64,000 bases of DNA from Cytophagales bacterium (GTDB lineage Bacteria; Bacteroidota; Bacteroidia; Cytophagales; Flammeovirgaceae), in assembly GCA_025056215.1 (NCBI GenBank), contig JANWWC010000001.1, positions 496,001 through 560,000 on the forward strand. The letters are read 5' to 3'. The position numbers and the translations under genes were made by a program. Shown in pieces: positions 1 to 64,000 of this stretch (position 1 is its first letter; every line of letters starts with the position of its first letter). Below the pieces are notes generated by a model. It saw only the letters and a program-made list of their open reading frames with translations, was not told the DNA's origin and did not search any database.

Positions 1-28
1 AAAATACCAACAAACATGCGTATAAACC

Positions 29-62
29 TTGGTAAGCAAGTTACTTTAAGCGGTTATTTTTG
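29..62 (+). promoter_or_regulatory. Bacteroidota-type promoter for the 2352-residue surface protein
   Basis: An exact TAnnTTTG -7 box (TATTTTTG, 55-62) lies about 40 bases before the ATG at 102. A TTG at 29-31 gives a -33 element with 23 bases between, at the long end of the known 17-23 range. The leader is AT-rich and has no Shine-Dalgarno sequence. The -7 match is seen directly; use as a promoter is inferred from the phylum consensus. Confidence 0.45.
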
Positions 63-101
63 TATAAATAGCAAGTAAATTCAAAAACTCATTCATAAGA
101 T

Positions 102-3100
102 ATGAAAATGATGTGTTATGCATGTGGAGTGTCCACAGTGGCAATTTTTTTTAGTCTTTCTTCCTTCTCACAAATTCCACGCGACAATCCATACCGAACT
201 TTTTACACCAAATATCCTAAACCATACAATCCTTTACCTCCTGTCGGTCAACACTGGACAGATAACTTACCTTGGGACAAGGTTTATGATGTAACGCAAG
301 ACCTTACGAAGCCTCCTTTCAATATGTCTCAAAACGCAATTCGCGTTCCGGCAGGCACCACTCCCAGCGCCGCAAATGACAATATTCCTATTATTAATGA
401 AGCAATTACACGCTTGAGCGCTGCAGGAGGAGGGGTCTTGTATTTTCCAGCAGGAACTTATTGCTTCGGTAGAGAATCCACAGATCCAAATAATTTTTAT
501 GATAACCGAGGAAGCAATGGAGAGCGTTACTTGCAACTAAAACAGGGAGTAATCCTTAGAGGAGAAACACCTACTCAAGACGTAGCAAAACTCGAAAATT
601 CTTCGCAAAATGCTACTTATACCAACATCTATAATACATCGCAGGTTTTTACATTACCTTTTAAAAAAGGAACTTTTTCACCACCTACAAAATTTGTATT
701 TCCTAAGTATCATCCTATTCTTTCAGGCAGTGGAATGCCTAATCGTTCCGCTTTCATGAAAATCACCTCCCCAAACTTTGATGATAATTTAGGACTTTGC
801 TATATAGAAATTAATCGGGCAGGAATTTACCTATCGCCATACCTGAGTGGAACTAATGAGAGTAAAAATAATCATAGAGCTTTAGTAAATTTTCCAGATA
901 AAAAAGAAAATATTATTGTATTCGGTATAAGGCTTAATAACCATGCTGATCCGCAAGATGAAGACCATTTGTGGGGACCTTTCTTAGATAATCCTGCGGG
1001 ACAAGTAGTCCCCAGATCGTCTATAGGTCAATTAGGATGGCAGCGCTGGCCTTTTCGCTTAGCAGCTCATATCGACATAGAAGCTACAGGAAATGTTATC
1101 ATTGCCAACAATCGAATCGGCGATATTGGAGGTATGAATGAAAATGAAGTTCCTGATGATTCATATCCACAACCAGGCTTTACTATGAATTTTAACGCTG
1201 TTCCTCGTCAGGTACCCATGCAAGTAAATTCTACTACCTTTTCTGGAACACTCCCTACTTTCCCCAATAATTTTACTAACAATGGATTCGAATACTCTGC
1301 TCAAATAGGGATTCGACTTAACCGCAAAAAAGCAGTGAATGCAGATCAGTCTTCGCCTTCTCAAGAGCCCTATTGGTATTATGAAGGAAACGAAGTGCTA
1401 GATAACTGGACTTATACTACTTCTCTTCCAGGTATTATGGCTTCAGGTACAGGATTAAATGTTTCAGGAAATATAAAACGCGATAACTTTTACAAACCAG
1501 TAGGAGCTATCCAGCGAACAGGGGCTGCTTACACAATGGGAGGATATAGTCAAACCTTAGGAAAATGGCAAACAGGTCCTGCAGCTGATTTTCAAGAGAG
1601 AGGTATAGACGTTTCAGGATACGATGTTAAAGTTACTTATAACGACATTATGGTAGTGCCTACAAGAGGTACTAACAACAGTTTATTTTTAGGGAAATAT
1701 GGAGGGATTTTGGTAGAGGGAGATATCATTAGAAACATTCGTAATTATGAGATTACCCACAACACTGTTACAGGCTCTATACAAATTGAAAATCTTCGCT
1801 CAAACATAAATGGAATTGTTCTCCGCAACAACGTAGTTAAGTCTATATGGTACGATGATAATTCTCCAGCGCCTATTCGAACTGCAGAGGTTCAACCCTT
1901 TATTTTAGTTTCTGCAGATGGTGTGAACGAACAACAATCGTTTGGGCGCTTAGAAAACGTAGATATCTCAAACAATGTTCTCTTGGGAGATGCAAGCGCT
2001 CCAAGTTTTACTAGCCTTATTCGCGTTAGAGGGTCGCTTGGTGGAGAAAATTGTCGAATTAGTGGAAATAGCAGTATCAATCAAGGGAAAATTGTAGATA
2101 GAGTTCCGTGTTATTGCAAATTGAATAGTCATCCAGACTCATCTTTAGATTTTAATGACAATATCAACTTACCCGTTCTGAATGCAAGCAATAATTCAAA
2201 TCCTATCGTTGTAGGAGATCCTCCAGGGCGCCGCTTGTGCGTTTCTGGTCCAATTAGCGTCTCTAGTTTTAGCCCCTCTTGCGCAAGAAGCGGAGATAGA
2301 ATCTTTGTAAACGGCAATAATTTAGCTTCCTTATTTGCTGTAACGTTTGGAAGCGGTTCCTCAGCCGTTACAACCAAAGAAATAGAAGTGATCAACGATA
2401 ATACCGCTGCAGTGATCGTGCCTACAGGAATTTCAGGACTTCAACCTGTTACTGTTGTGGCTAACGGCGGAACTCTAGGTATTAGAAATGGACAAAACCC
2501 TGACCCTATCGATAACCGCAGTACGTCTCTTACTAACTTTAATATAAGCCCGACAGCGTTAGCAGCTCCTACTTTCTCAGAAACAGATATCCAAGAAGGA
2601 GGAGCCACGCTTAAGAGAGTTACCATCAACGTAAGCTCAGGACAATTATACTGGACAGCTGATGGCTCGACTCCTAATGAATTTTCTAATAAAAATAATG
2701 TCGTGCTCGCTTTAGATACCTTAGTAATTAATGCCAAAGCATTCGACCCTAATGCAAGTGGCTGTCTGCGTGAAAGTGGTATTTCAAGCTACAAAGTAGT
2801 TCCTACTTTACCTCTCAATACACGCGTAGAAAGCAACCCTACACCCTGGAGAGACAACAAAGCAGCCGCTGCTTCTTTGAGTTTTGAAGGGAACGATGAA
2901 TCCTTCTTTTCGCCTTCTACTCTTACGGCTCTTTCTAACCGAAACATCAAAGCTACTTTCTTCTTATCACCTTCAGCTTCTAATACACAAGCTGTAAAAA
3001 ATCAATTGAGACCCACTCACGAAATTGGAGCTACAAGTTCATTCGATTTGGCACTCGTTTCTAATACAAACGATTCTGTACTCAATGAACTACAAACCGC

Positions 3101-6100
3101 TCAAAGCTTGTTGGATAGCCCTACTTTTTACGCATGGCTAAGTCCTCCTCCTATTTTACACCAACAAATCGCCTCTTCTGTAGGCTTCAAAGGTGGAAAG
3201 GCATTTTTTTCGCGCTCCCAAGCGGGATATTACCTTCATACCAATAAAGACTTTTATTCTATTTCCACAGTTCCTATAGATACTCTTACCACCGGCGTTC
3301 GTTTTGAGCAAATTCTTAATGCTGCCATTAATGGAAATGGTTGGGTTACTGCATCTGTTCGATTACCTATTTCCTCTGGTAATGTACCACCAGCAGTATA
3401 CGATAGCATAGTCAATTTATTAGCTTCCAAGAAAAATGAAATATGGATAGCTCCTTTCGGACAAGTTCATCGCTATCATAAGCAATATCATAACCTGCGC
3501 ATAGCTATTCTCGATACTACCAATGGAATTTCTATGCGAATAGAAGACTATTTAGACCCCTCTTATCAAGATAGCATTACACTCAAAGTAAGAGTAGAGC
3601 AAGGTGTATGTATTTTATCTGTTACACAAGCTTCACAAGCTATTCCTTTCACAGAGTTGAACGAGGTTGTAGGAGGTCAGTCTAAGAGATATATTGTTTT
3701 TAACGCTAAGGCTGATGCTTCTTTACTGATTCGTATTAATTATTCTAGTAGTGTTCCATCTGTCAATTTGACAAGGGTTGTAAGCTCTAGTTGTGGAAAT
3801 GCTTTATTACGCGTAAGTGTTCCAGGAACTCTTAAAACTACAGATAGTATTTTTGTATCTTTAAATGGTGGTCCTTTCTCGCGCGTACGAAATGATTCAT
3901 TGCTCACACTTACTGAAAGAACAAACGTAACCGCTTATTTAAAAGCAGATGCAGGAGTAGGTTGTGGTTTTATCAATGGTCCTTTAAGTTTTATTGAAGT
4001 AAAACCAAAACTTTGTGCTCCTGTAATAGCACCAAATGCAGGTTTTTATATTGACTCGGTGTTACTCAGTGTAACAAATAGAACATCTTTACCACCAGCT
4101 ACCATAGTTCGATATGCAATCAACAGTTCTCAAGTGAATTCACTGAGCCCTGTTTTGGCAGATAATGCAGTTTCTTTGCAAATCAGTAGTTTTGTTTCAG
4201 CAAGAGCTTTTCATCCTGATTATGACAGCAGCGACTTAGTACAAGTGAATTATGCTATAGAATCGCGGCGTGCTATAGAGCCTCAAGTAAAGATAGATAC
4301 TGTTAATCAACGAATTATAATTGTTGATTTCAACGGACCTGATAGCATTTACTATACGACTGATGGAACTGTCCCTTCTCTTTCTTCTACACGTTTAATG
4401 AGCAGTGTTCTACCCATTGCGCCTAATGGAACTTATCGTTTTGTTCGATATGCCTTATTTAAACGTCCGAGCATTGTTGTTACTGCAAAAATAGGAACTC
4501 ATTCGTTGAGACCTAATTTTATGCCCCGTCCAGGAGTTTATGCAGGAAGCCAAACAATTACTATTTCAGCATCTTCTTCTGATACTATTTATTACACTAC
4601 CAACGGTTCTGAGCCATCTGTTTATTCTCAAAGAATCATAGGCAGTGGAGCGGTAGTAGTCCCTCGAAGCAGCGTAATTAAAGCAGTTGTTCAGAAAAAT
4701 GGAGTCTTGGGAGAAGTTATTTCTGCTTCCTATATTATTGATGGCGCAAAAATTGGCAAATTACTCAAGCCTTCTATTCAGAGCAGTCTTAGCTCAAATG
4801 GACAACTCATTATTACAATTCAGCAAAGTGGGACAAGCATCGACTCTTTTGCCAACGTTTTAGGAAGAAAGATATATTATACAACGGATGGAACAATTCC
4901 TTCAACAGATACTCTTTCTACTACTTCTAAGCTCTATACATCTTCTTTTGTGTTAGCTTCTGGGCGTGGAACAGTAACAGCACGCGCTTTTGCTGACAAC
5001 TTTTTAGATAGTGATACCGCAGTTTTGTATATCACCGACGCTCAAACTGTTACTTTAGCTACTCCTCTCATCCAAATCGTAAATTTTGGAACAAATAAAA
5101 TTATTACTTTCGATTCGATTCGCGCAGGTGTTGGTAACGCTTCTACTGCTTTTTTGACCAATTCTATTGCCCGAATTTTTTATACTATTGATGGTTCTGA
5201 ACCTACTCTCGCCTCCCGCTCATATGTTTTTGGAACAAATGCCTTGCGGGATACACTCGAAAAATCGGCTATTGTTCGTTTTAGAGCAATTCCGTTGTTT
5301 GAACAAGCAGGTTTTTCACCAAGCCCAATGGACTCAGTTTCTGTCGAAATTAATAATATTCCGGTCGTTACTCTTCCTCAACCCCAGCTTACTACCGTTT
5401 CAAAATCTGTCACTAACCTACCTTACGACGTAGCTCGCCTAAACTTAAACGGCTTAGATACGACTATTGCAAACGTTTGGTATACAACAGATGGTTCAGA
5501 GCCAAGCCCGAGTTTAGGAAAAGGGCGAATTCTTCGAGCTGACTCTATTGTTTTAATTCAAGCAGTAAATAATATTCGAATGATAGCTTATCCTAAGCCA
5601 AATATAATTGGATACAGACCTAGCAGTCTCAATAATTTAGTTGTCAATGCAGTAGTAGATGTTATTAACATCAATTTCACAAAAGTTTCTAATAATCAAG
5701 CAATTACAGGCAGTACTGTGAATGTAACCAAAAATGAGCGAATTCGTGTTACTGCAACAAGCTCACAAACGCCTATAGTGAGCTTGTCTTATCAAGTTGG
5801 AAACGCTACAATCCCCATTACAGGAAACGAAGTTGAAATTACTTGTCGCGGTAGAATTCAAGTAATTGCAAACGCTATTGGAGCTGAACAAACTAGCACC
5901 TCGCTTGAGGTTCGATTAGTAGATACTATGTTGGTACCACTAAGAGTAAGCAATTTTATTACTTCTTCTCTTGGAACAGTTACACAAGGGGCTCCTATTA
6001 CTGTCTTACAAAATGGTTCTGTTAGCATCACAGGCAATCAATTTTTAACGCTTCCTTCTTTACCTAATAACAGAACTATTCGTTATCGTTTTGCTGGCAG

Positions 6101-7160
6101 TTCAAGTTATCAAAATTTTCCAGACACCATTAAACTTCGCGATAGCCGCGCAGTTGAGACGGAAGTTACAGATGTTTGCTATTCTGAACCCTTTTTAAGC
6201 AGTCTTACTGTTAATTATACTCCTTTACCTAAGTTTAAATTGCTTTACCGCATCGGCGCAAACGCTATTTTTGCTGGCGGAGAAATCGGAAATATCAATA
6301 TTAGTACTAATAGCAGAACAACTTTAAGAATAGTAGCCTCTCCTGATGGTAATAAATTAAATCCTAACTTTATAGCAGGCTTGCAAGTGTTTTATTCTGT
6401 AAGAGATCGTCTCACGGGTGCAATTATTTCAGACACATCGGGTACAGAGCGCGAACTAAATTGCGTAGCTCGTATTGTAGTAAATAACGCTTTTGTTCCT
6501 CTTGGAACTCGCGATACGCTCTATGCAGACCTGAGCGGACAAAATAATATATTTGATATCAATAATACTTATCCGATTATGAGTGAGGCTACCGTTAATC
6601 TGGGAGGAGTTATCCTTCTTCCTAATCGTACAAATGTTATTCGAAGCAGCAGCGATAACACTATTCAAATGTACATCACTTTTGCAAATAGAGGAATTGC
6701 TGAACGCGTAGTAGATAAACTGTATTACTCCATTAATAATGGTCCGGCTCAGCTTTATACGCCAAGTGCTACTACTACGCTCATTCGCACTGATATAGCA
6801 AACATCAAAAGCATTACGATTTCGGCAGAAGATGCTTGTTATTCTGCTCTACCTACAGTCACTTTTAACACAAATATTCTTGTGAGCGGTTTACAATTAG
6901 AAGACATATCAGAGTACGTAAGCGTGTATCCTAACCCAGCTGCTCAAAAGGCAAAAGTAAATATTCGTATTCCTGATGTAGGCGAATTGCAAATTCGATT
7001 GAGAAGCATAGTAGGAACAGTTATCAAATCTTACAACTTTGAAAAAAATTCCGATAACGCAGACTATGAAATAGATATAACGGAGATTTCTTCAGGCATA
7101 TATCTCTTAGAAACAACTATTGGCAATAAGCGTAGCATTCAAAAGTTAATGGTAAAATAA
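102..7160 (+). CDS. Large secreted multidomain protein with T9SS sorting domain (pectate-lyase-like helix, IPT/TIG, CHB_HEX_C repeats)
   Basis: A secreted surface protein of 2352 residues. A signal peptide ends at SFSQ (about residue 24). Residues about 85-150 (GGGVLYFPAGTY, LKQGVILRG) look like the start of a pectate_lyase_3 right-handed beta-helix, followed by helix-like NNRI/NNVV rungs to about 680. An IPT/TIG-like domain lies near 721-800. Residues about 918-1140 resemble a polysaccharide deacetylase that lacks the usual metal-site motifs. Chitobiase/hexosaminidase C-terminal-type repeats with the motif Y-T-x-D/N-G-S/T-x-P occur near 848, 1416, 1496, 1591, 1692 and 1791. The last 80 residues (VSVYPNPA to KLMVK) are a type A T9SS sorting domain, so the protein should be exported and anchored at the cell surface. 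The role is probably binding or processing of polysaccharide; the substrate is unknown. It is a single-gene unit ended by a strong terminator. Confidence 0.85.
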   Translation: MKMMCYACGVSTVAIFFSLSSFSQIPRDNPYRTFYTKYPKPYNPLPPVGQHWTDNLPWDKVYDVTQDLTKPPFNMSQNAIRVPAGTTPSAANDNIPIINEAITRLSAAGGGVLYFPAGTYCFGRESTDPNNFYDNRGSNGERYLQLKQGVILRGETPTQDVAKLENSSQNATYTNIYNTSQVFTLPFKKGTFSPPTKFVFPKYHPILSGSGMPNRSAFMKITSPNFDDNLGLCYIEINRAGIYLSPYLSGTNESKNNHRALVNFPDKKENIIVFGIRLNNHADPQDEDHLWGPFLDNPAGQVVPRSSIGQLGWQRWPFRLAAHIDIEATGNVIIANNRIGDIGGMNENEVPDDSYPQPGFTMNFNAVPRQVPMQVNSTTFSGTLPTFPNNFTNNGFEYSAQIGIRLNRKKAVNADQSSPSQEPYWYYEGNEVLDNWTYTTSLPGIMASGTGLNVSGNIKRDNFYKPVGAIQRTGAAYTMGGYSQTLGKWQTGPAADFQERGIDVSGYDVKVTYNDIMVVPTRGTNNSLFLGKYGGILVEGDIIRNIRNYEITHNTVTGSIQIENLRSNINGIVLRNNVVKSIWYDDNSPAPIRTAEVQPFILVSADGVNEQQSFGRLENVDISNNVLLGDASAPSFTSLIRVRGSLGGENCRISGNSSINQGKIVDRVPCYCKLNSHPDSSLDFNDNINLPVLNASNNSNPIVVGDPPGRRLCVSGPISVSSFSPSCARSGDRIFVNGNNLASLFAVTFGSGSSAVTTKEIEVINDNTAAVIVPTGISGLQPVTVVANGGTLGIRNGQNPDPIDNRSTSLTNFNISPTALAAPTFSETDIQEGGATLKRVTINVSSGQLYWTADGSTPNEFSNKNNVVLALDTLVINAKAFDPNASGCLRESGISSYKVVPTLPLNTRVESNPTPWRDNKAAAASLSFEGNDESFFSPSTLTALSNRNIKATFFLSPSASNTQAVKNQLRPTHEIGATSSFDLALVSNTNDSVLNELQTAQSLLDSPTFYAWLSPPPILHQQIASSVGFKGGKAFFSRSQAGYYLHTNKDFYSISTVPIDTLTTGVRFEQILNAAINGNGWVTASVRLPISSGNVPPAVYDSIVNLLASKKNEIWIAPFGQVHRYHKQYHNLRIAILDTTNGISMRIEDYLDPSYQDSITLKVRVEQGVCILSVTQASQAIPFTELNEVVGGQSKRYIVFNAKADASLLIRINYSSSVPSVNLTRVVSSSCGNALLRVSVPGTLKTTDSIFVSLNGGPFSRVRNDSLLTLTERTNVTAYLKADAGVGCGFINGPLSFIEVKPKLCAPVIAPNAGFYIDSVLLSVTNRTSLPPATIVRYAINSSQVNSLSPVLADNAVSLQISSFVSARAFHPDYDSSDLVQVNYAIESRRAIEPQVKIDTVNQRIIIVDFNGPDSIYYTTDGTVPSLSSTRLMSSVLPIAPNGTYRFVRYALFKRPSIVVTAKIGTHSLRPNFMPRPGVYAGSQTITISASSSDTIYYTTNGSEPSVYSQRIIGSGAVVVPRSSVIKAVVQKNGVLGEVISASYIIDGAKIGKLLKPSIQSSLSSNGQLIITIQQSGTSIDSFANVLGRKIYYTTDGTIPSTDTLSTTSKLYTSSFVLASGRGTVTARAFADNFLDSDTAVLYITDAQTVTLATPLIQIVNFGTNKIITFDSIRAGVGNASTAFLTNSIARIFYTIDGSEPTLASRSYVFGTNALRDTLEKSAIVRFRAIPLFEQAGFSPSPMDSVSVEINNIPVVTLPQPQLTTVSKSVTNLPYDVARLNLNGLDTTIANVWYTTDGSEPSPSLGKGRILRADSIVLIQAVNNIRMIAYPKPNIIGYRPSSLNNLVVNAVVDVININFTKVSNNQAITGSTVNVTKNERIRVTATSSQTPIVSLSYQVGNATIPITGNEVEITCRGRIQVIANAIGAEQTSTSLEVRLVDTMLVPLRVSNFITSSLGTVTQGAPITVLQNGSVSITGNQFLTLPSLPNNRTIRYRFAGSSSYQNFPDTIKLRDSRAVETEVTDVCYSEPFLSSLTVNYTPLPKFKLLYRIGANAIFAGGEIGNINISTNSRTTLRIVASPDGNKLNPNFIAGLQVFYSVRDRLTGAIISDTSGTERELNCVARIVVNNAFVPLGTRDTLYADLSGQNNIFDINNTYPIMSEATVNLGGVILLPNRTNVIRSSSDNTIQMYITFANRGIAERVVDKLYYSINNGPAQLYTPSATTTLIRTDIANIKSITISAEDACYSALPTVTFNTNILVSGLQLEDISEYVSVYPNPAAQKAKVNIRIPDVGELQIRLRSIVGTVIKSYNFEKNSDNADYEIDITEISSGIYLLETTIGNKRSIQKLMVK

Positions 7161-7193
7161 ATAACTCAATATTTAGAACGATGAAAATTGAAG

Positions 7194-7222
7194 CTCTCTG
7201 ACAATAGTCAGAGAGTTTTTTT
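7194..7222 (+). terminator. Rho-independent terminator
   Basis: A perfect 9-bp stem CTCTCTGAC/GTCAGAGAG with an AATA loop (7194-7215) is followed by seven T residues. It lies 34 bases after the stop of the large surface protein gene and separates it from uppP. Confidence 0.9.
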
Positions 7223-7254
7223 ATCTTGCGTTCTCAACTCTAAAATTTGGAAAA

Positions 7255-8046
7255 ATGAACGTATGGGAAGCTATCCTTTTAGGAATTCTACAAGGATTAA
7301 CAGAATTTTTACCTGTCAGCAGTAGTGGGCATATCGAATTAGGAAAAGCTATTTTAGGCATTCACTTAGAAGAAGGGTTGTTATTTTCAATTGTGTTACA
7401 CGCTGCAACAGCACTCAGCACATGCGTTGTGTTTTATAAAGATATTTTTCAAATCGTTCGAGAACTTTTAAAATTTGAATGGAACGATTCAGCTCATTAT
7501 GCGACAAAAATTATAATTTCTATGATACCTGTCGGCATTTTAGGAATTTTCTTCAAAGATGAGATAGAAAGTATTTTCACAAACAATGTTTTATTGGTTA
7601 GCATTATGCTGTGGGTTACAGCCATCTTGCTTGCTTTTAGTTATTGGTATGCCTCTCCCCAAGGAACAGAAGTAAGTTTTTGGCAAGCATTCGTTATCGG
7701 CGTAGCACAAGCTATTGCAGTAGCTCCTGGTATTTCGCGGTCTGGAGCTACTATTGCTACATCTTTATTAATAGGAGTAGAAAAATCTAAAGCAGCTCGC
7801 TTTTCTTTTTTGATGGTATTGCCTCCTATTTTAGGAGCTAATATATTAGAAATCAACGACATAATAAAAAATCCTTCAAATTTGAACGTTTCAGAAGAAA
7901 CACTGATTGCTGGTTTTTTGGCTGCTTTTATTGTAGGTTGGTTGGCATGTAAGTTTATGATAGAAATTGTAAAAAGAGGGAAACTGATTTGGTTTGCTAT
8001 TTATTGCGGACTTGTAGGGAGTATTGGGATTCTGTTTTCTTTTTAA
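7255..8046 (+). CDS. uppP: Undecaprenyl-diphosphate phosphatase (UppP/BacA)
   Basis: Dephosphorylates undecaprenyl pyrophosphate in the inner membrane, recycling the lipid carrier for peptidoglycan and other surface polymers; members of the family also confer bacitracin resistance. At 263 residues it has the usual family length. Both signature motifs are present: FLPVSSSGH near residues 18-26 and APGISRSGAT near 157-166, which carry the catalytic Glu/Ser/Arg/His cluster. Many hydrophobic segments fit a polytopic membrane protein. The ATG at 7255 follows the preceding terminator by 32 bases, so the leader must be very short; TAAAATTTG at 7241-7249 resembles a -7 box with one extra base. The priA start lies 2 bases after its stop, so the two are probably co-transcribed. 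Confidence 0.96.
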   Translation: MNVWEAILLGILQGLTEFLPVSSSGHIELGKAILGIHLEEGLLFSIVLHAATALSTCVVFYKDIFQIVRELLKFEWNDSAHYATKIIISMIPVGILGIFFKDEIESIFTNNVLLVSIMLWVTAILLAFSYWYASPQGTEVSFWQAFVIGVAQAIAVAPGISRSGATIATSLLIGVEKSKAARFSFLMVLPPILGANILEINDIIKNPSNLNVSEETLIAGFLAAFIVGWLACKFMIEIVKRGKLIWFAIYCGLVGSIGILFSF

Positions 8047-8048
8047 AC

Positions 8049-10559
8049 ATGGAAACGCTCTATGCAGATGTAATTGTTCCGATACGTGTGAACGGCTATT
8101 TTACGTACGTGGTTCCCTCTGAAATCGTCCCTAAAATTTCAGTAGGTTCGCGGGTAATTATAGAATTCGGCAAAAAAAAGATTTTTACAGGTCTTGTAGC
8201 CAAACTCCACCATCAAAAACCTGAACAAAGCATTCCTCTCAAACCTATTTTTTCAATATGGGATGAGCGACCTATTTTGTTTCCTGTGCAATTTTCTTTT
8301 TGGGAGTGGCTCGCTGATTATTACCTATGCACTTTAGGAGAAATTATGAATCAGGCGCTACCAGCAGGACTTAAACTTAGCACTGAATCGAGGTTACAGA
8401 TAAATCCTCAACAGCCACGAGACTTTTTTTACGAAGAAAACTTTTCTGAAACTGAATGGAAGATTATTGCAAAACTGTTAGAAAAAGAAAGCTTAAGTTA
8501 CTCAGAGATTGCGAATCTATTAGAAACTAAAAATCCAATAAACGTCATACAAAAAATAGTTAAAAAAAATGCTGTTCTCATTTTTGAAAACGTTCACGAG
8601 AGCTATCGACCTAAAAAAGAAACTTATGTTCGACTGACAACTCAGTATGCAGATTCCGAAAAATTAGAAGAATTATTCAAAAATCTCTCTAAAAAAAAAG
8701 ATATTAAAAAAGAAGCCGTACTTTTAAGATATCTATCGTTAGTACCTGTTTTTTCTCATCCTGAACGAAACCATTCAGGAATTTCTAAAAAAGAGCTGCT
8801 ATCTTCTAAAACGTCTCAAGAAATTTCAGAAAGTGCTCTTCAAACGCTCATCAAAAAAGGCGTTATGGAAAGTTTTGAAGTTGTTGTTTCCCGCTTACAT
8901 GAAATGAATCAAGAAAGTAAGGAAGTTCCTATTGAATTAACTACTCACCAAAAACAAGCCTACGAACAAATTTTAAATTGTTTTCAAGAAAAAAATGTTT
9001 GCTTACTTCATGGAATCACAGGAAGCGGTAAAACGGAAATTTATATCCAACTTATTCAGCGATACCTTGCAAATGGTAATCAGGTACTTTTTTTAGTTCC
9101 AGAGATTGTTTTAACTCCTCAATTAGTAATGCGATTGCGCAAGCATATTGGTAGAAAAATAGGAGTTTATCATCACAAGTACTCTGATGCAGAAAAAACA
9201 GAAATATGGTACGGTGTTTTGAATAAAACCTACGAAATCGTAGTGGGAGTTCGCTCTGCCATATTTTTACCTTTTGAACGTTTAGGTTTGATTGTTATCG
9301 ATGAAGAACACGAAACTACTTACAAACAATCTGAAGCATCACCCCGCTATCAAGCGCGAGATGCTGCTATTATGTTAGCCACTATGCACTCTGCTAAAGT
9401 ATTACTAGGGAGTGCCACCCCGTCGATTGAAAGTTATTATCAGGCTGTAAACCAAAAATTCGGCTTAGTAAAACTAACAGTTAGGTATGCAAATGCATCT
9501 CCTCCTGAAATAATTTTAGTCAATACATTGCGAGAGCAAAAAATGAAGCAACTCAAAGAAGGTTATGCACGCGTAGTGTTAGACGCACTGCAACAAACTA
9601 TCCAAAACAAAGGGCAAGCAATAGTTTTCAAGAATCGGCGAGGGTATGCACCTTATGTAAGCTGTCAAGAATGCGGTTGGACTCCTACTTGTCAATATTG
9701 TTCTGTAAGCCTGACCTATCATTTAACAAAAAACGAACTTCGTTGTCATTATTGTGGGTACACTCAATCGGTTCCACCACATTGTATTGAATGTAATTCT
9801 TCCTATATTTCTCCTGTAGGAGTAGGTACTCAAAAAATAGAAGACGATCTTCAACACCTTTTGCCTCATGCACGTATCCAACGATTAGACTCGGATAGTA
9901 CTAAAAACAAACATGCTCACAAGGAAATTATAGAAAAATTTGAAAATCAAGAAGTTGATATTTTAGTAGGAACACAAATGCTTACGAAAGGTCTTGATTT
10001 TAAAAATGTACAAACAGTTGTAATTTTAGGAGCAGATAATTTATTATTATTTCCAGATTTTCGAGCTCATGAACGCACTTTTCAATTGCTTACACAAGTA
10101 AGTGGGCGCGCTAGCCGACAACTTTCCGAACATACAGGAAAAGTTTACATTCAAACTGTGCAACCTACTCATGAGGTTTTACTCGACGTTATGCGAAATG
10201 ATTACGAAAGTTTTTATAAAAAAGAAATTGTAGAACGTTATCGGTATCATTATCCCCCTTTTGTAAGAATTATTAGAATCATCATCAAATCATCTATTTC
10301 GACGCTTCGAGATAGTGCAGCAACATTATTAACAGAACGCTTAGTATCATTCTTAGAAAAAAAACGAGTTCTAGGTCCAGAAAATTCTTATCCTGAAAAA
10401 GTAAGAAATTACTATCAAAAAAATATTCTTATCAAATTAGAGCGTGGTTTATCAGAATTTCATCACTACAAAAAGAGAATTCTGCAAGAAGTACAATCGA
10501 TGGAGACTCAAAAAGAATTTCGAAAAGTGATATTTACTATCGACGTAGATGCATATTAG
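8049..10559 (+). CDS. priA: Primosomal replication restart helicase PriA
   Basis: A superfamily 2 3'-to-5' DNA helicase that recognises stalled forks and reloads the replisome. The N-terminal DNA-binding region (YADVIVPIRVNGYFTYVVP) is followed by Walker A GITGSGKT (residues about 322-329), the Walker B box DEEH (about 418-421), and the zinc-binding insertion with paired cysteines CQEC, CQYC, CHYC and CIEC (about 539-585), all characteristic of PriA. I chose the ATG at 8049, giving 836 residues. An in-frame start at 7989 would add 20 residues lying inside uppP, and the protein begins naturally at METLYADVIVP. The 2-bp gap after uppP suggests co-transcription. Confidence 0.96.
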   Translation: METLYADVIVPIRVNGYFTYVVPSEIVPKISVGSRVIIEFGKKKIFTGLVAKLHHQKPEQSIPLKPIFSIWDERPILFPVQFSFWEWLADYYLCTLGEIMNQALPAGLKLSTESRLQINPQQPRDFFYEENFSETEWKIIAKLLEKESLSYSEIANLLETKNPINVIQKIVKKNAVLIFENVHESYRPKKETYVRLTTQYADSEKLEELFKNLSKKKDIKKEAVLLRYLSLVPVFSHPERNHSGISKKELLSSKTSQEISESALQTLIKKGVMESFEVVVSRLHEMNQESKEVPIELTTHQKQAYEQILNCFQEKNVCLLHGITGSGKTEIYIQLIQRYLANGNQVLFLVPEIVLTPQLVMRLRKHIGRKIGVYHHKYSDAEKTEIWYGVLNKTYEIVVGVRSAIFLPFERLGLIVIDEEHETTYKQSEASPRYQARDAAIMLATMHSAKVLLGSATPSIESYYQAVNQKFGLVKLTVRYANASPPEIILVNTLREQKMKQLKEGYARVVLDALQQTIQNKGQAIVFKNRRGYAPYVSCQECGWTPTCQYCSVSLTYHLTKNELRCHYCGYTQSVPPHCIECNSSYISPVGVGTQKIEDDLQHLLPHARIQRLDSDSTKNKHAHKEIIEKFENQEVDILVGTQMLTKGLDFKNVQTVVILGADNLLLFPDFRAHERTFQLLTQVSGRASRQLSEHTGKVYIQTVQPTHEVLLDVMRNDYESFYKKEIVERYRYHYPPFVRIIRIIIKSSISTLRDSAATLLTERLVSFLEKKRVLGPENSYPEKVRNYYQKNILIKLERGLSEFHHYKKRILQEVQSMETQKEFRKVIFTIDVDAY

Positions 10560-10602
10560 AGAAAGTTAAAGGCTTTAAAACAAGAAAACCTCTCAAAAAG
10601 TT

Positions 10603-10610
10603 TATATTTG
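10603..10610 (+). promoter_or_regulatory. -7 box (TATATTTG) for the AarF-type kinase gene
   Basis: An exact TAnnTTTG match 20 bases before the ATG at 10631, implying a leader of about 14 bases. No clear -33 TTG is seen at the usual distance. Confidence 0.4.
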
Positions 10611-10630
10611 AAAAGTTACTGTTAATTAAA

Positions 10631-11944
10631 ATGAAAGAACAGAATAGTATTCCTGCTACAAAAGTAGAGCGCGCCGCAAAATTTATTAAGACGGGTGTGA
10701 AAATAGGAACTAATTACGTAAAGCACTATGCTCTTAAAGCAGTCAATCAAGCAAGAACTCAAGAAGATTTACACCAAGATAATGCGGAAGATATCTACAA
10801 AACCCTTAGCGAATTGAAGGGCTCAGCCCTTAAGGTAGCTCAAATGATGAGCATGGATAAAAATTTACTTCCCAAAGCTTATTCTGAAAAATTTCAGATG
10901 GCTCAATATGCTGCTCCTCCTCTTTCTTATCCTTTGGTTGTTAAAACATTTCAAAAATATTTTCATAAAAGTCCTACAGAAATATTTGATTCTTTTACTA
11001 AAGAAGCTGTCAATGCAGCCTCGATAGGTCAAGTTCATCAAGCTACTAAAAATGGCAAAAAATTTGCTGTTAAAATTCAATATCCTGGAGTAGCTGATAG
11101 CATTCGCTCCGACCTAAAAATAGTCAAACCTTTTGCTATCAATCTTTTGCAACTCAATGAAAAAGAAGTTGATTTGTATATAGAAGAAGTAGAAACTATG
11201 CTTCTTTCCGAAACGGATTACGAACTTGAACTTAAGCGCTCCATCGAACTTTCTGAAGCATGCAAGCATATTCCGAACATTTATTTTCCAAAGTATTATC
11301 CTGAATATTCTTGCAAGAGAATTCTAACAATGGATTGGTTAGAAGGAATGCATTTAGATAAGTTCTTGGCGGCTAATCCTTCTCAAGAAATTTGCAATCA
11401 AATCGGTCAAGCATTGTGGGATTTTTACGATTTTCAAATTCATACACTTCGGGCAGTCCATGCAGATCCTCATCCAGGTAATTTTATTTTATCTTTAGAT
11501 GGCAAATTAGGGATTATCGATTTTGGATGCGTAAAAATCATTCCTTCTCCTTACTATGAGCAGTATTTTACTCTCATGGATAAAGACATTATAATCAATC
11601 GCGCTAAAATGGAAAAAACTTTTAAAGCACTTAATTTTATTTATGATGACGATTCTCAGGAGGAACAAAACGTTCTCTTCGAAATATTTAGCCAAATGAC
11701 TGCTTTATTAGGGAAACCCTTTTATGACGGAAAATTTGATTTCGGCAACCAAGAGTATTTCCAAGAAGTCTTTGCGTTCGGAGAAGAGGTTAGTAAAAAT
11801 CCTATCATGAAAAATTCTAAAAAACCTCGAGGTGTGAAAGACGCCTTGTATATCAACCGCACTTATTTTGGATTATACTCTATTCTCAATCAGTTAAAAG
11901 CGAATATTTCTACTTATTCGCGTTGGTATGAAAAATCTTTTTAG
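10631..11944 (+). CDS. AarF/ABC1/UbiB-family atypical kinase-like protein
   Basis: Belongs to the ABC1/UbiB protein-kinase-like family, which in other organisms supports quinone or lipid metabolism and has an atypical ATPase fold. Seen in the 437 residues: the ABC1 segment KGSALKVAQMMS near 55-70 (the usual KxGQ reads KVAQ), the Ala-rich loop region AASIGQVHQA near 130, the lysine-bearing strand FAVKIQYPG near 144, HADPHPGNF (catalytic loop) near 277, and the metal-binding IIDFG near 295. There are no evident membrane segments at the C-terminus, unlike UbiB proper. A ubiquinone role is unlikely to transfer directly, because Bacteroidota usually use menaquinone. The gene has its own -7 box and ends 1 bp from the convergent histidine kinase. 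Confidence 0.9.
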   Translation: MKEQNSIPATKVERAAKFIKTGVKIGTNYVKHYALKAVNQARTQEDLHQDNAEDIYKTLSELKGSALKVAQMMSMDKNLLPKAYSEKFQMAQYAAPPLSYPLVVKTFQKYFHKSPTEIFDSFTKEAVNAASIGQVHQATKNGKKFAVKIQYPGVADSIRSDLKIVKPFAINLLQLNEKEVDLYIEEVETMLLSETDYELELKRSIELSEACKHIPNIYFPKYYPEYSCKRILTMDWLEGMHLDKFLAANPSQEICNQIGQALWDFYDFQIHTLRAVHADPHPGNFILSLDGKLGIIDFGCVKIIPSPYYEQYFTLMDKDIIINRAKMEKTFKALNFIYDDDSQEEQNVLFEIFSQMTALLGKPFYDGKFDFGNQEYFQEVFAFGEEVSKNPIMKNSKKPRGVKDALYINRTYFGLYSILNQLKANISTYSRWYEKSF

Positions 11945-11945
11945 A

Positions 11946-14288
11946 TTAGAGATACTCAGGTTCTTGAAAAATAAGTCGGAAAGTAGTTCCTTCGTCTAAT
12001 TTGCTGTCTACATGAATAGTTCCTCCGAGCATTTCAACCTGTGTTTTTACTAAGTATAATCCAATTCCTTCGCCTGGAATATGAGGATGAAATCTTTTAT
12101 AAATACGAAAAAGATCTTTTCCATTTTTGTTCATATCGATACCCAAACCATTATCCGTAACATCTACACAAATTGCTTTGTTTTTTTTGTGAAATTTTAT
12201 GCAAATTTCTAAAGGTACATCGGGCTTTCGATATTTAACAGAGTTGCTAATCAGATTTTCGAGAATGCTTTGAAATATAGTTTTTACGGTTTTGATAGAT
12301 TCTACTTCGTATTGACAACTTATTTTGGCTTTGCTTTTATCGATTGCTATAGTTTGAGAGGCTAAAATAGCATTCATTAAAGGTTGTAGTTCTACTACTT
12401 TTTTAAACTTATCAAAGTTACTAGTACTTGCCAACATCTGATTGAGCTCACTCACTGTGTTATCCAAAAAGAGAGTAGTGTCTTTGAAATAATTAAATAA
12501 AAGGTCATCCATCTGATTACCTTGCATTTCAAAAATTTTGATAAGTCCTAAAAGAGTAGCGACAGGCGCTCGCAAGTTATGCGAAACTACGTAGCTGTAA
12601 TGATTGAGTTGAGTGTTATGTTTTACTAATTGCTCATTAGTTTGAATAAGTTTCGCTTCTGCAATTTTTCGCGCTGTGATATTAAGTTCTGCTACTACTA
12701 CACCCGTAACTTTTTTCTTTTTTTCATCAAAAACAGGCGAAAACGATACATCTAACCAAATATCTTTTGCAGCTTGAAGCTCTTGTCTGACAACTTGACC
12801 CTGTACAGCTAGCCGAAAATATTCTTCAAAAGTTTCTGCTAATTCTCCTGTCAAAAAATCTTTAAACAAATCGCCTGCTTGTGGTTCTTTTCCGACTTGT
12901 TGAGCGATCCTTTCTTTTGTGCGAGTATCGGCAAAAATAATACGTCCTTCTACATCTAATAAAACAGTGTTCTGAATTCCATATTCGATAATAGAGTTCA
13001 ATTGCCTGCTGAGCTCTTGCAATTTGCTTTCTTTCATTTTCATTTCAGTAATATCTTTAAGCACCGTAAAAAGCCCTTTAATTTTTCCTCGATTATCTTT
13101 TACAGGTGCAATGTAAGCCAAGTATGTTCGCGCAACAGAAGAGTCATCTTTGTGGATAAATTCGAAACTATTTGTCTCACCAGTATAAATTACGTAATCA
13201 AACTTGCGCTTGAGTATTTTGCGGTTTTCCATAGGAAGCCAATCCAGAATGCTACTTCCTACTAAATCGTTTGTTTTTTGGGAAGGTATGTGAGCAAATT
13301 CTATAATATAATTCAAATCTAATTCAAAAATAAAATCTGGTAAAGAAGCAATAAGAGTTTTGTAGTAAGCCTCTCTTTTTTCTAGAATATTTTTAACATG
13401 AATGGTTTGATCTAATAATTGCCTTAATTCTTCTTGATTAGCAATAAGTTCTTCGTTCAGTTGCTGAGTCTCTATATAGAGTTTTTCTTTTTCTAACTCT
13501 GCAAGTTTGCTCTCTGTGATATCATGTACTAAATGAATAAATTGTTGATTGCTGTAGTAAAACGTTTTGATATAAAAAAAGTATTGTGACTTATCAGGAA
13601 GTTGAAAACTTGCTACGAAGGAGGCTTCTCTTTGATGAGCACAAGCTTCCATATTTTTAAAAAGACTCCTAATAATTTTTTTAGGAATCTTAAGTTCCTG
13701 AACATTCATGCCAATAATGTTCTTTTTATCGAATGGGATTTTTAACCCGCCTCTTACATCTAAAATGTTTCCAGAAACATCTGTAATTACGATCAAATCC
13801 AAAATAGAATCTAAAATTGTTTGAGTAATTTCTGTCGGAAAGGAACCTTTCAAAGAGAGAGCATCACTTTTTTTCTGAGCGATAAAAACAATATACTTCA
13901 GGTTTTCTGACTCCACTAACAATACTTTTACATATGCTTCTACAAATTCTTGTGCTGAGCAAAAAATTTTAGTTTCATACCCGATGAATTTATTTTGCTC
14001 AAGGTGCTCTCTGAGTTCTATCCATTTAAACAAATTAAAATAAATATCAAAAAAGACAGGCTTCCCTAAGCAATCTTCTTTGCGAACTTTCAAAAATTCT
14101 AATATCGATGAGTTTACAAATTCAAGGTAGCCTTCTTCATTGCACACATAACAAAAATCTTGCGTGTGCATAGCCCAAAAGTTAAGTATTTCTACTATAA
14201 AATTATTAAAATTCTTTAACTTGAACAAAAACTCATCATAAGAACCTAATTCTATTTGCTTAGACTGAAATATTTCGCTAGCTTTCAT
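11946..14288 (-). CDS. Soluble multi-PAS sensor histidine kinase
   Basis: A 780-residue kinase with about four PAS domains in series (roughly residues 40-140, 160-270, 315-425 and 430-545), a short coiled coil between the second and third, a HisKA dimerisation domain and a HATPase domain. The phosphoacceptor is His570 in the motif SHNLRAP. Other boxes seen are N (ILENLISNSVKYRKP), G1 (DNGLGID) and G2 (GEGIGLYLVK). There is no signal peptide or convincing membrane span, so it should sense a cytoplasmic signal such as redox state, a cofactor or a small molecule. It has no receiver domain and no response regulator nearby, which makes it an orphan kinase. It ends 1 bp from the convergent aarF-type gene. 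Confidence 0.93.
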   Translation of the reverse strand: MKASEIFQSKQIELGSYDEFLFKLKNFNNFIVEILNFWAMHTQDFCYVCNEEGYLEFVNSSILEFLKVRKEDCLGKPVFFDIYFNLFKWIELREHLEQNKFIGYETKIFCSAQEFVEAYVKVLLVESENLKYIVFIAQKKSDALSLKGSFPTEITQTILDSILDLIVITDVSGNILDVRGGLKIPFDKKNIIGMNVQELKIPKKIIRSLFKNMEACAHQREASFVASFQLPDKSQYFFYIKTFYYSNQQFIHLVHDITESKLAELEKEKLYIETQQLNEELIANQEELRQLLDQTIHVKNILEKREAYYKTLIASLPDFIFELDLNYIIEFAHIPSQKTNDLVGSSILDWLPMENRKILKRKFDYVIYTGETNSFEFIHKDDSSVARTYLAYIAPVKDNRGKIKGLFTVLKDITEMKMKESKLQELSRQLNSIIEYGIQNTVLLDVEGRIIFADTRTKERIAQQVGKEPQAGDLFKDFLTGELAETFEEYFRLAVQGQVVRQELQAAKDIWLDVSFSPVFDEKKKKVTGVVVAELNITARKIAEAKLIQTNEQLVKHNTQLNHYSYVVSHNLRAPVATLLGLIKIFEMQGNQMDDLLFNYFKDTTLFLDNTVSELNQMLASTSNFDKFKKVVELQPLMNAILASQTIAIDKSKAKISCQYEVESIKTVKTIFQSILENLISNSVKYRKPDVPLEICIKFHKKNKAICVDVTDNGLGIDMNKNGKDLFRIYKRFHPHIPGEGIGLYLVKTQVEMLGGTIHVDSKLDEGTTFRLIFQEPEYL

Positions 14289-14487
14289 ATAAGAAAAACT
14301 CCCTAATATATAATGTTTCTAAAAATACAATCGTTTTTTTTAAATTAGAAGTGTTTTATTAATCTTTTTTTGCAGATTCAAAAGAAATTTAATTTAAGGC
14401 AATACTTTAGAAGGCTTTGATTTTTGATAAAATAGCTTTTTGTTTGTCGTTTGAAAATTGAATCGTTGAACACTATCAAAACAAAAT

Positions 14488-17400
14488 ATGAAAATGAGAT
14501 TAGGGCAGAAACTGATTGCAAAAATGATAGTGCTATTGGTTGCTTTCCAACAAGGTTTTAGCCAAGAGCTTGCGATACAAACTCAAGAAATTGCAGATTC
14601 TGTAACAACAAAGAGAAAAAAAACAAAATCCACAAAAAAACAGACTAACAATCTTTTGAATGATTCTTTGATGATTGTTGTAAACGATTCATCGAAACTT
14701 TTCGTTGACGAACTACCTGCCGATACTATTTTCCAAAGAACATATGGTTTTTCTGATACTCGCTTTACTACTTATAACACCAATGCTCGACTGTGGGGAA
14801 GAGAAATTAATAGAATGCCTGTTTCTACGGTAGACGCTACCTTACAAGGGCAACTAGCAGGCTTACATGTAACTCAACTTAGCGGAGCGATGCCCGGTGC
14901 TTCCGTTCGTACACTTATCCGAGGCACTCATTCTTTTTATAGTGCTTCAGAACCTTTGTACATCGTAGATGACATGCCTATTATGGCACAATTTTGCGGC
15001 CCTGCTAACGATAACAATTCTTTAGGAGCTACTCGAACTCCTCTGGCTTTTATCAATCCGCACGATATAGAGTCAATTACACTTTTGAAAGACGGAGAAG
15101 CAAAGGCATTATACGGAGCTAGAGGTGCTAACGGAGTGATAGTTATTCGCACCAAAAGAGGACTAGCTAAAAAAGACACAGGTTATACTATTTTCGATTA
15201 CAATCAAAGCGTAAGTTCTATAACAGGAAATATCGAGTATGTAAACAACCAAGAGTGGTTGCTAATGGCAGATGAAGGCAAAAAGAATTTCTATGGAACG
15301 GGATTCACTCCCTTTCAACCTTACAACACCACAACAGCAGGGAACCGAACACTTACCCGCCAATTAGCTAACCAAACCAATACGAATTGGAAAGAAGCTG
15401 TCGTGCAAAATGCCGCTATTACTCGCCAATACAATATTATGGGAATGAGAGGATTTAAGGACGGAACTTTTTTCCTTTCAGGACAATACCAAGACCAAAT
15501 AGGCGCACTTACAGGCGGACAAATGAAACGATATGCAACTCGTGCTAACCTTGATTTTCAAGTATCTCCTGCAGTAGCAGCTTTTGCTGGTTTTAATTTT
15601 GCTTATACTCAAACCCACCTTTCTCCTCTCGAGTTTGGATGGTACATGTATAATAGTTCGCCTCTGGCTGCTCAAGGAACACCTTTCATCCAATCGGGAA
15701 ATCGCACTTTATATCCTCTTTCCGCTTTACCTTTTGTTCCTAAAGATTCAGCGGGTTCTTCTTGGAATACTAACGATGCTAACAATTTGTTTGCAAATTT
15801 GAGACCTGCCAATCTGAGAAATGAAAACCAAGAATATAGAACAAATGCAAGCTTAGGTACAAGATTTAATTTAGATACCTTATTAAAAGGACTTTCGTTT
15901 ACTAACAAACTAGCTGTAGAATTTATCAATGCTAATCATATTTTCTACAAAGATGAACGTATTGATAATATTCCTGATACATCAGGTGTCGACACAACTG
16001 CTGCCCGCAGAATTATAGGGCTCTCTAGTACTGCTTTCCAAAAAGAAAGAACTATTTACAACTTTAATTTTCAATCTTATTTAAACCTTCAACGCAAATT
16101 ATTTGATAGCGCTTTGTATATAGACATTACATTAGGTTATGAAAACATAGACCAACGCTCAAGGTTTTCTAATATAGGTGGGAATCGAATATTCTCTAAT
16201 CGCCAAGACGTAGGAAATCTTCAGATTACCGACGGAGTTTCCATCAAGCAAGTAGAAACGGCTTATTACCCTAACTATGGCTTTCGCTCTTGGTTTTACA
16301 GAGGGCTCCTTATGTTAGATAATCGCTTTCTAACTAGTTTCACCTTGCGCAATGAACGCGCTTACTTGTTTGGAGGAAATCCCCTTACTTATTTCGGCTT
16401 GGGAGCTGGTTGGATTATTTCCAACGAATCTTTCATGCGATCTCTCCAAGATAAAATTTCATACCTTAAGTTGAGAGCAAGCTACGGAGAATCAGGTAAT
16501 AGCTTTGTTTCGATGTATCCTGCTATTACGCAAACTCGCTACGATTATGGGCTTCCTATCAACAACGCTGATACTTTAATTCCACCTGGCGTTATAGTAG
16601 GAGGAGTTTCTTCTGCAGGAGCTTTTGCAAGAGGAGTCCGATTAGATTCTGTATTTTTTGCAGGGAATCCTCATCTAAAACCAGAAATAGTCCGAACATC
16701 GGATATTTCTTTAGAGTGGGCAATCTTTAAAAACAGAATAACAGGTTCTTTCACGTATTATTACAGTACTACTCAAAATATGATTTTGCCTACATATCCG
16801 CTTCCTGCTTCATTCAAAACGTCTAATACCTCCCTGATGCTATACCGAAACACAAATACCGTATTAGAAAACAGAGGTTTTGAGTGGGTTGTTTCTACTT
16901 TAAACATTAGCACTTCAAAGGGCTTCAAATGGACCACCACTCTTAATTTTACCACCAACTCTAACAAAGTCCTTCGAATTGGAGATAATACTGCTTTAGG
17001 CGTCGATCCTTATCGAGATGCAAGAGGGTACTTAGGTATTACCTATGACAATATGCTTACCTACGCTGTACAAGGTTCTAAAATTGGAGAATTTTATTTA
17101 GCTGAATATGCTGGTATTGATTCACGAACGGGATTAGAAATGATTTATGAACTCGATAAGGAACATTTTCTCGCTACAGGTCAAACCAGAAGAACGGGCA
17201 ACGTTATTAGAGCTACCCACGAGAACGTAATAAACAACCGCTTTCGCCAACAAGGCAAAACAGGGTTGCCTACTTATTGGGGAGGAATCACAAACTCTTT
17301 TGAATACAAAGGGTTCGATTTGTCATTCTTAGTGGTATTTCAAGGAGGAAATTATGTATTAGATTTGGAGGAAATGAACACATCTTATTTGGATTATGGG

Positions 17401-17805
17401 CTTTCTAACATAAGAAAAGATGTTTATAACGATTATTGGAGAACAGACAATCCTACTGCTTCCTACCCTGCCCTTACCCTGAATCCACAAGGATTAGATT
17501 TAGACGGAAGAAAACCAGGACGCCTTACTGACCGGTTCTTGCGGAGAGCCGACTATGTACGTCTTCGTCAACTTGAGCTAGGTTATTCTTTGCCTTATCA
17601 ACTCTGCAAGAAATTAAAAATGCAAAAGCTAAGAATTTATTCCTCTGTAAACAACTTGCTAACACTTTCAGGATATAATGGCTATACACCTGAAGTTTTA
17701 AACGGAAGTCAAAATAATCTTCATCGGAATATAGGACAAGGGGTTCTATTAGGCTCCTTACCTCAAGTAAGAACTTGGCAATTCGGTTTAACTATCTCTT
17801 TCTAA
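14488..17805 (+). CDS. SusC/RagA-family TonB-linked outer membrane protein lacking the usual N-terminal extension
   Basis: A 1105-residue TonB-dependent transporter of the SusC type. The signal peptide ends at QQGFSQ (about residue 26). The following 60-80 residues are Lys/Thr/Ser-rich and do not look like the beta-sandwich carboxypeptidase-regulatory-like domain that normally precedes the plug. The plug carries SusC landmarks: QGQLAGLHV near 122, RGTHS near 145, the LYIVDDMPI strand near 155, and LLKDGEAKALYGARGANGVI near 195-215. The barrel ends with a C-terminal aromatic (TISF). The next gene, 21 bp downstream, is a paralogue with the full extension; no SusD partner follows. The likely job is import of an oligosaccharide, peptide or other large nutrient; the substrate is unknown. 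Confidence 0.9.
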   Translation: MKMRLGQKLIAKMIVLLVAFQQGFSQELAIQTQEIADSVTTKRKKTKSTKKQTNNLLNDSLMIVVNDSSKLFVDELPADTIFQRTYGFSDTRFTTYNTNARLWGREINRMPVSTVDATLQGQLAGLHVTQLSGAMPGASVRTLIRGTHSFYSASEPLYIVDDMPIMAQFCGPANDNNSLGATRTPLAFINPHDIESITLLKDGEAKALYGARGANGVIVIRTKRGLAKKDTGYTIFDYNQSVSSITGNIEYVNNQEWLLMADEGKKNFYGTGFTPFQPYNTTTAGNRTLTRQLANQTNTNWKEAVVQNAAITRQYNIMGMRGFKDGTFFLSGQYQDQIGALTGGQMKRYATRANLDFQVSPAVAAFAGFNFAYTQTHLSPLEFGWYMYNSSPLAAQGTPFIQSGNRTLYPLSALPFVPKDSAGSSWNTNDANNLFANLRPANLRNENQEYRTNASLGTRFNLDTLLKGLSFTNKLAVEFINANHIFYKDERIDNIPDTSGVDTTAARRIIGLSSTAFQKERTIYNFNFQSYLNLQRKLFDSALYIDITLGYENIDQRSRFSNIGGNRIFSNRQDVGNLQITDGVSIKQVETAYYPNYGFRSWFYRGLLMLDNRFLTSFTLRNERAYLFGGNPLTYFGLGAGWIISNESFMRSLQDKISYLKLRASYGESGNSFVSMYPAITQTRYDYGLPINNADTLIPPGVIVGGVSSAGAFARGVRLDSVFFAGNPHLKPEIVRTSDISLEWAIFKNRITGSFTYYYSTTQNMILPTYPLPASFKTSNTSLMLYRNTNTVLENRGFEWVVSTLNISTSKGFKWTTTLNFTTNSNKVLRIGDNTALGVDPYRDARGYLGITYDNMLTYAVQGSKIGEFYLAEYAGIDSRTGLEMIYELDKEHFLATGQTRRTGNVIRATHENVINNRFRQQGKTGLPTYWGGITNSFEYKGFDLSFLVVFQGGNYVLDLEEMNTSYLDYGLSNIRKDVYNDYWRTDNPTASYPALTLNPQGLDLDGRKPGRLTDRFLRRADYVRLRQLELGYSLPYQLCKKLKMQKLRIYSSVNNLLTLSGYNGYTPEVLNGSQNNLHRNIGQGVLLGSLPQVRTWQFGLTISF

Positions 17806-17826
17806 ATTTTTGAAAACGAGAAAAAA

Positions 17827-20800
17827 ATGAAAATGAAAATGAAAATTCAAAGAATATTTTACATATGGGTTGCTTTGCTAATAAGCATAGCTGCAAGAGC
17901 ACAAGATAAAATAATTACAGGAGTCGTGATGGAGGCAGGTTTCCCCCTTCCTGGTGCGAATGTTGTAATTAAAGGTGTAAATCCCCCTATAGGAACAGTG
18001 ACAGACTTTGATGGAAAATTTACTCTCAAAATACCTGCCAACATTCCTAATCCTGAAATTATTATCTCAATGGTAGGCTACAAAGATGTGGTATTAGTGG
18101 TAGGTAATCAAACAAACTTTACCATCAACATGGCTACTGATGTAAAACAACTCGAAGAAGTTCTGATTCAGGCAGATAGCTATACAGAGCCAGTTTCTGT
18201 AAAAGAAAATAAAACCTTTGCCGCTCCAATCAAAGGAGAAGAAATTGCCAAAGCTCCTGTTCCTAACATTACAAGTGGTTTACAAGGAAGAGCCACAGGA
18301 CTCGACGTAACAGAAGTGGGAGGAATGCCTGGCGCTCCCACTCGCATTCAAGTGAGAGGAGTTAGCTCTGTTTCAGCAGGTACTGATCCGCTTATCATCG
18401 TAGATGGTATTCCTATTACTTCAAGCACTGCTTCTACAGAAAGTAATAATGCAGTAGGCGGGTCTTTGCCTGGTAATCCTCTTTCATTTATCAATCCTAA
18501 TGATATCGAAACAATCACTGTTCTTAAAGATGCTTCAGCAGTAGCAATGTACGGCTCTAGGGGAGCAAATGGAGTTATTTTGGTCACAACCAAATCAGGA
18601 CAAAAGGGGAAAGCTATTACAAAAGTAGATTTCAATACAGGCATAAGCCAAGCTTATAATATGGTAGAATACGTCGATGCCCGCCAGTGGTTAGCAATGG
18701 CAGATCAAGCAGTTCGGAATTCTCCTGTTGCAGGAGATGCTGACAACGCCATATTTAGGCCTGAAGATTATAACTTTCAACTTTCAGCAGCGGCTGCAGG
18801 TACTACTACGCGCGCTATTTCTCGCCAGCTAATCGATCGTTATCAAATCAACACTGACTGGCAAAAATTAGCTGTACAAACTGGAAACTTTAGAGACTTT
18901 AACATTTCTACTTCAAAAGGTTATGATGCTGGTAGCTTTTATCTTTCAGGACAGTATAGAACCGATAAAGGCATCTTTCCAGGAAGTAGTCAGGAACGCT
19001 ATACAACTCGTGCAAATTTTACTTTCAACGTATCTAAAAAGATTAAAGCTAGCGCCAATACATCGTTTTCCTACACCAAAACAGGGCGCCCTCGAATTGC
19101 GGGTGGTGGATTTGGTTCTGCTATCACAACCGCTCTCCCTATTTATCCTATTTACTTCGATATCATAGACAGCACTTTTGTTTATTCTAATCAGTCAGGA
19201 CGTTATCTCAATCCCTTAGAAGACTATCATGTTGTGGCTCGAACAAATCCTGATTTATATTCAAACATCAATCATGAATACAGAACTGTATCGAGCGGAA
19301 ATATCGAATACACTCCCTTTGAAAAAGCTGATTATGGACTAAAAAAAGTCTTAGGTGGCTTTTCTATTGGTGGAAAAGCGGGAATTGACTTTATGAAATC
19401 AGTTAACTCTGTATGGCAATCGGGCTTAATCTCTGCCAATCAAGATAACCGAAACTTCGCACCTTACAACATTGCATCAGAAAATAGTCGAATTGTCAAC
19501 AACCAATACTCTCTTTTAAATGTGCGATGGAATTATAAGATTAAACAGAGTATCCAAGGAAAAGAAATTTTAGATATTAGTCTATTCGGAGCGCGCGAAA
19601 CTAATACATCCACTTTTTATCGCATCAACTACAATACAGCACAGGCTAATGCTTACACTCCTGACCCTGGTATTCTTACTCCTGAAATTATTGCAGTAGG
19701 AAACGCTCAGGAGTATCCTGCTACTCGTTTGGAACCCACGGGTCGCGGCCAAGTTGCTACAGGCTATTTTCCTGATGTTTACTTTCTTTCTTGGATAGGG
19801 CGCGGCGACTTTAAAGTGTTAGGCGGAAGATACTTATTAGGAACGAGCATACGAATGGATGGCTCTTCTAACTTTGGTGTCGAAAATCGATTTGGAATTT
19901 TTCGAGCTTTTTCTTTTGCTTGGAACATGGTGGATGAACCCTTCTTGAAATCGTGGGAAGAAAGTGGGAAACTTTCGGGCTTGAAATTTAAGTTCAGCTA
20001 TGGAGAAACTGGAAATGCAAGCATTCCTTCCAATACCCGAAATACCACTTACAATACTCCTGGAGGATCTGGTGGGCTATTCTTAAATGAACTCGGCAAC
20101 CCTACTATCGGTTGGGAACGTCAAAGAAGTCTCGATGTAGGAATGGAATTTGCGTTTTTTGATAATCGCATTCAAGCTTCTGCTGGTTATTATCAAGCTA
20201 ATACAGACGATATGCTATACGCTGTCAATCCTCCTCCTTCTTTGGGAATTGCTGGCATTCCTACTTATTGGGAAAATATCGGCGACATGAAACGATGGGG
20301 CTGGGAATATACTCTTAACACCGTAAACATTAAAACCACCTCTTTTGAGTGGCGCACAGATTTTAACTTTACTACTAATGATACACGTGTGATAAGTGTC
20401 TCCGACCAAATTACTGGAAACAAATACTTAGGTGTAATTAGCGGATACAACAACGCAGCTCCCGGAGACCGCTTAGGTACTTTTTATATCGCAAAATACG
20501 CCGGACTGAACGAAAGCGGACAAGAAATGATTTATGAAATTGATTTAGAAAGATTTAGAAATACAGGCGAAACCGTATTAACAGGTAATGTGATACGTGC
20601 TACTCCTCTAACTGTAATCGAACACCGTGTTCGCATGAAAGATAAAACAGGCTTGCCTAGATGGTGGGGAGGAATTACCAACAACTTTTCTTATAAATCT
20701 AAAAAAGTAGGAACTTTCGATTTAAGTGTATTCTTCAACTTTCGAGGAGGGCACTATATTTTTGATGAAACTCAAATGCGAACGTCTTATTTTAATGCAG

Positions 20801-21243
20801 GACAAAATCCTATTCGAGCAGACGCCGTAAACACTTGGACGCCAGATAATCCTAATGCATCTTTTCCTTTGTTAGTATTTGAAAATCCACAAAACCGCCG
20901 CGACTACGACAATTTGCCTACCACAGGAGCATTTTCAGCGCGCACTCATGATAAATTTCTTCATCGAGGCGACTACCTTACGCTTAAAACAATTCAATTA
21001 GGATGGACACTTCCTTCTACGTGGTGTTCTAAAATCAAACTTAAAACGCTTCGCATCTATTCGAGTGTTCAAAATATATATTGGTGGACTCGCTTCCCTG
21101 GCTACTCTCCTGAAGTAGTTACTATTGGTGGAAGTGATACAAGTGGAAGACAACAAAGAAACTTAGGACAAGGAGTTGTAACTCCTACTAATGCGCTTCC
21201 CCAAGCCATCAGTGCAAACGTAGGAGTAAGTGTGAGTTTTTAA
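17827..21243 (+). CDS. SusC/RagA-family TonB-linked outer membrane protein with CarboxypepD_reg-like domain
   Basis: A 1138-residue SusC-type transporter. A signal peptide ends at AARAQ, then a carboxypeptidase-regulatory-like sandwich (ITGVVMEAGFPLPGANVVIKG, near 30-110), the plug with GRATGLDV near 155, RGVSSVSAGTDPLIIVDGIP near 175-200 and VLKDASAVAMYGSRGANG near 235-255, and a barrel ending VSVSF. The start region holds three tandem ATGAAA hexamers (17827, 17833, 17839), so translation could begin at any of three in-frame ATGs; the first is used here. It shares the receptor fold and many C-terminal blocks with the preceding gene, so the pair looks like an old tandem duplication. No SusD-like lipoprotein follows; the next gene is cysN. 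Confidence 0.92.
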   Translation: MKMKMKIQRIFYIWVALLISIAARAQDKIITGVVMEAGFPLPGANVVIKGVNPPIGTVTDFDGKFTLKIPANIPNPEIIISMVGYKDVVLVVGNQTNFTINMATDVKQLEEVLIQADSYTEPVSVKENKTFAAPIKGEEIAKAPVPNITSGLQGRATGLDVTEVGGMPGAPTRIQVRGVSSVSAGTDPLIIVDGIPITSSTASTESNNAVGGSLPGNPLSFINPNDIETITVLKDASAVAMYGSRGANGVILVTTKSGQKGKAITKVDFNTGISQAYNMVEYVDARQWLAMADQAVRNSPVAGDADNAIFRPEDYNFQLSAAAAGTTTRAISRQLIDRYQINTDWQKLAVQTGNFRDFNISTSKGYDAGSFYLSGQYRTDKGIFPGSSQERYTTRANFTFNVSKKIKASANTSFSYTKTGRPRIAGGGFGSAITTALPIYPIYFDIIDSTFVYSNQSGRYLNPLEDYHVVARTNPDLYSNINHEYRTVSSGNIEYTPFEKADYGLKKVLGGFSIGGKAGIDFMKSVNSVWQSGLISANQDNRNFAPYNIASENSRIVNNQYSLLNVRWNYKIKQSIQGKEILDISLFGARETNTSTFYRINYNTAQANAYTPDPGILTPEIIAVGNAQEYPATRLEPTGRGQVATGYFPDVYFLSWIGRGDFKVLGGRYLLGTSIRMDGSSNFGVENRFGIFRAFSFAWNMVDEPFLKSWEESGKLSGLKFKFSYGETGNASIPSNTRNTTYNTPGGSGGLFLNELGNPTIGWERQRSLDVGMEFAFFDNRIQASAGYYQANTDDMLYAVNPPPSLGIAGIPTYWENIGDMKRWGWEYTLNTVNIKTTSFEWRTDFNFTTNDTRVISVSDQITGNKYLGVISGYNNAAPGDRLGTFYIAKYAGLNESGQEMIYEIDLERFRNTGETVLTGNVIRATPLTVIEHRVRMKDKTGLPRWWGGITNNFSYKSKKVGTFDLSVFFNFRGGHYIFDETQMRTSYFNAGQNPIRADAVNTWTPDNPNASFPLLVFENPQNRRDYDNLPTTGAFSARTHDKFLHRGDYLTLKTIQLGWTLPSTWCSKIKLKTLRIYSSVQNIYWWTRFPGYSPEVVTIGGSDTSGRQQRNLGQGVVTPTNALPQAISANVGVSVSF

Positions 21244-21335
21244 ATTAAAATGTCTTGCAACCAAAACTCTATTGAAACAATTTGCAAGCAAGCATCATTT
21301 TTTGCTATTTCGCATATGGTGTGAAATCCAGATTT

Positions 21336-22595
21336 ATGAACGACTATTTGAACATGGAGCTTTTGCGGTTTACAACTGCAGGAAGCGTAGATGACGGCAA
21401 AAGCACTCTTATCGGAAGGCTTTTATACGACTCAAAATCTATTTTTGAAGATCAACTTGCTGCTGTAAAGTCAAGTAGCGAACGCAAAGGGTTAGACTAT
21501 GTAGATTTATCGTTGCTAACCGATGGCTTGAAAGCAGAACGAGAACAAGGAATCACTATTGACGTGGCCTACAGATATTTTGCTACTCCTAAGCGCAAGT
21601 TTATTATTGCCGATACTCCAGGACATATTCAATACACGCGCAATATGGTTACAGGTGCGTCTACTGCAAACATGGCGCTTATTTTAATAGATGCCAGGCA
21701 CGGCGTAGTAGAACAAACACTAAGACATTCTTATATTGCGTCTTTGCTGAGAATTCCACATCTGACTGTTTGTGTCAACAAAATGGATTTAGTAAATTAT
21801 GATAAGTCTGTTTTTGACAAAATCACTTCTGATTTCAGAGCATTTGCTTCTAAACTCGATGTAAAAGACATTACATTTATTCCTATTAGCGCGTTACACG
21901 GAGATAACGTAGTAGAACGCTCCCCCAATATGCCTTGGTATGGAGGAAGTACATTGATGTATCATCTTGAAACTGTTCATATCGGAAGCGATCAAAATCA
22001 CATTGATGCGCGTTTCCCAGTACAATATGTCATACGTCCTCATGCTAAAGAATACCATGATTACCGAGGGTACGCGGGAAGAGTCGCTGGCGGAATCTTT
22101 CGCAAAGGCGATGAAATAGTAGTACTCCCTTCTGGATTACAATCTAGAATCAAAAGCATTGATACTTATGATGGAGCACTATCAGAAGCATTTCCTCCGA
22201 TGTCAGTAACAATTACCTTAGAAGATGATATTGATGTAAGTAGAGGCGACATGATAGTAAAAATCAATAATCAGCCGCGCGTAGCACAAGACGTAGAATG
22301 CATGATGTGCTGGTTTAACCCTAAATCACCTGTAATGAGTACTAAATATATTTTAATGCATACTACTAAAGAAGTAAGAGCCGTCATAAAGGAAATAGTT
22401 TACAAGGTAGACATCAACACCCTTACGCGAAACGAACAAGAAAAAGAAATCAAAATGAACGACATTTTTCGCGTGCGCTTGCGCACAACAGCACCACTTT
22501 GTATGGATAGTTATGCCAAAAACCGAAATACAGGAAGTTTAATTTTAATTGACCCTGCTACTAATGAAACTGTTGCAGCAGGTATGATTATTTAA
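21336..22595 (+). CDS. cysN: Sulfate adenylyltransferase subunit 1, GTPase CysN
   Basis: The GTPase subunit that drives ATP sulfurylase (CysDN) in making adenosine 5'-phosphosulfate for sulfate assimilation or sulfation. Of the 419 residues, the first third is an EF-Tu-type G domain: G1 AGSVDDGKST, G3 DTPGH, G4 NKMD and G5 SAL. It is followed by EF-Tu-like beta-barrel domains. I chose the ATG at 21336; another ATG at 21354 begins MELLRFTTAGS and is also plausible. A TTG at 21282 would add 18 residues with no family likeness. No C-terminal CysC kinase domain is present. The catalytic subunit gene cysD, normally directly upstream, is absent; the neighbours are a SusC-type receptor gene and a DUF4293 gene. 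Confidence 0.93.
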   Translation: MNDYLNMELLRFTTAGSVDDGKSTLIGRLLYDSKSIFEDQLAAVKSSSERKGLDYVDLSLLTDGLKAEREQGITIDVAYRYFATPKRKFIIADTPGHIQYTRNMVTGASTANMALILIDARHGVVEQTLRHSYIASLLRIPHLTVCVNKMDLVNYDKSVFDKITSDFRAFASKLDVKDITFIPISALHGDNVVERSPNMPWYGGSTLMYHLETVHIGSDQNHIDARFPVQYVIRPHAKEYHDYRGYAGRVAGGIFRKGDEIVVLPSGLQSRIKSIDTYDGALSEAFPPMSVTITLEDDIDVSRGDMIVKINNQPRVAQDVECMMCWFNPKSPVMSTKYILMHTTKEVRAVIKEIVYKVDINTLTRNEQEKEIKMNDIFRVRLRTTAPLCMDSYAKNRNTGSLILIDPATNETVAAGMII

Positions 22596-22607
22596 ACTTT
22601 AATCGTT

Positions 22608-23084
22608 ATGATACAACGCGTTCAAACAATTTTTATGTTTTTAGCAGCTGTAAGTATGTTTTCACTCCTTTTTGTAAAAATATGGGGGAAAACAGATTTG
22701 AAAGCTAATCAAGTAGCGGAGCTAAATGCTTATACTCTTACCTACCAACAAGGGGACGAATTAAAATTTTCTAAAAATGTATTCTATATAAGTGTATTAG
22801 CATTTCTATCTTCTTCTCTTTCTGTAGGTGCTATTGTTAGCTACAAAAACCTTATGAGACAAATTCAATTAAACTTGATTAATATACTCCTTATTTTAGT
22901 TATCATGGGAATTACGCTTTATCAAGTTTTTTATGTAGGCGAAAAACTATTCAACCCTGAAAAACAAGGAGGGTATGGCATAGGCTTTTTTCTTCCATTA
23001 GCAGCAATTTTTTTCATCAACTTTGCTAACCGATACATACGAAAAGATTACGAGCTCCTCAAATCGGTCGATAGATTGCGCTAA
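22608..23084 (+). CDS. DUF4293-type four-helix membrane protein
   Basis: A 158-residue inner membrane protein matching the Bacteroidota DUF4293 family in length, in its typical start (MIQRVQTIFMFLA) and in its layout of four hydrophobic segments (about residues 5-25, 60-80, 90-108 and 120-140). The C-terminus is basic and probably cytoplasmic (NRYIRKDYELLKSVDRLR). The function is not known. It starts 12 bp after cysN and is probably co-transcribed with it. Confidence 0.8.
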   Translation: MIQRVQTIFMFLAAVSMFSLLFVKIWGKTDLKANQVAELNAYTLTYQQGDELKFSKNVFYISVLAFLSSSLSVGAIVSYKNLMRQIQLNLINILLILVIMGITLYQVFYVGEKLFNPEKQGGYGIGFFLPLAAIFFINFANRYIRKDYELLKSVDRLR

Positions 23085-23153
23085 ATTTTTATCTATATAG
23101 ATTTTATCCCGAATTTTTATTACTTTTCATTCGGAGTAGTCAATACTTTATTT

Positions 23154-25358
23154 ATGAAATGGAATTATTGCTTTTGGATCTTATATTTAATTTGTAAGGT
23201 AACTATTGCCCAGATGTACAGTTTTTCGGGAGTCGTAGTAGATGTCAATACTAATAAACCAATTGGAGATGTAGAGGTTCAAATCGATGAGTATCCAACG
23301 GTTTATACTAATGCCGATGGTAGATTTGAAATCAAAACTGAAAAAATTATTCAAAAGCCAGAAATTGTAGATGCTACCAAAAAAGGATTCAAAATTATGG
23401 GCTGGGGAAAACTTCCAGACCAAAAAGGTATTAAAATTCTTATGAAGCCCGAACAGATCTATTTTACAGGAAAAATAACAGACCACAAATCTTTAATCGT
23501 TCCAGGAGCGGAAGTCATTTTGGAAGGGTTTAATGATACAAAACCTGTTAAAACTAATCAACAAGGATATTTCGAACTTTATTTGCCGTTGGACTATAAA
23601 CTTAGCTCGTCTATCGTGTTAATAGTCAATAAACAAAAATTTACAGGAGAAGAACTCAATTACGATGACGCTCACAAATCAGTTTCTATACAGTTAGCTG
23701 ATCCTTATCCACCCGTAGAAGTATCTATTGCAGTAAAATTTACAGATAAAAAACCTGCATCGCACTTTACAATCATCTGCGATGGAAAAGAACTGATTAC
23801 GGATCATTCGGGAAAAGCTATTGCAATGCTATCAGAATCCAAGCTGTCTAATATTGAAAATTATATACGCCTTGCTCATCATTCTAAAGAAAAAATTTTT
23901 TCAGTGAAACAAGTAGGCAGTCGCCAAGCAGAGGTTCTTATTGAAACTCCTCCTACGAACTATACATTTGTACCTCCTACTGCTTCTAACCCTAATGAAG
24001 CCTCTTCTTTATCGCAAGTAGAAGAAGACACGAGTTTGTCTGTAGAAGTTGCTGAAACTAAAAAAGATATAGAAAATATCATTCAAGAATTAGAACAAGA
24101 AAAAAATATGCTACTCAACAATAGTCGCCGTTTGAGCGATGAAATTAAGAGAATCAGTATGCGAATTACGGCAGATAAGTCGTTATCTGAAAAGGAAAAA
24201 AATGAGTTAAGTACATATTTAGCTCGTTTGGAAGCGAAATTTTTAGCAAATGAAAAAGCTTACTTAGAGGCTCAAGAACGCACTAAGCAAATTATCTTGC
24301 AAATGAGATTAGCTCTCGAAGAGAAAGATTCTTTGCATAAAGAAGAAATTGCCTCTATTGAAGAACAAGTTAGAATGTTAGAGGAAGAAAAAGAAAGAGA
24401 AGCAGCAGCAATTCGAAAAAAGCTCTTTTGGGCTATCGGAATCGGGATCCTAGTAGCAGGACTAGCGCTTTTGTCTTACAGCGTAGCGATGCGCATCAAA
24501 AAACAAAAAAATGAGTTACAGGTCATTAATGAAAAATTAAGCATTACAACCAAAAATTTAGAAGAAGCTCTTGAAGACCTAAGATTTAAAAACCAAAAAA
24601 TTACAGACAGCATTCGGTATGCTAAAACTATCCAGGAGGCTATTTTACCTTCTACTAAGCTGTTTTCTTCATGCTTCGAAGAGCATTTTGTATTCTTTCG
24701 ACCCAAAGACTACGTTTCAGGAGATTTTTATTGGCTTGCAAAATCAGATGATTTCGTATATTTAGCAGTAGTAGATTGCACAGGACATGGCGTTCCTGGC
24801 GCTTTCATGTCGATGATTGGCAACTCTTTTTTAAATGAAATCATTATTCAAAAAAAAATTAACAATCCCGCTGAAATACTTCACCAGCTTGATATAGGCT
24901 TAAAACAAGCACTCAAACAAGATGAAAAACTCAATAGCGATGGAATGGATATTGCACTTTGTAGATTTCAAACTCTGCCTGACAGTTATACTCACTTAGT
25001 TTTTAGCGGCGCTAAACGCAATATTTTTGTGCGAAAAAGACATGAAGCCAAAGTAGAAATGCTCAAAGGCAATCGCATTGCGATTGGCGGTGCTAAAAAA
25101 AGAACAGATAGTTTCTCCACTGCAGAATACTCTCTTCAAAAAGGAGATATGGTTTATCTCATTACTGACGGTTACACAGATCAGTTCAGCGATGAAACTC
25201 AACAAAAATTTGGAACTTCTCGCTTGATCGAATTGCTCAACAAAATTGCGAATCTCCCTGCTTATGAGCAAAGAGATATTCTTATTCATGAGTTAGAGGT
25301 ACATCAAAAACAATCCGAACAACGCGATGACATTACAGTAGTAGGAGTTAGAATCTAA
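23154..25358 (+). CDS. Trans-envelope sensor with SpoIIE-type PP2C phosphatase domain
   Basis: A 734-residue signalling protein. A signal peptide (ends near VTIAQ, about residue 20) is followed by two carboxypeptidase-regulatory-like beta sandwiches (about 22-95 and 100-180), a third weaker one (about 190-270), a long coiled coil (about 300-425), one membrane span (about 426-446), a short linker helix and a SpoIIE phosphatase domain (about 490-734). The phosphatase part shows SIRYAKTIQ, FFRPKDYVSGDFYW, VDCTGHGVPGAFMSMIG and a DDITVVG end, the metal-binding Asp and Gly positions of PP2C enzymes. The layout implies an outside signal relayed through a periplasmic coiled coil to a cytoplasmic Ser/Thr phosphatase, probably acting on an anti-sigma-antagonist-like substrate; no such partner is nearby. 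The glycosyltransferase gene follows 3 bp later. Confidence 0.88.
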   Translation: MKWNYCFWILYLICKVTIAQMYSFSGVVVDVNTNKPIGDVEVQIDEYPTVYTNADGRFEIKTEKIIQKPEIVDATKKGFKIMGWGKLPDQKGIKILMKPEQIYFTGKITDHKSLIVPGAEVILEGFNDTKPVKTNQQGYFELYLPLDYKLSSSIVLIVNKQKFTGEELNYDDAHKSVSIQLADPYPPVEVSIAVKFTDKKPASHFTIICDGKELITDHSGKAIAMLSESKLSNIENYIRLAHHSKEKIFSVKQVGSRQAEVLIETPPTNYTFVPPTASNPNEASSLSQVEEDTSLSVEVAETKKDIENIIQELEQEKNMLLNNSRRLSDEIKRISMRITADKSLSEKEKNELSTYLARLEAKFLANEKAYLEAQERTKQIILQMRLALEEKDSLHKEEIASIEEQVRMLEEEKEREAAAIRKKLFWAIGIGILVAGLALLSYSVAMRIKKQKNELQVINEKLSITTKNLEEALEDLRFKNQKITDSIRYAKTIQEAILPSTKLFSSCFEEHFVFFRPKDYVSGDFYWLAKSDDFVYLAVVDCTGHGVPGAFMSMIGNSFLNEIIIQKKINNPAEILHQLDIGLKQALKQDEKLNSDGMDIALCRFQTLPDSYTHLVFSGAKRNIFVRKRHEAKVEMLKGNRIAIGGAKKRTDSFSTAEYSLQKGDMVYLITDGYTDQFSDETQQKFGTSRLIELLNKIANLPAYEQRDILIHELEVHQKQSEQRDDITVVGVRI

Positions 25359-25361
25359 CAT

Positions 25362-26264
25362 ATGCAACCATTACAAGCATTAGTGTATCAGGCTTACGGC
25401 CAAGAAGCTATTTTATATGAAGCTCTTTTTTCCATTTATTCATTTCTACGATACAATACAAAAGAACCCACTTTTGTTTTCATTTATACAGATCAGATTG
25501 AATTTTTTATAAAAAAATTACCTACTTACTGCAACATTCATTTTGTAGAACTTTCTCAGAAACAAATTCAACAATGGCAGGGAAGCTATGGTTTTGTTCA
25601 CCGCCTAAAAATTGAACTTTTGAAAGATTTTTGCAGCCGATTGTGTGAATCTACTGCCATTTTATATGTAGATACAGATACTGTTTTTCGCCAAAGTCCG
25701 CAAGTGCTTTATGACAAAATTCAGCAAGGATTTTTGTTGATGCACCAAGCAGAAGGAACGCTTCAGAGCGAACACAATCCCATACTTAAAAAAACAAACA
25801 GATTTTTCAAGAACAAATCTTTTTTGATTGACAATACCAATATCAAAGTTTCTCCTCAAACCATGATGTATAATGCAGGTGTATTAGGCTTTTTAGCTAA
25901 AGAAACTAGCCTGCTTGAGCGCATTCTCGCTTTTACAGACGAAATTTATCCGTTATTTCGCAAACACATCGTGGAACAACTTGCTTTTTCCTTTTTTTTC
26001 CAACAGCATCAGATACAAACAACTTCAAATGAAATCCTACATTATTGGAATTTTAAAGAGTTTCGTTCAGTGTTGAAAGAATTTTTTGAGCATTTTAAAA
26101 ATTTTTCTCCTGAGGAGATTATGAGACTTTCTTGGAATTTTTCAGTAGAAAATCTTCAAAGACCCAAACTTCTTTATGAAAGCAAACCTAAATGGGTTCG
26201 GTTTTTGTATAAAATCACTGGAAATACGTGGAAAATGCCACCCTATAAGTTTTGGGAAAAATAA
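25362..26264 (+). CDS. Putative GT-A-type glycosyltransferase
   Basis: A 300-residue soluble protein with the features of a nucleotide-sugar transferase of the GT-A fold: a DxD motif in ILYVDTDTVF (Asp near 104-106), an N-terminal alternating strand-helix region (FVFIYTDQIEFF), and MMYNAGVLGF near 168, which resembles the FNAGVL segment of GT8-like enzymes. The family is not certain, and donor and acceptor are unknown. It lies 3 bp after the SpoIIE phosphatase gene, so the two are probably one transcript, and it ends 1 bp from the convergent peroxidase gene. Confidence 0.72.
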   Translation: MQPLQALVYQAYGQEAILYEALFSIYSFLRYNTKEPTFVFIYTDQIEFFIKKLPTYCNIHFVELSQKQIQQWQGSYGFVHRLKIELLKDFCSRLCESTAILYVDTDTVFRQSPQVLYDKIQQGFLLMHQAEGTLQSEHNPILKKTNRFFKNKSFLIDNTNIKVSPQTMMYNAGVLGFLAKETSLLERILAFTDEIYPLFRKHIVEQLAFSFFFQQHQIQTTSNEILHYWNFKEFRSVLKEFFEHFKNFSPEEIMRLSWNFSVENLQRPKLLYESKPKWVRFLYKITGNTWKMPPYKFWEK

Positions 26265-26265
26265 A

Positions 26266-26850
26266 TCACTGCTTAATGATAGAAATAATCTCGCTATCTA
26301 ATGGATTAACGCGAGAGGGGAAAAATTTAACTACTTTTCCTTCTTTATTTATTAAATATTTACAAAAATTCCATGTAGGAACATCACTCACCATTCCTCC
26401 ATTTTCTGCTTTATTGGAAAGCCATTTGTAAAGTGGGTGCATATCTTCTCCTTTCACAGATATTTTTTCAAACATTTGAAACGTTACTCCATAATTTTTC
26501 CGACAAAAAGAAGCAATTTCCTGGTTGGTACCTGGCTCTTGTCCGCCAAAATTATTTGCAGGAAATCCTAAAACAGTTACATAATTGCCGTACTGCTCAT
26601 GTAATTTCTGTAAATCAGCATATTGAGGCGTATAACCACACTTAGAAGCAACGTTTACGATGAGCACGTTTTTGCCTTTGTATTGAGCAAAATCGATTTC
26701 TTTTCCATCGAGAGATTTCATCTTAAAATCATAGAACTTGCTCTCTTTTTGTGAAGTATCATTGCTAAAAGACATAGTAGCCTGATTTTGAGATGATTGT
26801 TGGCAACTAGTAATCGAAATTAAAAAGAAAAAGAAAAAGAACTTTTTCAT
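26266..26850 (-). CDS. Glutathione-peroxidase-family lipoprotein (probably thioredoxin-dependent)
   Basis: Reduces peroxides; Cys-type bacterial members usually take electrons from thioredoxin. Seen: a lipoprotein signal (MKKFFFFFFLISITSC), peroxidatic Cys in ASKCGYTPQY, Gln in FGGQEPGTNQE, the Trp-Asn pair in PTWNF, and a second Cys in IASFCRKNYGVTF at the position of the resolving Cys. The usual FPCNQF reads FPANNF. I chose the ATG at 26850 (194 residues) because it places the lipobox correctly; an ATG at 26886 would put 12 charged residues before the signal. As a lipoprotein it should act outside the cytoplasm, so its reductant is unclear. Confidence 0.9.
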   Translation of the reverse strand: MKKFFFFFFLISITSCQQSSQNQATMSFSNDTSQKESKFYDFKMKSLDGKEIDFAQYKGKNVLIVNVASKCGYTPQYADLQKLHEQYGNYVTVLGFPANNFGGQEPGTNQEIASFCRKNYGVTFQMFEKISVKGEDMHPLYKWLSNKAENGGMVSDVPTWNFCKYLINKEGKVVKFFPSRVNPLDSEIISIIKQ

Positions 26851-26916
26851 CGTGCGTTTTTTTTCTACGATAAAAAATTTGTACAAAAAAATTGTTTGAA
26901 GATAGGGTAAATTTTT

Positions 26917-27984
26917 TTATTTGATATATCTAAAATCATAGCCAGCGGGCAGTTGAATTAAAAACTGATACATAAGCTCGATGATTTGTTTAATATCTTC
27001 AATAGCTACAGTTTCGACAGTAGTATGCATGTATTTAAGTGGCAATGAAATGAGCCCAGAAGCTACACCCTCATGAGCATAAGCAAAAGAATCGGTATCA
27101 GTTCCCGTAGTGCGCGAAACAGTAGCTCGTTGAAAAGAAATTTTGCGCTCTTCTGCAACTTTTATAATCATGTTGAGCACATTATTTTGAACAGCAGGTC
27201 CATACGTCAAAACGGGCCCTTTTCCACAAGAAATTTCTCCATCTTTTTGTTTATTATACATTGGCGCTGTCGTATCGTGTGTCACATCTGTAATGATAGC
27301 TACATCGGGCTTAAGTCTTCTTACAATCATCTCAGCGCCTCTTAGTCCGATTTCTTCTTGTACTGAGTTCACTATGTAAAGTGTATAAGGCAACTTAATA
27401 TTATTTTTTTTAAGACGTCTTGCTACTTCTGCAATTATAAAGCCCCCAATGCGATTATCTAAAGCGCGGCCTGTCAAATATTTTTTGTTAAGCTTTCGCA
27501 AGCGGTCTTCAAAAGTCACTACACACCCTACATGAATTCCCATTTCTTCTACTTCCTTTTTTGAAGAAGCACCTACGTCAATAAATATATTTTCAATTGT
27601 AGGAAGTGTATCCTTAGATGTATCGCGCACATGAATGGCAGGCCAACCAAAAACACCTTTTACTATTCCTTTTGGAGTATAAATATTTACCCATTTAGAA
27701 GGCGCTATTATAGGGTCAGAACCGCCATTGCGTTTTAGATAAATGTAACCTTGGTCGTTGATATAATTTACAAACCAAGAAATTTCATCTGCATGAGCTT
27801 CAATCACCACTTTATAAGACTGGTTAGGATTAATAACACCTACAGCGGTTCCGTAGATATCTGTAAATTGCTCATCGGTAAAATCTTTGATATAATCTAA
27901 CCAAATTTTTTGGCCAGTATATTCAAAACCTACTGGTGAAGGTGCGTTGAGATATTCAAATAAAAAAACAGTACTTTTCGTCAT
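26917..27984 (-). CDS. M42-family aminopeptidase
   Basis: A cytoplasmic dinuclear-metal aminopeptidase of 355 residues, usual for the family (often annotated as glutamyl aminopeptidase or endoglucanase M). Metal and catalytic residues are visible: the His in EAHADE, the bridging Asp in RALDNRIGG, the EE pair in VQEEIGLRGAE, the Asp in ITDVTHDTT and the final His in LKYMHTTVET. Such enzymes form large tetrahedral complexes and trim peptides. It lies downstream of dnaK on the same strand but behind a terminator-like hairpin, so it is probably expressed separately or by read-through. Confidence 0.93.
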   Translation of the reverse strand: MTKSTVFLFEYLNAPSPVGFEYTGQKIWLDYIKDFTDEQFTDIYGTAVGVINPNQSYKVVIEAHADEISWFVNYINDQGYIYLKRNGGSDPIIAPSKWVNIYTPKGIVKGVFGWPAIHVRDTSKDTLPTIENIFIDVGASSKKEVEEMGIHVGCVVTFEDRLRKLNKKYLTGRALDNRIGGFIIAEVARRLKKNNIKLPYTLYIVNSVQEEIGLRGAEMIVRRLKPDVAIITDVTHDTTAPMYNKQKDGEISCGKGPVLTYGPAVQNNVLNMIIKVAEERKISFQRATVSRTTGTDTDSFAYAHEGVASGLISLPLKYMHTTVETVAIEDIKQIIELMYQFLIQLPAGYDFRYIK

Positions 27985-28005
27985 ATTTTAACCCCTTTAA
28001 AATAA

Positions 28006-28033
28006 GAACCTGCCAAATTATCTTGACAGGTTC
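28006..28033 (-). terminator. Hairpin after dnaK
   Basis: On the minus strand GAACCTGTCAA and TTGGCAGGTTC form an 11-bp stem with one G-T pair and a 6-base loop, starting 22 bases after the dnaK stop. The following tract is TTATTTT, a weak T-run, so termination may be partial. Confidence 0.65.
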
Positions 28034-28054
28034 AAAAATACAACCCAAACTCAA

Positions 28055-29962
28055 TTATTTTACTTCTTCGTAATTTACATCTGTAACATTATCTTCTTTA
28101 GCAGTGCTGGTAGAAGAATAGCCTTGAGAAGTGCCTGCTTGCGCTCCGCTTCCTGATGAATAAATTTCTTGCGAAGCAGCTGCCCATGCGTTGTTCAATT
28201 TCTCGGTAGCACTATCAATAGCAGAGAGATTTTGCGATTGATGAGCTGAACGCAATTCGCTAAGAGCCGATTCAATAGCCGATTTGTTTTTCGCTGAGAT
28301 TTTATCTCCATATTCTTTTAGTTGCTTTTCAGTTTGGAAAATAAGCGAATCGGCCTGATTCAATTTTTCAACTCTTTCGCGTGCTGCTCTATCAGCTGCT
28401 TCATTTGCCTTTGCTTCATTTCGCATGCGCTCAATCTCTTGTTGCGATAAACCTGAAGAAGCTTCTATACGAATTTTTTGTTCTTTACCTGTTCCTTTGT
28501 CGCGCGCTGATACGTTCAAAATACCATTCGCATCAATATCGAAGGTAACTTCAATTTGAGGAACGCCACGTGGCGCTGGTGGAATTCCATCTAAATGAAA
28601 GCGGCCTATTGTTTTATTATCTTTCGCCATAGCGCGCTCACCTTGCAATACATGAATTTCTACGCTCGGCTGATTATCAGAAGCTGTCGAGAAAATTTGC
28701 GATTTTCTTGTCGGAATTGTGGTATTAGCTTCGATAAGCTTTGTCATTACACCACCGAGTGTTTCAATTCCTAAAGAAAGCGGTATTACATCGAGAAGGA
28801 GTACATCCTTTACTTCCCCTGTAAGAACTCCTCCTTGAATAGCTGCTCCAATCGCTACAGCTTCATCAGGGTTTACGTTTTTAGATGGTTTCTTTTTAAA
28901 GAACTTTTCTACTTCCTCTTGAATACGTGGAATACGTGTAGAACCTCCTACTAAAATTACTTCATCAATTTGATCTACGCTAATGCCAGAGTTCTTGATG
29001 GCGCGCGCACAAGGTTCCATCATACGCTTAATTAAGTCGTCGATAAGTTGCTCAAATTTTGCCCGTGTGAGCGTTTTAACTAAGTGCTTAGGAACCCCAT
29101 CAATTGGCATAATATATGGCAAATTAATTTCTGTTTGCATAGAACTAGAAAGTTCTATTTTAGCTCTTTCTGCAGCTTCTTTTAAGCGTTGTAATGCCAT
29201 ATTATCTTTGCGCAGATCGTACTGTCTACCTTCGTCTTTCATAAATTCTTCCGCTAACCAATCGATAATTCGTTCATCGAAGTTATCCCCTCCTAAATGT
29301 ACATCGCCATCTGTTGCTTTTACTTCAAAAACACCATCACCAAGCTCAAGAATTGAAATATCAAACGTACCGCCTCCTAGGTCGAACACAGCGATTTTCA
29401 TATCTTTGTTTCGCTTATCCAAGCCGTAGGCTAATGCTGCTGCCGTAGGTTCATTGATGATGCGTTTAACATCCAATCCTGCAATAATACCCGCCTCTTT
29501 GGTTGCTTGGCGTTCAGCATCATTAAAATACGCTGGAACTGTAATAACTGCCTCCGTTACAGATGTTCCTAAGTAGTCTTCGGCGGTTTGTTTCATTTTT
29601 TGAAGAATCATTGCAGAAATCTCTTGCGGTGTATACAAACGATCACCAATCCTTACACGAGGCGTATCATTCTCTCCGCGCTCTACGGTATAAGGTACAG
29701 CCTTTACTTCGTGGAGCACCTCACTGTATCTTTTTCCCATAAAGCGTTTGATAGAATACACCGTATTTTTAGGATTAGTAATGGCTTGCCTTTTAGCAGG
29801 GTCTCCTACTTTTCTTTCTCCTTTTCCATTATCCAAAAAAGCTACTACAGACGGAGTAGTGCGTTTGCCTTCGCTGTTAGGAATCACAACAGGTTCATTA
29901 CCTTCCATCACAGCTACACAAGAGTTGGTCGTTCCTAAATCTATACCTATAATTTTTCCCAT
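28055..29962 (-). CDS. dnaK: Chaperone DnaK (Hsp70)
   Basis: The main Hsp70 chaperone, 635 residues. The N-terminal ATPase domain opens with [20 protein letters not shown] and carries FDLGGGTFD and LVGGSTRIP; the substrate-binding domain contains [14 protein letters not shown]; the helical lid is followed by a Gly/Ser-rich stretch and the acidic end [10 protein letters not shown]. No dnaJ or grpE is adjacent. No TAnnTTTG box is visible upstream; instead there is a sigma-54-like element and a TGTCA repeat (see the separate entry), which fits stress control. Confidence 0.98.
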
Positions 29963-30413
29963 GATAAATATTATTTAAAACTCATTTTATTCTTATCTTT
30001 CTCAATACCTGTGCCGACACTTAAAATATGACAAAATGACATATCTGCAAAAACAAAATGAGAAACTTTTCATTGCAAAAGTTTGTTAATTTTGGATTTT
30101 GAAATCAATCTAGATTAATTCATGAAAAAAATTACATTATCAACTTTAGTTATTTTTAGGCTTATCAAGGATTTTTACAAAAGAAAAATATCCTAAAAGT
30201 ACGCTATACAAGTTTTTAATTAAGAAACAATAGTTTCAAAACGGAAAATAGCCTACCAGCTTTGATGCAATTTTGACAGCTTAAAAAATTATGTGAATGT
30301 TACTTTTAATGTATTCAAAATTTTCAAAACCCAAATTTTAGCAAAAAAATCCAGTAGTCTTAAGCGCTTTGTTTTTAGGAATTTTGTATAAATCCTCAGA
30401 ACTTTAATGATAG
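29963..30413. other. 451-bp intergenic region between dnaK and the lytic transglycosylase gene
   Basis: A strongly AT-rich stretch. Its first 80 bases hold the putative dnaK control elements. On the plus strand a 24-codon reading frame (30122-30196, MKKITLSTLVIF...) begins like a signal peptide but stops at once. It has no recognisable continuation and could be chance or a relic. No RNA gene or repeat was recognised. Confidence 0.6.
30001..30041 (-). promoter_or_regulatory. Putative dnaK control region: sigma-54-like -24/-12 element and TGTCA repeat
   Basis: On the minus strand CGGCAC-N5-TTGA (30016 to 30002) matches the sigma-54 pattern TGGCAC-N5-TTGC in spacing and in the key -24 GG; the -12 C is replaced by A. 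It would start transcription roughly 28 bases before the dnaK ATG. Fourteen bases upstream is TGTCATTTTGTCA (30041-30029), a direct repeat of TGTCA with 3 bases between. No housekeeping -7 box is present in this interval. The role is inferred. Confidence 0.45.
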
Positions 30414-31853
30414 TTATTGAATAGGTCTTACTTTTAACTTTTGCCCGATTTCTAGTTTAGTGGATTTTAATTGATTCCATTCTTTGAGTTGTTGCACTGT
30501 TACGCCATACTTTTGAGCAATTTGCCATAAACTATCTCCAGAGCGAACTGTATAAATAGAATAAGTAATACTCTTAGGATTTAATTTCTTATCTTTTTGA
30601 GAAGGTAAACTGTAAGATAAAGTATAAATAACAAGTTGCCTGCCAGGTTTGATGTAGGAACTTCGCAACTGGTTCCACACTTTAAGTTGTGCTATGCTGA
30701 CACCATATTTTTGAGCTATTCTACTCAACGTTTCTCCTTTCCGAACGATATGATAGCGCACTGCGCCTAAATTTGTCGCTAATGCATTTTCAGAAACATC
30801 TGCTACTACTTGTAAGATTCTTTCTTGATTGTCTAAAAATTCCTGATATCGCAGTTTTGGAATACGCAAAGGAAAATTTTGGACATAAGGAGGAATGATA
30901 TCGCGATGTACCGCCAAATTCAGCAAGCGCAAATCTTCTAAACAAACACGCAATTCTTTAGCTAAAATTTGTAAATTCACTGCTTGACTTACGTAAACTT
31001 CCTCTGCAGGAATGGGGAAAGCAGGCTTTTCGTTGATTAATTGATATTCGTCTGCATAATGCAATACGTATGTAATTGCAACAAACTGAGGAAGGTAAGA
31101 ACGCGTTTCCGTTGGGAGAGCAGGAAAAATGTCCCAAAATTTTAATTTACCTGTTTTTTTTTGAGCTTTTCGAATATTCCCAGGTCCACAGTTGTAAGCA
31201 GAAATTGCGAGTTCCCAATCGCCAAAAACTCTGTAAAGATCTAATAAATAGCTCGCTGCAGCACGTGTTGATTTTTCTGGATCAAGTCGTTCGTCGAAGT
31301 AATAATCCTGCTTGAGTCCTTTCAGGCGAGCCGTAGAAGGCATAAACTGCCAAAGACCACGCGCGCCTGCCCTAGAGAGTGCCGTCGGAACAAGAGCAGA
31401 CTCTACAATAGACAAGTATTTCATTTCGTCAGGGATTCCATATTCAGCAAAAATCTTTTCAAACAAGGGGAAGTACATATTTTTTCTTTCTAAGACACGC
31501 AAAATAAAATCGCGACGCTTCAACGTAAAAAAATCAATAAATGCCTGAACGCGTTCATTGTAATGAAGTGGAATAATGTTTTCGATACATGACAAGCGAT
31601 CTTTTACCATATCATTTGTCATCTTAGGAATGTAGGTCATTTCCCATAAGATATCATCTACAGAAAGTGCATTTGTTGTATCAAAAGAAAGAGAATAGTT
31701 AGGAGCATGAATTGCAGATTCTACAATTTCACTTTTATCTATTTCGAGCATGTAAGGAGGAAGCTCTACCGTATAAATGCTATCAGGATGCACTTGCGCC
31801 AAAGCTGCAAACGTCCCTAAGAGCGCAAAAAAAACACACAGAGCCTTTAACAT
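30414..31853 (-). CDS. MltD-like lytic transglycosylase with two LysM domains
   Basis: A 479-residue periplasmic murein hydrolase. A signal peptide (ends LAQ near residue 20) precedes an SLT family 1 domain (about 130-270) with the catalytic Glu in YLSIVESAL, GARGLWQFMPSTA and ELAISAYNCGPGN. Two C-terminal LysM peptidoglycan-binding modules follow: YHIVRKGETLSRIAQKYG (about 360-402) and YTVRSGDSLWQIAQKYG (about 432-475). It would cleave the glycan strand to give 1,6-anhydro ends. Its start codon overlaps the end of ribE by 7 bases, so the two are translationally linked. Confidence 0.93.
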   Translation of the reverse strand: MLKALCVFFALLGTFAALAQVHPDSIYTVELPPYMLEIDKSEIVESAIHAPNYSLSFDTTNALSVDDILWEMTYIPKMTNDMVKDRLSCIENIIPLHYNERVQAFIDFFTLKRRDFILRVLERKNMYFPLFEKIFAEYGIPDEMKYLSIVESALVPTALSRAGARGLWQFMPSTARLKGLKQDYYFDERLDPEKSTRAAASYLLDLYRVFGDWELAISAYNCGPGNIRKAQKKTGKLKFWDIFPALPTETRSYLPQFVAITYVLHYADEYQLINEKPAFPIPAEEVYVSQAVNLQILAKELRVCLEDLRLLNLAVHRDIIPPYVQNFPLRIPKLRYQEFLDNQERILQVVADVSENALATNLGAVRYHIVRKGETLSRIAQKYGVSIAQLKVWNQLRSSYIKPGRQLVIYTLSYSLPSQKDKKLNPKSITYSIYTVRSGDSLWQIAQKYGVTVQQLKEWNQLKSTKLEIGQKLKVRPIQ

Positions 31854-32443
31854 TGATAGTATTTTTTAAAAATTTTTTGTAAGTACTTCCCTACAATATC
31901 AAATTCTATGTTGACAATGTCGCCTTTATGGATGTGCCGAAAGTTTGTATGATAGTAAGTATAAGGAATAATCGCTACGCTGAACTGATCTTCTTTAGAG
32001 TTTACAACTGTTAAACTTACTCCATTTACACAAATCGACCCCTTCTCTACTGTCATATTGCCATATTCAGGGCTGTAAACAAAAGTATAAATCCAACTTC
32101 CATTTTGATCTTGCACTTCAATACATTCGGCAGTTTGGTCTACGTGACCTTGCACAATATGACCATCAAAGCGCCCATTGGCAGGCATACATCGCTCTAA
32201 ATTCACTAGTGTTCCTATTTTCCAAGTATTAAGATTAGTTTTTTGTAAAGTTTCTGCAATTGCGGTTACAACGTGAGTCCGATGGTTTACTTGTGTAACA
32301 GTAAGACAACAACCATCGTGTGCTACGCTTTGGTCCACCCGAAGCTCTGAAGAAAGAGAAGACTCAACCTCAATAATTAAATTAGTCCGGTCATACTGCA
32401 AACTTTTAATAGTACCTATTGCTTCAATAATGCCAGTAAACAT
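31847..32443 (-). CDS. ribE: Riboflavin synthase alpha subunit
   Basis: Joins two molecules of 6,7-dimethyl-8-ribityllumazine into riboflavin. The 198 residues hold two similar lumazine-binding halves. The start MFTGIIEAIG, DGCCLTV in the first half, HIVQGHVDQT, and the repeated NGVSLTVV in the second half are diagnostic. An exact -7 box lies 21 bases before the ATG. The gene overlaps the transglycosylase gene by 7 bases; other riboflavin genes are not in the window. The symbol ribE (ribC in some naming schemes) follows common use. Confidence 0.95.
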   Translation of the reverse strand: MFTGIIEAIGTIKSLQYDRTNLIIEVESSLSSELRVDQSVAHDGCCLTVTQVNHRTHVVTAIAETLQKTNLNTWKIGTLVNLERCMPANGRFDGHIVQGHVDQTAECIEVQDQNGSWIYTFVYSPEYGNMTVEKGSICVNGVSLTVVNSKEDQFSVAIIPYTYYHTNFRHIHKGDIVNIEFDIVGKYLQKIFKKYYQC

Positions 32444-32463
32444 ATTTTTTGCATAATCATTTA

Positions 32464-32471
32464 CAAATTTA
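32464..32471 (-). promoter_or_regulatory. -7 box (TAAATTTG) for ribE
   Basis: An exact TAnnTTTG on the minus strand, 20 bases before the ribE ATG at 32443, implying a leader of roughly 14 bases. No TTG is seen at the -33 distance. Confidence 0.4.
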
Positions 32472-32560
32472 CAATTCTTCTAAAAGTTTTTTAATTTGAC
32501 TTATTTAAAAATTGCAATAAGTGGTAATTTCAAACTTTGTTGAAACAAAGAAATACAAAT

Positions 32561-32593
32561 TTTTGACAAAACTTTAAAACAATTCTATTTTTG
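32561..32593 (+). promoter_or_regulatory. Consensus promoter of the tRNA-Pro gene
   Basis: TTTTG (32561-32565), a 20-base spacer, then TATTTTTG (32586-32593): a full match to the Bacteroidota -33/-7 consensus. It ends 9 bases before the first tRNA base, so transcription should begin at or just before the mature 5' end. Confidence 0.75.
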
Positions 32594-32602
32594 CTATGTT
32601 TT

Positions 32603-32676
32603 CGAGATGTAGCGCAGTCCGGTAGCGCATCACGTTCGGGACGTGGGGGTCGCTGGTTCGAATCCAGTCATCTCGA
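32603..32676 (+). tRNA. tRNA-Pro (anticodon CGG)
   Basis: A 74-base cloverleaf: acceptor stem CGAGATG/CATCTCG, bases TA at 8-9, D stem GCGC/GCGC, anticodon stem TCACG/CGTGG with loop TTCGGGA (anticodon CGG), T arm CTGG-TTCGAAT-CCAG, discriminator A. The 3' CCA is not encoded (CGG follows). It has its own consensus promoter. Confidence 0.95.
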
Positions 32677-32684
32677 CGGTATTT

Positions 32685-33626
32685 TTATCGTCCTCCTTTC
32701 GAAGCTTCCAAGATTTCAATTTGCTTAAACAATGAAGTTTGGGAGTCAAACTTGAGAAACCCTTCTTGGTGATTGTAATTTTGTCCTTCAGAAAGTATCC
32801 ATGTTAGAAACTGATATATGTAAGGATATTTTTCTATCAGTTGCCCCCTATAGGAAATATTTATATACTCTATAGGAACATTAACCCTTCCATTTTCTAA
32901 GCGCTTGAGCAATTCATCGAGAGAAGAAAAATTTTCATCTTCATCAAGTTTTCCATTTTCGTTGAAATCCATAGGAATAGCTGCAATGGTAGGCCTGATT
33001 CTTCTCGTTTTTAAATCAAACATAATCGAAACAGGGCTGAATGTAATGCCATTTGTGTCCTTTTCGATAGCTGTAATCAAATACTTATCATCGCCTCCAA
33101 TAAGTTTTCCAAAAATATCTTCTTGCTGAAAACCATAATACCTAGCAAATGTCAAGGGAGCACACGCTTTTTGTGCACGCGTATAGACAGTGGGCTTGTA
33201 TTCTTTCTTACTTTTTTTGCTTTCTTCTTCTTCAGAAAAGATATCATATTTCTTGAAATAAAGTTGTTGTAAAGTCTTAGTTTTTAGGGGTTTTTTTGTC
33301 CATTCAGCCAGTAAAGGGTGATTTGCATTGGCAATAGGTAAAATGGCGTAACGCGCTACGTTGATAACATAATCACCGCCGCGAATTTCTTCTGGATGTA
33401 GTTTATGCGCATTGATAATCAAGTGGGCGCTATCCGCGTTAATAGCTCCACGCGGAATAATACGAATTCGCACCTGCGGATATTGCGCGCAAAAGGCTTC
33501 TGCCCATCGCTCTATTAATGAGTATGTAAATCGAGTTCCTGTAATAATAATCTCATTATTACCATTTTGAGCAAAAATTTGATATGAAAAAAACATCACT
33601 AAAAAAAATACTCGAAATTTCATCAT
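32685..33626 (-). CDS. PstS-like periplasmic substrate-binding protein linked to a TonB receptor
   Basis: A 313-residue exported protein. The signal peptide ends at YQIFAQ (about residue 19), followed by a PBP type 2 fold resembling phosphate-binding proteins: GTRFTYSLIERWAEAFCAQYPQVRIRI near 30-55, AILPIANANHPL near 92-105 and FARYYGFQQEDIF near 160-175. Near residues 220-231, DFNENGKLDEDE has the D-x-N-x-N-G-x-x-D-x-x-E spacing of an EF-hand calcium loop. It has no lipobox and no ABC permease or ATPase nearby. It lies 17 bp after the TonB receptor gene on the same strand, so it may hand substrate from that receptor across the periplasm. Phosphate or another oxyanion is the likely ligand; this is inference. 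Confidence 0.72.
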   Translation of the reverse strand: MMKFRVFFLVMFFSYQIFAQNGNNEIIITGTRFTYSLIERWAEAFCAQYPQVRIRIIPRGAINADSAHLIINAHKLHPEEIRGGDYVINVARYAILPIANANHPLLAEWTKKPLKTKTLQQLYFKKYDIFSEEEESKKSKKEYKPTVYTRAQKACAPLTFARYYGFQQEDIFGKLIGGDDKYLITAIEKDTNGITFSPVSIMFDLKTRRIRPTIAAIPMDFNENGKLDEDENFSSLDELLKRLENGRVNVPIEYINISYRGQLIEKYPYIYQFLTWILSEGQNYNHQEGFLKFDSQTSLFKQIEILEASKGGR

Positions 33627-33643
33627 ACTTTTTAAGTTGAAGG

Positions 33644-36187
33644 TTAAAACTGATGTTTGATAGTAATTCCATAAGTGCGCTGGTCGCCTACTACTGCCAC
33701 GTAATAACCTGCATTCGCAAAACCAGGCAAAAGTTGTTCAAAATAATTCTGATTCAAAAGATTTCTTCCCCATACAAATACGGAAATTCCTTTGGTAGCT
33801 CGAAATCCCAGGCGCGCATTTATGAGTGAATAAGCATTGATATTCAAATATTTAGATGGAGAAGGACTCGAAGAAAAACGCGAACGATAAAACGTTTCGA
33901 TTGCTAAAAATAACTTTCCATCGTGGTTGAGTAGTTCATTTGCTTGCGTAAATTCAGTTCCTATGGAACCTGCCCAACGGGAAATACCAGGGAGTTCTCC
34001 TCCTGAAACATCTTTGAATGGCTGCAAATGACCTGTCTCTTCCAAAGGACGTGGCGCATTGGTAAAAGAAACATATCTTCCGTCTGTATAAGATACAGCT
34101 CCATAAACAGACCATTTATTTTTTAACACAGCCATGTTTACATCGAGTTCAGCACCTTGCACGCGAACGCGGTCGGCGTTGGCTAAATAACCGCGATTCA
34201 CACCTGGCTCTGGGCTTTGGACTAATGTCTGAAAATTGCGTACATCGCTCTGATAGATTGTCAAATTTAGCATAGAGTTTTCAGCTAATTTGGTTTTGAT
34301 ACCGCCTTCTATATGATGCACTCTTTCGGGCTGAATGGTTGCTAACTCAATAAGCGGTTGTCCGTTTTGAGTCGGAAGTCCGCCCAGGTTGATACCAATT
34401 GGTTTAAAGCCTGTCGAATACGTAAGGTATGCTTGATAATTTTTTTGAATTTGATACCTTGTCGTAAGTTGTGCTGAATAATTGATATCATCGTTTTGTG
34501 CTTCAAAAAATTGATTAGTGTAAACACTATTTTTAATAGCAAGTAGTTGAGGATTATTAGTTTGCAAGCCTCCATAGGTTTCGCGCTTAAAACTGACTTT
34601 CTTAGCGTCATAGTTCAAGCGAAAAGCCGGTAGTAAATTTAGCTTTTCAGTTATTTTCCATTCGAATTGTGTAAAAAAAGCACTGCTTAAATTATCAAAA
34701 ATGGGATATGAGCGGATTCCATATCCTTCCAACAGTCCTGGAGTTTTCCAAAGCGATGTATTAGGATTATTCTGCACAAAACGCCATAAATCTTTGCCTC
34801 CTTCTTCAATGTGAGCTCCAATAGGTTTGAGCGATTGATAAAAAACAAATACCCCGGCTACTACGTTGAGATTTGGAGTAACATCTACTTTGTAGCGTAT
34901 TTCTTGGGAATATTGCTCTTGTCGAGAGGGTGCTTCAGATTTTCTGAGTACATCAAGCCCCAAAAAGTCGCGGTCGTTGGAGGGAATCCAGTTCCAAAAT
35001 CGCCATGCGGAAATAGAAGAAATTTTTCCTTTCCCTACTATGATATCTGTATTAATAGAAACTCCGCCTAAATCTTGGTGAGCACGCCAAGGCGTGTTAT
35101 GGTCTATAATTCTCTCGAAAGCATTTCGACGAATAGGCTGGTAATTCAAATCTGAGATAATATTTTCAAACTGCTGATAAGGTTCGCGCATCGTAGGTAC
35201 GGTACCTGCATAAAGCTGTGCATATCCTTGCGGACGCTGGCGATTTATATCGCCAATCACCAAAACCTCTACTTTATTAGAGGGAACAAACAACAATTGA
35301 CCGCGAATCCCCAAATTGCTGAGTTCGTTTACGTCTTGTTGTGTCAATTCGTTGTATAGCAACCCATTGCGGCGCGTTCCAGAAAAAGATAATCTCCCCG
35401 CTATTTTTTCTGTAATACCACCTGTTATGGAAGTTTTAGCTTGTAAGAAATGAAAATTTCCGTAAGAAACTTCGACATTACCACTTGGCACAAATTCAGG
35501 CTTTCGAGTGCTGACACTAAATGCACCTGCTGTTGTATTTTTACCAAACAAAAAACCTTGCGGACCGCGCAAAACCTCTATCTGCTCAACATCCACAAAA
35601 TCGAGAGAAGTAACTGCTGGACGTGCGTAATACACTCCGTCAATATAAAATCCTACTCCTGGGTCTAATCCATCATTAGTGAAGCCAAAGGTAGTGCCTA
35701 AGCCTCTGATGTTAAGTGTCGTGTTGCGAGGATTAGAAGAATATAATTGAACAGAAGGCACTAATTCCTTTAAGCGGTTCACATTGAACGCTCCCGCTTC
35801 TTCGGCAGAAGCGCCACTCATCACCGAAATGGGAACAGGAATTTCTTGCGCATCTTCAAACTCACGACTCGCAATAATAGTAGCACTTTCTAAAACAATT
35901 TCTCTTAGAATGATTTCTAATGGTAACTCTGAAATTTCATATATTTCTACTTCTTCACTTTTGTAACCCACCATGCTAAAAAACAGCGTAAACGGAGGAG
36001 TTTCTTTTGTTTTAAGAGTAAAATTGCCGTCTATATCAGAAACGGTGTATTGATTAGTTTCGCGAATTGCAATAACCGCTCCTACAATAGGCTCATTCGC
36101 GGCTGTTTTTACGGTGCCTGTAAGAATATTCTGTGAATAAACCTGTATGCTCCATATAAGCAAAATAAATCTTAAAGAGAATTTCAT
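33644..36187 (-). CDS. TonB-dependent outer membrane receptor with CarboxypepD_reg-like domain
   Basis: An 847-residue TonB-dependent transporter. Signal peptide (ends VYSQ, about residue 19), carboxypeptidase-regulatory-like domain (LTGTVKTAANEPIVGAVIAI, about 22-95), plug with VDVEQIEVLRGPQGFLFGKN (about 198-217), and a barrel ending in GITIKHQF. The plug motifs are those of classical siderophore or vitamin-type receptors, not SusC. The PstS-like binding protein is directly downstream, suggesting a dedicated uptake pair. The -7 box TATATTTG lies 31 bases before the ATG. The substrate is not evident from the sequence. Confidence 0.9.
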   Translation of the reverse strand: MKFSLRFILLIWSIQVYSQNILTGTVKTAANEPIVGAVIAIRETNQYTVSDIDGNFTLKTKETPPFTLFFSMVGYKSEEVEIYEISELPLEIILREIVLESATIIASREFEDAQEIPVPISVMSGASAEEAGAFNVNRLKELVPSVQLYSSNPRNTTLNIRGLGTTFGFTNDGLDPGVGFYIDGVYYARPAVTSLDFVDVEQIEVLRGPQGFLFGKNTTAGAFSVSTRKPEFVPSGNVEVSYGNFHFLQAKTSITGGITEKIAGRLSFSGTRRNGLLYNELTQQDVNELSNLGIRGQLLFVPSNKVEVLVIGDINRQRPQGYAQLYAGTVPTMREPYQQFENIISDLNYQPIRRNAFERIIDHNTPWRAHQDLGGVSINTDIIVGKGKISSISAWRFWNWIPSNDRDFLGLDVLRKSEAPSRQEQYSQEIRYKVDVTPNLNVVAGVFVFYQSLKPIGAHIEEGGKDLWRFVQNNPNTSLWKTPGLLEGYGIRSYPIFDNLSSAFFTQFEWKITEKLNLLPAFRLNYDAKKVSFKRETYGGLQTNNPQLLAIKNSVYTNQFFEAQNDDINYSAQLTTRYQIQKNYQAYLTYSTGFKPIGINLGGLPTQNGQPLIELATIQPERVHHIEGGIKTKLAENSMLNLTIYQSDVRNFQTLVQSPEPGVNRGYLANADRVRVQGAELDVNMAVLKNKWSVYGAVSYTDGRYVSFTNAPRPLEETGHLQPFKDVSGGELPGISRWAGSIGTEFTQANELLNHDGKLFLAIETFYRSRFSSSPSPSKYLNINAYSLINARLGFRATKGISVFVWGRNLLNQNYFEQLLPGFANAGYYVAVVGDQRTYGITIKHQF

Positions 36188-36218
36188 ATAGAAAAAGTAT
36201 TATTTAGAATTGATAATG

Positions 36219-36226
36219 CAAATATA
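36219..36226 (-). promoter_or_regulatory. -7 box (TATATTTG) of the TonB receptor/PstS-like operon
   Basis: An exact TAnnTTTG on the minus strand, about 31 bases upstream of the receptor ATG. The nearest TTG (36254-36252) is 25 bases away, slightly too far for a good -33. Confidence 0.35.
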
Positions 36227-36348
36227 AGACTATAAAAAACATATATCCTATCAATTTTATAGATTATTTTGTTTTCTTGAAATTATTAGCATCAAACTGT
36301 ATAGTTTTAGTACTTTCGCTTCTGCAACTGGAAATAAAATTTTACATA

Positions 36349-37431
36349 ATGAACAAGAAAATTGTAGTTTTAGCAGGTGACGGTATTGGACCTGAAGTAA
36401 CCGCAGTAGCTGTAGAAGTACTAAAAGCAGTAGGAAAGCGTTATCATCACGAATTTACTTTTGAATATGAACTCATCGGACATGCATCCATAGAAAAAAC
36501 AGGAAGCCCTTTTACCGATGAAGCATTATCCAAATGCAAGCAAGCTGATGCTATTCTATTGGGTGCAGTAGGCTTGCCCATGTACGATAACAATCCTTCT
36601 CTCAAAGTACGCCCTGAACAAGGATTGCTCAAAATTCGCAAAGAACTCGGCTTATTTGCCAACCTCCGCCCTATTAAGTTATTTGACGAACTTTTAGATG
36701 CCTCGTCGCTCAAACCAGAAGTAATTAAAGGAGCAGACATTTTATTTTTTCGCGAGTTGACAGGCGACATCTATTTTGGGACTCCGCGCGAACGCCGCGA
36801 AAATGGCACTGTTGCAGTTGATACCATGATATATGCCCAATATGAAATAGAACGCATTGCACGCATGGCGTTTGATGCAGCGCTTACCCGTCGAAAAAAA
36901 TTATGCTCTGTAGATAAAGCTAACGTATTAGAATGCTCTCGACTTTGGCGTGAAACTGTACAAAAAATCTCATCAGAATATCCAGATATAGAAGTAACGC
37001 ACATGTTTATAGATAATGCGGCAATGCAACTCATCAAAAATCCCAAACAATTCGATGTAATTCTGACTGGAAACATGTTCGGCGATATTCTTACAGATGA
37101 AGCCGCACAAATCGCAGGTTCTATGGGAATGTTGCCTTCTGCTTCTGTCGGCAAAACAGTTGCTCTTTACGAACCTATTCATGGCTCAGCTCCTGATATT
37201 GCTGGTAAAGGCATTGCTAATCCGATGGCATCGGTGCTTTCCGTAGCACTTATGTTAGATATTTCGTTTGGCTTAAAAACAGAAAGCCAAGCTGTTATAA
37301 ACGCTGTGAGTCAGTACTTAAAAGACGGATTTAGAACTTTTGATATTGCCGATTCAAAAACTTCAAAAGACAAAATCCTTGATACACAATCTTGTGGAGA
37401 AAAATTAATAAGCTACTTATTAATCTCTTAA
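36349..37431 (+). CDS. leuB: 3-Isopropylmalate dehydrogenase
   Basis: An NAD-dependent beta-decarboxylating dehydrogenase of leucine synthesis, 360 residues. Seen: the N-terminal VVLAGDGIGPEV, the substrate loop EQGLLKIRKELGLFANLRP typical of LeuB rather than isocitrate dehydrogenase, the tyrosine/metal segments RELTGDIYFG and DILTDEAAQIAGSMGMLPSAS, and EPIHGSAPDIAGKGIANPMA for NAD binding. I chose the ATG at 36349; an upstream TTG at 36277 would add 24 hydrophobic residues unlike the family. Other leu genes are not in the window. A shared hairpin separates it from the convergent giant gene. Confidence 0.95.
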   Translation: MNKKIVVLAGDGIGPEVTAVAVEVLKAVGKRYHHEFTFEYELIGHASIEKTGSPFTDEALSKCKQADAILLGAVGLPMYDNNPSLKVRPEQGLLKIRKELGLFANLRPIKLFDELLDASSLKPEVIKGADILFFRELTGDIYFGTPRERRENGTVAVDTMIYAQYEIERIARMAFDAALTRRKKLCSVDKANVLECSRLWRETVQKISSEYPDIEVTHMFIDNAAMQLIKNPKQFDVILTGNMFGDILTDEAAQIAGSMGMLPSASVGKTVALYEPIHGSAPDIAGKGIANPMASVLSVALMLDISFGLKTESQAVINAVSQYLKDGFRTFDIADSKTSKDKILDTQSCGEKLISYLLIS

Positions 37432-37450
37432 CTTCAGATTTTAATGCACA

Positions 37451-37493
37451 AAAATAAATAGTCCGCACTCTAAATGCAGACTATTTATTTTTT
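37451..37493. terminator. Bidirectional terminator between leuB and the giant surface gene
   Basis: AAAATAAATAGTC (37451-37463) pairs with GACTATTTATTTT (37479-37491), extended inward by GCA/TGC after one mismatch, with a 7-base loop. The A-rich left and T-rich right arms let it work for both convergent genes. Confidence 0.85.
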
Positions 37494-37503
37494 GCTGTTA
37501 ATT

Positions 37504-40500
37504 TTATTTTACGAGCAGCTTTCTCACAAAGGTTTCACCATCCACTTTAATCTGAGCGACATAAATTCCTCGAGATAGATTGTCAGGTAATACGATTGTA
37601 TAAGCACTAATATCCTGGCGCAATTGACCTTGTACTTCAAGCACTTGATTTCCTGTTATATCCATCAAACGAAGGACAAATTCCTTACCGATAGCAAAAC
37701 CAATCATTTCAAGATTAATTTCCTGCCCAGCATCCAAGGTTGTAGGGTATAAGAGCACTGTTTTTTCTGCTCTTCCTTCAAAGACTACACTCACCACTTT
37801 TGAAACTAACGTACTTCCATCAGAAAGGTTCACCACAAGTTTGTAGTAGTTAGTTCCAGCTACTGGACTATTGTCATCTAAAATGTATTGCTGTTGGGAA
37901 CTCGGCGTGAGATTCGCTAAAAGTTCAAAGTTTGCACCATCAGCAGAACGCAATACTACAAAACCTGTAACAGACGCTAGTGTACTTACTTGCCATCTTA
38001 ATTGCACTTTTTCAGACAATACAACGGCTTTAAAATCTAATAAGTCAACAGGCAGAGGATTGTTATTAATATTAGGAGATCCTAAAGTTATAGGCTTAGA
38101 ACTAAATGGAATAGGATGAGCATTAGTAGAAACGCGTTGCAGAGCCTCGTTTACCGTACTGTTACGTTCTATCCACATAGAACCATTCCAGTACATCACT
38201 CTCAACTCTGCACGTTTAGCAACAGTGTTTCCTACATCAGAGAGGCTGTCCCATGTTATTCCTACATTGGCAGTCGCCCCTGTACTAACCCCTTCTACAA
38301 CCCAATATTGAACTTTGCTTACATTGGCAAGTGGATAATTTGCTACAAAACTTGGGTTGATAGTGCTACCAAACACAGTTGTAGGATTCCCATGGAATAG
38401 CTGAGCATTCCAATCGCCTGCAGATGCATTGCTAATTACTACAGGTCCGTAGCGAAAAGCGTTGTAACCTACTCCTACTGGAAAGGTAAAGGTTCCATCA
38501 GCTTCTAAGCCGTACTTATCTACTATGCCGTTGAAATAACTGTTCTTGCTAAACGATGATATAGTTCCACCCGTTGCTGAAGGTCCGAGAATAAATCTAT
38601 CCGTAGAGCTGGTGGTAACTACTCCATCTGTCATGGTGAGCGTTCCGTTTACTTGCACATCTCCACCGGCGGCAATTCCGCGTAATGCATCAGCAGCATT
38701 CACTATGTTCACACCTGTATCAGATGAATTGTTAATGACCATATTACGAAAGACACTTGCTCCTGTAAACTGTCCTACAATACGTTGAGTAGTCGTTCCA
38801 TTTAATGTAACTGTAGAAGTACCTGCAGAGAATGTCGCTATATCGGATTTATAAATATTTCCTCTAGAGATTAGATTAGCATTTAGGGCAAAAGTACCTC
38901 TTCTCATATCCCAATCTCCGTTCACTGTAATATTGCCATTTACATTTAAGGTACCTGTACTATCTTTTCTAAGATTCCCAAAATTGGTAGTACCTGTACC
39001 TGAATAAGTCTGAGTGGTGGGATGATTAAAGAAAGTAGTTTGACCTGTACTTGCCGTAAAAGTACCATTATTTGTCATATTCCGACGAATTGTAAGGTCG
39101 GCATTCGCAGTTACAGTACCGCCACTTATAGTATACTGATTGGCTATATGTACCTTTCTATCGGATGAAATACCTCTTAAAGGATCCGCTGTATTTGCAA
39201 TAGTAATGCCCGCAGCATTATTCATCGTCAGGTTGTAGAAGAAGTCCGAACCACTGAAATCACCATTCAAAATTTGAGGGGTTGTTCCGTTCATTATAAT
39301 AGTTCCAGTTCCTGCGTAAAAGTCAGAAGCATCAGATTTGTATATATTTCCTTTAACCGTAATATTAAAGTTGCCTTCATTAGTAACATTAACAGAGTTT
39401 AAAATTTCCATGTTTTTACATACAGTAATAGAAGTTGAAATTTCTCTCTCGCCTGAACCCGTAAACTTTAGCATTCCTACAAATGGACGAGGCAACAACA
39501 AAAGAGTCTGGTAGTTGGTGTTGCCAGAATATTCTAATCCACCACTTGCTCCAGTACAGCCCGTGTTAGGTAAGAAATCATCATAATATCCTGCTGGCAG
39601 ATCACCACTGAACACTTTTATCATGCCATTTCCCTCTACTACTCCAAGGCGCGTATTAAGCACTCCACTGTTAATTACTAACATAGCACTATCTCCAATT
39701 TCTACGCGGAGTAGCCTTACATTAGATACATTAATATTAACGGTATCGTTAGGAAGAATAACTAGATAAGAACCTCCTGCAGGACCTACACCATTCACAA
39801 CAGCTGGAGAACTTCCTATAGGAGTCCACGTCGAAGAAGCTGTATAGTTACCGCCACTTCCATTGGTCTGGTATTTAGGTACGATATCAGGAATAGCACC
39901 TTTGATGTTCACATTGCTGTTATTTACATTTACACCTGCTAGATACTCACCTGAAATTCCGTCATCATTCGCAGAGGTAAACGTAAAGATGATTTGATTA
40001 GAGCCTTCATTTACAGAAGTAGAGTCGTAGGCCTTATCCCATGTCAAACTTGAATACAAAATACGAGCGGCAGTATAGTTTGCTTCTGTATAAGGCGGTG
40101 TAACACGCACTAAAGTATCTTGATAGAAGAACGTAACAGTAGCATTGAAGTTCGTAAACCCGTTGCCTCGCAAAATCCAGTGATAATTTAAAGCATTTAG
40201 CGTATCCACAATTGAGGGATCGGGCGCTTCAGAATCTTCAGTGATTCCTGCTTGCATTTCATAGGCAGGGCGAACTGTCAATCCTGCGCTATTTGTAGAT
40301 GTAACGTTTACTCGAACAGGTGTATAAAGATTTTGACCTACGGGAAATACAAATGTAGAGGGTCCTGATGGAAATATTTTTCTCACTCCAAAATCTGTAA
40401 AAGAGCTATTAGTTTGTATCATTCGAGTAGCATTAAAGTCATTTACTCCAGTTCCTCCGCTTGCATTTTCAACCGTAGCGCTCACACCTATCACTAAGAA

Positions 40501-43500
40501 ATTTCCACTTATATCAAACACACCATTTTCTAAAACGAGCTTTTTAAGAATGTTAAATACGTAACCTCCTCCGTCCGTAATCAACACCCCATTCAAATTG
40601 TCTACCGTAATTCTATCGATATTAGAAGTTCCAGGATGAGTTCTTTCTAAAAGTTGAAGTTCTGTTCCATTGAAAACAATTCCTCTTCCTGTTGTAGAAG
40701 TATGCGTACCATCGATGATCACTTTTCCTTTTACATTACAAGCATTCGCCCCTGTTGCAATCGTTCCGCTATCTACGAATAAAGTTCCATGAACAGTAAT
40801 ATCTTTAGAGATATTGAGTGTATTAGAATTACCCTTGTAAAGATTATAAAAATTAGTTGTTCCTGTTCCCGAAATCGTCTGAGTAGATGAAGAGTAGAAA
40901 TAGGTTCTTTGTTGATTTACTGAATTCCCATCAGACACAAATGTTCCATTATTCACGAAGTTTCCTTGAATAGCTAAGTTAAAACCATTTGCTTGGAATG
41001 TGGTACCACTGTTCAGAGTTAAATCTCCATTGAGCAATAGAGAGTCTACTCTTATTCTAACTGTAGGATTGTTCGTATTGTTCACCACTATGTTTCTTAA
41101 AGGAATTTTAGAAGTGATACCCATTACTTGTGCTGTGGGAGTATTCGCATTTCCGAACGTAATGGTAGAAGAGGTTCCTACAGAATAAAATTGTGGATCA
41201 AGATAGAGCGCCGATATTGTAGGATTAGTGCCATTTCCTCTCACAATAGTAAACGAACCACCTGTATGCGTAAAACTGCTTCCTGTATTGAGCACTTCAA
41301 AAATTCCGCGCGTCGTAGCATCTGACATTGTATTTCCAAAAGTAGCCGTTCCTCCTGACTGTATGTATTTAAGCGTACCAGTGGGTGTATTGATATCTCT
41401 CCGTACATGCCCGCCGACTGTCAACGTTCCACTTGTAACGACAATTGTAGAATTCCCAGAAGTAGTGTATTGAATAGAACCACTGTCGATATTAACAGTT
41501 CCACCTGCTACACGCAAAAGACCATCAAGAATAATGCCGTTATTCAATCCACTTGTACGCAAAGTTCCTTGTTGTACTACGATTCCAGCACTTCCAGCAA
41601 TCGTGTTGGGGACTCCTCCAGAGTTAATGTTTAAATTCAAAGAGGAATGATTCATCACGAACTTGCCATTCTGCATAACAAGAGGTTTTATTGTTCCATT
41701 AGCAGCGCCTAGCAAGTTGAAGTTCATGTTAGCTGTAAATGTAGAAGTAGTATCACTTCCTTTGTTTACTACTAATCGATATAAATCTGGTGTAGCAGTA
41801 GTATCCGACCACATAGTAGTGTTGCTTGCACCCGCAACTTCCAAAACTACATTATTATCTGTAGGAGAATTCCCACCAAACAAATCAAATGATTGAAATC
41901 TTCTCAAATTCAAATTTCCGTGCACTATTAATTTATGTAGAAGAGAGTTTGGAACGTTGTTAGCAACATCGACAATAACGTTCGTAGCTGGCAATGGAGT
42001 AGCAGGTCCCACCGTTAGGTTACCGTAGATGGTAAGTGTAGATGCTGAATCAGTAGAAAACCGCAGAACACCTGTTTGTTCATTTCCTACAATCATATTT
42101 CCTTCTACAGTAAGATTTCTTTTGAGAAGCAAAGAACCTCCCCAATTTAAGTAAACGTCACCTTTCACTACTACATCAATCGGGAACTTCGCCATGCGAG
42201 TAATAGGAACTACATCTGTCTCAAAACGAACTGTAGGATATACACTTATATTGCTAGGCAGTGTAACCGTATCATTTCTAAGGACATAAAAATCATATAC
42301 ATGAGCTCCATAGTTAGGATGAGTATTGTACTCAGCTACGTCTGTATTAGCTAAACTTGGATTTCCTGATGTTCCATACCGCAAATCAATTTGGCTATAA
42401 TTATTTTCTGTGCCTGTAAAGAAACCAAGCCTAGAAGCATTTAATACTGCGTTATTTTCAAGCCTCAACCTTGGTCCCCAACCTCCATTCGAACGAATGA
42501 GCACTTCAGCACAATTTGCAGTATAGCCATTTATCATTACCCAGTGATCATCTTGTCCCCCACTCCATGTATCACAAGCGGATGGGTCATTATTTTGATG
42601 CCCGAATCCTATTACCACAATATCTCCTGCCTGCGGAATAGAGCCTGCCGCTGCTCCGATATGATTATTACTAAACGTCCAATGGTTAGGGTTGTTCCAA
42701 TTAAGGTGGTTCAATCCTGATGGACAAACAGCTCGACTATAATACACCTTGATGGTACCTGCAAACTTAGGAGGTCTCGCGGCAGTAAAATAACTATTAG
42801 AAAGCGATATTCCTCCAGAGCCATCATTGTCCCAGTAAATTTTTGATGAAGTCACATAGCCATCACCGGGAGTAGAGCCACTATTTATCACGCGCACATT
42901 GTTCATCACCCATCCTGGAACATATTGAGTAGAAGGATTATCACCTGTAGGCACATCGCTTGAAGCATAATCTGCTTCCATATAAACATATGGGTTCACG
43001 CTAAAATCAGATACTCTAATTCTCCAATAATATGTAAGAGCACTATTCGCAACGGATTGGTTTAGCAAAGGAAGTTCCATATCTACAGGATTCACCTGAA
43101 TGTAGCCATCATCAGTAGTAGCTGCGTAGTCAATTTTAAGAGGGGTATATCTCGTTACACCATTTGCATTCGTACCGATAGGGAAAAACCTCGAAACGAG
43201 CACACTTGCTGGGCAATACATTTCAAGACCCCCGTCAGAAACATTTCCAGCAGTCATGATCATTTTCGATGTACTGTAACCGCTTCCAGCGATAGAGGCA
43301 CCACTTCCCTGCAAGCGAAGTTTATAAATTCCAATGTTAAACACTCCGTTTGTCAAAGAAAGCGTGCCTAAGATATTTAAATTATTATTAGTAAGAGTCA
43401 CTCCACTCGCATTATTAATTTGTAAATTATATACTTGAGCATTGAGAGAACGAGAAAAAATAGTTTGAGAACTTGTTCTTCTCATAGCAAGTAGCCCTGT

Positions 43501-46500
43501 TGAGGTAGAGCGCCCCACAACAGTAGTAATATCAAGAGTGGAATCTAATCTAATGCGCTGATTCGTATAATCAAAAATTCCATTCGTAACTATCAATGCC
43601 CCTCGAACTCTCACAGAAGTATCCTTTGCACTGTTGAGAATTAGTAAATCATCGGTAGCATTATTTTTATTCAATACCAAATTATAAAACACCACAGAAT
43701 CTGTTCTATTATTCATGTCCAACACACTGGTACCGCTCCCTAAGAAAGTTAAAGTGCCTGTACCCGCTTCATAACGAGAACCCGCTTGTATAGTAAGGTC
43801 TCCATAAACATTTACATTGTACCCTTTAGTGTCAAAAATACAGGTTTGCATGCCAGGGGTAGAAGGACTCTGAATAACAAAATCGTTTAACACTGTTAAG
43901 GTAGGATTTGCTATTGTATAGATGTAGGGATGATCATCACCTGCAGACCCGCTATCAAGCCATATCTGATTACTAGCAGTTGCAGAAGTTCTACGCACTA
44001 CAAAATTATAGAAGGGAGCCCTTGATGTAACTTTGGGAGTATTCGTACTGTTGCTCACTAAATACACTGTTCCACCTGTTACGTTATAAAAACCAGGACC
44101 AGAGTTAATGAATATTGATCCTCGGCGATAAGTCGTTCCATTACTTGCAAACACATAAAGCTCCCCACCTGTCATTGTAAATGTATTGTTGGGATAAATT
44201 AAGGAGAATAAATAATAACTAAGATTACTCGAACCATTTCCTACATTTACCACTCCACCTGTTTGTACATACCCTCCAATATCATTAGTTTCAATTACGG
44301 ACGTACGGACTTGCCACGTATTTAAAGTACCTCCGTTCACTTCTATCAAGCCAGCATCTCGAAGAACAATACCATGAGGGACAAATATATTAGCTGTTCC
44401 GGCAGTTATTTTAAATACTCCGTACGGCACAAGAGCATTTGAGCCACTTATCCCCACATGTCCGCCATTTACCCATATTCTAGCGCCTTCCGAAATGTTG
44501 TAATTCCCATTAATAGTAAGCATAGGAACTCGCACATTGTTGTTCAGCCTTACAGTACCGCGAACTAACCCCAAAGCATTTGTAACTTGATTAGGGTTCA
44601 ACTGTGCTTGGTCGGGATGATATATATTAGCAAATCCGAGCAAATGAAAGTTATTTGTATCAGAGGCAAAAATATCGAGAATGTAACTGTAATCAGTTCC
44701 TTTATCTATTTCTATTCTATAAAATACGCACTTACCATTACAAGTAAGGGTTTGGTCGGCATTATTTCGGTAGAAATTTACATCCACAATTCCGTCTGTT
44801 GCTTCTGCATTATAATAAGATGTAATTGCTGGTTCAGTGCGATTTGTAAAACGAACTTCGCTGTTGTTTGTAAAATTACCGTACAAACTGAATTCATGCC
44901 TTGCATTTCCCGTACCTACGCGAATATATCCTATATTTGAACCCCCATCGTTCTCTACTATTACATCGCCATACACAATAAGCGTATCGTTTACGGTAGA
45001 TGTGTTATTATTAAACCTAAAAATGCCGCGCCGAATGGTGAAGTTTCCATTAAGAGTAATGTGAGATAAAAGTGTAACTGTATCAGTAGAAGACGGTAGG
45101 CGGACTAACATATGATTGAAGACTCGCTTTTTATCAAGCCGTATGTTAGCTGCTTGCAATTCGACAGTTCCTCCTACTCCAGCAGAAGCAAATCCATTCA
45201 ACCCTGTAATGTTTCCATTAGGAAAATTTTCGACAATATTTCCCCCTACATTTGTACCAGAAATTCGAATAATACCATTTCCATTGATTACATTAAAATT
45301 ATGACCCCGAGAGGAGCCTACGTCCAAGCGCCCGTAAACAGTTAAAGACGTAATATTGATAGAATCAGAACCTGTATTCGGAATTGTAACTGTCTTTCCA
45401 GGCATTATCACCACATCATCCATCGGACCTGGAATCTGATTGGAAGGATTGATATACAAAGGAGTAACTGCTCCATCCAAAGTCCATGTGAGTGGATTAT
45501 TCCAATTGCCAGATGTGTAGCTATACCACGTTTTTCCTTTTTTTATTCCCAATGTGTATTGTCCATTCAGTAGTTGACTATTGGTAAGTGTAAAAGTTAC
45601 GCGGTTGGTATCTGTAAGAACTGCCGAAACACCTGTTACAACAGAGAAGGAACCCGATGTTCCAGGGCGATATAAAAGTGCATAATCTGCCGCTGTTCTT
45701 CCTCCAGCATTATTATTTCCTAAACCTGCATCGTTCGTACCAAAAGAAATTATTGCTCCAACAGTTCCTACTTTGTTAATAGTCCATATACGAGTCCAAC
45801 GTTTATAGTTTGCGTCGGCTAAGTCACTCGATACAACGTCATGAGAAGCATTATTACTTACTGCATATACTTCTTCACCTGGATCAAGAGTATTACCTGA
45901 AGTTTGATTTGCATAGAGATACAATCCGCCTGAAATATTTCTAGCTGAAGTATCTAAATTGTAATGGGCATTTCTGAAAAGAATAGCATCCTGACCTTGT
46001 AAGTTAATGCGATACTTTTTCCACAAATAAGTGAGCACCTGAAGTCTTTGTTTTGAGGTAAGATACGAGTTATATATAATCACTTCTCCAATAAATCCTT
46101 TAAAAGAGCGAGCAAAAGTAGGCGCATTTGTTTCATCGCAGCCAATAATATCAAAACTCGTCATCAATAGGGAGTCTGTAGAATTAAGATTAGTAGGAGT
46201 AATTGTAACATAGCTTCCGCCGTTAAACGAAAACTCATTTGTGTTATCGGGTCTCCGATACAACTCGACAATACCCGCATTCGTGCCAATGGTCCAAGTT
46301 CCTACAGCATGATTGCTACCCGCTCCTCCAATACTTCTCCAAAACAATCCACTTTGCCACAGTCCGAATTTCGTTCTTAAGCTTGGCTGACTTTTTTGCG
46401 TACCCAAGAAAAACCCTCTATCACCTACCGGAGTAGAGTCTGATTTCAGAACCAAAATAGCCGAGAAAGCTCCAGGATAATTCATCGGAGCATTGCGGCG

Positions 46501-46803
46501 AATATGTTTTCCTAAAGAAGGACCTGTAACAAAACGCAGCACTGGTTGATTGTTAAAAGCGCTGTGGGACAACACTCTAACAGGCCGAGCGTCTGCATTC
46601 ACAGGGGTATACGTGGCAGAAACTCCACTTTGTTCTGCCCATGCTGAAACAGAGTCTCCTACTAACGTTAAACCTGCATCAGCGCGCAGCCATTGCCTTA
46701 AAGCTGATGTACCATCTGTGGTTCCCACACCTCCTGGACCAGTTTGAGCGCACAAGCTCCAATAGCCTAACATTAACCCAAAAGATAAGTATAAACGTTT
46801 CAT
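37504..46803 (-). CDS. Giant T9SS-secreted surface protein (3099 residues)
   Basis: A very large surface protein. The signal peptide (MKRLYLSFGLMLGYWSLCAQ) is followed by a concanavalin/LamG-like domain (about 25-275). Three stretches built around a Trp-rich SGNWNNPLTW-like motif lie near 429, 1364 and 2320, each opening a long beta-helix-like array of NGN/ITVNGT repeats (LNGNFTI, VEGNMIV, VNGDWDM). A fibronectin-III-like domain is near 2920-3000, and a type A T9SS sorting domain (YPTTLDAGQ to VRKLLVK) covers the last 80 residues. The likely role is adhesion or surface coating; no enzyme motif is seen. I chose the ATG at 46803, not 46857, because it opens directly onto the signal peptide and a near-perfect promoter lies between the two ATGs. 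Confidence 0.88.
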   Translation of the reverse strand: MKRLYLSFGLMLGYWSLCAQTGPGGVGTTDGTSALRQWLRADAGLTLVGDSVSAWAEQSGVSATYTPVNADARPVRVLSHSAFNNQPVLRFVTGPSLGKHIRRNAPMNYPGAFSAILVLKSDSTPVGDRGFFLGTQKSQPSLRTKFGLWQSGLFWRSIGGAGSNHAVGTWTIGTNAGIVELYRRPDNTNEFSFNGGSYVTITPTNLNSTDSLLMTSFDIIGCDETNAPTFARSFKGFIGEVIIYNSYLTSKQRLQVLTYLWKKYRINLQGQDAILFRNAHYNLDTSARNISGGLYLYANQTSGNTLDPGEEVYAVSNNASHDVVSSDLADANYKRWTRIWTINKVGTVGAIISFGTNDAGLGNNNAGGRTAADYALLYRPGTSGSFSVVTGVSAVLTDTNRVTFTLTNSQLLNGQYTLGIKKGKTWYSYTSGNWNNPLTWTLDGAVTPLYINPSNQIPGPMDDVVIMPGKTVTIPNTGSDSINITSLTVYGRLDVGSSRGHNFNVINGNGIIRISGTNVGGNIVENFPNGNITGLNGFASAGVGGTVELQAANIRLDKKRVFNHMLVRLPSSTDTVTLLSHITLNGNFTIRRGIFRFNNNTSTVNDTLIVYGDVIVENDGGSNIGYIRVGTGNARHEFSLYGNFTNNSEVRFTNRTEPAITSYYNAEATDGIVDVNFYRNNADQTLTCNGKCVFYRIEIDKGTDYSYILDIFASDTNNFHLLGFANIYHPDQAQLNPNQVTNALGLVRGTVRLNNNVRVPMLTINGNYNISEGARIWVNGGHVGISGSNALVPYGVFKITAGTANIFVPHGIVLRDAGLIEVNGGTLNTWQVRTSVIETNDIGGYVQTGGVVNVGNGSSNLSYYLFSLIYPNNTFTMTGGELYVFASNGTTYRRGSIFINSGPGFYNVTGGTVYLVSNSTNTPKVTSRAPFYNFVVRRTSATASNQIWLDSGSAGDDHPYIYTIANPTLTVLNDFVIQSPSTPGMQTCIFDTKGYNVNVYGDLTIQAGSRYEAGTGTLTFLGSGTSVLDMNNRTDSVVFYNLVLNKNNATDDLLILNSAKDTSVRVRGALIVTNGIFDYTNQRIRLDSTLDITTVVGRSTSTGLLAMRRTSSQTIFSRSLNAQVYNLQINNASGVTLTNNNLNILGTLSLTNGVFNIGIYKLRLQGSGASIAGSGYSTSKMIMTAGNVSDGGLEMYCPASVLVSRFFPIGTNANGVTRYTPLKIDYAATTDDGYIQVNPVDMELPLLNQSVANSALTYYWRIRVSDFSVNPYVYMEADYASSDVPTGDNPSTQYVPGWVMNNVRVINSGSTPGDGYVTSSKIYWDNDGSGGISLSNSYFTAARPPKFAGTIKVYYSRAVCPSGLNHLNWNNPNHWTFSNNHIGAAAGSIPQAGDIVVIGFGHQNNDPSACDTWSGGQDDHWVMINGYTANCAEVLIRSNGGWGPRLRLENNAVLNASRLGFFTGTENNYSQIDLRYGTSGNPSLANTDVAEYNTHPNYGAHVYDFYVLRNDTVTLPSNISVYPTVRFETDVVPITRMAKFPIDVVVKGDVYLNWGGSLLLKRNLTVEGNMIVGNEQTGVLRFSTDSASTLTIYGNLTVGPATPLPATNVIVDVANNVPNSLLHKLIVHGNLNLRRFQSFDLFGGNSPTDNNVVLEVAGASNTTMWSDTTATPDLYRLVVNKGSDTTSTFTANMNFNLLGAANGTIKPLVMQNGKFVMNHSSLNLNINSGGVPNTIAGSAGIVVQQGTLRTSGLNNGIILDGLLRVAGGTVNIDSGSIQYTTSGNSTIVVTSGTLTVGGHVRRDINTPTGTLKYIQSGGTATFGNTMSDATTRGIFEVLNTGSSFTHTGGSFTIVRGNGTNPTISALYLDPQFYSVGTSSTITFGNANTPTAQVMGITSKIPLRNIVVNNTNNPTVRIRVDSLLLNGDLTLNSGTTFQANGFNLAIQGNFVNNGTFVSDGNSVNQQRTYFYSSSTQTISGTGTTNFYNLYKGNSNTLNISKDITVHGTLFVDSGTIATGANACNVKGKVIIDGTHTSTTGRGIVFNGTELQLLERTHPGTSNIDRITVDNLNGVLITDGGGYVFNILKKLVLENGVFDISGNFLVIGVSATVENASGGTGVNDFNATRMIQTNSSFTDFGVRKIFPSGPSTFVFPVGQNLYTPVRVNVTSTNSAGLTVRPAYEMQAGITEDSEAPDPSIVDTLNALNYHWILRGNGFTNFNATVTFFYQDTLVRVTPPYTEANYTAARILYSSLTWDKAYDSTSVNEGSNQIIFTFTSANDDGISGEYLAGVNVNNSNVNIKGAIPDIVPKYQTNGSGGNYTASSTWTPIGSSPAVVNGVGPAGGSYLVILPNDTVNINVSNVRLLRVEIGDSAMLVINSGVLNTRLGVVEGNGMIKVFSGDLPAGYYDDFLPNTGCTGASGGLEYSGNTNYQTLLLLPRPFVGMLKFTGSGEREISTSITVCKNMEILNSVNVTNEGNFNITVKGNIYKSDASDFYAGTGTIIMNGTTPQILNGDFSGSDFFYNLTMNNAAGITIANTADPLRGISSDRKVHIANQYTISGGTVTANADLTIRRNMTNNGTFTASTGQTTFFNHPTTQTYSGTGTTNFGNLRKDSTGTLNVNGNITVNGDWDMRRGTFALNANLISRGNIYKSDIATFSAGTSTVTLNGTTTQRIVGQFTGASVFRNMVINNSSDTGVNIVNAADALRGIAAGGDVQVNGTLTMTDGVVTTSSTDRFILGPSATGGTISSFSKNSYFNGIVDKYGLEADGTFTFPVGVGYNAFRYGPVVISNASAGDWNAQLFHGNPTTVFGSTINPSFVANYPLANVSKVQYWVVEGVSTGATANVGITWDSLSDVGNTVAKRAELRVMYWNGSMWIERNSTVNEALQRVSTNAHPIPFSSKPITLGSPNINNNPLPVDLLDFKAVVLSEKVQLRWQVSTLASVTGFVVLRSADGANFELLANLTPSSQQQYILDDNSPVAGTNYYKLVVNLSDGSTLVSKVVSVVFEGRAEKTVLLYPTTLDAGQEINLEMIGFAIGKEFVLRLMDITGNQVLEVQGQLRQDISAYTIVLPDNLSRGIYVAQIKVDGETFVRKLLVK

Positions 46804-46830
46804 CGATACTGACAGATTTTGATTTCTAAA

Positions 46831-46862
46831 CAAAGCTAAAAAATTATTTCTTTTCATACAAA
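46831..46862 (-). promoter_or_regulatory. Consensus promoter of the giant surface gene
   Basis: On the minus strand TTTG (46862-46859), a 20-base spacer and TAGCTTTG (46838-46831) match the -33/-7 consensus. Transcription would start near 46824, about 21 bases before the ATG at 46803. Confidence 0.65.
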
Positions 46863-47047
46863 TAATTTAAGTAAGTTAAATTATCATTAGAGTAATTTTT
46901 CAATATTCCATTCCAAATATTACAGGATCTTAATTTAAACCTTTATTTTGAATCAAACTTATAAAACGGGTAAAATTGTAAAAAGTTAAGATTTCTTTAT
47001 CGTTTAGCTTGTTTTCTTATATTAAAAAATATTTTTCTACATAAAAA

Positions 47048-47800
47048 CTACTTACGTAATTTTTTTACTATATTATCAATTAAAATGGCAGTAGCAACGC
47101 TCACATTAAGAGATTCAGCATTTCCTAATCTGGGAATACTTATTTTTGCATCAAGAATCTCTTCAACTTCTGGAGAAATTCCATTAGATTCATTGCCCAT
47201 AATAAGGATACCGCTTTCAGGTATTTTTATATCATAAATTGATGCTTCATCAGTATACGCCCCCCATTTAGGAAACATCGGCAATCTTTCTAAATATTGT
47301 CTAAGTGAACAATAATACAATTTTACTCTTGTAAAAGAACCCATTGAAGATGCTATCACTTTAGGATTATAACAATCCACTGTGCTAAAAGAACAAACAA
47401 TCTTCTGGATGTTATACCAATCTGCAATTCTTATTATTGCACCTAAATTACCTGGATCTCTTACGTTATCAAGCGCCAAAATCCATTCGTTTTCTTGGGG
47501 ATACAACAGCGAATTTTCAGGTATTTTGACAACTGCTAAAGCTGCATCATTCGTTTGTAGCGTTCCCATCTCTTCCAAATCATCTGCATAACAAAGGTAT
47601 TTTTCTATTGACAAACTCAATAAGAACGGATAAATCGCAGAAAACTTCTCTGTGTAACAAATAAATTGTATCTCAAAATTTTTTGAATGAAGTAGTTCTC
47701 CTACGTTTTTTAGACCTTCTACTAAAAAACAACCGTACGCATTTCTGTATTTTTTTTCGCCTAAAGAGCGAACGTATTTTTTGAGAGCACGACTCAACAT
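47048..47800 (-). CDS. TrmH/SpoU-family RNA 2'-O-methyltransferase
   Basis: Transfers a methyl group from S-adenosylmethionine to a ribose 2'-OH of rRNA or tRNA. The 250 residues hold an N-terminal SpoU substrate-binding domain (GCFLVEGLKNVGELL) and a trefoil-knot SPOUT domain with motif 1 LALDNVRDPGNLGAIIRIA, motif 2 IMGNESNGIS and motif 3 IPRLGNAESLNVSVATAI. The knot motifs are complete, so it should be active. The target nucleotide cannot be told from the sequence. It lies downstream of tRNA-Val and mtaB on the same strand. Confidence 0.92.
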   Translation of the reverse strand: MLSRALKKYVRSLGEKKYRNAYGCFLVEGLKNVGELLHSKNFEIQFICYTEKFSAIYPFLLSLSIEKYLCYADDLEEMGTLQTNDAALAVVKIPENSLLYPQENEWILALDNVRDPGNLGAIIRIADWYNIQKIVCSFSTVDCYNPKVIASSMGSFTRVKLYYCSLRQYLERLPMFPKWGAYTDEASIYDIKIPESGILIMGNESNGISPEVEEILDAKISIPRLGNAESLNVSVATAILIDNIVKKLRK

Positions 47801-47927
47801 AAGAACGATTAATCGACAAAAAGCAAAGTAACTAAAGCTAATAACAGGTAGTTGGAAAGGAATAGGAGGTCTTGGAACTTATTAGCTAACTACGGAGGAA
47901 TTCACAAGAATGTTTCAAAATAAGTTG

Positions 47928-48002
47928 TGAGATGTAAGGGACTCGAACCCCTGACCCCCGCCCTGTCAAGGCGATGCTCTGAACCATCTGAGCTAACATC
48001 TC
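47928..48002 (-). tRNA. tRNA-Val (anticodon GAC)
   Basis: A 75-base cloverleaf on the minus strand: acceptor stem GAGATGT/ACATCTC (7 perfect pairs), TA at 8-9, D arm GCTC...GAGC, anticodon stem TCGCC/GGCGG with loop TTGACAG (anticodon GAC), T arm with GGTTCGAGTCC, discriminator A. CCA is not encoded. It begins 28 bases after the mtaB stop, and only a 7/8 -7-like box (TAATATTG) is seen, so it may be processed from an mtaB transcript. Confidence 0.93.
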
Positions 48003-48030
48003 TAAAAGACAGTTCAATATTACAAATTTC

Positions 48031-49350
48031 TTAATGATTTACAAAAGTTGTTTCTAATTCTTCGACTTCCATGTTTCCGTTAGGAGCAATGTCAGTGAGC
48101 AATACTCTTTTGAGTTCATTAACTGCCAAAGGATCAAATTTTGCTTGTACACGGATATAATTTTCGGTAAATCCGAACATATAGCCGTTTTCTACTTCAT
48201 TTTCAAAAAGTACTTCGGCGACTTTTCCGATGTTCTGCTCGTAAAAAGCGCGTTTCTTTTTCTCAGATAAAGAGCGAAGCATCGACGTACGATCGTTGCG
48301 CTCTATTATCGGAACGACACCTTTCATCTGAATTGCTGGCGTGTGAGCACGTTCGGAATAGGTAAAAACATGAAGATAAGAAATTTCTAACTCATTGAGA
48401 AAATGATACGTATCCAAAAAATCTTGATGTGTTTCTCCTGGAAACCCTGTAATCACATCGACACCTATACAACAGTTTGGCATAAGTTGCTTAATCTTAA
48501 AGATCCGATCCGCATAAAGTTCTCGCAAGTAGCGGCGGCGCATCAACTTTAAAATTTTATTAGAACCAGACTGCAAAGGAATATGAAAATGCGGTACAAA
48601 CTTTTTTGACTCCGCCACAAAGGAAATAATTTCGTCAGAAAGTAGATTAGGCTCTATTGAAGAAATCCGAAAACGCTCGATTCCTTCTATTTTATCGAGT
48701 TGCTGAATAAGATCTAAAAACTTATAAAGGCGTTTCCCTTCAATAATTCCATAATCGCCAATATTGACGCCTGTAAGAACAATTTCCTTCACTCCCGAAG
48801 AAGCAATTTCTCGGACTTGTTTCAAAATATTGAATGGAGTATCACTTCGGCTACTCCCCCGCGCTAAAGGGATTGTACAAAAAGCACAATTATAATCACA
48901 ACCATCTTGTATTTTAAGAAATGTTCTAGTTCGCTCTCCATAAGAGTAAGAAGCATCAAAAGTAGAAGCCTGTTGTATCGGAGAAGAAAAAATTTGAGGT
49001 TGCTTCTTCTTTTCAAAATCATGAAGCAATTCCAAGAGTTGGAATTTTTCAGAAGCGCCTAATACTGCATCTACTCCTTCTATTTGTGCGATTTCCTGAG
49101 GTTTAAGTTGCGCATAACATCCTATCACTGCTATAAATGCATTCGGGTTGATTCTTTGCGCCTCTTTAACAACCTTTCGACACTTTTTATCTGCATTTTC
49201 AGTAACAGAACAAGTGTTGATAATGAATATGTCAGGCGTTTGAGTGAATTCTACTTTTTGAAAACCTCGCTTTTGAAACATTCTGCTTATAGTAGAAGTC
49301 TCAGAATAGTTTAATTTACAACCTAACGTATAAAAGGCTACTTTTTTCAT
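48031..49350 (-). CDS. mtaB: tRNA t6A37 methylthiotransferase MtaB
   Basis: A radical-SAM enzyme that adds a methylthio group to N6-threonylcarbamoyladenosine at tRNA position 37. The 439 residues have an N-terminal UPF0004 domain with ALGCKLNYSET, NTCSVTENADKKC and VIGCYAQLKP (three cysteines for the first cluster), the radical-SAM box CDYNCAFC near 150, HIPLQSGSNKILKLMRRRY, and a C-terminal TRAM-like part. The opening TLGCKLNYSE(T) is typical of MtaB rather than MiaB or RimO. tRNA-Val follows closely on the same strand. Confidence 0.94.
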   Translation of the reverse strand: MKKVAFYTLGCKLNYSETSTISRMFQKRGFQKVEFTQTPDIFIINTCSVTENADKKCRKVVKEAQRINPNAFIAVIGCYAQLKPQEIAQIEGVDAVLGASEKFQLLELLHDFEKKKQPQIFSSPIQQASTFDASYSYGERTRTFLKIQDGCDYNCAFCTIPLARGSSRSDTPFNILKQVREIASSGVKEIVLTGVNIGDYGIIEGKRLYKFLDLIQQLDKIEGIERFRISSIEPNLLSDEIISFVAESKKFVPHFHIPLQSGSNKILKLMRRRYLRELYADRIFKIKQLMPNCCIGVDVITGFPGETHQDFLDTYHFLNELEISYLHVFTYSERAHTPAIQMKGVVPIIERNDRTSMLRSLSEKKKRAFYEQNIGKVAEVLFENEVENGYMFGFTENYIRVQAKFDPLAVNELKRVLLTDIAPNGNMEVEELETTFVNH

Positions 49351-49536
49351 CTGAAAACCATTTCAATTGCAAAAAAACAAAATCTAAGTTACATATTTTC
49401 AAATATTTTGTAGTAATTTCAAAGGTCGGTGTTTTTATTAGGTAATGAATTTTTCACGCGCTTAATATTCAGAATTTTCATGTTTAGCTTCTTCACAAAA
49501 CCCGGCCTTTTTAAAATTACTTTTAACATAAAAGTT

Positions 49537-49544
49537 TAGTTTTG
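49537..49544 (+). promoter_or_regulatory. -7 box (TAGTTTTG) for bshB1
   Basis: An exact TAnnTTTG, 17 bases before the bshB1 ATG at 49562; a T-run (49508-49512) stands where the -33 would be. The implied leader is roughly 12 bases. Confidence 0.45.
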
Positions 49545-49561
49545 CGCCAAAATGTTTGCGT

Positions 49562-50293
49562 ATGAAAGAAATCAAATTAGACATTTTGGCAATATGTGCA
49601 CATCCTGATGATGCAGAATTAGGTTGCAGTGGTACATTGCTAAGTGCTTCTTCATATGGCAAAAAAATCGGTATTGTAGACTTGACTCAAGGCGAATTAG
49701 GTACCAACGGAACTGCTCAAATCAGACAGCAAGAAGCCAAAGAAGCCTCCAACATTTTGGGACTCGCCGTAAGAGAAAACCTCGGATTGCCTGACGGATT
49801 TTTTGAAATTAATCAAAATTCTTTACTATTGGTAATACAAATAATTAGGCTTTATCGACCCGAAATTGTATTTACAAATGCTCCTTCTGACCGTCACCCC
49901 GACCATAAACGAGCGGCAGAATTAGTGAAAAGAGCTTGTTTTTTAAGTGGTCTTCCCAAGATAAAAACATTTACTAATTCTCAGCAACAACAAAATGCTT
50001 TCCGCCCTAAAAAATTATATCATTTCATTCAAGCAAACTATTTGCAACCTGATTTTGTGGTAGACATCACCCCGTTTTGGAAAAAAAAGTTAGAAGCGAT
50101 ACGCGCTTATAAATCACAATTCTTTACGGAAGAAGATGACAGCAAACAAAAAACATTTATTTCAACTCCTGAATTTATGGAATTTATCGAAGCTAGAGCC
50201 AGAGAATTTGGACAAAGTATCGGCACAGAATTTGGAGAAGGATTTTTGAAAACTTCACAGATCGGAGTTAAAAACATTTTTGAAATCTTTTAA
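49562..50293 (+). CDS. bshB1: Bacillithiol biosynthesis deacetylase BshB1
   Basis: Removes the acetyl group from N-acetylglucosaminyl-malate in bacillithiol synthesis; a zinc-dependent PIG-L/LmbE-type enzyme of 243 residues. Seen: zinc and catalytic residues in AHPDDAELG (about 12-20), the BshB1-typical VDLTQGELGTNGT, NLGLPDG, and the second zinc motif DRHPDH (about 110-116). I chose the ATG at 49562; a TTG two codons earlier is less likely. A small lipoprotein gene follows 5 bp later. Confidence 0.95.
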   Translation: MKEIKLDILAICAHPDDAELGCSGTLLSASSYGKKIGIVDLTQGELGTNGTAQIRQQEAKEASNILGLAVRENLGLPDGFFEINQNSLLLVIQIIRLYRPEIVFTNAPSDRHPDHKRAAELVKRACFLSGLPKIKTFTNSQQQQNAFRPKKLYHFIQANYLQPDFVVDITPFWKKKLEAIRAYKSQFFTEEDDSKQKTFISTPEFMEFIEARAREFGQSIGTEFGEGFLKTSQIGVKNIFEIF

Positions 50294-50298
50294 AAGCT

Positions 50299-50847
50299 AT
50301 GTGGAAACTATTGATTGTATTTGCTATAGGAGCACTTGTAGCTTGTCAAAGAAATACAACAAATCAGGAAAGCAAAATTGACGCAAATATTATCGCTCTT
50401 GAAGACAGTATTCGGCTTTATCGCCAAAAAGCTTTTGAATCTGAGAAAATAAAGCTCGAAAACGCCGCTGAACTTTTGAAAGAAATCGAACAATCCATTC
50501 CTATCTATGACAAAACACTATGGATAGAAACCCAACAAAAGCTCGCTTCTATGCGTGAAGCAATGTATGACTCTATTTCGATGGGAGACGAAAAAGTAAT
50601 GGACAACTACGATCGAAAAACAGCTGAGATGCTCAGTTCTTTAGAACGGCTCATTCAAAAAACTCCTGACTTTTATAAATATGCCAGAGCAAAACTACTT
50701 TACGAAGAAATCAAATTTTACGATAATTCTGATTTTAAAATTCGCAAAGAATATAATGCCTATGCATCTGAATACAACGATCTTATACGAAAGGGGAAAA
50801 TCTCAGGTAAGAAAGTAATTCTATTTTGGGGAGAACCTACGATATAA
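50299..50847 (+). CDS. Small helical lipoprotein of unknown function
   Basis: A 182-residue protein with a clear lipoprotein signal (MWKLLIVFAIGALVAC, Cys16). The mature part is charged and mostly helical by its heptad-like Leu/Ile/Glu pattern (about 25-140). No family was recognised. It starts 5 bp after bshB1, so it shares the transcript, but nothing shows a link to bacillithiol. Its last 11 bases overlap the 3' end of the convergent zinc-ribbon/TPR gene. Confidence 0.75.
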   Translation: MWKLLIVFAIGALVACQRNTTNQESKIDANIIALEDSIRLYRQKAFESEKIKLENAAELLKEIEQSIPIYDKTLWIETQQKLASMREAMYDSISMGDEKVMDNYDRKTAEMLSSLERLIQKTPDFYKYARAKLLYEEIKFYDNSDFKIRKEYNAYASEYNDLIRKGKISGKKVILFWGEPTI

Positions 50848-51820
50848 ATTTGCATTTTTCTAATAATTCAAGAGCAGGTTGGTAGTTACAACAAACATCG
50901 AGCGCTCTTTTTAAATAAAAAATAGCTTTGTTAAACTCTTTTTTTTCAGTAAGTAACAAAGCATAATTATAACAAACTCCAGGATGATCAGAAGTCCTTA
51001 TAAGCATGCTTTCAAAAAGAATTTCTGCTTCGTTCCATTTACCTCTTTTGGCTGCTAAAATAGCTTCTGGCAATTTTTCAACTCCCAAAGTTCTTCCATG
51101 CGAAGCTTTTATACGTTCGAGCAAAGCTGTAATGCTTCCTATTACATAAAAACTATTTTTGCGCAATAATTCCGCAAATTTAGAGAGCACAAAATAATCG
51201 CCTGCATAATATTTTCGAAAAGAAAAACGCCATTGACTTGTTCCATAAAAATAGGAATTGAGCACATAACGCGTCTTGAGGCGATCGTAAAACCCCGTTT
51301 CTGGACAAATCTTATAGTTTTCAAATCCTATCAGAATATTTCCGTGTCTATCAATAAGAGAATGACAATAAGAACAGTACAACAGTCTGGAGGCAGGTAG
51401 TCCTGAAATATCTAAAATGGCTTCGCAAGCACAGCAGCGCACTGTTTTGAACCATGTTTGAATTTCTTCTTTTGTGAGATTGCGTTTCTTTTCTGAAAGT
51501 TCTATTGAAATGATGTGCCTATTAATAATACTTTGGAGAGCCGAACTATAGTACTCTACATCGAGCAGAAGAGCACAATAATCCGAAAGAATATAGGGAG
51601 AAATTCCTTTTCCGAGCGTCGCATAAGGTTTCAAGAAAATAATTACTACATCTTCATGTGTTATAGCTTTTATAATATCTTGAAACCAAATATAATTTTT
51701 ATCTAATACCAAAGCTTCGGCACTGACCCAACCAGAAAGAGGAAGAAGAGGACTCCTTACTCCTCTTCGATTTACAAACCGAAACCGAAAAGTAAGAAAA
51801 GCACTTTCTCGTATAATCAT
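50837..51820 (-). CDS. Unknown protein with zinc-ribbon-like cysteines and C-terminal TPR
   Basis: A 327-residue protein I cannot assign to a family. Residues about 133-156 hold two CxxC pairs (CCAC and CSYC, 16 residues apart), a likely zinc ribbon. The last 80 residues fit two TPR-like repeats (AEILFESMLIRTSDHPGVCYNYA, KAIFYLKRALDV). It has no signal peptide, so it should be cytoplasmic. The start overlaps the stop of the small membrane protein gene by one base (TAATG), so the two are translationally coupled and may work together. Its 3' end overlaps the convergent lipoprotein gene by 11 bp. Confidence 0.7.
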   Translation of the reverse strand: MIIRESAFLTFRFRFVNRRGVRSPLLPLSGWVSAEALVLDKNYIWFQDIIKAITHEDVVIIFLKPYATLGKGISPYILSDYCALLLDVEYYSSALQSIINRHIISIELSEKKRNLTKEEIQTWFKTVRCCACEAILDISGLPASRLLYCSYCHSLIDRHGNILIGFENYKICPETGFYDRLKTRYVLNSYFYGTSQWRFSFRKYYAGDYFVLSKFAELLRKNSFYVIGSITALLERIKASHGRTLGVEKLPEAILAAKRGKWNEAEILFESMLIRTSDHPGVCYNYALLLTEKKEFNKAIFYLKRALDVCCNYQPALELLEKCKFIS

Positions 51821-52044
51821 TAGCGACTTCGATTGATAGAATCTTGTTTAAACATCATATTTAGCTTTTCGATACGCATGCGCTTCTGCATTTCAGGAGT
51901 AACGACTGTAGTGTAATGAGACATATCCCACTCATGGTCTTTTTGTTTGCCAAAAAAATAATAAAGAAGCGCACCCACTATCACATACAACACTAATAGC
52001 AAAACCAGCGGTCCATAAATGAGATATTCTTTTAAAAATTTCAT
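51820..52044 (-). CDS. Small single-span membrane protein
   Basis: A 74-residue protein with one membrane span (YLIYGPLVLLLVLYVIVGAL, about 8-27) and a charged tail rich in Met, Lys and Arg. I chose the ATG at 52044: an exact -7 box lies 20 bases upstream of it and downstream of the other possible start at 52116. The function is unknown. It is coupled through a TAATG overlap to the zinc-ribbon/TPR gene, suggesting that it anchors or regulates that protein at the membrane. Confidence 0.7.
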   Translation of the reverse strand: MKFLKEYLIYGPLVLLLVLYVIVGALLYYFFGKQKDHEWDMSHYTTVVTPEMQKRMRIEKLNMMFKQDSINRSR

Positions 52045-52064
52045 CTCTTTCGCAAAATTTTTAG

Positions 52065-52072
52065 CAAAGATA
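52065..52072 (-). promoter_or_regulatory. -7 box (TATCTTTG) of the small membrane protein/zinc-ribbon operon
   Basis: An exact TAnnTTTG on the minus strand, 20 bases before the ATG at 52044. No -33 TTG is visible. It rules against the longer start at 52116, which would place the promoter inside the gene. Confidence 0.45.
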
Positions 52073-52137
52073 GTAAAATTGTTTTTTTCGGTGCAGTTTC
52101 TGATTTTGTTCAGCAATCATATTTTTTTATAAAAGTT

Positions 52138-53850
52138 ATGAAGTACTTCATTATTTTATTCATGTTTCCTTTTCAACTCTTTGCACAGAGCGTTTATGTG
52201 CCTTTGAATTCAGACCTTTACCATTTAGTAGATCGATACGAAATTAAAAGAAAAAAAATCAGCGAACATTTTAATAGTAGCGTTCGCCCTTATACGCGCA
52301 AAAGTGTTGTAGCTCTAGTAGATTCTGTTATACAGTCAGAAATTGCCTTAAGCCGCACAGATAAGTTCAACTTGTCTTATTGCTTAATTGATAATAGAGA
52401 ATGGACACTCTCAGATACACTATCGCTTTCTAAAAAATCATTTCCATTTTTTAAGCATCTTTACCGTACGAAAGGAGATTTATATGCTGTCAAAGAAACA
52501 GATTTTGACCTTCATGTAAATCCTGTAGTAGGGTTTCTATACGGAAAAGATAATCTGTACGTTGCTTCCCTTTACACCAATACGAGAGGTGCCGAAATTC
52601 GAGGAATATTAGGAAATAAAGTAGGCTTCTACACTTTTTTAACAGACAATCAAATCAAGTTTCCTTATTACGTAAACGAAAGAATAGCAGAAAGGCGCGC
52701 AATTCCCTCGGAAGGATTCTACAAGATAGAATATATTTCTCGAAGTTCGCCGCGATATGATTTTTTTACTGCCAGAGGCTATCTTACTTTTGAGATTATT
52801 CCCAAAATTACCTCCCTCCAATTCGGACACGACCGTTTTTTTATAGGAAATGGCTACCGTTCTTTGATTTTATCTGATTATGCTCCAAGTTATTTGTTTT
52901 TAAAACTAGATACAAGGGTATGGCGCTTGCATTATACTAACCTATTTACAAGAATGATGGCAAATAACGTGAGAGTTTTAGGAAGGTATCCTCGAAAATA
53001 CTTGGCGCTCCATCAACTCACGACAAACATTACAAATCATCTTTCAGTGAGTATATTCGAATCAGTGGTGTTTAGTCGCCAAGATAGTATGGGAAACAAC
53101 CCTTTAGAAATAGATTATTTAAACCCTATCATTTTTTATCGAGCTGTAGAACATTGGCTCGGAGACCCTGATAATGTCTTATTGGGATTTGATTTCAAAT
53201 GGAATCTTGCCAAAAAGTTCCGAATTTATGGACAAGCAGTGTTAGATGAACTCCTTTTAAAAGAATTTTTCAAACAAACAGGATGGTGGGGAAATAAACA
53301 AGCTCTTCAAATGGGTCTTATTTATGTCGACGTTTTAAAAATAAAAAATTTAGATATCCAGCTTGAACACAACATCGTGCGACCTTTTACTTATACGCAC
53401 TTTGGTATCAACACTCCTTTTATGAACCATCAACACTATAATCAACCCCTTGCACATGCTTTAGGAGCAAATTTTCGAGAGTATATTGGTATTTTGCGCT
53501 ATCAGCCTTTTCCAAGAATCTCGCTGACAGCCAAACAAATTTGGGCTCTACAAGGAAAAGACCAGGCTCATGAAAATTTTGGGAGCGATATTTTTAAAGA
53601 TTATCTCACCCGCTCTCCTGCTCCTAACAGCAATCAACCTGACTACGGACACAAAATTGCCCAAGGCAACCGTACAGTTTTATATTATACAAGCGTGAAT
53701 ATTTCTTACATGATAAAACACAACCTTTTTATAGACTTTCAAACCATAAGAAGAATACAAAATTCTTCTCTTTTGCAGTACAACTACAACAATTTGATAT
53801 GGCAGTTTTCAGTGCGGTGGAACCTTCCCCCGAGACTACATGAGTTTTAA
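52138..53850 (+). CDS. Wzi/RemB-like outer membrane beta-barrel protein
   Basis: A 570-residue exported protein (signal peptide ends QLFAQ, about residue 18) with alternating aromatic and polar strands typical of an outer membrane barrel. LQFGHDRFFIGNGYRSLILSD (about 223-243) resembles the conserved block of Bacteroidota proteins annotated as capsule-assembly Wzi-like or gliding protein RemB-like; FYRAVEHWLGDPDN and GWWGNKQALQMG also fit. A role in surface polysaccharide attachment or gliding is likely but not proven. It ends directly against the convergent frameshifted gene, with no bases between. Confidence 0.65.
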   Translation: MKYFIILFMFPFQLFAQSVYVPLNSDLYHLVDRYEIKRKKISEHFNSSVRPYTRKSVVALVDSVIQSEIALSRTDKFNLSYCLIDNREWTLSDTLSLSKKSFPFFKHLYRTKGDLYAVKETDFDLHVNPVVGFLYGKDNLYVASLYTNTRGAEIRGILGNKVGFYTFLTDNQIKFPYYVNERIAERRAIPSEGFYKIEYISRSSPRYDFFTARGYLTFEIIPKITSLQFGHDRFFIGNGYRSLILSDYAPSYLFLKLDTRVWRLHYTNLFTRMMANNVRVLGRYPRKYLALHQLTTNITNHLSVSIFESVVFSRQDSMGNNPLEIDYLNPIIFYRAVEHWLGDPDNVLLGFDFKWNLAKKFRIYGQAVLDELLLKEFFKQTGWWGNKQALQMGLIYVDVLKIKNLDIQLEHNIVRPFTYTHFGINTPFMNHQHYNQPLAHALGANFREYIGILRYQPFPRISLTAKQIWALQGKDQAHENFGSDIFKDYLTRSPAPNSNQPDYGHKIAQGNRTVLYYTSVNISYMIKHNLFIDFQTIRRIQNSSLLQYNYNNLIWQFSVRWNLPPRLHEF

Positions 53851-55267
53851 TTATTGCACAACAAGTTTATACGAAACTATTTCACGCTCATTGTTCATTT
53901 TTAAAAAATACACATTAGGAACTAGCGTAACAGGAATTCTAATTATATTCTGATTTTCCCATTCAACGTGAAAAAGTGGATTGCCCTTCAAATCAAAAAG
54001 CATCATTTCAATAGGTCCCCCAAAAGAAGGATAGCAAACAATTTCGTCAATCACTAAACTTGAACAAGTTATTTTCTTCCTTTCCGCCGAATTTTCAACG
54101 TAAACCCCCTTCGAAAAGTGTATATTTCCATCATTGTCATAAACGACTACTCGATAGTAAGCATTTCCAGCCTCTTTGTCTAGGTATTCATCATAAGAAT
54201 GCTGATATTCGCTTACAAGAATGGTTTTCCATGAAAAACCGTCATAGCTTTTTTCTATAAGAATTCTTTCTCTATCACCTTTAACTTTCCAAGTAAGTAA
54301 ATTTGCAGATTCTCGCGCTATTACCTTAAACGATAGTATAGAAACATCTAACACTTTATACCCATTCACCCAGGCAGCAAAAGATGGATTGTTAGCATTC
54401 ATATAAGCCTCATCAGCCTGATTAGACGTAGTGCTCGAGCCGCCACCTGTATTAGACACAGAACCACCAATATATAATCCATATGGACTTGAAGAGTTCG
54501 CATTAGTAATCTGATTTCCTCCGCCTGTAAAATTAAAGTTCCCACCTACATACACTTGTCCTCCATTTTGAACTGTAAAATTTGTTCCACCTGTTCCATT
54601 GTCCACTACATTCCCGAAAATAGCCACGCGCGAATTTCTTCTAAACAATGCATCTCCACTATTCATTAAATTGAGATTTCCATAAATTACAAGGTCTGCA
54701 TAAGGAGGAGGAGCTACATTAGTGCCTACTCGCAAATACTCTGAGTTGTTTACAGTTACATTGTTGCTAAACTTAGCTACTCCACCAGGATTGATAGCCA
54801 AGTTAGCGTTTAAAGTGGTATTTCCTGTTACGTTTAAATTCCCATTCACAGTTACGCTACCTCCCCCCGAGTTCGAAAAATTTCCCAATACTGTGAGAGT
54901 TCCATTAATAGTAAGTCCTCCACTTCCAGCGAAAGAAAAGTTTCCTAATACAATCAAATGCCCATTAATTGTCATGCTAGCGCCACTAGAAACCACTGTA
55001 AAATTTCCACTGTCAATAAGAGTAGCGCTTGATGCAATGTTAAAAGCTCCTTCCTCCAAAGTTGTAGTTTACTCCGTTTAAAAAATACATGTTATGGTTT
55101 ACATTAATAGTTCCCCAAGTTTGTCCAGAAATAGGAGGAGCTGTTCCACCCGTCCAATTACTATTTGTAGTCCAATTCCCAGATGTTGCAGAGGTATAGT
55201 GTTGAGCATACAAAGAGAAAAAGCCCGTTAACAAAATGAAACATGATAGTTGAAACAATCTGTACAT
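53851..55267 (-). pseudogene. Surface protein gene split by a single-base frameshift
   Basis: Two adjoining frames form one gene. The 5' part (55267-55040) encodes a signal peptide (LYAQ near residue 22) and an SGNWTTNSNW motif, and stops soon after NYNFGG. The 3' part (from about 55059 to 53851) continues with GAFNIASSATL, a run of INGT/VNGN repeats, a fibronectin-like domain and a C-terminus resembling a T9SS sorting domain (YFLKMNNEREIVSYKLVVQ). Removing one A from the minus-strand AA at 55052-55051 changes GGA-GGA-AGG to GGA-GGA-GGA and gives one frame of 471 residues. The 3' part alone has no signal or ATG start. The repeats and the SGNW motif match those of the giant protein at 37504-46803. 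A sequencing error, recent mutation and programmed shift are all possible. Confidence 0.82.
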
Positions 55268-55365
55268 GATTAAACCAAGTAAAAGCTACGCTTGTAATTA
55301 CGAAGATTTTTAGAATATGTTTGAAAATGAGAAAAAATTTATTTTTTACCTGCTCTGCTTTCTTA

Positions 55366-56484
55366 TTAATTTTTCCAATTAGTTTTAACAAACAGTGCTC
55401 CTATGCCTACTACTACAATGTAAAAAGAATGTATTATTTGCACTAAAGGTAAAAGAATCCACAGATGCCTTTTTGAAAAAAAATTCAAAACACTTCCCAC
55501 AAATAACCATTCTGCGATTGTTTTAAAAGATTGTCCAAATGCCCAAACTACAAAAGAAAGCTGATTAAAAAGTAACAAAAACAAAGAAAGTAAATTCAAG
55601 AAATGGAACACAAAAATAAAAACTGCCGTAAAAGAAGCTACTGCATTTTGATAAGAAGTCCATTTTCCTCCCCATCGCGTTCGTTGTTTCCAAAATTCTC
55701 GAATGGTTTTGACAGGATAAGTTGTGACAATAGCCCTTTTTTCTTTTAAATAAATGATTTTTTCGGGATACCTTTTAGCGATTTTATGAAACAAAAATTC
55801 ATCATCTCCCGAAGGAATATGCTCAAAACCTTCATAGCCATTTACTTCGTAAAATGCTTTTTTCTGATAACACATATTAGCTGCGCTACACATCGTAGCA
55901 CGTCGAAAAGCTAAAGTAGCGGCACCTGCCCCAACTAAAGAAGCAAACTCAATAGTCTGCATTTTTTCAAAAATAGTTTGCTCGCTGCCAAAACAAACTG
56001 GTGCACTGATAAATACCGCATTTGTTGCAGAAATTGCTTCAGCTATACTCTCGAGCCATGTAGGTAATACCCGACAATCTCCATCAGTGGTTACAATGTA
56101 GCTTCCTTTCGCATGAGAGATTCCTAACGCAATACATGCCTTTTTGTGTGCGACAAAGTTTTTTTTTCTTACATAAGAAAGAATTTTAAAACTAAAAGGA
56201 GAATCTTGAGAAAACTTCTTTAAAATTTCTAATGTGCCGTCGGTAGAATTATCATCTATTACGATTACTTCAAAATTTGAGAACGACTGTTTCACCAAAT
56301 CTTCAAGAAGTTGCGAGATATTTTTTGCCTCATTGCGAACTACTATTAACACAGAGAAATACACAGAACTATCGATTCGTTTAGAACCATAGCCTTCAGG
56401 AAGACATCGCCAACCCCACCAGAGAAGAAGTGTAAACCAACTATATATTATCCAAAATCCGATATAAAAAGCGTCGAGAGACAT
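55366..56484 (-). CDS. Membrane-bound GT2-family glycosyltransferase
   Basis: A 372-residue family 2 glycosyltransferase. One N-terminal membrane span (about 5-25) is followed by the GT-A domain with IDDNSTDGT near 78, the metal-binding TDGDC near 134, GDDEFL near 230 and QRTRW near 268, the motif set of processive enzymes. Two or three C-terminal spans follow (about 285-365). It would polymerise or transfer sugars at the inner membrane face. No other polysaccharide genes are adjacent; the Wzi-like barrel is about 1.5 kb away. Confidence 0.9.
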   Translation of the reverse strand: MSLDAFYIGFWIIYSWFTLLLWWGWRCLPEGYGSKRIDSSVYFSVLIVVRNEAKNISQLLEDLVKQSFSNFEVIVIDDNSTDGTLEILKKFSQDSPFSFKILSYVRKKNFVAHKKACIALGISHAKGSYIVTTDGDCRVLPTWLESIAEAISATNAVFISAPVCFGSEQTIFEKMQTIEFASLVGAGAATLAFRRATMCSAANMCYQKKAFYEVNGYEGFEHIPSGDDEFLFHKIAKRYPEKIIYLKEKRAIVTTYPVKTIREFWKQRTRWGGKWTSYQNAVASFTAVFIFVFHFLNLLSLFLLLFNQLSFVVWAFGQSFKTIAEWLFVGSVLNFFSKRHLWILLPLVQIIHSFYIVVVGIGALFVKTNWKN

Positions 56485-56607
56485 AAAAATAAACCAATTT
56501 TTACCAAAGATGTTGCTTACTTGAGAAATCTTTTCTCTCGTTTGGATAATTCAAATATGAGAGTGAGCTTTGAAAAATAAATAAGAATACTTCACATTTT
56601 TATAGTT

Positions 56608-57495
56608 ATGAAAAAAGCATATGTTTTTCCAGGACAGGGTTCACAATTTGTCGGGATGGGAAAAGACTTATACGAAAAATCAACCAAGTCCAGAGCTTTA
56701 TTTGAAGAAGCTAACCGAATTTTGGGATTTCGAATTACAGATGTCATGTTTTCGGGAACAGAAGATGAACTTAAACAAACTAAAGTTACACAACCAGCCA
56801 TTTTTCTTCATTCAGTCATACTTGCTAAAGTTGCTGAGAACTTTGCTCCTGATATGGTAGCAGGACATTCTCTCGGAGAATTCTCGGCGCTTGTGGCAGC
56901 TGACATCATTTCTTTTGAGGATGGTCTCAAATTGGTAGCTCAACGCGCTGAAGCTATGCAAAAAGCTTGCGAAGCTACTCCTGGAAGCATGGCAGCCATT
57001 TTAGGATTAGACGACTCCAAAGTAGAAGAGATTTGTAAAGAAGTAAGCCATACAACTCAACAGGTGGTAATTGCTGCAAATTACAATTGCCCTGGACAAT
57101 TAGTAGTTTCAGGAACTACACAAGCAGTGAATGCCGTTTGCGAACATGCAAAACAAGCTGGAGCCAAAAGAGCTTTACTTTTGCCTGTAAGTGGTGCCTT
57201 TCATTCTCCTCTCATGGAAACAGCCCGCGAACAACTCTCTCGAGCTATCGAACAAACTTCCTTTCAAAGAGGCATTTGTCCTATCTATCAAAATGTAGAC
57301 GCTAAACCTCATGCAGAACCTACTCTTATTAAACAAAATTTGATTAAACAACTAACTTCTCCTGTCCTCTGGACCCAATCAGTTTTAGCAATGGTAAAAG
57401 ATGGCGCAGCCCTATTTTTTGAGTGCGGTCCTGGAAAAGTTTTACAAGGATTGATAAAAAAAATTACCCCCGAGGTAGAGGTGTTTAGTTTATAA
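56608..57495 (+). CDS. fabD: Malonyl-CoA:ACP transacylase FabD
   Basis: Loads malonyl groups onto acyl carrier protein for fatty acid synthesis. At 295 residues it has the usual length. Seen: VFPGQGSQ at the start, the nucleophile Ser (about 88) in AGHSLGEFSAL, the substrate Arg in AQRAEAM, and the catalytic His (about 198) in SGAFHSPLM. It stands alone, without other fab genes. The stop codon sits in a 14-bp palindrome shared with the convergent lipoprotein gene. Confidence 0.96.
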   Translation: MKKAYVFPGQGSQFVGMGKDLYEKSTKSRALFEEANRILGFRITDVMFSGTEDELKQTKVTQPAIFLHSVILAKVAENFAPDMVAGHSLGEFSALVAADIISFEDGLKLVAQRAEAMQKACEATPGSMAAILGLDDSKVEEICKEVSHTTQQVVIAANYNCPGQLVVSGTTQAVNAVCEHAKQAGAKRALLLPVSGAFHSPLMETAREQLSRAIEQTSFQRGICPIYQNVDAKPHAEPTLIKQNLIKQLTSPVLWTQSVLAMVKDGAALFFECGPGKVLQGLIKKITPEVEVFSL

Positions 57496-57496
57496 A

Positions 57497-57988
57497 CTAT
57501 TCTATGCGAGTTTGAAACACTAACTTTATTGTATCTTGATACACAATAGGCGTATCTACCTGAATATAAAGTTGATATGTAACTTCAGGGCGCAGCGCTA
57601 CCTCTTTAAGAGATGAGCGCAACAAAAAAAGAGGAACCTTTGCATCAGAAATGGCATTAGCTCGAGCAATGAGTACAGAGTCCTGTTCGCAAAACAAAAA
57701 AAGCTGAGCACTGCGAAGAGGTAGTTTTTTTTTACTTTGTAATTCGAGAGATAGAATTCTTACATCTTTTATATCAGAAGGTGTAAAGGAATGTAAAAGA
57801 GCCTTTTCGTAATCGGCAGAAACAAAACTTCGACAAAATCTATACTCCAGCCGCGTAGAGTCTAAGCCTACATAAAAAGGATAAGTATACTGATGATGAA
57901 CTAAAAGAGTAGTATATTCTTTGCGCAAACAACCAAAGAACAATAAAAAACTTCCTATGAATCCTAAAATTTTATTTCTTGATTTCAT
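57497..57988 (-). CDS. Lipoprotein of unknown function
   Basis: A 163-residue predicted lipoprotein (KILGFIGSFLLFFGC, Cys near 20). The mature part is rich in beta-strand-like segments and has no recognised family. It is transcribed divergently from the TPR-SpoIIE phosphatase gene, with about 20 bases between, so the two must share a very compact promoter region, and it ends 1 bp from fabD. Confidence 0.7.
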   Translation of the reverse strand: MKSRNKILGFIGSFLLFFGCLRKEYTTLLVHHQYTYPFYVGLDSTRLEYRFCRSFVSADYEKALLHSFTPSDIKDVRILSLELQSKKKLPLRSAQLFLFCEQDSVLIARANAISDAKVPLFLLRSSLKEVALRPEVTYQLYIQVDTPIVYQDTIKLVFQTRIE

Positions 57989-58009
57989 TTTTCTAACTTT
58001 TGCACAAAT

Positions 58010-59815
58010 TTGAAAATAAAAGAACTTTTAGCTTTGAAAACTTTACTTTTCCATATTTTAAGTTTCACTTTTTTTCTGTTTTTGCAAGTAGAAGCGCAAA
58101 GTATTGATGCTTTGAAAAAAAAGTATCAAGATGCTCTAAAAGCTCAAAACAAATCATTAGCAGCTGAACTTTCTCAACAAATTGCAGAAACTTTTAGAAG
58201 CGAAGGCAACCTCGATGAAGCTATCGAATACTACAGGCTTCATCAACAACACATCAGTACGCGAGGTAATGACAAAAAAATAGCAGAAATTTATATTGTC
58301 TTAGGAGATATCTTTTTGGAAGATGAAGACCATTTAGGAGCACTCAAAGAGTACATGAGTGCGCTGCGTACTATGCGCGCGCTTCGTGACTTAAAGAGTG
58401 TAGCTTATTGTCAAGTACGAATTGGAAAAATTTATTTAGACCTCGGAGACGCTGAAAAAGCACTTGAAGCACTTAAAGAAGCTCATCATATTTCTTTGAA
58501 GCAAGACCTAGGCCTACATCTTCTCAGCGAATGTCATCGCAATTTGTATCTATGTTATGAAGCGCTCAACGATAAAGAGAAAGCCTTAGAATTTTACAAA
58601 TCGTTTGTCAATCTAGAAGATAAATTGCAACAACTCGAACTGGCGCAACTTTCTTCCCAGATAGAAAAAGAACTACAAGAACGCGAACAATTAGTTTCCA
58701 TGAAAGAAAAGGACTACCAAGCAAAGCTAAGTGCTACTGAAGAGGAAATTAAAAGAAGAGAACAAACCATTCAACAAATTCAAGAAGAAAAAAAAAGAAT
58801 TGAAGAGCTCAATGCCTTGCGCGCTCGCGAAATAGAATATTTGCGAAGACAAGACGAAATCGACAGACAACTTCTGAAAATCAAACAAAAACAACTCTAT
58901 TACACAATCGGGGTAGCAGTGCTACTTTCTGTCTTAGGAGTAGTTTTGTTGTGGGCTTATCGTCAGACTCAGCGCAAAAATGCGCTAATCAGCCAACAAA
59001 AAATAGAACTAGAACAAGCAAATGAAGTCATTCGTGCTAATAACAAAAGAATTGTAGATAGCATTCGGTATGCCCAAAAAATTCAAAATATTATTCTCTC
59101 TGTTGAACATATCTTGCAAAACAGGTTTAAAGAATATTTTATTTTATACCGCCCTAAAGATATTGTTTCAGGAGATTTTTATTGGTTCACTGAGCTACCA
59201 AACGGGAGTGTGATTAGTGTAGTAGCGGATTGTACAGGACATGGCGTACCAGGAGCTTTTATGTCATTGATTGGTGCTATATTTCTTCATGAAATTATTA
59301 ATGTAGAACATCTCTACGAGCCTTCTAAAATTTTAGAGGAATTGCACAAAAAAGTCCGCATCGCTCTTAAACAAGAAGACAATAATAACGACGACGGTAT
59401 GGACATGAGTTTGTGCCGCATAGATTCGAAAAACGAATTTGGTATCCGTAGAATTGTTTTTGCAGGTGCTAAACGTTCGCTCTGCATCTGGCAAGAAAAT
59501 ACTTTTATCGAACTACCAGCTGCGCGAAAAACCATCGGAGGGCGACAAAGAACCAATGAAAATCGAACATTTGAGCAAACCGAAATGATTCTTGTAGAAG
59601 GAAGTATTATTTATCAATTTACTGATGGATATTACGACCAAAACAATGAAAATGACGAGAAAATTGGAAGCATCACACTAAAAAAATGGCTTCGAGAATT
59701 GGCTCACCTGCCTATGCAAGAGCAAAGAGAAATTTTAGAAAAAAGATTTTTAGACTTTAAACAAAACCAGTCTCAGCGCGACGATGTAACGCTCGTAGGT
59801 ATTAAAATCATTTAA
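58010..59815 (+). CDS. TPR-containing sensor with SpoIIE-type PP2C phosphatase domain
   Basis: A 601-residue signalling protein. A signal peptide (ends QVEAQ, near residue 30) is followed by TPR repeats (about 45-215), a coiled coil (about 215-295), one membrane span (about 298-318), a linker helix with RIVDSIRYAQKIQ near 350, and a SpoIIE phosphatase domain (about 375-601) with RPKDIVSGDFYW, ADCTGHGVPGAFMSLIG and DDVTLVG. It shares layout and phosphatase motifs with the protein at 23154-25358. No ATG is in a suitable place: translation must begin at TTG, either 58010 or 58034 (the latter gives MKTLLFHILSF, a cleaner signal peptide). TAACTTTT at about 57994-58001 is a near -7 box. Confidence 0.88.
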   Translation: MKIKELLALKTLLFHILSFTFFLFLQVEAQSIDALKKKYQDALKAQNKSLAAELSQQIAETFRSEGNLDEAIEYYRLHQQHISTRGNDKKIAEIYIVLGDIFLEDEDHLGALKEYMSALRTMRALRDLKSVAYCQVRIGKIYLDLGDAEKALEALKEAHHISLKQDLGLHLLSECHRNLYLCYEALNDKEKALEFYKSFVNLEDKLQQLELAQLSSQIEKELQEREQLVSMKEKDYQAKLSATEEEIKRREQTIQQIQEEKKRIEELNALRAREIEYLRRQDEIDRQLLKIKQKQLYYTIGVAVLLSVLGVVLLWAYRQTQRKNALISQQKIELEQANEVIRANNKRIVDSIRYAQKIQNIILSVEHILQNRFKEYFILYRPKDIVSGDFYWFTELPNGSVISVVADCTGHGVPGAFMSLIGAIFLHEIINVEHLYEPSKILEELHKKVRIALKQEDNNNDDGMDMSLCRIDSKNEFGIRRIVFAGAKRSLCIWQENTFIELPAARKTIGGRQRTNENRTFEQTEMILVEGSIIYQFTDGYYDQNNENDEKIGSITLKKWLRELAHLPMQEQREILEKRFLDFKQNQSQRDDVTLVGIKII

Positions 59816-59830
59816 AATCTTCAAAAGAAA

Positions 59831-59864
59831 TTGTTTAAATTCTTATGGTCTCCCAGTAACTTTG
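59831..59864 (+). promoter_or_regulatory. Promoter of the FKBP lipoprotein gene
   Basis: TTG (59831-59833), a 23-base spacer and an exact TAACTTTG (59857-59864). The ATG at 59892 is 27 bases further on. It excludes a TTG start at 59862, which would fall inside the -7 box. Confidence 0.55.
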
Positions 59865-59891
59865 GCGAAGTTTCTAATCAATTGCATAGCG

Positions 59892-60749
59892 ATGTATCTT
59901 AAAGTTTCTTCGATTTGTTGTATAGCTGTTTTTTTAGCGTTTTGTCAAAAAAAGTCAGAAACTTCTAAAGGAGTAAAGTATTCTTTTCACATCGATACAA
60001 GTTCAGTTCAAGCCCAACCTTATGATTTTATCACTTTCCATTTAAATGTTTTTAATCATCAAGATTCTTTATTAGTAAGCTCCTATCAATTAGGAAAGCC
60101 CTTTACTTATCAAGTTAGCTCAGATCCTACTATCAAAATTATCGATGAAGTACTGCTCTTGTGCAGTGAAGGAGATAGCGTTAGTTTCGAAGTGCCTGTC
60201 GATTCTCTCCCCAAAGGCTTCTTTCATCCTGCCGCTTCAGGTTCTTTTGTAAGATGGGAACTAAAAGTGTTAAAAGTACAATCTGAAGAAGAATTTTTTA
60301 AAGAAGTGCAAGAAAGAGAATCGAAAAAAAGGGAGGAAATGATAGCAAAAATGAAAGAACACAAAAAAATTGATGATAATCTTATCCAGGAATATTTAAA
60401 GAAACATCGACTTAAAGCCCAAAAAACAGAATCAGGATTGTACTATGTTATCATTAAACCCGGACAAGGTAAAAGTCCTTCAGCAGGTCAAAAAGTAAAA
60501 GTCCACTACACAGGAACTCTTCTTAATGGCGAAAAATTTGATAGCTCTCTCGATAGAGAAACTCCCTTTGAATTTGTATTAGGGGAAGGAGCTGTTATCA
60601 AAGGATGGAACGAAGGCATCGCGTTGCTCAACAAAGGAGCTAAGGCTACTTTATTGATTCCTTCTGCTTTAGCTTATGGCCCTAATGAAGTAGGTATTAT
60701 TCCTGCGTACTCTGTTCTTAAATTTGACGTAGAACTCATTGATTTTTAA
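59892..60749 (+). CDS. FKBP-type peptidyl-prolyl isomerase lipoprotein
   Basis: A 285-residue exported folding helper. The lipoprotein-type signal (ICCIAVFLAFC, Cys near 18) has Phe at -1, which is unusual. Residues about 20-130 form an uncharacterised beta-rich domain that itself resembles a degenerate FKBP (FHLNVFNHQDSLLVSSYQLGKPFTYQV), followed by a charged helical linker (about 135-185) and a C-terminal FKBP domain (about 200-285) with VKVHYTGTLLNGEKFDSS, VIKGWNEGIALL and IPSALAYG, the complete active-site set. It would catalyse proline isomerisation in the periplasm. Confidence 0.92.
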   Translation: MYLKVSSICCIAVFLAFCQKKSETSKGVKYSFHIDTSSVQAQPYDFITFHLNVFNHQDSLLVSSYQLGKPFTYQVSSDPTIKIIDEVLLLCSEGDSVSFEVPVDSLPKGFFHPAASGSFVRWELKVLKVQSEEEFFKEVQERESKKREEMIAKMKEHKKIDDNLIQEYLKKHRLKAQKTESGLYYVIIKPGQGKSPSAGQKVKVHYTGTLLNGEKFDSSLDRETPFEFVLGEGAVIKGWNEGIALLNKGAKATLLIPSALAYGPNEVGIIPAYSVLKFDVELIDF

Positions 60750-60754
60750 ATGTT

Positions 60755-60788
60755 GAAAAGCCTATGATATTAAGTTATAGGCTCTTTT
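60755..60788. terminator. Bidirectional terminator between the FKBP and oxygenase genes
   Basis: AGCCTAT (60759-60765) pairs with ATAGGCT (60777-60783) across an 11-base loop. It is flanked by AAAA on the left and a CTTTTC run on the right, so it can serve both convergent genes. Confidence 0.7.
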
Positions 60789-60795
60789 CTTCGAT

Positions 60796-61761
60796 TTATT
60801 TTTTTAATCCGATTTCTAGTAATCGCTGTTCGAGAAATTCTCCCGCTGTAATATCTTCGTAGCGCTTCGGATTTTGCTCATCTATACAATTAGACAAACA
60901 AGCTAAACTCATCGAGGAGCGCGGATGCATAAAAAATGGAATAGAATAGCGAGGAGTATTCATAAGTTCACGCGGTGGATTAACTACGCGGTGAATAGTG
61001 GATTTTAGTTTATGATTGGTCAGACGGTCGAGCATGTCGCCTACATTTACTACAATTTGCTCTGGTAATGCTGTAATCGGAATCCATTTTCCATCGCGCC
61101 GCAACACTTGAAGTCCGTCGGCGCTTGCTCCCATTAAAAGCGTAATGAGGTTAATATCGCCGTGCTCGCCAGCCCGCACCGCATCGGGTGGCACGCTATC
61201 AGGATCTTCAATAGGATAGTAATGAATAGCTCTTAAAATGCTATTGCCTTTGCTTGCCTTGTCATCAAAATAATTTTCAGGAAGCTGTAAATATAATGCA
61301 ATTGCTCTTAACAAAGTAAGACCTGTATTTTCTAAAATTCGAAAGGTCTGTACAGTAAGTTCTTTAAATTCTGGCACTTCTTCAGGAAATACATTAGCAG
61401 GATATTCTTCAGGGTATTCTTCTCCAGGAATAATTTCTTGCCCGATATGATAAAACTCTTTTAAATCAGCAGTATTCCGCCCTTTGGCATGCTCTTTCCC
61501 TTTGCTGACATAACCTCTTTGTCCATGCAAATCTTCTCGTTCATATTTTTTTTTGATTTCATCAGGAAGCGCAAAAAATTTTTTTACTGCTTCATACAAT
61601 CGATTTTGAAGTTCGTCCGAAAGACCATGATTTTTAATAGCTACAAAACCAATGTTGTTGAAAGCATTTCCCAAATCTTCTACAAATTTGGATTTTTTAG
61701 CTGAATCTCCTAATTTAAAATCGTTCAAGTCCAAAGAGGGAATTTCGTCGTATAATTTCAT
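60796..61761 (-). CDS. 2-Oxoglutarate/Fe(II)-dependent oxygenase of the isopenicillin N synthase type
   Basis: A 321-residue non-haem iron oxygenase. The N-terminal DIOX_N part (IPSLDLNDF, GFVAIKNHGLS) is followed by a double-stranded beta-helix with iron ligands His and Asp in GEHGDINLI (about 200), the distal His in KSTIHRVVNP (about 254), and the 2-oxoglutarate-binding Arg-x-Ser in PRYSIPFF. All key residues are present. The substrate is unknown; bacterial relatives hydroxylate small metabolites. I chose the ATG at 61761, since the upstream extension to 61830 does not match the family. Confidence 0.92.
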   Translation of the reverse strand: MKLYDEIPSLDLNDFKLGDSAKKSKFVEDLGNAFNNIGFVAIKNHGLSDELQNRLYEAVKKFFALPDEIKKKYEREDLHGQRGYVSKGKEHAKGRNTADLKEFYHIGQEIIPGEEYPEEYPANVFPEEVPEFKELTVQTFRILENTGLTLLRAIALYLQLPENYFDDKASKGNSILRAIHYYPIEDPDSVPPDAVRAGEHGDINLITLLMGASADGLQVLRRDGKWIPITALPEQIVVNVGDMLDRLTNHKLKSTIHRVVNPPRELMNTPRYSIPFFMHPRSSMSLACLSNCIDEQNPKRYEDITAGEFLEQRLLEIGLKK

Positions 61762-61838
61762 AGTAGCTTTAAATTTTAAGAAGTGCTTCCAAATATTGTA
61801 AAAGCGAACAAAAATCATAAACAAATTCAAAAAAGTTT

Positions 61839-62447
61839 TTATCGATTACAAGGAGGAGGAGGTCCATTTTTATCTTTTTCGATTCCAAACCACACTGTTG
61901 CATAATTGCCGTAAATACCTACCCCCATGGCGCGCCATTCTACATTTTGCCAAACATCGTTATTAATAAGTAAACTATTGTGCCTAGGACTATTTTTCCA
62001 GCCTTGGAGTGCCTTTTCAGGAGTAGCTCCTAAAGAATAATAATAAGCTATCTCATATCCTTTTCCGGAGTAAGAAGTAAGCTCGCTAGGTTTTTTCCAC
62101 ATACAAGAAGCTCTTGCGTGGTCGGCAGTATAACAGCAAGCACTCCACTTTCCATTTGCTGACCAACTATGCGTATTGCAATTTCCTTGATCTGGCTTGT
62201 GTTGTTGTAAATCACGCGCGTGTTGCTGAGCTACAACAGTTAAAGAAGCAGATAAAGGAATAGGTTTGAGTCCTTTCGAAATTCGGTAAGTTTGAATTTT
62301 TTCTACTAATTCTAATTCTGCTACTGAAAGCCCTCCATTAGTACAATATTGACTGATTCGAGTTTTAGAGGAAACAAGTGGCTTGACGCGAAAAACATCA
62401 CAACCACATAACATCAAAATCCATAAAAAAACTCTCCAAGATTTCAT
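61839..62447 (-). CDS. CAP/SCP-domain lipoprotein
   Basis: A 202-residue lipoprotein (WILMLCGC, Cys near 16) with a CAP (SCP/PR1-like) domain over about 40-195. Landmarks are the His in QQHARDLQQH, the NTHSWS segment, GYEIAYYYSLG and ALQGWKNSPRHNSLLIN with its second His, and the closing AMGVGIYGNYATVWFG. It has extra Cys residues that may form disulfides. CAP domains occur in secreted proteins of varied function, and none can be assigned here. An inverted repeat lies just upstream. Confidence 0.88.
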   Translation of the reverse strand: MKSWRVFLWILMLCGCDVFRVKPLVSSKTRISQYCTNGGLSVAELELVEKIQTYRISKGLKPIPLSASLTVVAQQHARDLQQHKPDQGNCNTHSWSANGKWSACCYTADHARASCMWKKPSELTSYSGKGYEIAYYYSLGATPEKALQGWKNSPRHNSLLINNDVWQNVEWRAMGVGIYGNYATVWFGIEKDKNGPPPPCNR

Positions 62448-62461
62448 AGTTTAGTCTAGCT

Positions 62462-62482
62462 TTTACGTAACATGTACGTAAA
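62462..62482. repeat. Inverted repeat upstream of the CAP lipoprotein gene
   Basis: TTTACGT-N7-ACGTAAA, a perfect 7-bp inverted repeat, lies 15-35 bases before the ATG at 62447. The position suits an operator or a leader hairpin; no regulator is identified. Confidence 0.5.
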
Positions 62483-62567
62483 GAAGACATATAACGAATA
62501 TTTCGAAGAGATGTTAATACCTCTAAATTTGCGATATTTAACAAAAGCGGGTTTGATTTTACTTTTT

Positions 62568-63371
62568 TTAGAATTCTTCTTTTCGAATGGTATAAATGCC
62601 AATGCGCGTTAGATAAAGTTTGTTGTTCACTTCAGTAAAATACAAATCAGTAATAAAAAAGCAAGGAGGTAAAAATTCAATTCCTTCTAAATTAAAATGA
62701 GCTGACTCCCTAGTAGTAGTAACCATAAATGCAGGGGTGCGACTAAATTTTGTATCAATCAAGCGCTTCCCCTCAAACCACATTTTAATATCTTTTTCAT
62801 TGAGAACTTCTGTTCTATCTTGTTCTTCATCAGAATGCTTATGTTCTAAAAGAACCACATATTTCTTTTGGGGATTAATGTATTTGGCAAGAACGCTATC
62901 GCTCTTTTTTTGCAAAAAGTATCGATAAATTTCACGAGCAGCTTCTTCCACAAGGCGCGCTTTCTTCATGTGTTCTTTTGTAATAAAACTATAATCTGCA
63001 ACTTGTTCGTCAAGGTGAACTAAGCGATGAATTTCGATAGGATTTTTTTCCAACTCAAAATAATCATAAGGCTTAGTTCCACTGTTCATTAAGATAAGGT
63101 CTTCAGAGCGATCTATCGCCCAAGTAGCGTCAGTCTTCAACAAAGATATGTACATACTCGGCACCCATACTTGCATTACTTTTCTTTCTGGTTCAAAATT
63201 CTGAACACCAATCAGAACTCCATTATAGCGAACATGGCGTGGTCTTTCAGCAATAAGGCTCAAGAAATTTTCTCGAACGGGATAGTATCTTTTTTGTAAA
63301 TCAAGTTGGGCAAACAAAGGAAGACTACATCCTAAAAAGCAAATAAGAAGTTTTTCTTTTATTTTCGTCAT
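62568..63371 (-). CDS. Exported protein of unknown function beside gldF
   Basis: A 267-residue protein with a signal peptide (LPLFAQ, end near residue 22). The middle is rich in charged helix (about 130-200) and the C-terminal third in strands. No domain was recognised and there is no lipobox (the Cys residues lie earlier in the signal). It is transcribed divergently from gldF with only 51 bases between, and has an exact -7 box. Such a position suggests, but does not show, a link to gliding. Confidence 0.7.
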   Translation of the reverse strand: MTKIKEKLLICFLGCSLPLFAQLDLQKRYYPVRENFLSLIAERPRHVRYNGVLIGVQNFEPERKVMQVWVPSMYISLLKTDATWAIDRSEDLILMNSGTKPYDYFELEKNPIEIHRLVHLDEQVADYSFITKEHMKKARLVEEAAREIYRYFLQKKSDSVLAKYINPQKKYVVLLEHKHSDEEQDRTEVLNEKDIKMWFEGKRLIDTKFSRTPAFMVTTTRESAHFNLEGIEFLPPCFFITDLYFTEVNNKLYLTRIGIYTIRKEEF

Positions 63372-63401
63372 TGTTTATTTTTATTTACAAATCTTTGTTT
63401 T

Positions 63402-63409
63402 CAAAGGTA
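63402..63409 (-). promoter_or_regulatory. -7 box (TACCTTTG) of the unknown exported protein gene
   Basis: An exact TAnnTTTG on the minus strand, 30 bases before the ATG at 63371. Its upstream part would reach into the first codons of gldF. Confidence 0.4.
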
Positions 63410-63422
63410 CGAAAAATATTTT

Positions 63423-64000
63423 ATGCTAGCGATACTTCAAAAAGAATTTGTGTCCTTCTTTTATTCTGCAGCCGCCTACGTAATATGGAGCGTTTTTTTA
63501 GTAGCTGCAGGCTTGTTTATTTGGATACTTCCTGATACAAGCGTATTAGAATCTGGATACGCTTCTTTAGAAATATTTTTTGAAATCAGCCCCTATTTAT
63601 TTTTATTTCTTATTCCTGCTATTACGATGAATACTTTTTCAGAAGAATATAAAAGCGGTACTATCGAGCTCCTTTATACGCGTCCTCTCACCGATTGGCA
63701 AATTATTGTAGGTAAATTTTTAGGATGTTGGTTGGTTTCTTGCATCGCAATTTTACCCACGTTCATTTATTATTCAATAGTATGGAAATTAGGACTTCCG
63801 CCTGGTAATATCGATACTGCAAGTACAATTGGTTCTTATATAGGATTATTCTTATTAAGTGCTGCTTTTACATCAACAGGTGTTTTTGCTTCTTCAATAA
63901 CACATAACCAAATTGTTGCTTTTATTTTATCATTTTCACTTTGTTATACGTTATACGATGGATTTTCAGCTCTTGCTTCTCTTGATAAATGGTCGAACTA
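63423..64000 (+). CDS. gldF: Gliding-motility ABC transporter permease GldF (5' part)
   Basis: The first 192 residues of an ABC-2-type permease; the frame is open to the window edge. Landmarks match GldF: the start MLAILQKEFVSFFYSAAAY, YASLEIFFEISPYLFLFLIPAI, the EEYKSGTIELLYTRPLTDWQI loop, GSYIGLFLL and FASSITHNQIVAFIL. At least five hydrophobic spans are visible. GldF works with GldG and the ATPase GldA, which are needed for gliding in Flavobacterium johnsoniae. gldG would be expected just beyond the window. Confidence 0.92.
   Translation, partial: MLAILQKEFVSFFYSAAAYVIWSVFLVAAGLFIWILPDTSVLESGYASLEIFFEISPYLFLFLIPAITMNTFSEEYKSGTIELLYTRPLTDWQIIVGKFLGCWLVSCIAILPTFIYYSIVWKLGLPPGNIDTASTIGSYIGLFLLSAAFTSTGVFASSITHNQIVAFILSFSLCYTLYDGFSALASLDKWSN

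What the first reader, a model, noticed from the sequence alone, without database searches (positions are those of the whole stretch)
55040..55060. Clean single-base frameshift in a secreted surface-protein gene
The signal-peptide part and the mature part are in different frames, joined at the minus-strand GGAGGAAGGAGC. Dropping one A gives GGAGGAGGAGC and a continuous 471-residue protein. A GGA-repeat at the junction suggests slippage. It could be a sequencing error, a phase-variable switch that turns surface display on and off, or a programmed +1 shift.
Basis: seen in the sequence. Interest (0 to 1): 0.6.

Follow-up and report, generated by a model that had tools for sequence, protein, structure and literature searches.

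The report
Surface-protein gene broken by one base
A gene for a secreted surface protein in a Bacteroidota bacterium is split by a one-base frame change; it most likely is a recently broken gene or a sequence error, and only a small chance remains that the ribosome reads across it.

Summary
A 75-codon frame with a signal peptide (55267-55040, minus strand) ends at TAA; a 402-codon frame (55059-53851), one base over, continues the same protein. In 27 of 28 distinct homologues examined, signal peptide and mature part lie in one unbroken frame; the 28th is cut by a contig end. So the split is a one-base lesion seen only here, in an ordinary type IX secretion (T9SS) cargo-like gene.

There is no simple repeat: Tandem Repeats Finder gives 0 arrays and the longest run is four bases. 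A repeat-driven phase switch is unsupported. A sequence error cannot be excluded, because no reads or sister strains are held. My partial screen of 464 kb of this genome recognised no other split gene besides prfB. Two other T9SS genes look multiply broken, so surface genes seem to decay here.

That resembles the prfB +1 shift site, which this genome also carries. Spacing and stop differ, and no homologue examined is split there. Partial rescue by ribosome slippage is possible but improbable (about 8%).

The parts
55040..55267 (-). First frame: 75 codons, signal peptide (by eye) plus start of the mature part, ends at TAA (55042-55040)
   Evidence: homologue matches
53851..55068 (-). Second frame (+1 relative to the first): 405 open codons and stop; 402 from the TTG at 55059; predicted beta-solenoid, then two beta-rich domains
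   Evidence: (open frame 405); structure model
55040..55068 (-). Overlap zone in which the change of frame must lie
   Evidence: stop 55071-55069 in the second frame, 55042-55040 in the first
55047..55057 (-). GGAGGAAGGAG, with two Shine-Dalgarno-like 5-mers (GGAGG, AGGAG) ending 7 and 1 nt before the TTT codon
55039..55045 (-). TTT-TAA-C: last sense codon, stop and following C of the first frame; a tRNA-Phe slip by +1 would re-pair with TTT (inference)
53854..54018 (-). C-terminal region (residues 348-402 of the second frame) in the place of the T9SS sorting domain; below the family cut-off (13.6 bits against 23)
   Evidence: five homologues above the cut-off

Best explanation
A recent one-base insertion or deletion has inactivated a T9SS cargo-like surface-protein gene that has no close second copy in this genome. 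Translation starts normally, makes a signal peptide and about 50 further residues, and stops at TAA 55042-55040. The stub has no solenoid and no sorting domain and is presumably degraded (inferred). The 402-codon remainder has no signal peptide, and its nearest upstream-end start is a TTG inside the broken zone, so it would not be exported (inferred). Shown: the frame change, and unbroken frames in the relatives examined. Inferred: that it is a real mutation rather than an error, and that it is recent.
For: 27 of 28 distinct homologues carry signal peptide (by eye) and mature part in one frame; the 28th is cut by the contig end. A weaker relative, L032, left out of that count, is also in one frame. 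The second frame has no stop in 402 codons although 161 of 3618 possible single substitutions would make one; neutral drift would give an even chance of a stop after about 16 substitutions, 1.3% divergence, so the lesion is young. The assembly is held as 17 contigs, 99.52% complete, 0.05% contaminated. Of 67 neighbouring same-strand pairs in 464 kb this is the only one I recognised as a split gene. Surface genes seem to decay in this genome: of 36 places with the T9SS sorting domain, 33 have an open frame from a signal-peptide-like start, 2 lie in genes that fall into several frames (L059, L060) and 1 breaks at a run of unknown bases. The C-part of this protein is 16.9-25.5% identical to 22 homologues, while 119 homologue pairs with N-part identity up to 50% average 32.3% (minimum 24.3%); it also misses the sorting-domain cut-off. 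Weakened constraint would fit both. The only other own-genome match to the 402-residue piece is weak and partial (E 3e-5, residues 218-327).
Against: No reads and no second strain: none of the 37 relatives listed is of the same genus. The lesion is single, with no other stop or frame break in the gene, which an error would also give. Of the 67 pairs, only 4 besides the window gene were read (by eye); the other 62 were judged by a listed start codon near the stop, and the screen misses breaks whose first piece is under 40 codons. The divergent C-terminus could equally be a functional variant.
Confidence: 0.55

Rival explanations
1. Sequencing or assembly error: the gene in the organism is intact and the consensus is off by one base.
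For: Single clean lesion and a long downstream frame with normal coding potential; homologues examined are unbroken. PMC3711429 (section on singletons read) expects BLAST-validated singleton frame changes to be sequencing errors rather than genuine indels. No 16S rRNA was found in this assembly, as in many metagenome bins (recalled), though rRNA may also be missing or withheld for other reasons.
Against: The site lacks a long homopolymer (longest run 4), and the partial screen of 464 kb recognised no other split gene apart from prfB, so the indel error rate of this assembly seems low.
Confidence: 0.3
2. Translational recoding, evolved or adventitious: ribosomes at TTT-TAA-C slip +1 with help from the upstream Shine-Dalgarno-like purine tract and make some full-length protein, as in prfB.
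For: The genome's own prfB has AGG-AGA-TAT-CTT-TGA-C; the window gene ends AGG-AGC-TTT-TAA-C. Among 7852 out-of-frame stops from which a +1 slip would return to the gene frame, in 203 long frames, 22 (0.28%) have both a CTT/TTT codon and an SD-like 5-mer within 15 nt. prfB shifting is common in Bacteroidia (523 of 726; PMC8710568, passages). 21 genomes have a poly-T prfB site read by tRNA-Phe (PMC12421855, passages). A +1 lesion in E. coli rpoB is suppressed at 5% (PMC7022156, abstract).
Against: None of the 28 distinct homologues examined has the split. The SD-like 5-mers end 1 and 7 nt from the slip codon, own prfB 4 nt; 10 of the 22 chance sites have a 2-5 nt spacing and this one does not. 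The stop is TAA, not TGA. The 0.28% was computed after seeing the site, and other motif kinds would also have drawn notice.
Confidence: 0.1
3. Phase variation by slipped-strand mispairing that turns surface display on and off.
For: It is a surface-protein gene, a common target class (PMC3711429, section read), and two GGA units sit at the junction.
Against: 0 tandem arrays at score 30 or more in 53800-55300; longest run 4 nt, while 85 runs of 7 or more exist in the window. PMC3711429 uses runs of at least 7 nt as its criterion. No inverted repeat pair within 400 nt in 53800-55300.
Confidence: 0.03
4. Two separate genes: a short secreted peptide and an independent 402-residue protein starting at the TTG.
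For: A TTG start exists 17 nt before the stop codon of the first frame.
Against: Both pieces align to consecutive parts of the same single proteins; the second piece has no signal peptide by eye and shows coding signal directly after the junction.
Confidence: 0.02

Closest known systems
T9SS type A cargo proteins with a Por_Secre_tail sorting domain (TIGR04183 / PF18962)
   Same: Signal peptide, mature beta-rich region and a C-terminal beta-rich domain; 5 of 5 homologues scanned score above the TIGR04183 cut-off
   Different: The window protein's own C-terminus scores 13.6 bits against a cut-off of 23, and the gene is split
prfB (release factor 2) +1 programmed frameshift site
   Same: Purine-rich SD-like tract, pyrimidine codon before a T-initial stop, C after the stop, +1 direction; the genome has a canonical copy
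   Different: TTT-TAA instead of CTT-TGA; spacing 1 or 7 instead of 4 nt by the same measure; no conservation; not a release factor, so no autoregulatory logic
Singleton frameshift genes / frameshift pseudogenes as classed in PMC3711429 (abstract and four sections read)
   Same: Frame change borne out by unbroken homologues, seen in one genome only
   Different: None seen; reads would decide between error and mutation

Membership tests
T9SS type A cargo | N-terminal signal peptide | tested here: met
   By eye in the first frame, same place in 27 of 28 homologues; no predictor was run
T9SS type A cargo | C-terminal sorting domain over the family cut-off | tested here: not met
   TIGR04183 13.6 bits, cut-off 23; no Pfam match; 5 of 5 homologues scanned exceed 23 bits
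T9SS type A cargo | Genome with other such cargoes | tested here: met
   36 places over the cut-off in the own genome; the secretion machinery itself was not searched
prfB-type +1 programmed frameshift | SD-like sequence about three nucleotides before the slippery CTTT | tested here: not met
   5-mers end 1 and 7 nt before TTT, own prfB 4 nt by the same measure; rule from PMC12421855 passages
prfB-type +1 programmed frameshift | Slippery pyrimidine run running into a stop with C after it | tested here: met
   TTTTAAC; the stop is TAA, not TGA
prfB-type +1 programmed frameshift | Conserved across relatives | tested here: not met
   0 of 28 distinct homologues split (one of them lacks its N-terminus)
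prfB-type +1 programmed frameshift | Full-length product made | not testable with these tools
   needs reporter or proteomics
Slipped-strand phase variation | Tandem repeat or homopolymer of 7 or more at the break | tested here: not met
Frameshift pseudogene | Homologues in one frame, lesion not shared | tested here: met
Frameshift pseudogene | Lesion real in the organism's DNA | not testable with these tools
   no reads held; no genome of the same genus among the relatives

The most novel reading that the evidence does not exclude
A gene other than prfB in a Bacteroidota, a group that makes little use of SD sequences in initiation, is partly rescued by SD-assisted +1 slippage at TTT-TAA-C: a chance-born shift site that keeps a broken surface protein in low expression and ties its display to release-factor supply.
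Probability: 0.08. Interest if true: 0.6.

Novelty: new member of a known kind. Interest (0 to 1): 0.15.

Why it matters
As a broken gene it matters little: one more surface protein lost or mis-sequenced. If slippage at the site proved real, it would be a case of a prfB-like shift outside prfB, and would test whether Bacteroidota ribosomes, which rarely use SD sequences for initiation (PMC8710568, abstract and passages), still respond to them during elongation.

Tried and rejected
Phase variation: tandem repeats, direct and inverted repeats within 400 nt (two short direct families, neither at the junction) and run lengths gave nothing at the junction.

Other genes at SD plus shifty-stop sites: 7 of 238 candidate sites in 464 kb carried an SD-like 5-mer. 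Of the 7, 3 are out-of-frame stops inside open genes, 2 show no coding signal in the +1 frame after the stop, 1 is prfB and 1 is this gene. prfB's short first frame has no positive score of its own (-6.1); it is recognised by its family match and motif. A site with the same AGGAGC-TTTTAGC motif at C9:609355 looked exciting but is an out-of-frame stop inside an open gene.

Pfam gave no family for either piece. The structure search gave only weak partial matches, many of them fibronectin type III tandems (TM-score by query about 0.2), so no function is drawn from it. A profile search of solved structures found 0. The first named-genome scan found none; the second, with an alignment of relatives, found 24 loci. 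A sample of 395 genomes of the phylum gave only two genomes besides the own one, one of them already known and one partial match, L094, which was not examined further. A 16S search of the own genome found none, so the anti-SD of this organism was not checked. In the alignment the junction block is misaligned and was not used; only N-part and C-part identities were. L032 (weak) and L094 were left out of the count. Paper searches: T9SS pseudogenes in Cytophagales, 0 papers; phase variation with T9SS and Bacteroidetes, 9 listed, none opened; frameshift errors in metagenome assemblies, 1 listed, not opened.

Full report
What is there. On the minus strand a 75-codon frame (55267-55040) begins with a signal peptide, by eye, and stops at TAA. 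A 402-codon frame, one base over, runs from within that frame to 53851. The second frame is closed upstream by a stop at 55071-55069, so the change lies in 55068-55040. A coding model trained on this genome gives +13.0 for the first frame over the 60 codons before its stop and +16.7 for the +1 frame over the 60 codons after it; the other frames are negative in both stretches.

One gene, not two. In a sample of 390 genomes of the order, the own genome included, 8 match the 402-residue piece at E 1e-8 or better, so 7 of 389 others. In a sample of 395 genomes of the phylum, 3 match: the own, one already seen and one partial. A scan of named genomes gave 24 loci, among them Shiella aurantiaca and Chryseolinea serpens, both Cytophagales. 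The protein of G279 (same order as the window) is identical to that of Shiella aurantiaca (L028 and L095), which places the window in or near that order. Pooling 8 loci (the ninth, weak L032, left out) with the 24 gives 32 loci and 28 distinct proteins. In 27 of 28 the signal peptide (by eye) and mature part share one frame; the 28th (L105) is cut by the contig end. L032 is also in one frame. At the junction L027, L101 and L106 read FGG-[ST]-G-F-N-V-A, with the same number of residues as the window (FGG in the first frame, F-N-I-A in the second), so no residues seem to be missing. The exact base cannot be placed.

The protein. No Pfam family was found. The model of the 402-residue piece (mean pLDDT 78.7, pTM 0.61) has repeated short strands, read as a beta-solenoid, over about residues 6-203, a short helical part and two beta-rich domains. 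Five of five homologues scanned end in a T9SS type A sorting domain over the cut-off. The window protein's end scores 13.6 bits against 23. Its C-part is 16.9-25.5% identical to 22 homologues, against a mean of 32.3% (minimum 24.3%) for 119 homologue pairs with N-part identity up to 50%; its N-part is 39.3-53.4% identical to the same 22. It is therefore cargo-like, but membership is not claimed.

How clean is the genome? It is held as 17 contigs, 99.52% complete. In 400 kb of further sequence plus the window, 337 coding segments gave 67 neighbouring same-strand pairs that could be split genes, the window gene among them. I read four suspicious ones by eye; all looked like unrelated neighbours. 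The other 62 were judged only by a listed start codon near the stop, and breaks with a first piece under 40 codons are invisible to this screen. Of 36 T9SS sorting-domain places in the genome, I read the frame starts of 33 long frames: 32 begin with a signal-peptide-like start and one (L085) breaks at unknown bases. Of the three short frames, L058 looks complete while L059 and L060 fall into several frames. Two L059 pieces match YDG (one of them weakly) and one the sorting domain just below its Pfam cut-off; L060 pieces match only weakly. So surface genes seem to decay here, which makes a real lesion plausible.

Age. 161 of 3618 possible single substitutions in the second frame would make a stop, so an even chance of a stop is reached after about 16 neutral substitutions, 1.3% divergence. 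The lesion is young, or an error.

Phase switch. No tandem array, no inverted repeat pair within 400 nt, longest run 4 nt; GGAGGA occurs 51 times in the window. PMC3711429 (four sections read) takes runs of 7 or more as its criterion. Not supported.

Recoding. The genome's prfB has AGG-AGA-TAT-CTT-TGA-C. A search of 464 kb for CTT or TTT before a stop, with at least 20 codons before and 50 open +1 codons after, gave 238 sites, 7 with an SD-like 5-mer; of these 7 only prfB and this gene are frame transitions by my reading. For out-of-frame stops in long frames the joint feature has a frequency of 22 of 7852. That is suggestive but was computed after the fact. Against it: spacing 1 or 7 nt rather than 4, TAA instead of TGA, and no split in any of the 28 homologues. 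Predicted pairing to a generic anti-SD tail equals prfB's (-9.3 kcal/mol for both), but in the window gene the best pairing uses the distant 5-mer. PMC12421855 (passages) places the slippery sequence three nucleotides after the SD-like tract, and also reports 21 genomes whose prfB slips on poly-T with tRNA-Phe. PMC6321510 (passages) notes that extending the duplex into the E site can raise shifting, so the short spacing is not a full refutation. PMC7022156 (abstract and opening) and PMC4256274 (abstract) show that interrupted bacterial genes can be rescued by slippage, ribosomal in the first and transcriptional in the second.

Verdict. An ordinary one-base frame change: a recent real inactivation (0.55) or a sequence error (0.30), with recoding a minor option (0.10). 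Interest is low. The cheapest test is to look at the reads.

Noticed in passing
L059 (G000:C9:837500-841500): A T9SS surface-protein gene in several frames: YDG-domain pieces and a sorting domain, apparently a multiply broken pseudogene.
   Followed up: partly
L060 (G000:C12:1-6000): Near a contig end, a T9SS-like gene in several frames (weak Ig-like and sorting-domain matches); decay or poor assembly.
   Followed up: partly
L085 (G000:C10:296832-299332): A long T9SS cargo gene whose frame break coincides with a run of unknown bases; a scaffold gap or withheld stretch.
   Followed up: no
L058 (G000:C9:340000-344000): A 171-codon open frame that is little more than a signal peptide plus a T9SS sorting domain, a mini-cargo without an evident passenger domain.
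   Followed up: no
L035 / G000:C9 near 576329 (-): The genome's prfB keeps the canonical +1 programmed frameshift site (AGG-AGA-TAT-CTT-TGA-C).
   Followed up: yes
window 53851-54354 (-): The C-terminal part of the split protein is unusually diverged and has no recognisable sorting domain, although no stop interrupts it.
   Followed up: partly
window 53851-55267 (-): Patchy distribution: no match at E 1e-8 in the 17 genomes of the same family listed, yet good matches in other families of the order; loss or transfer.
   Followed up: no
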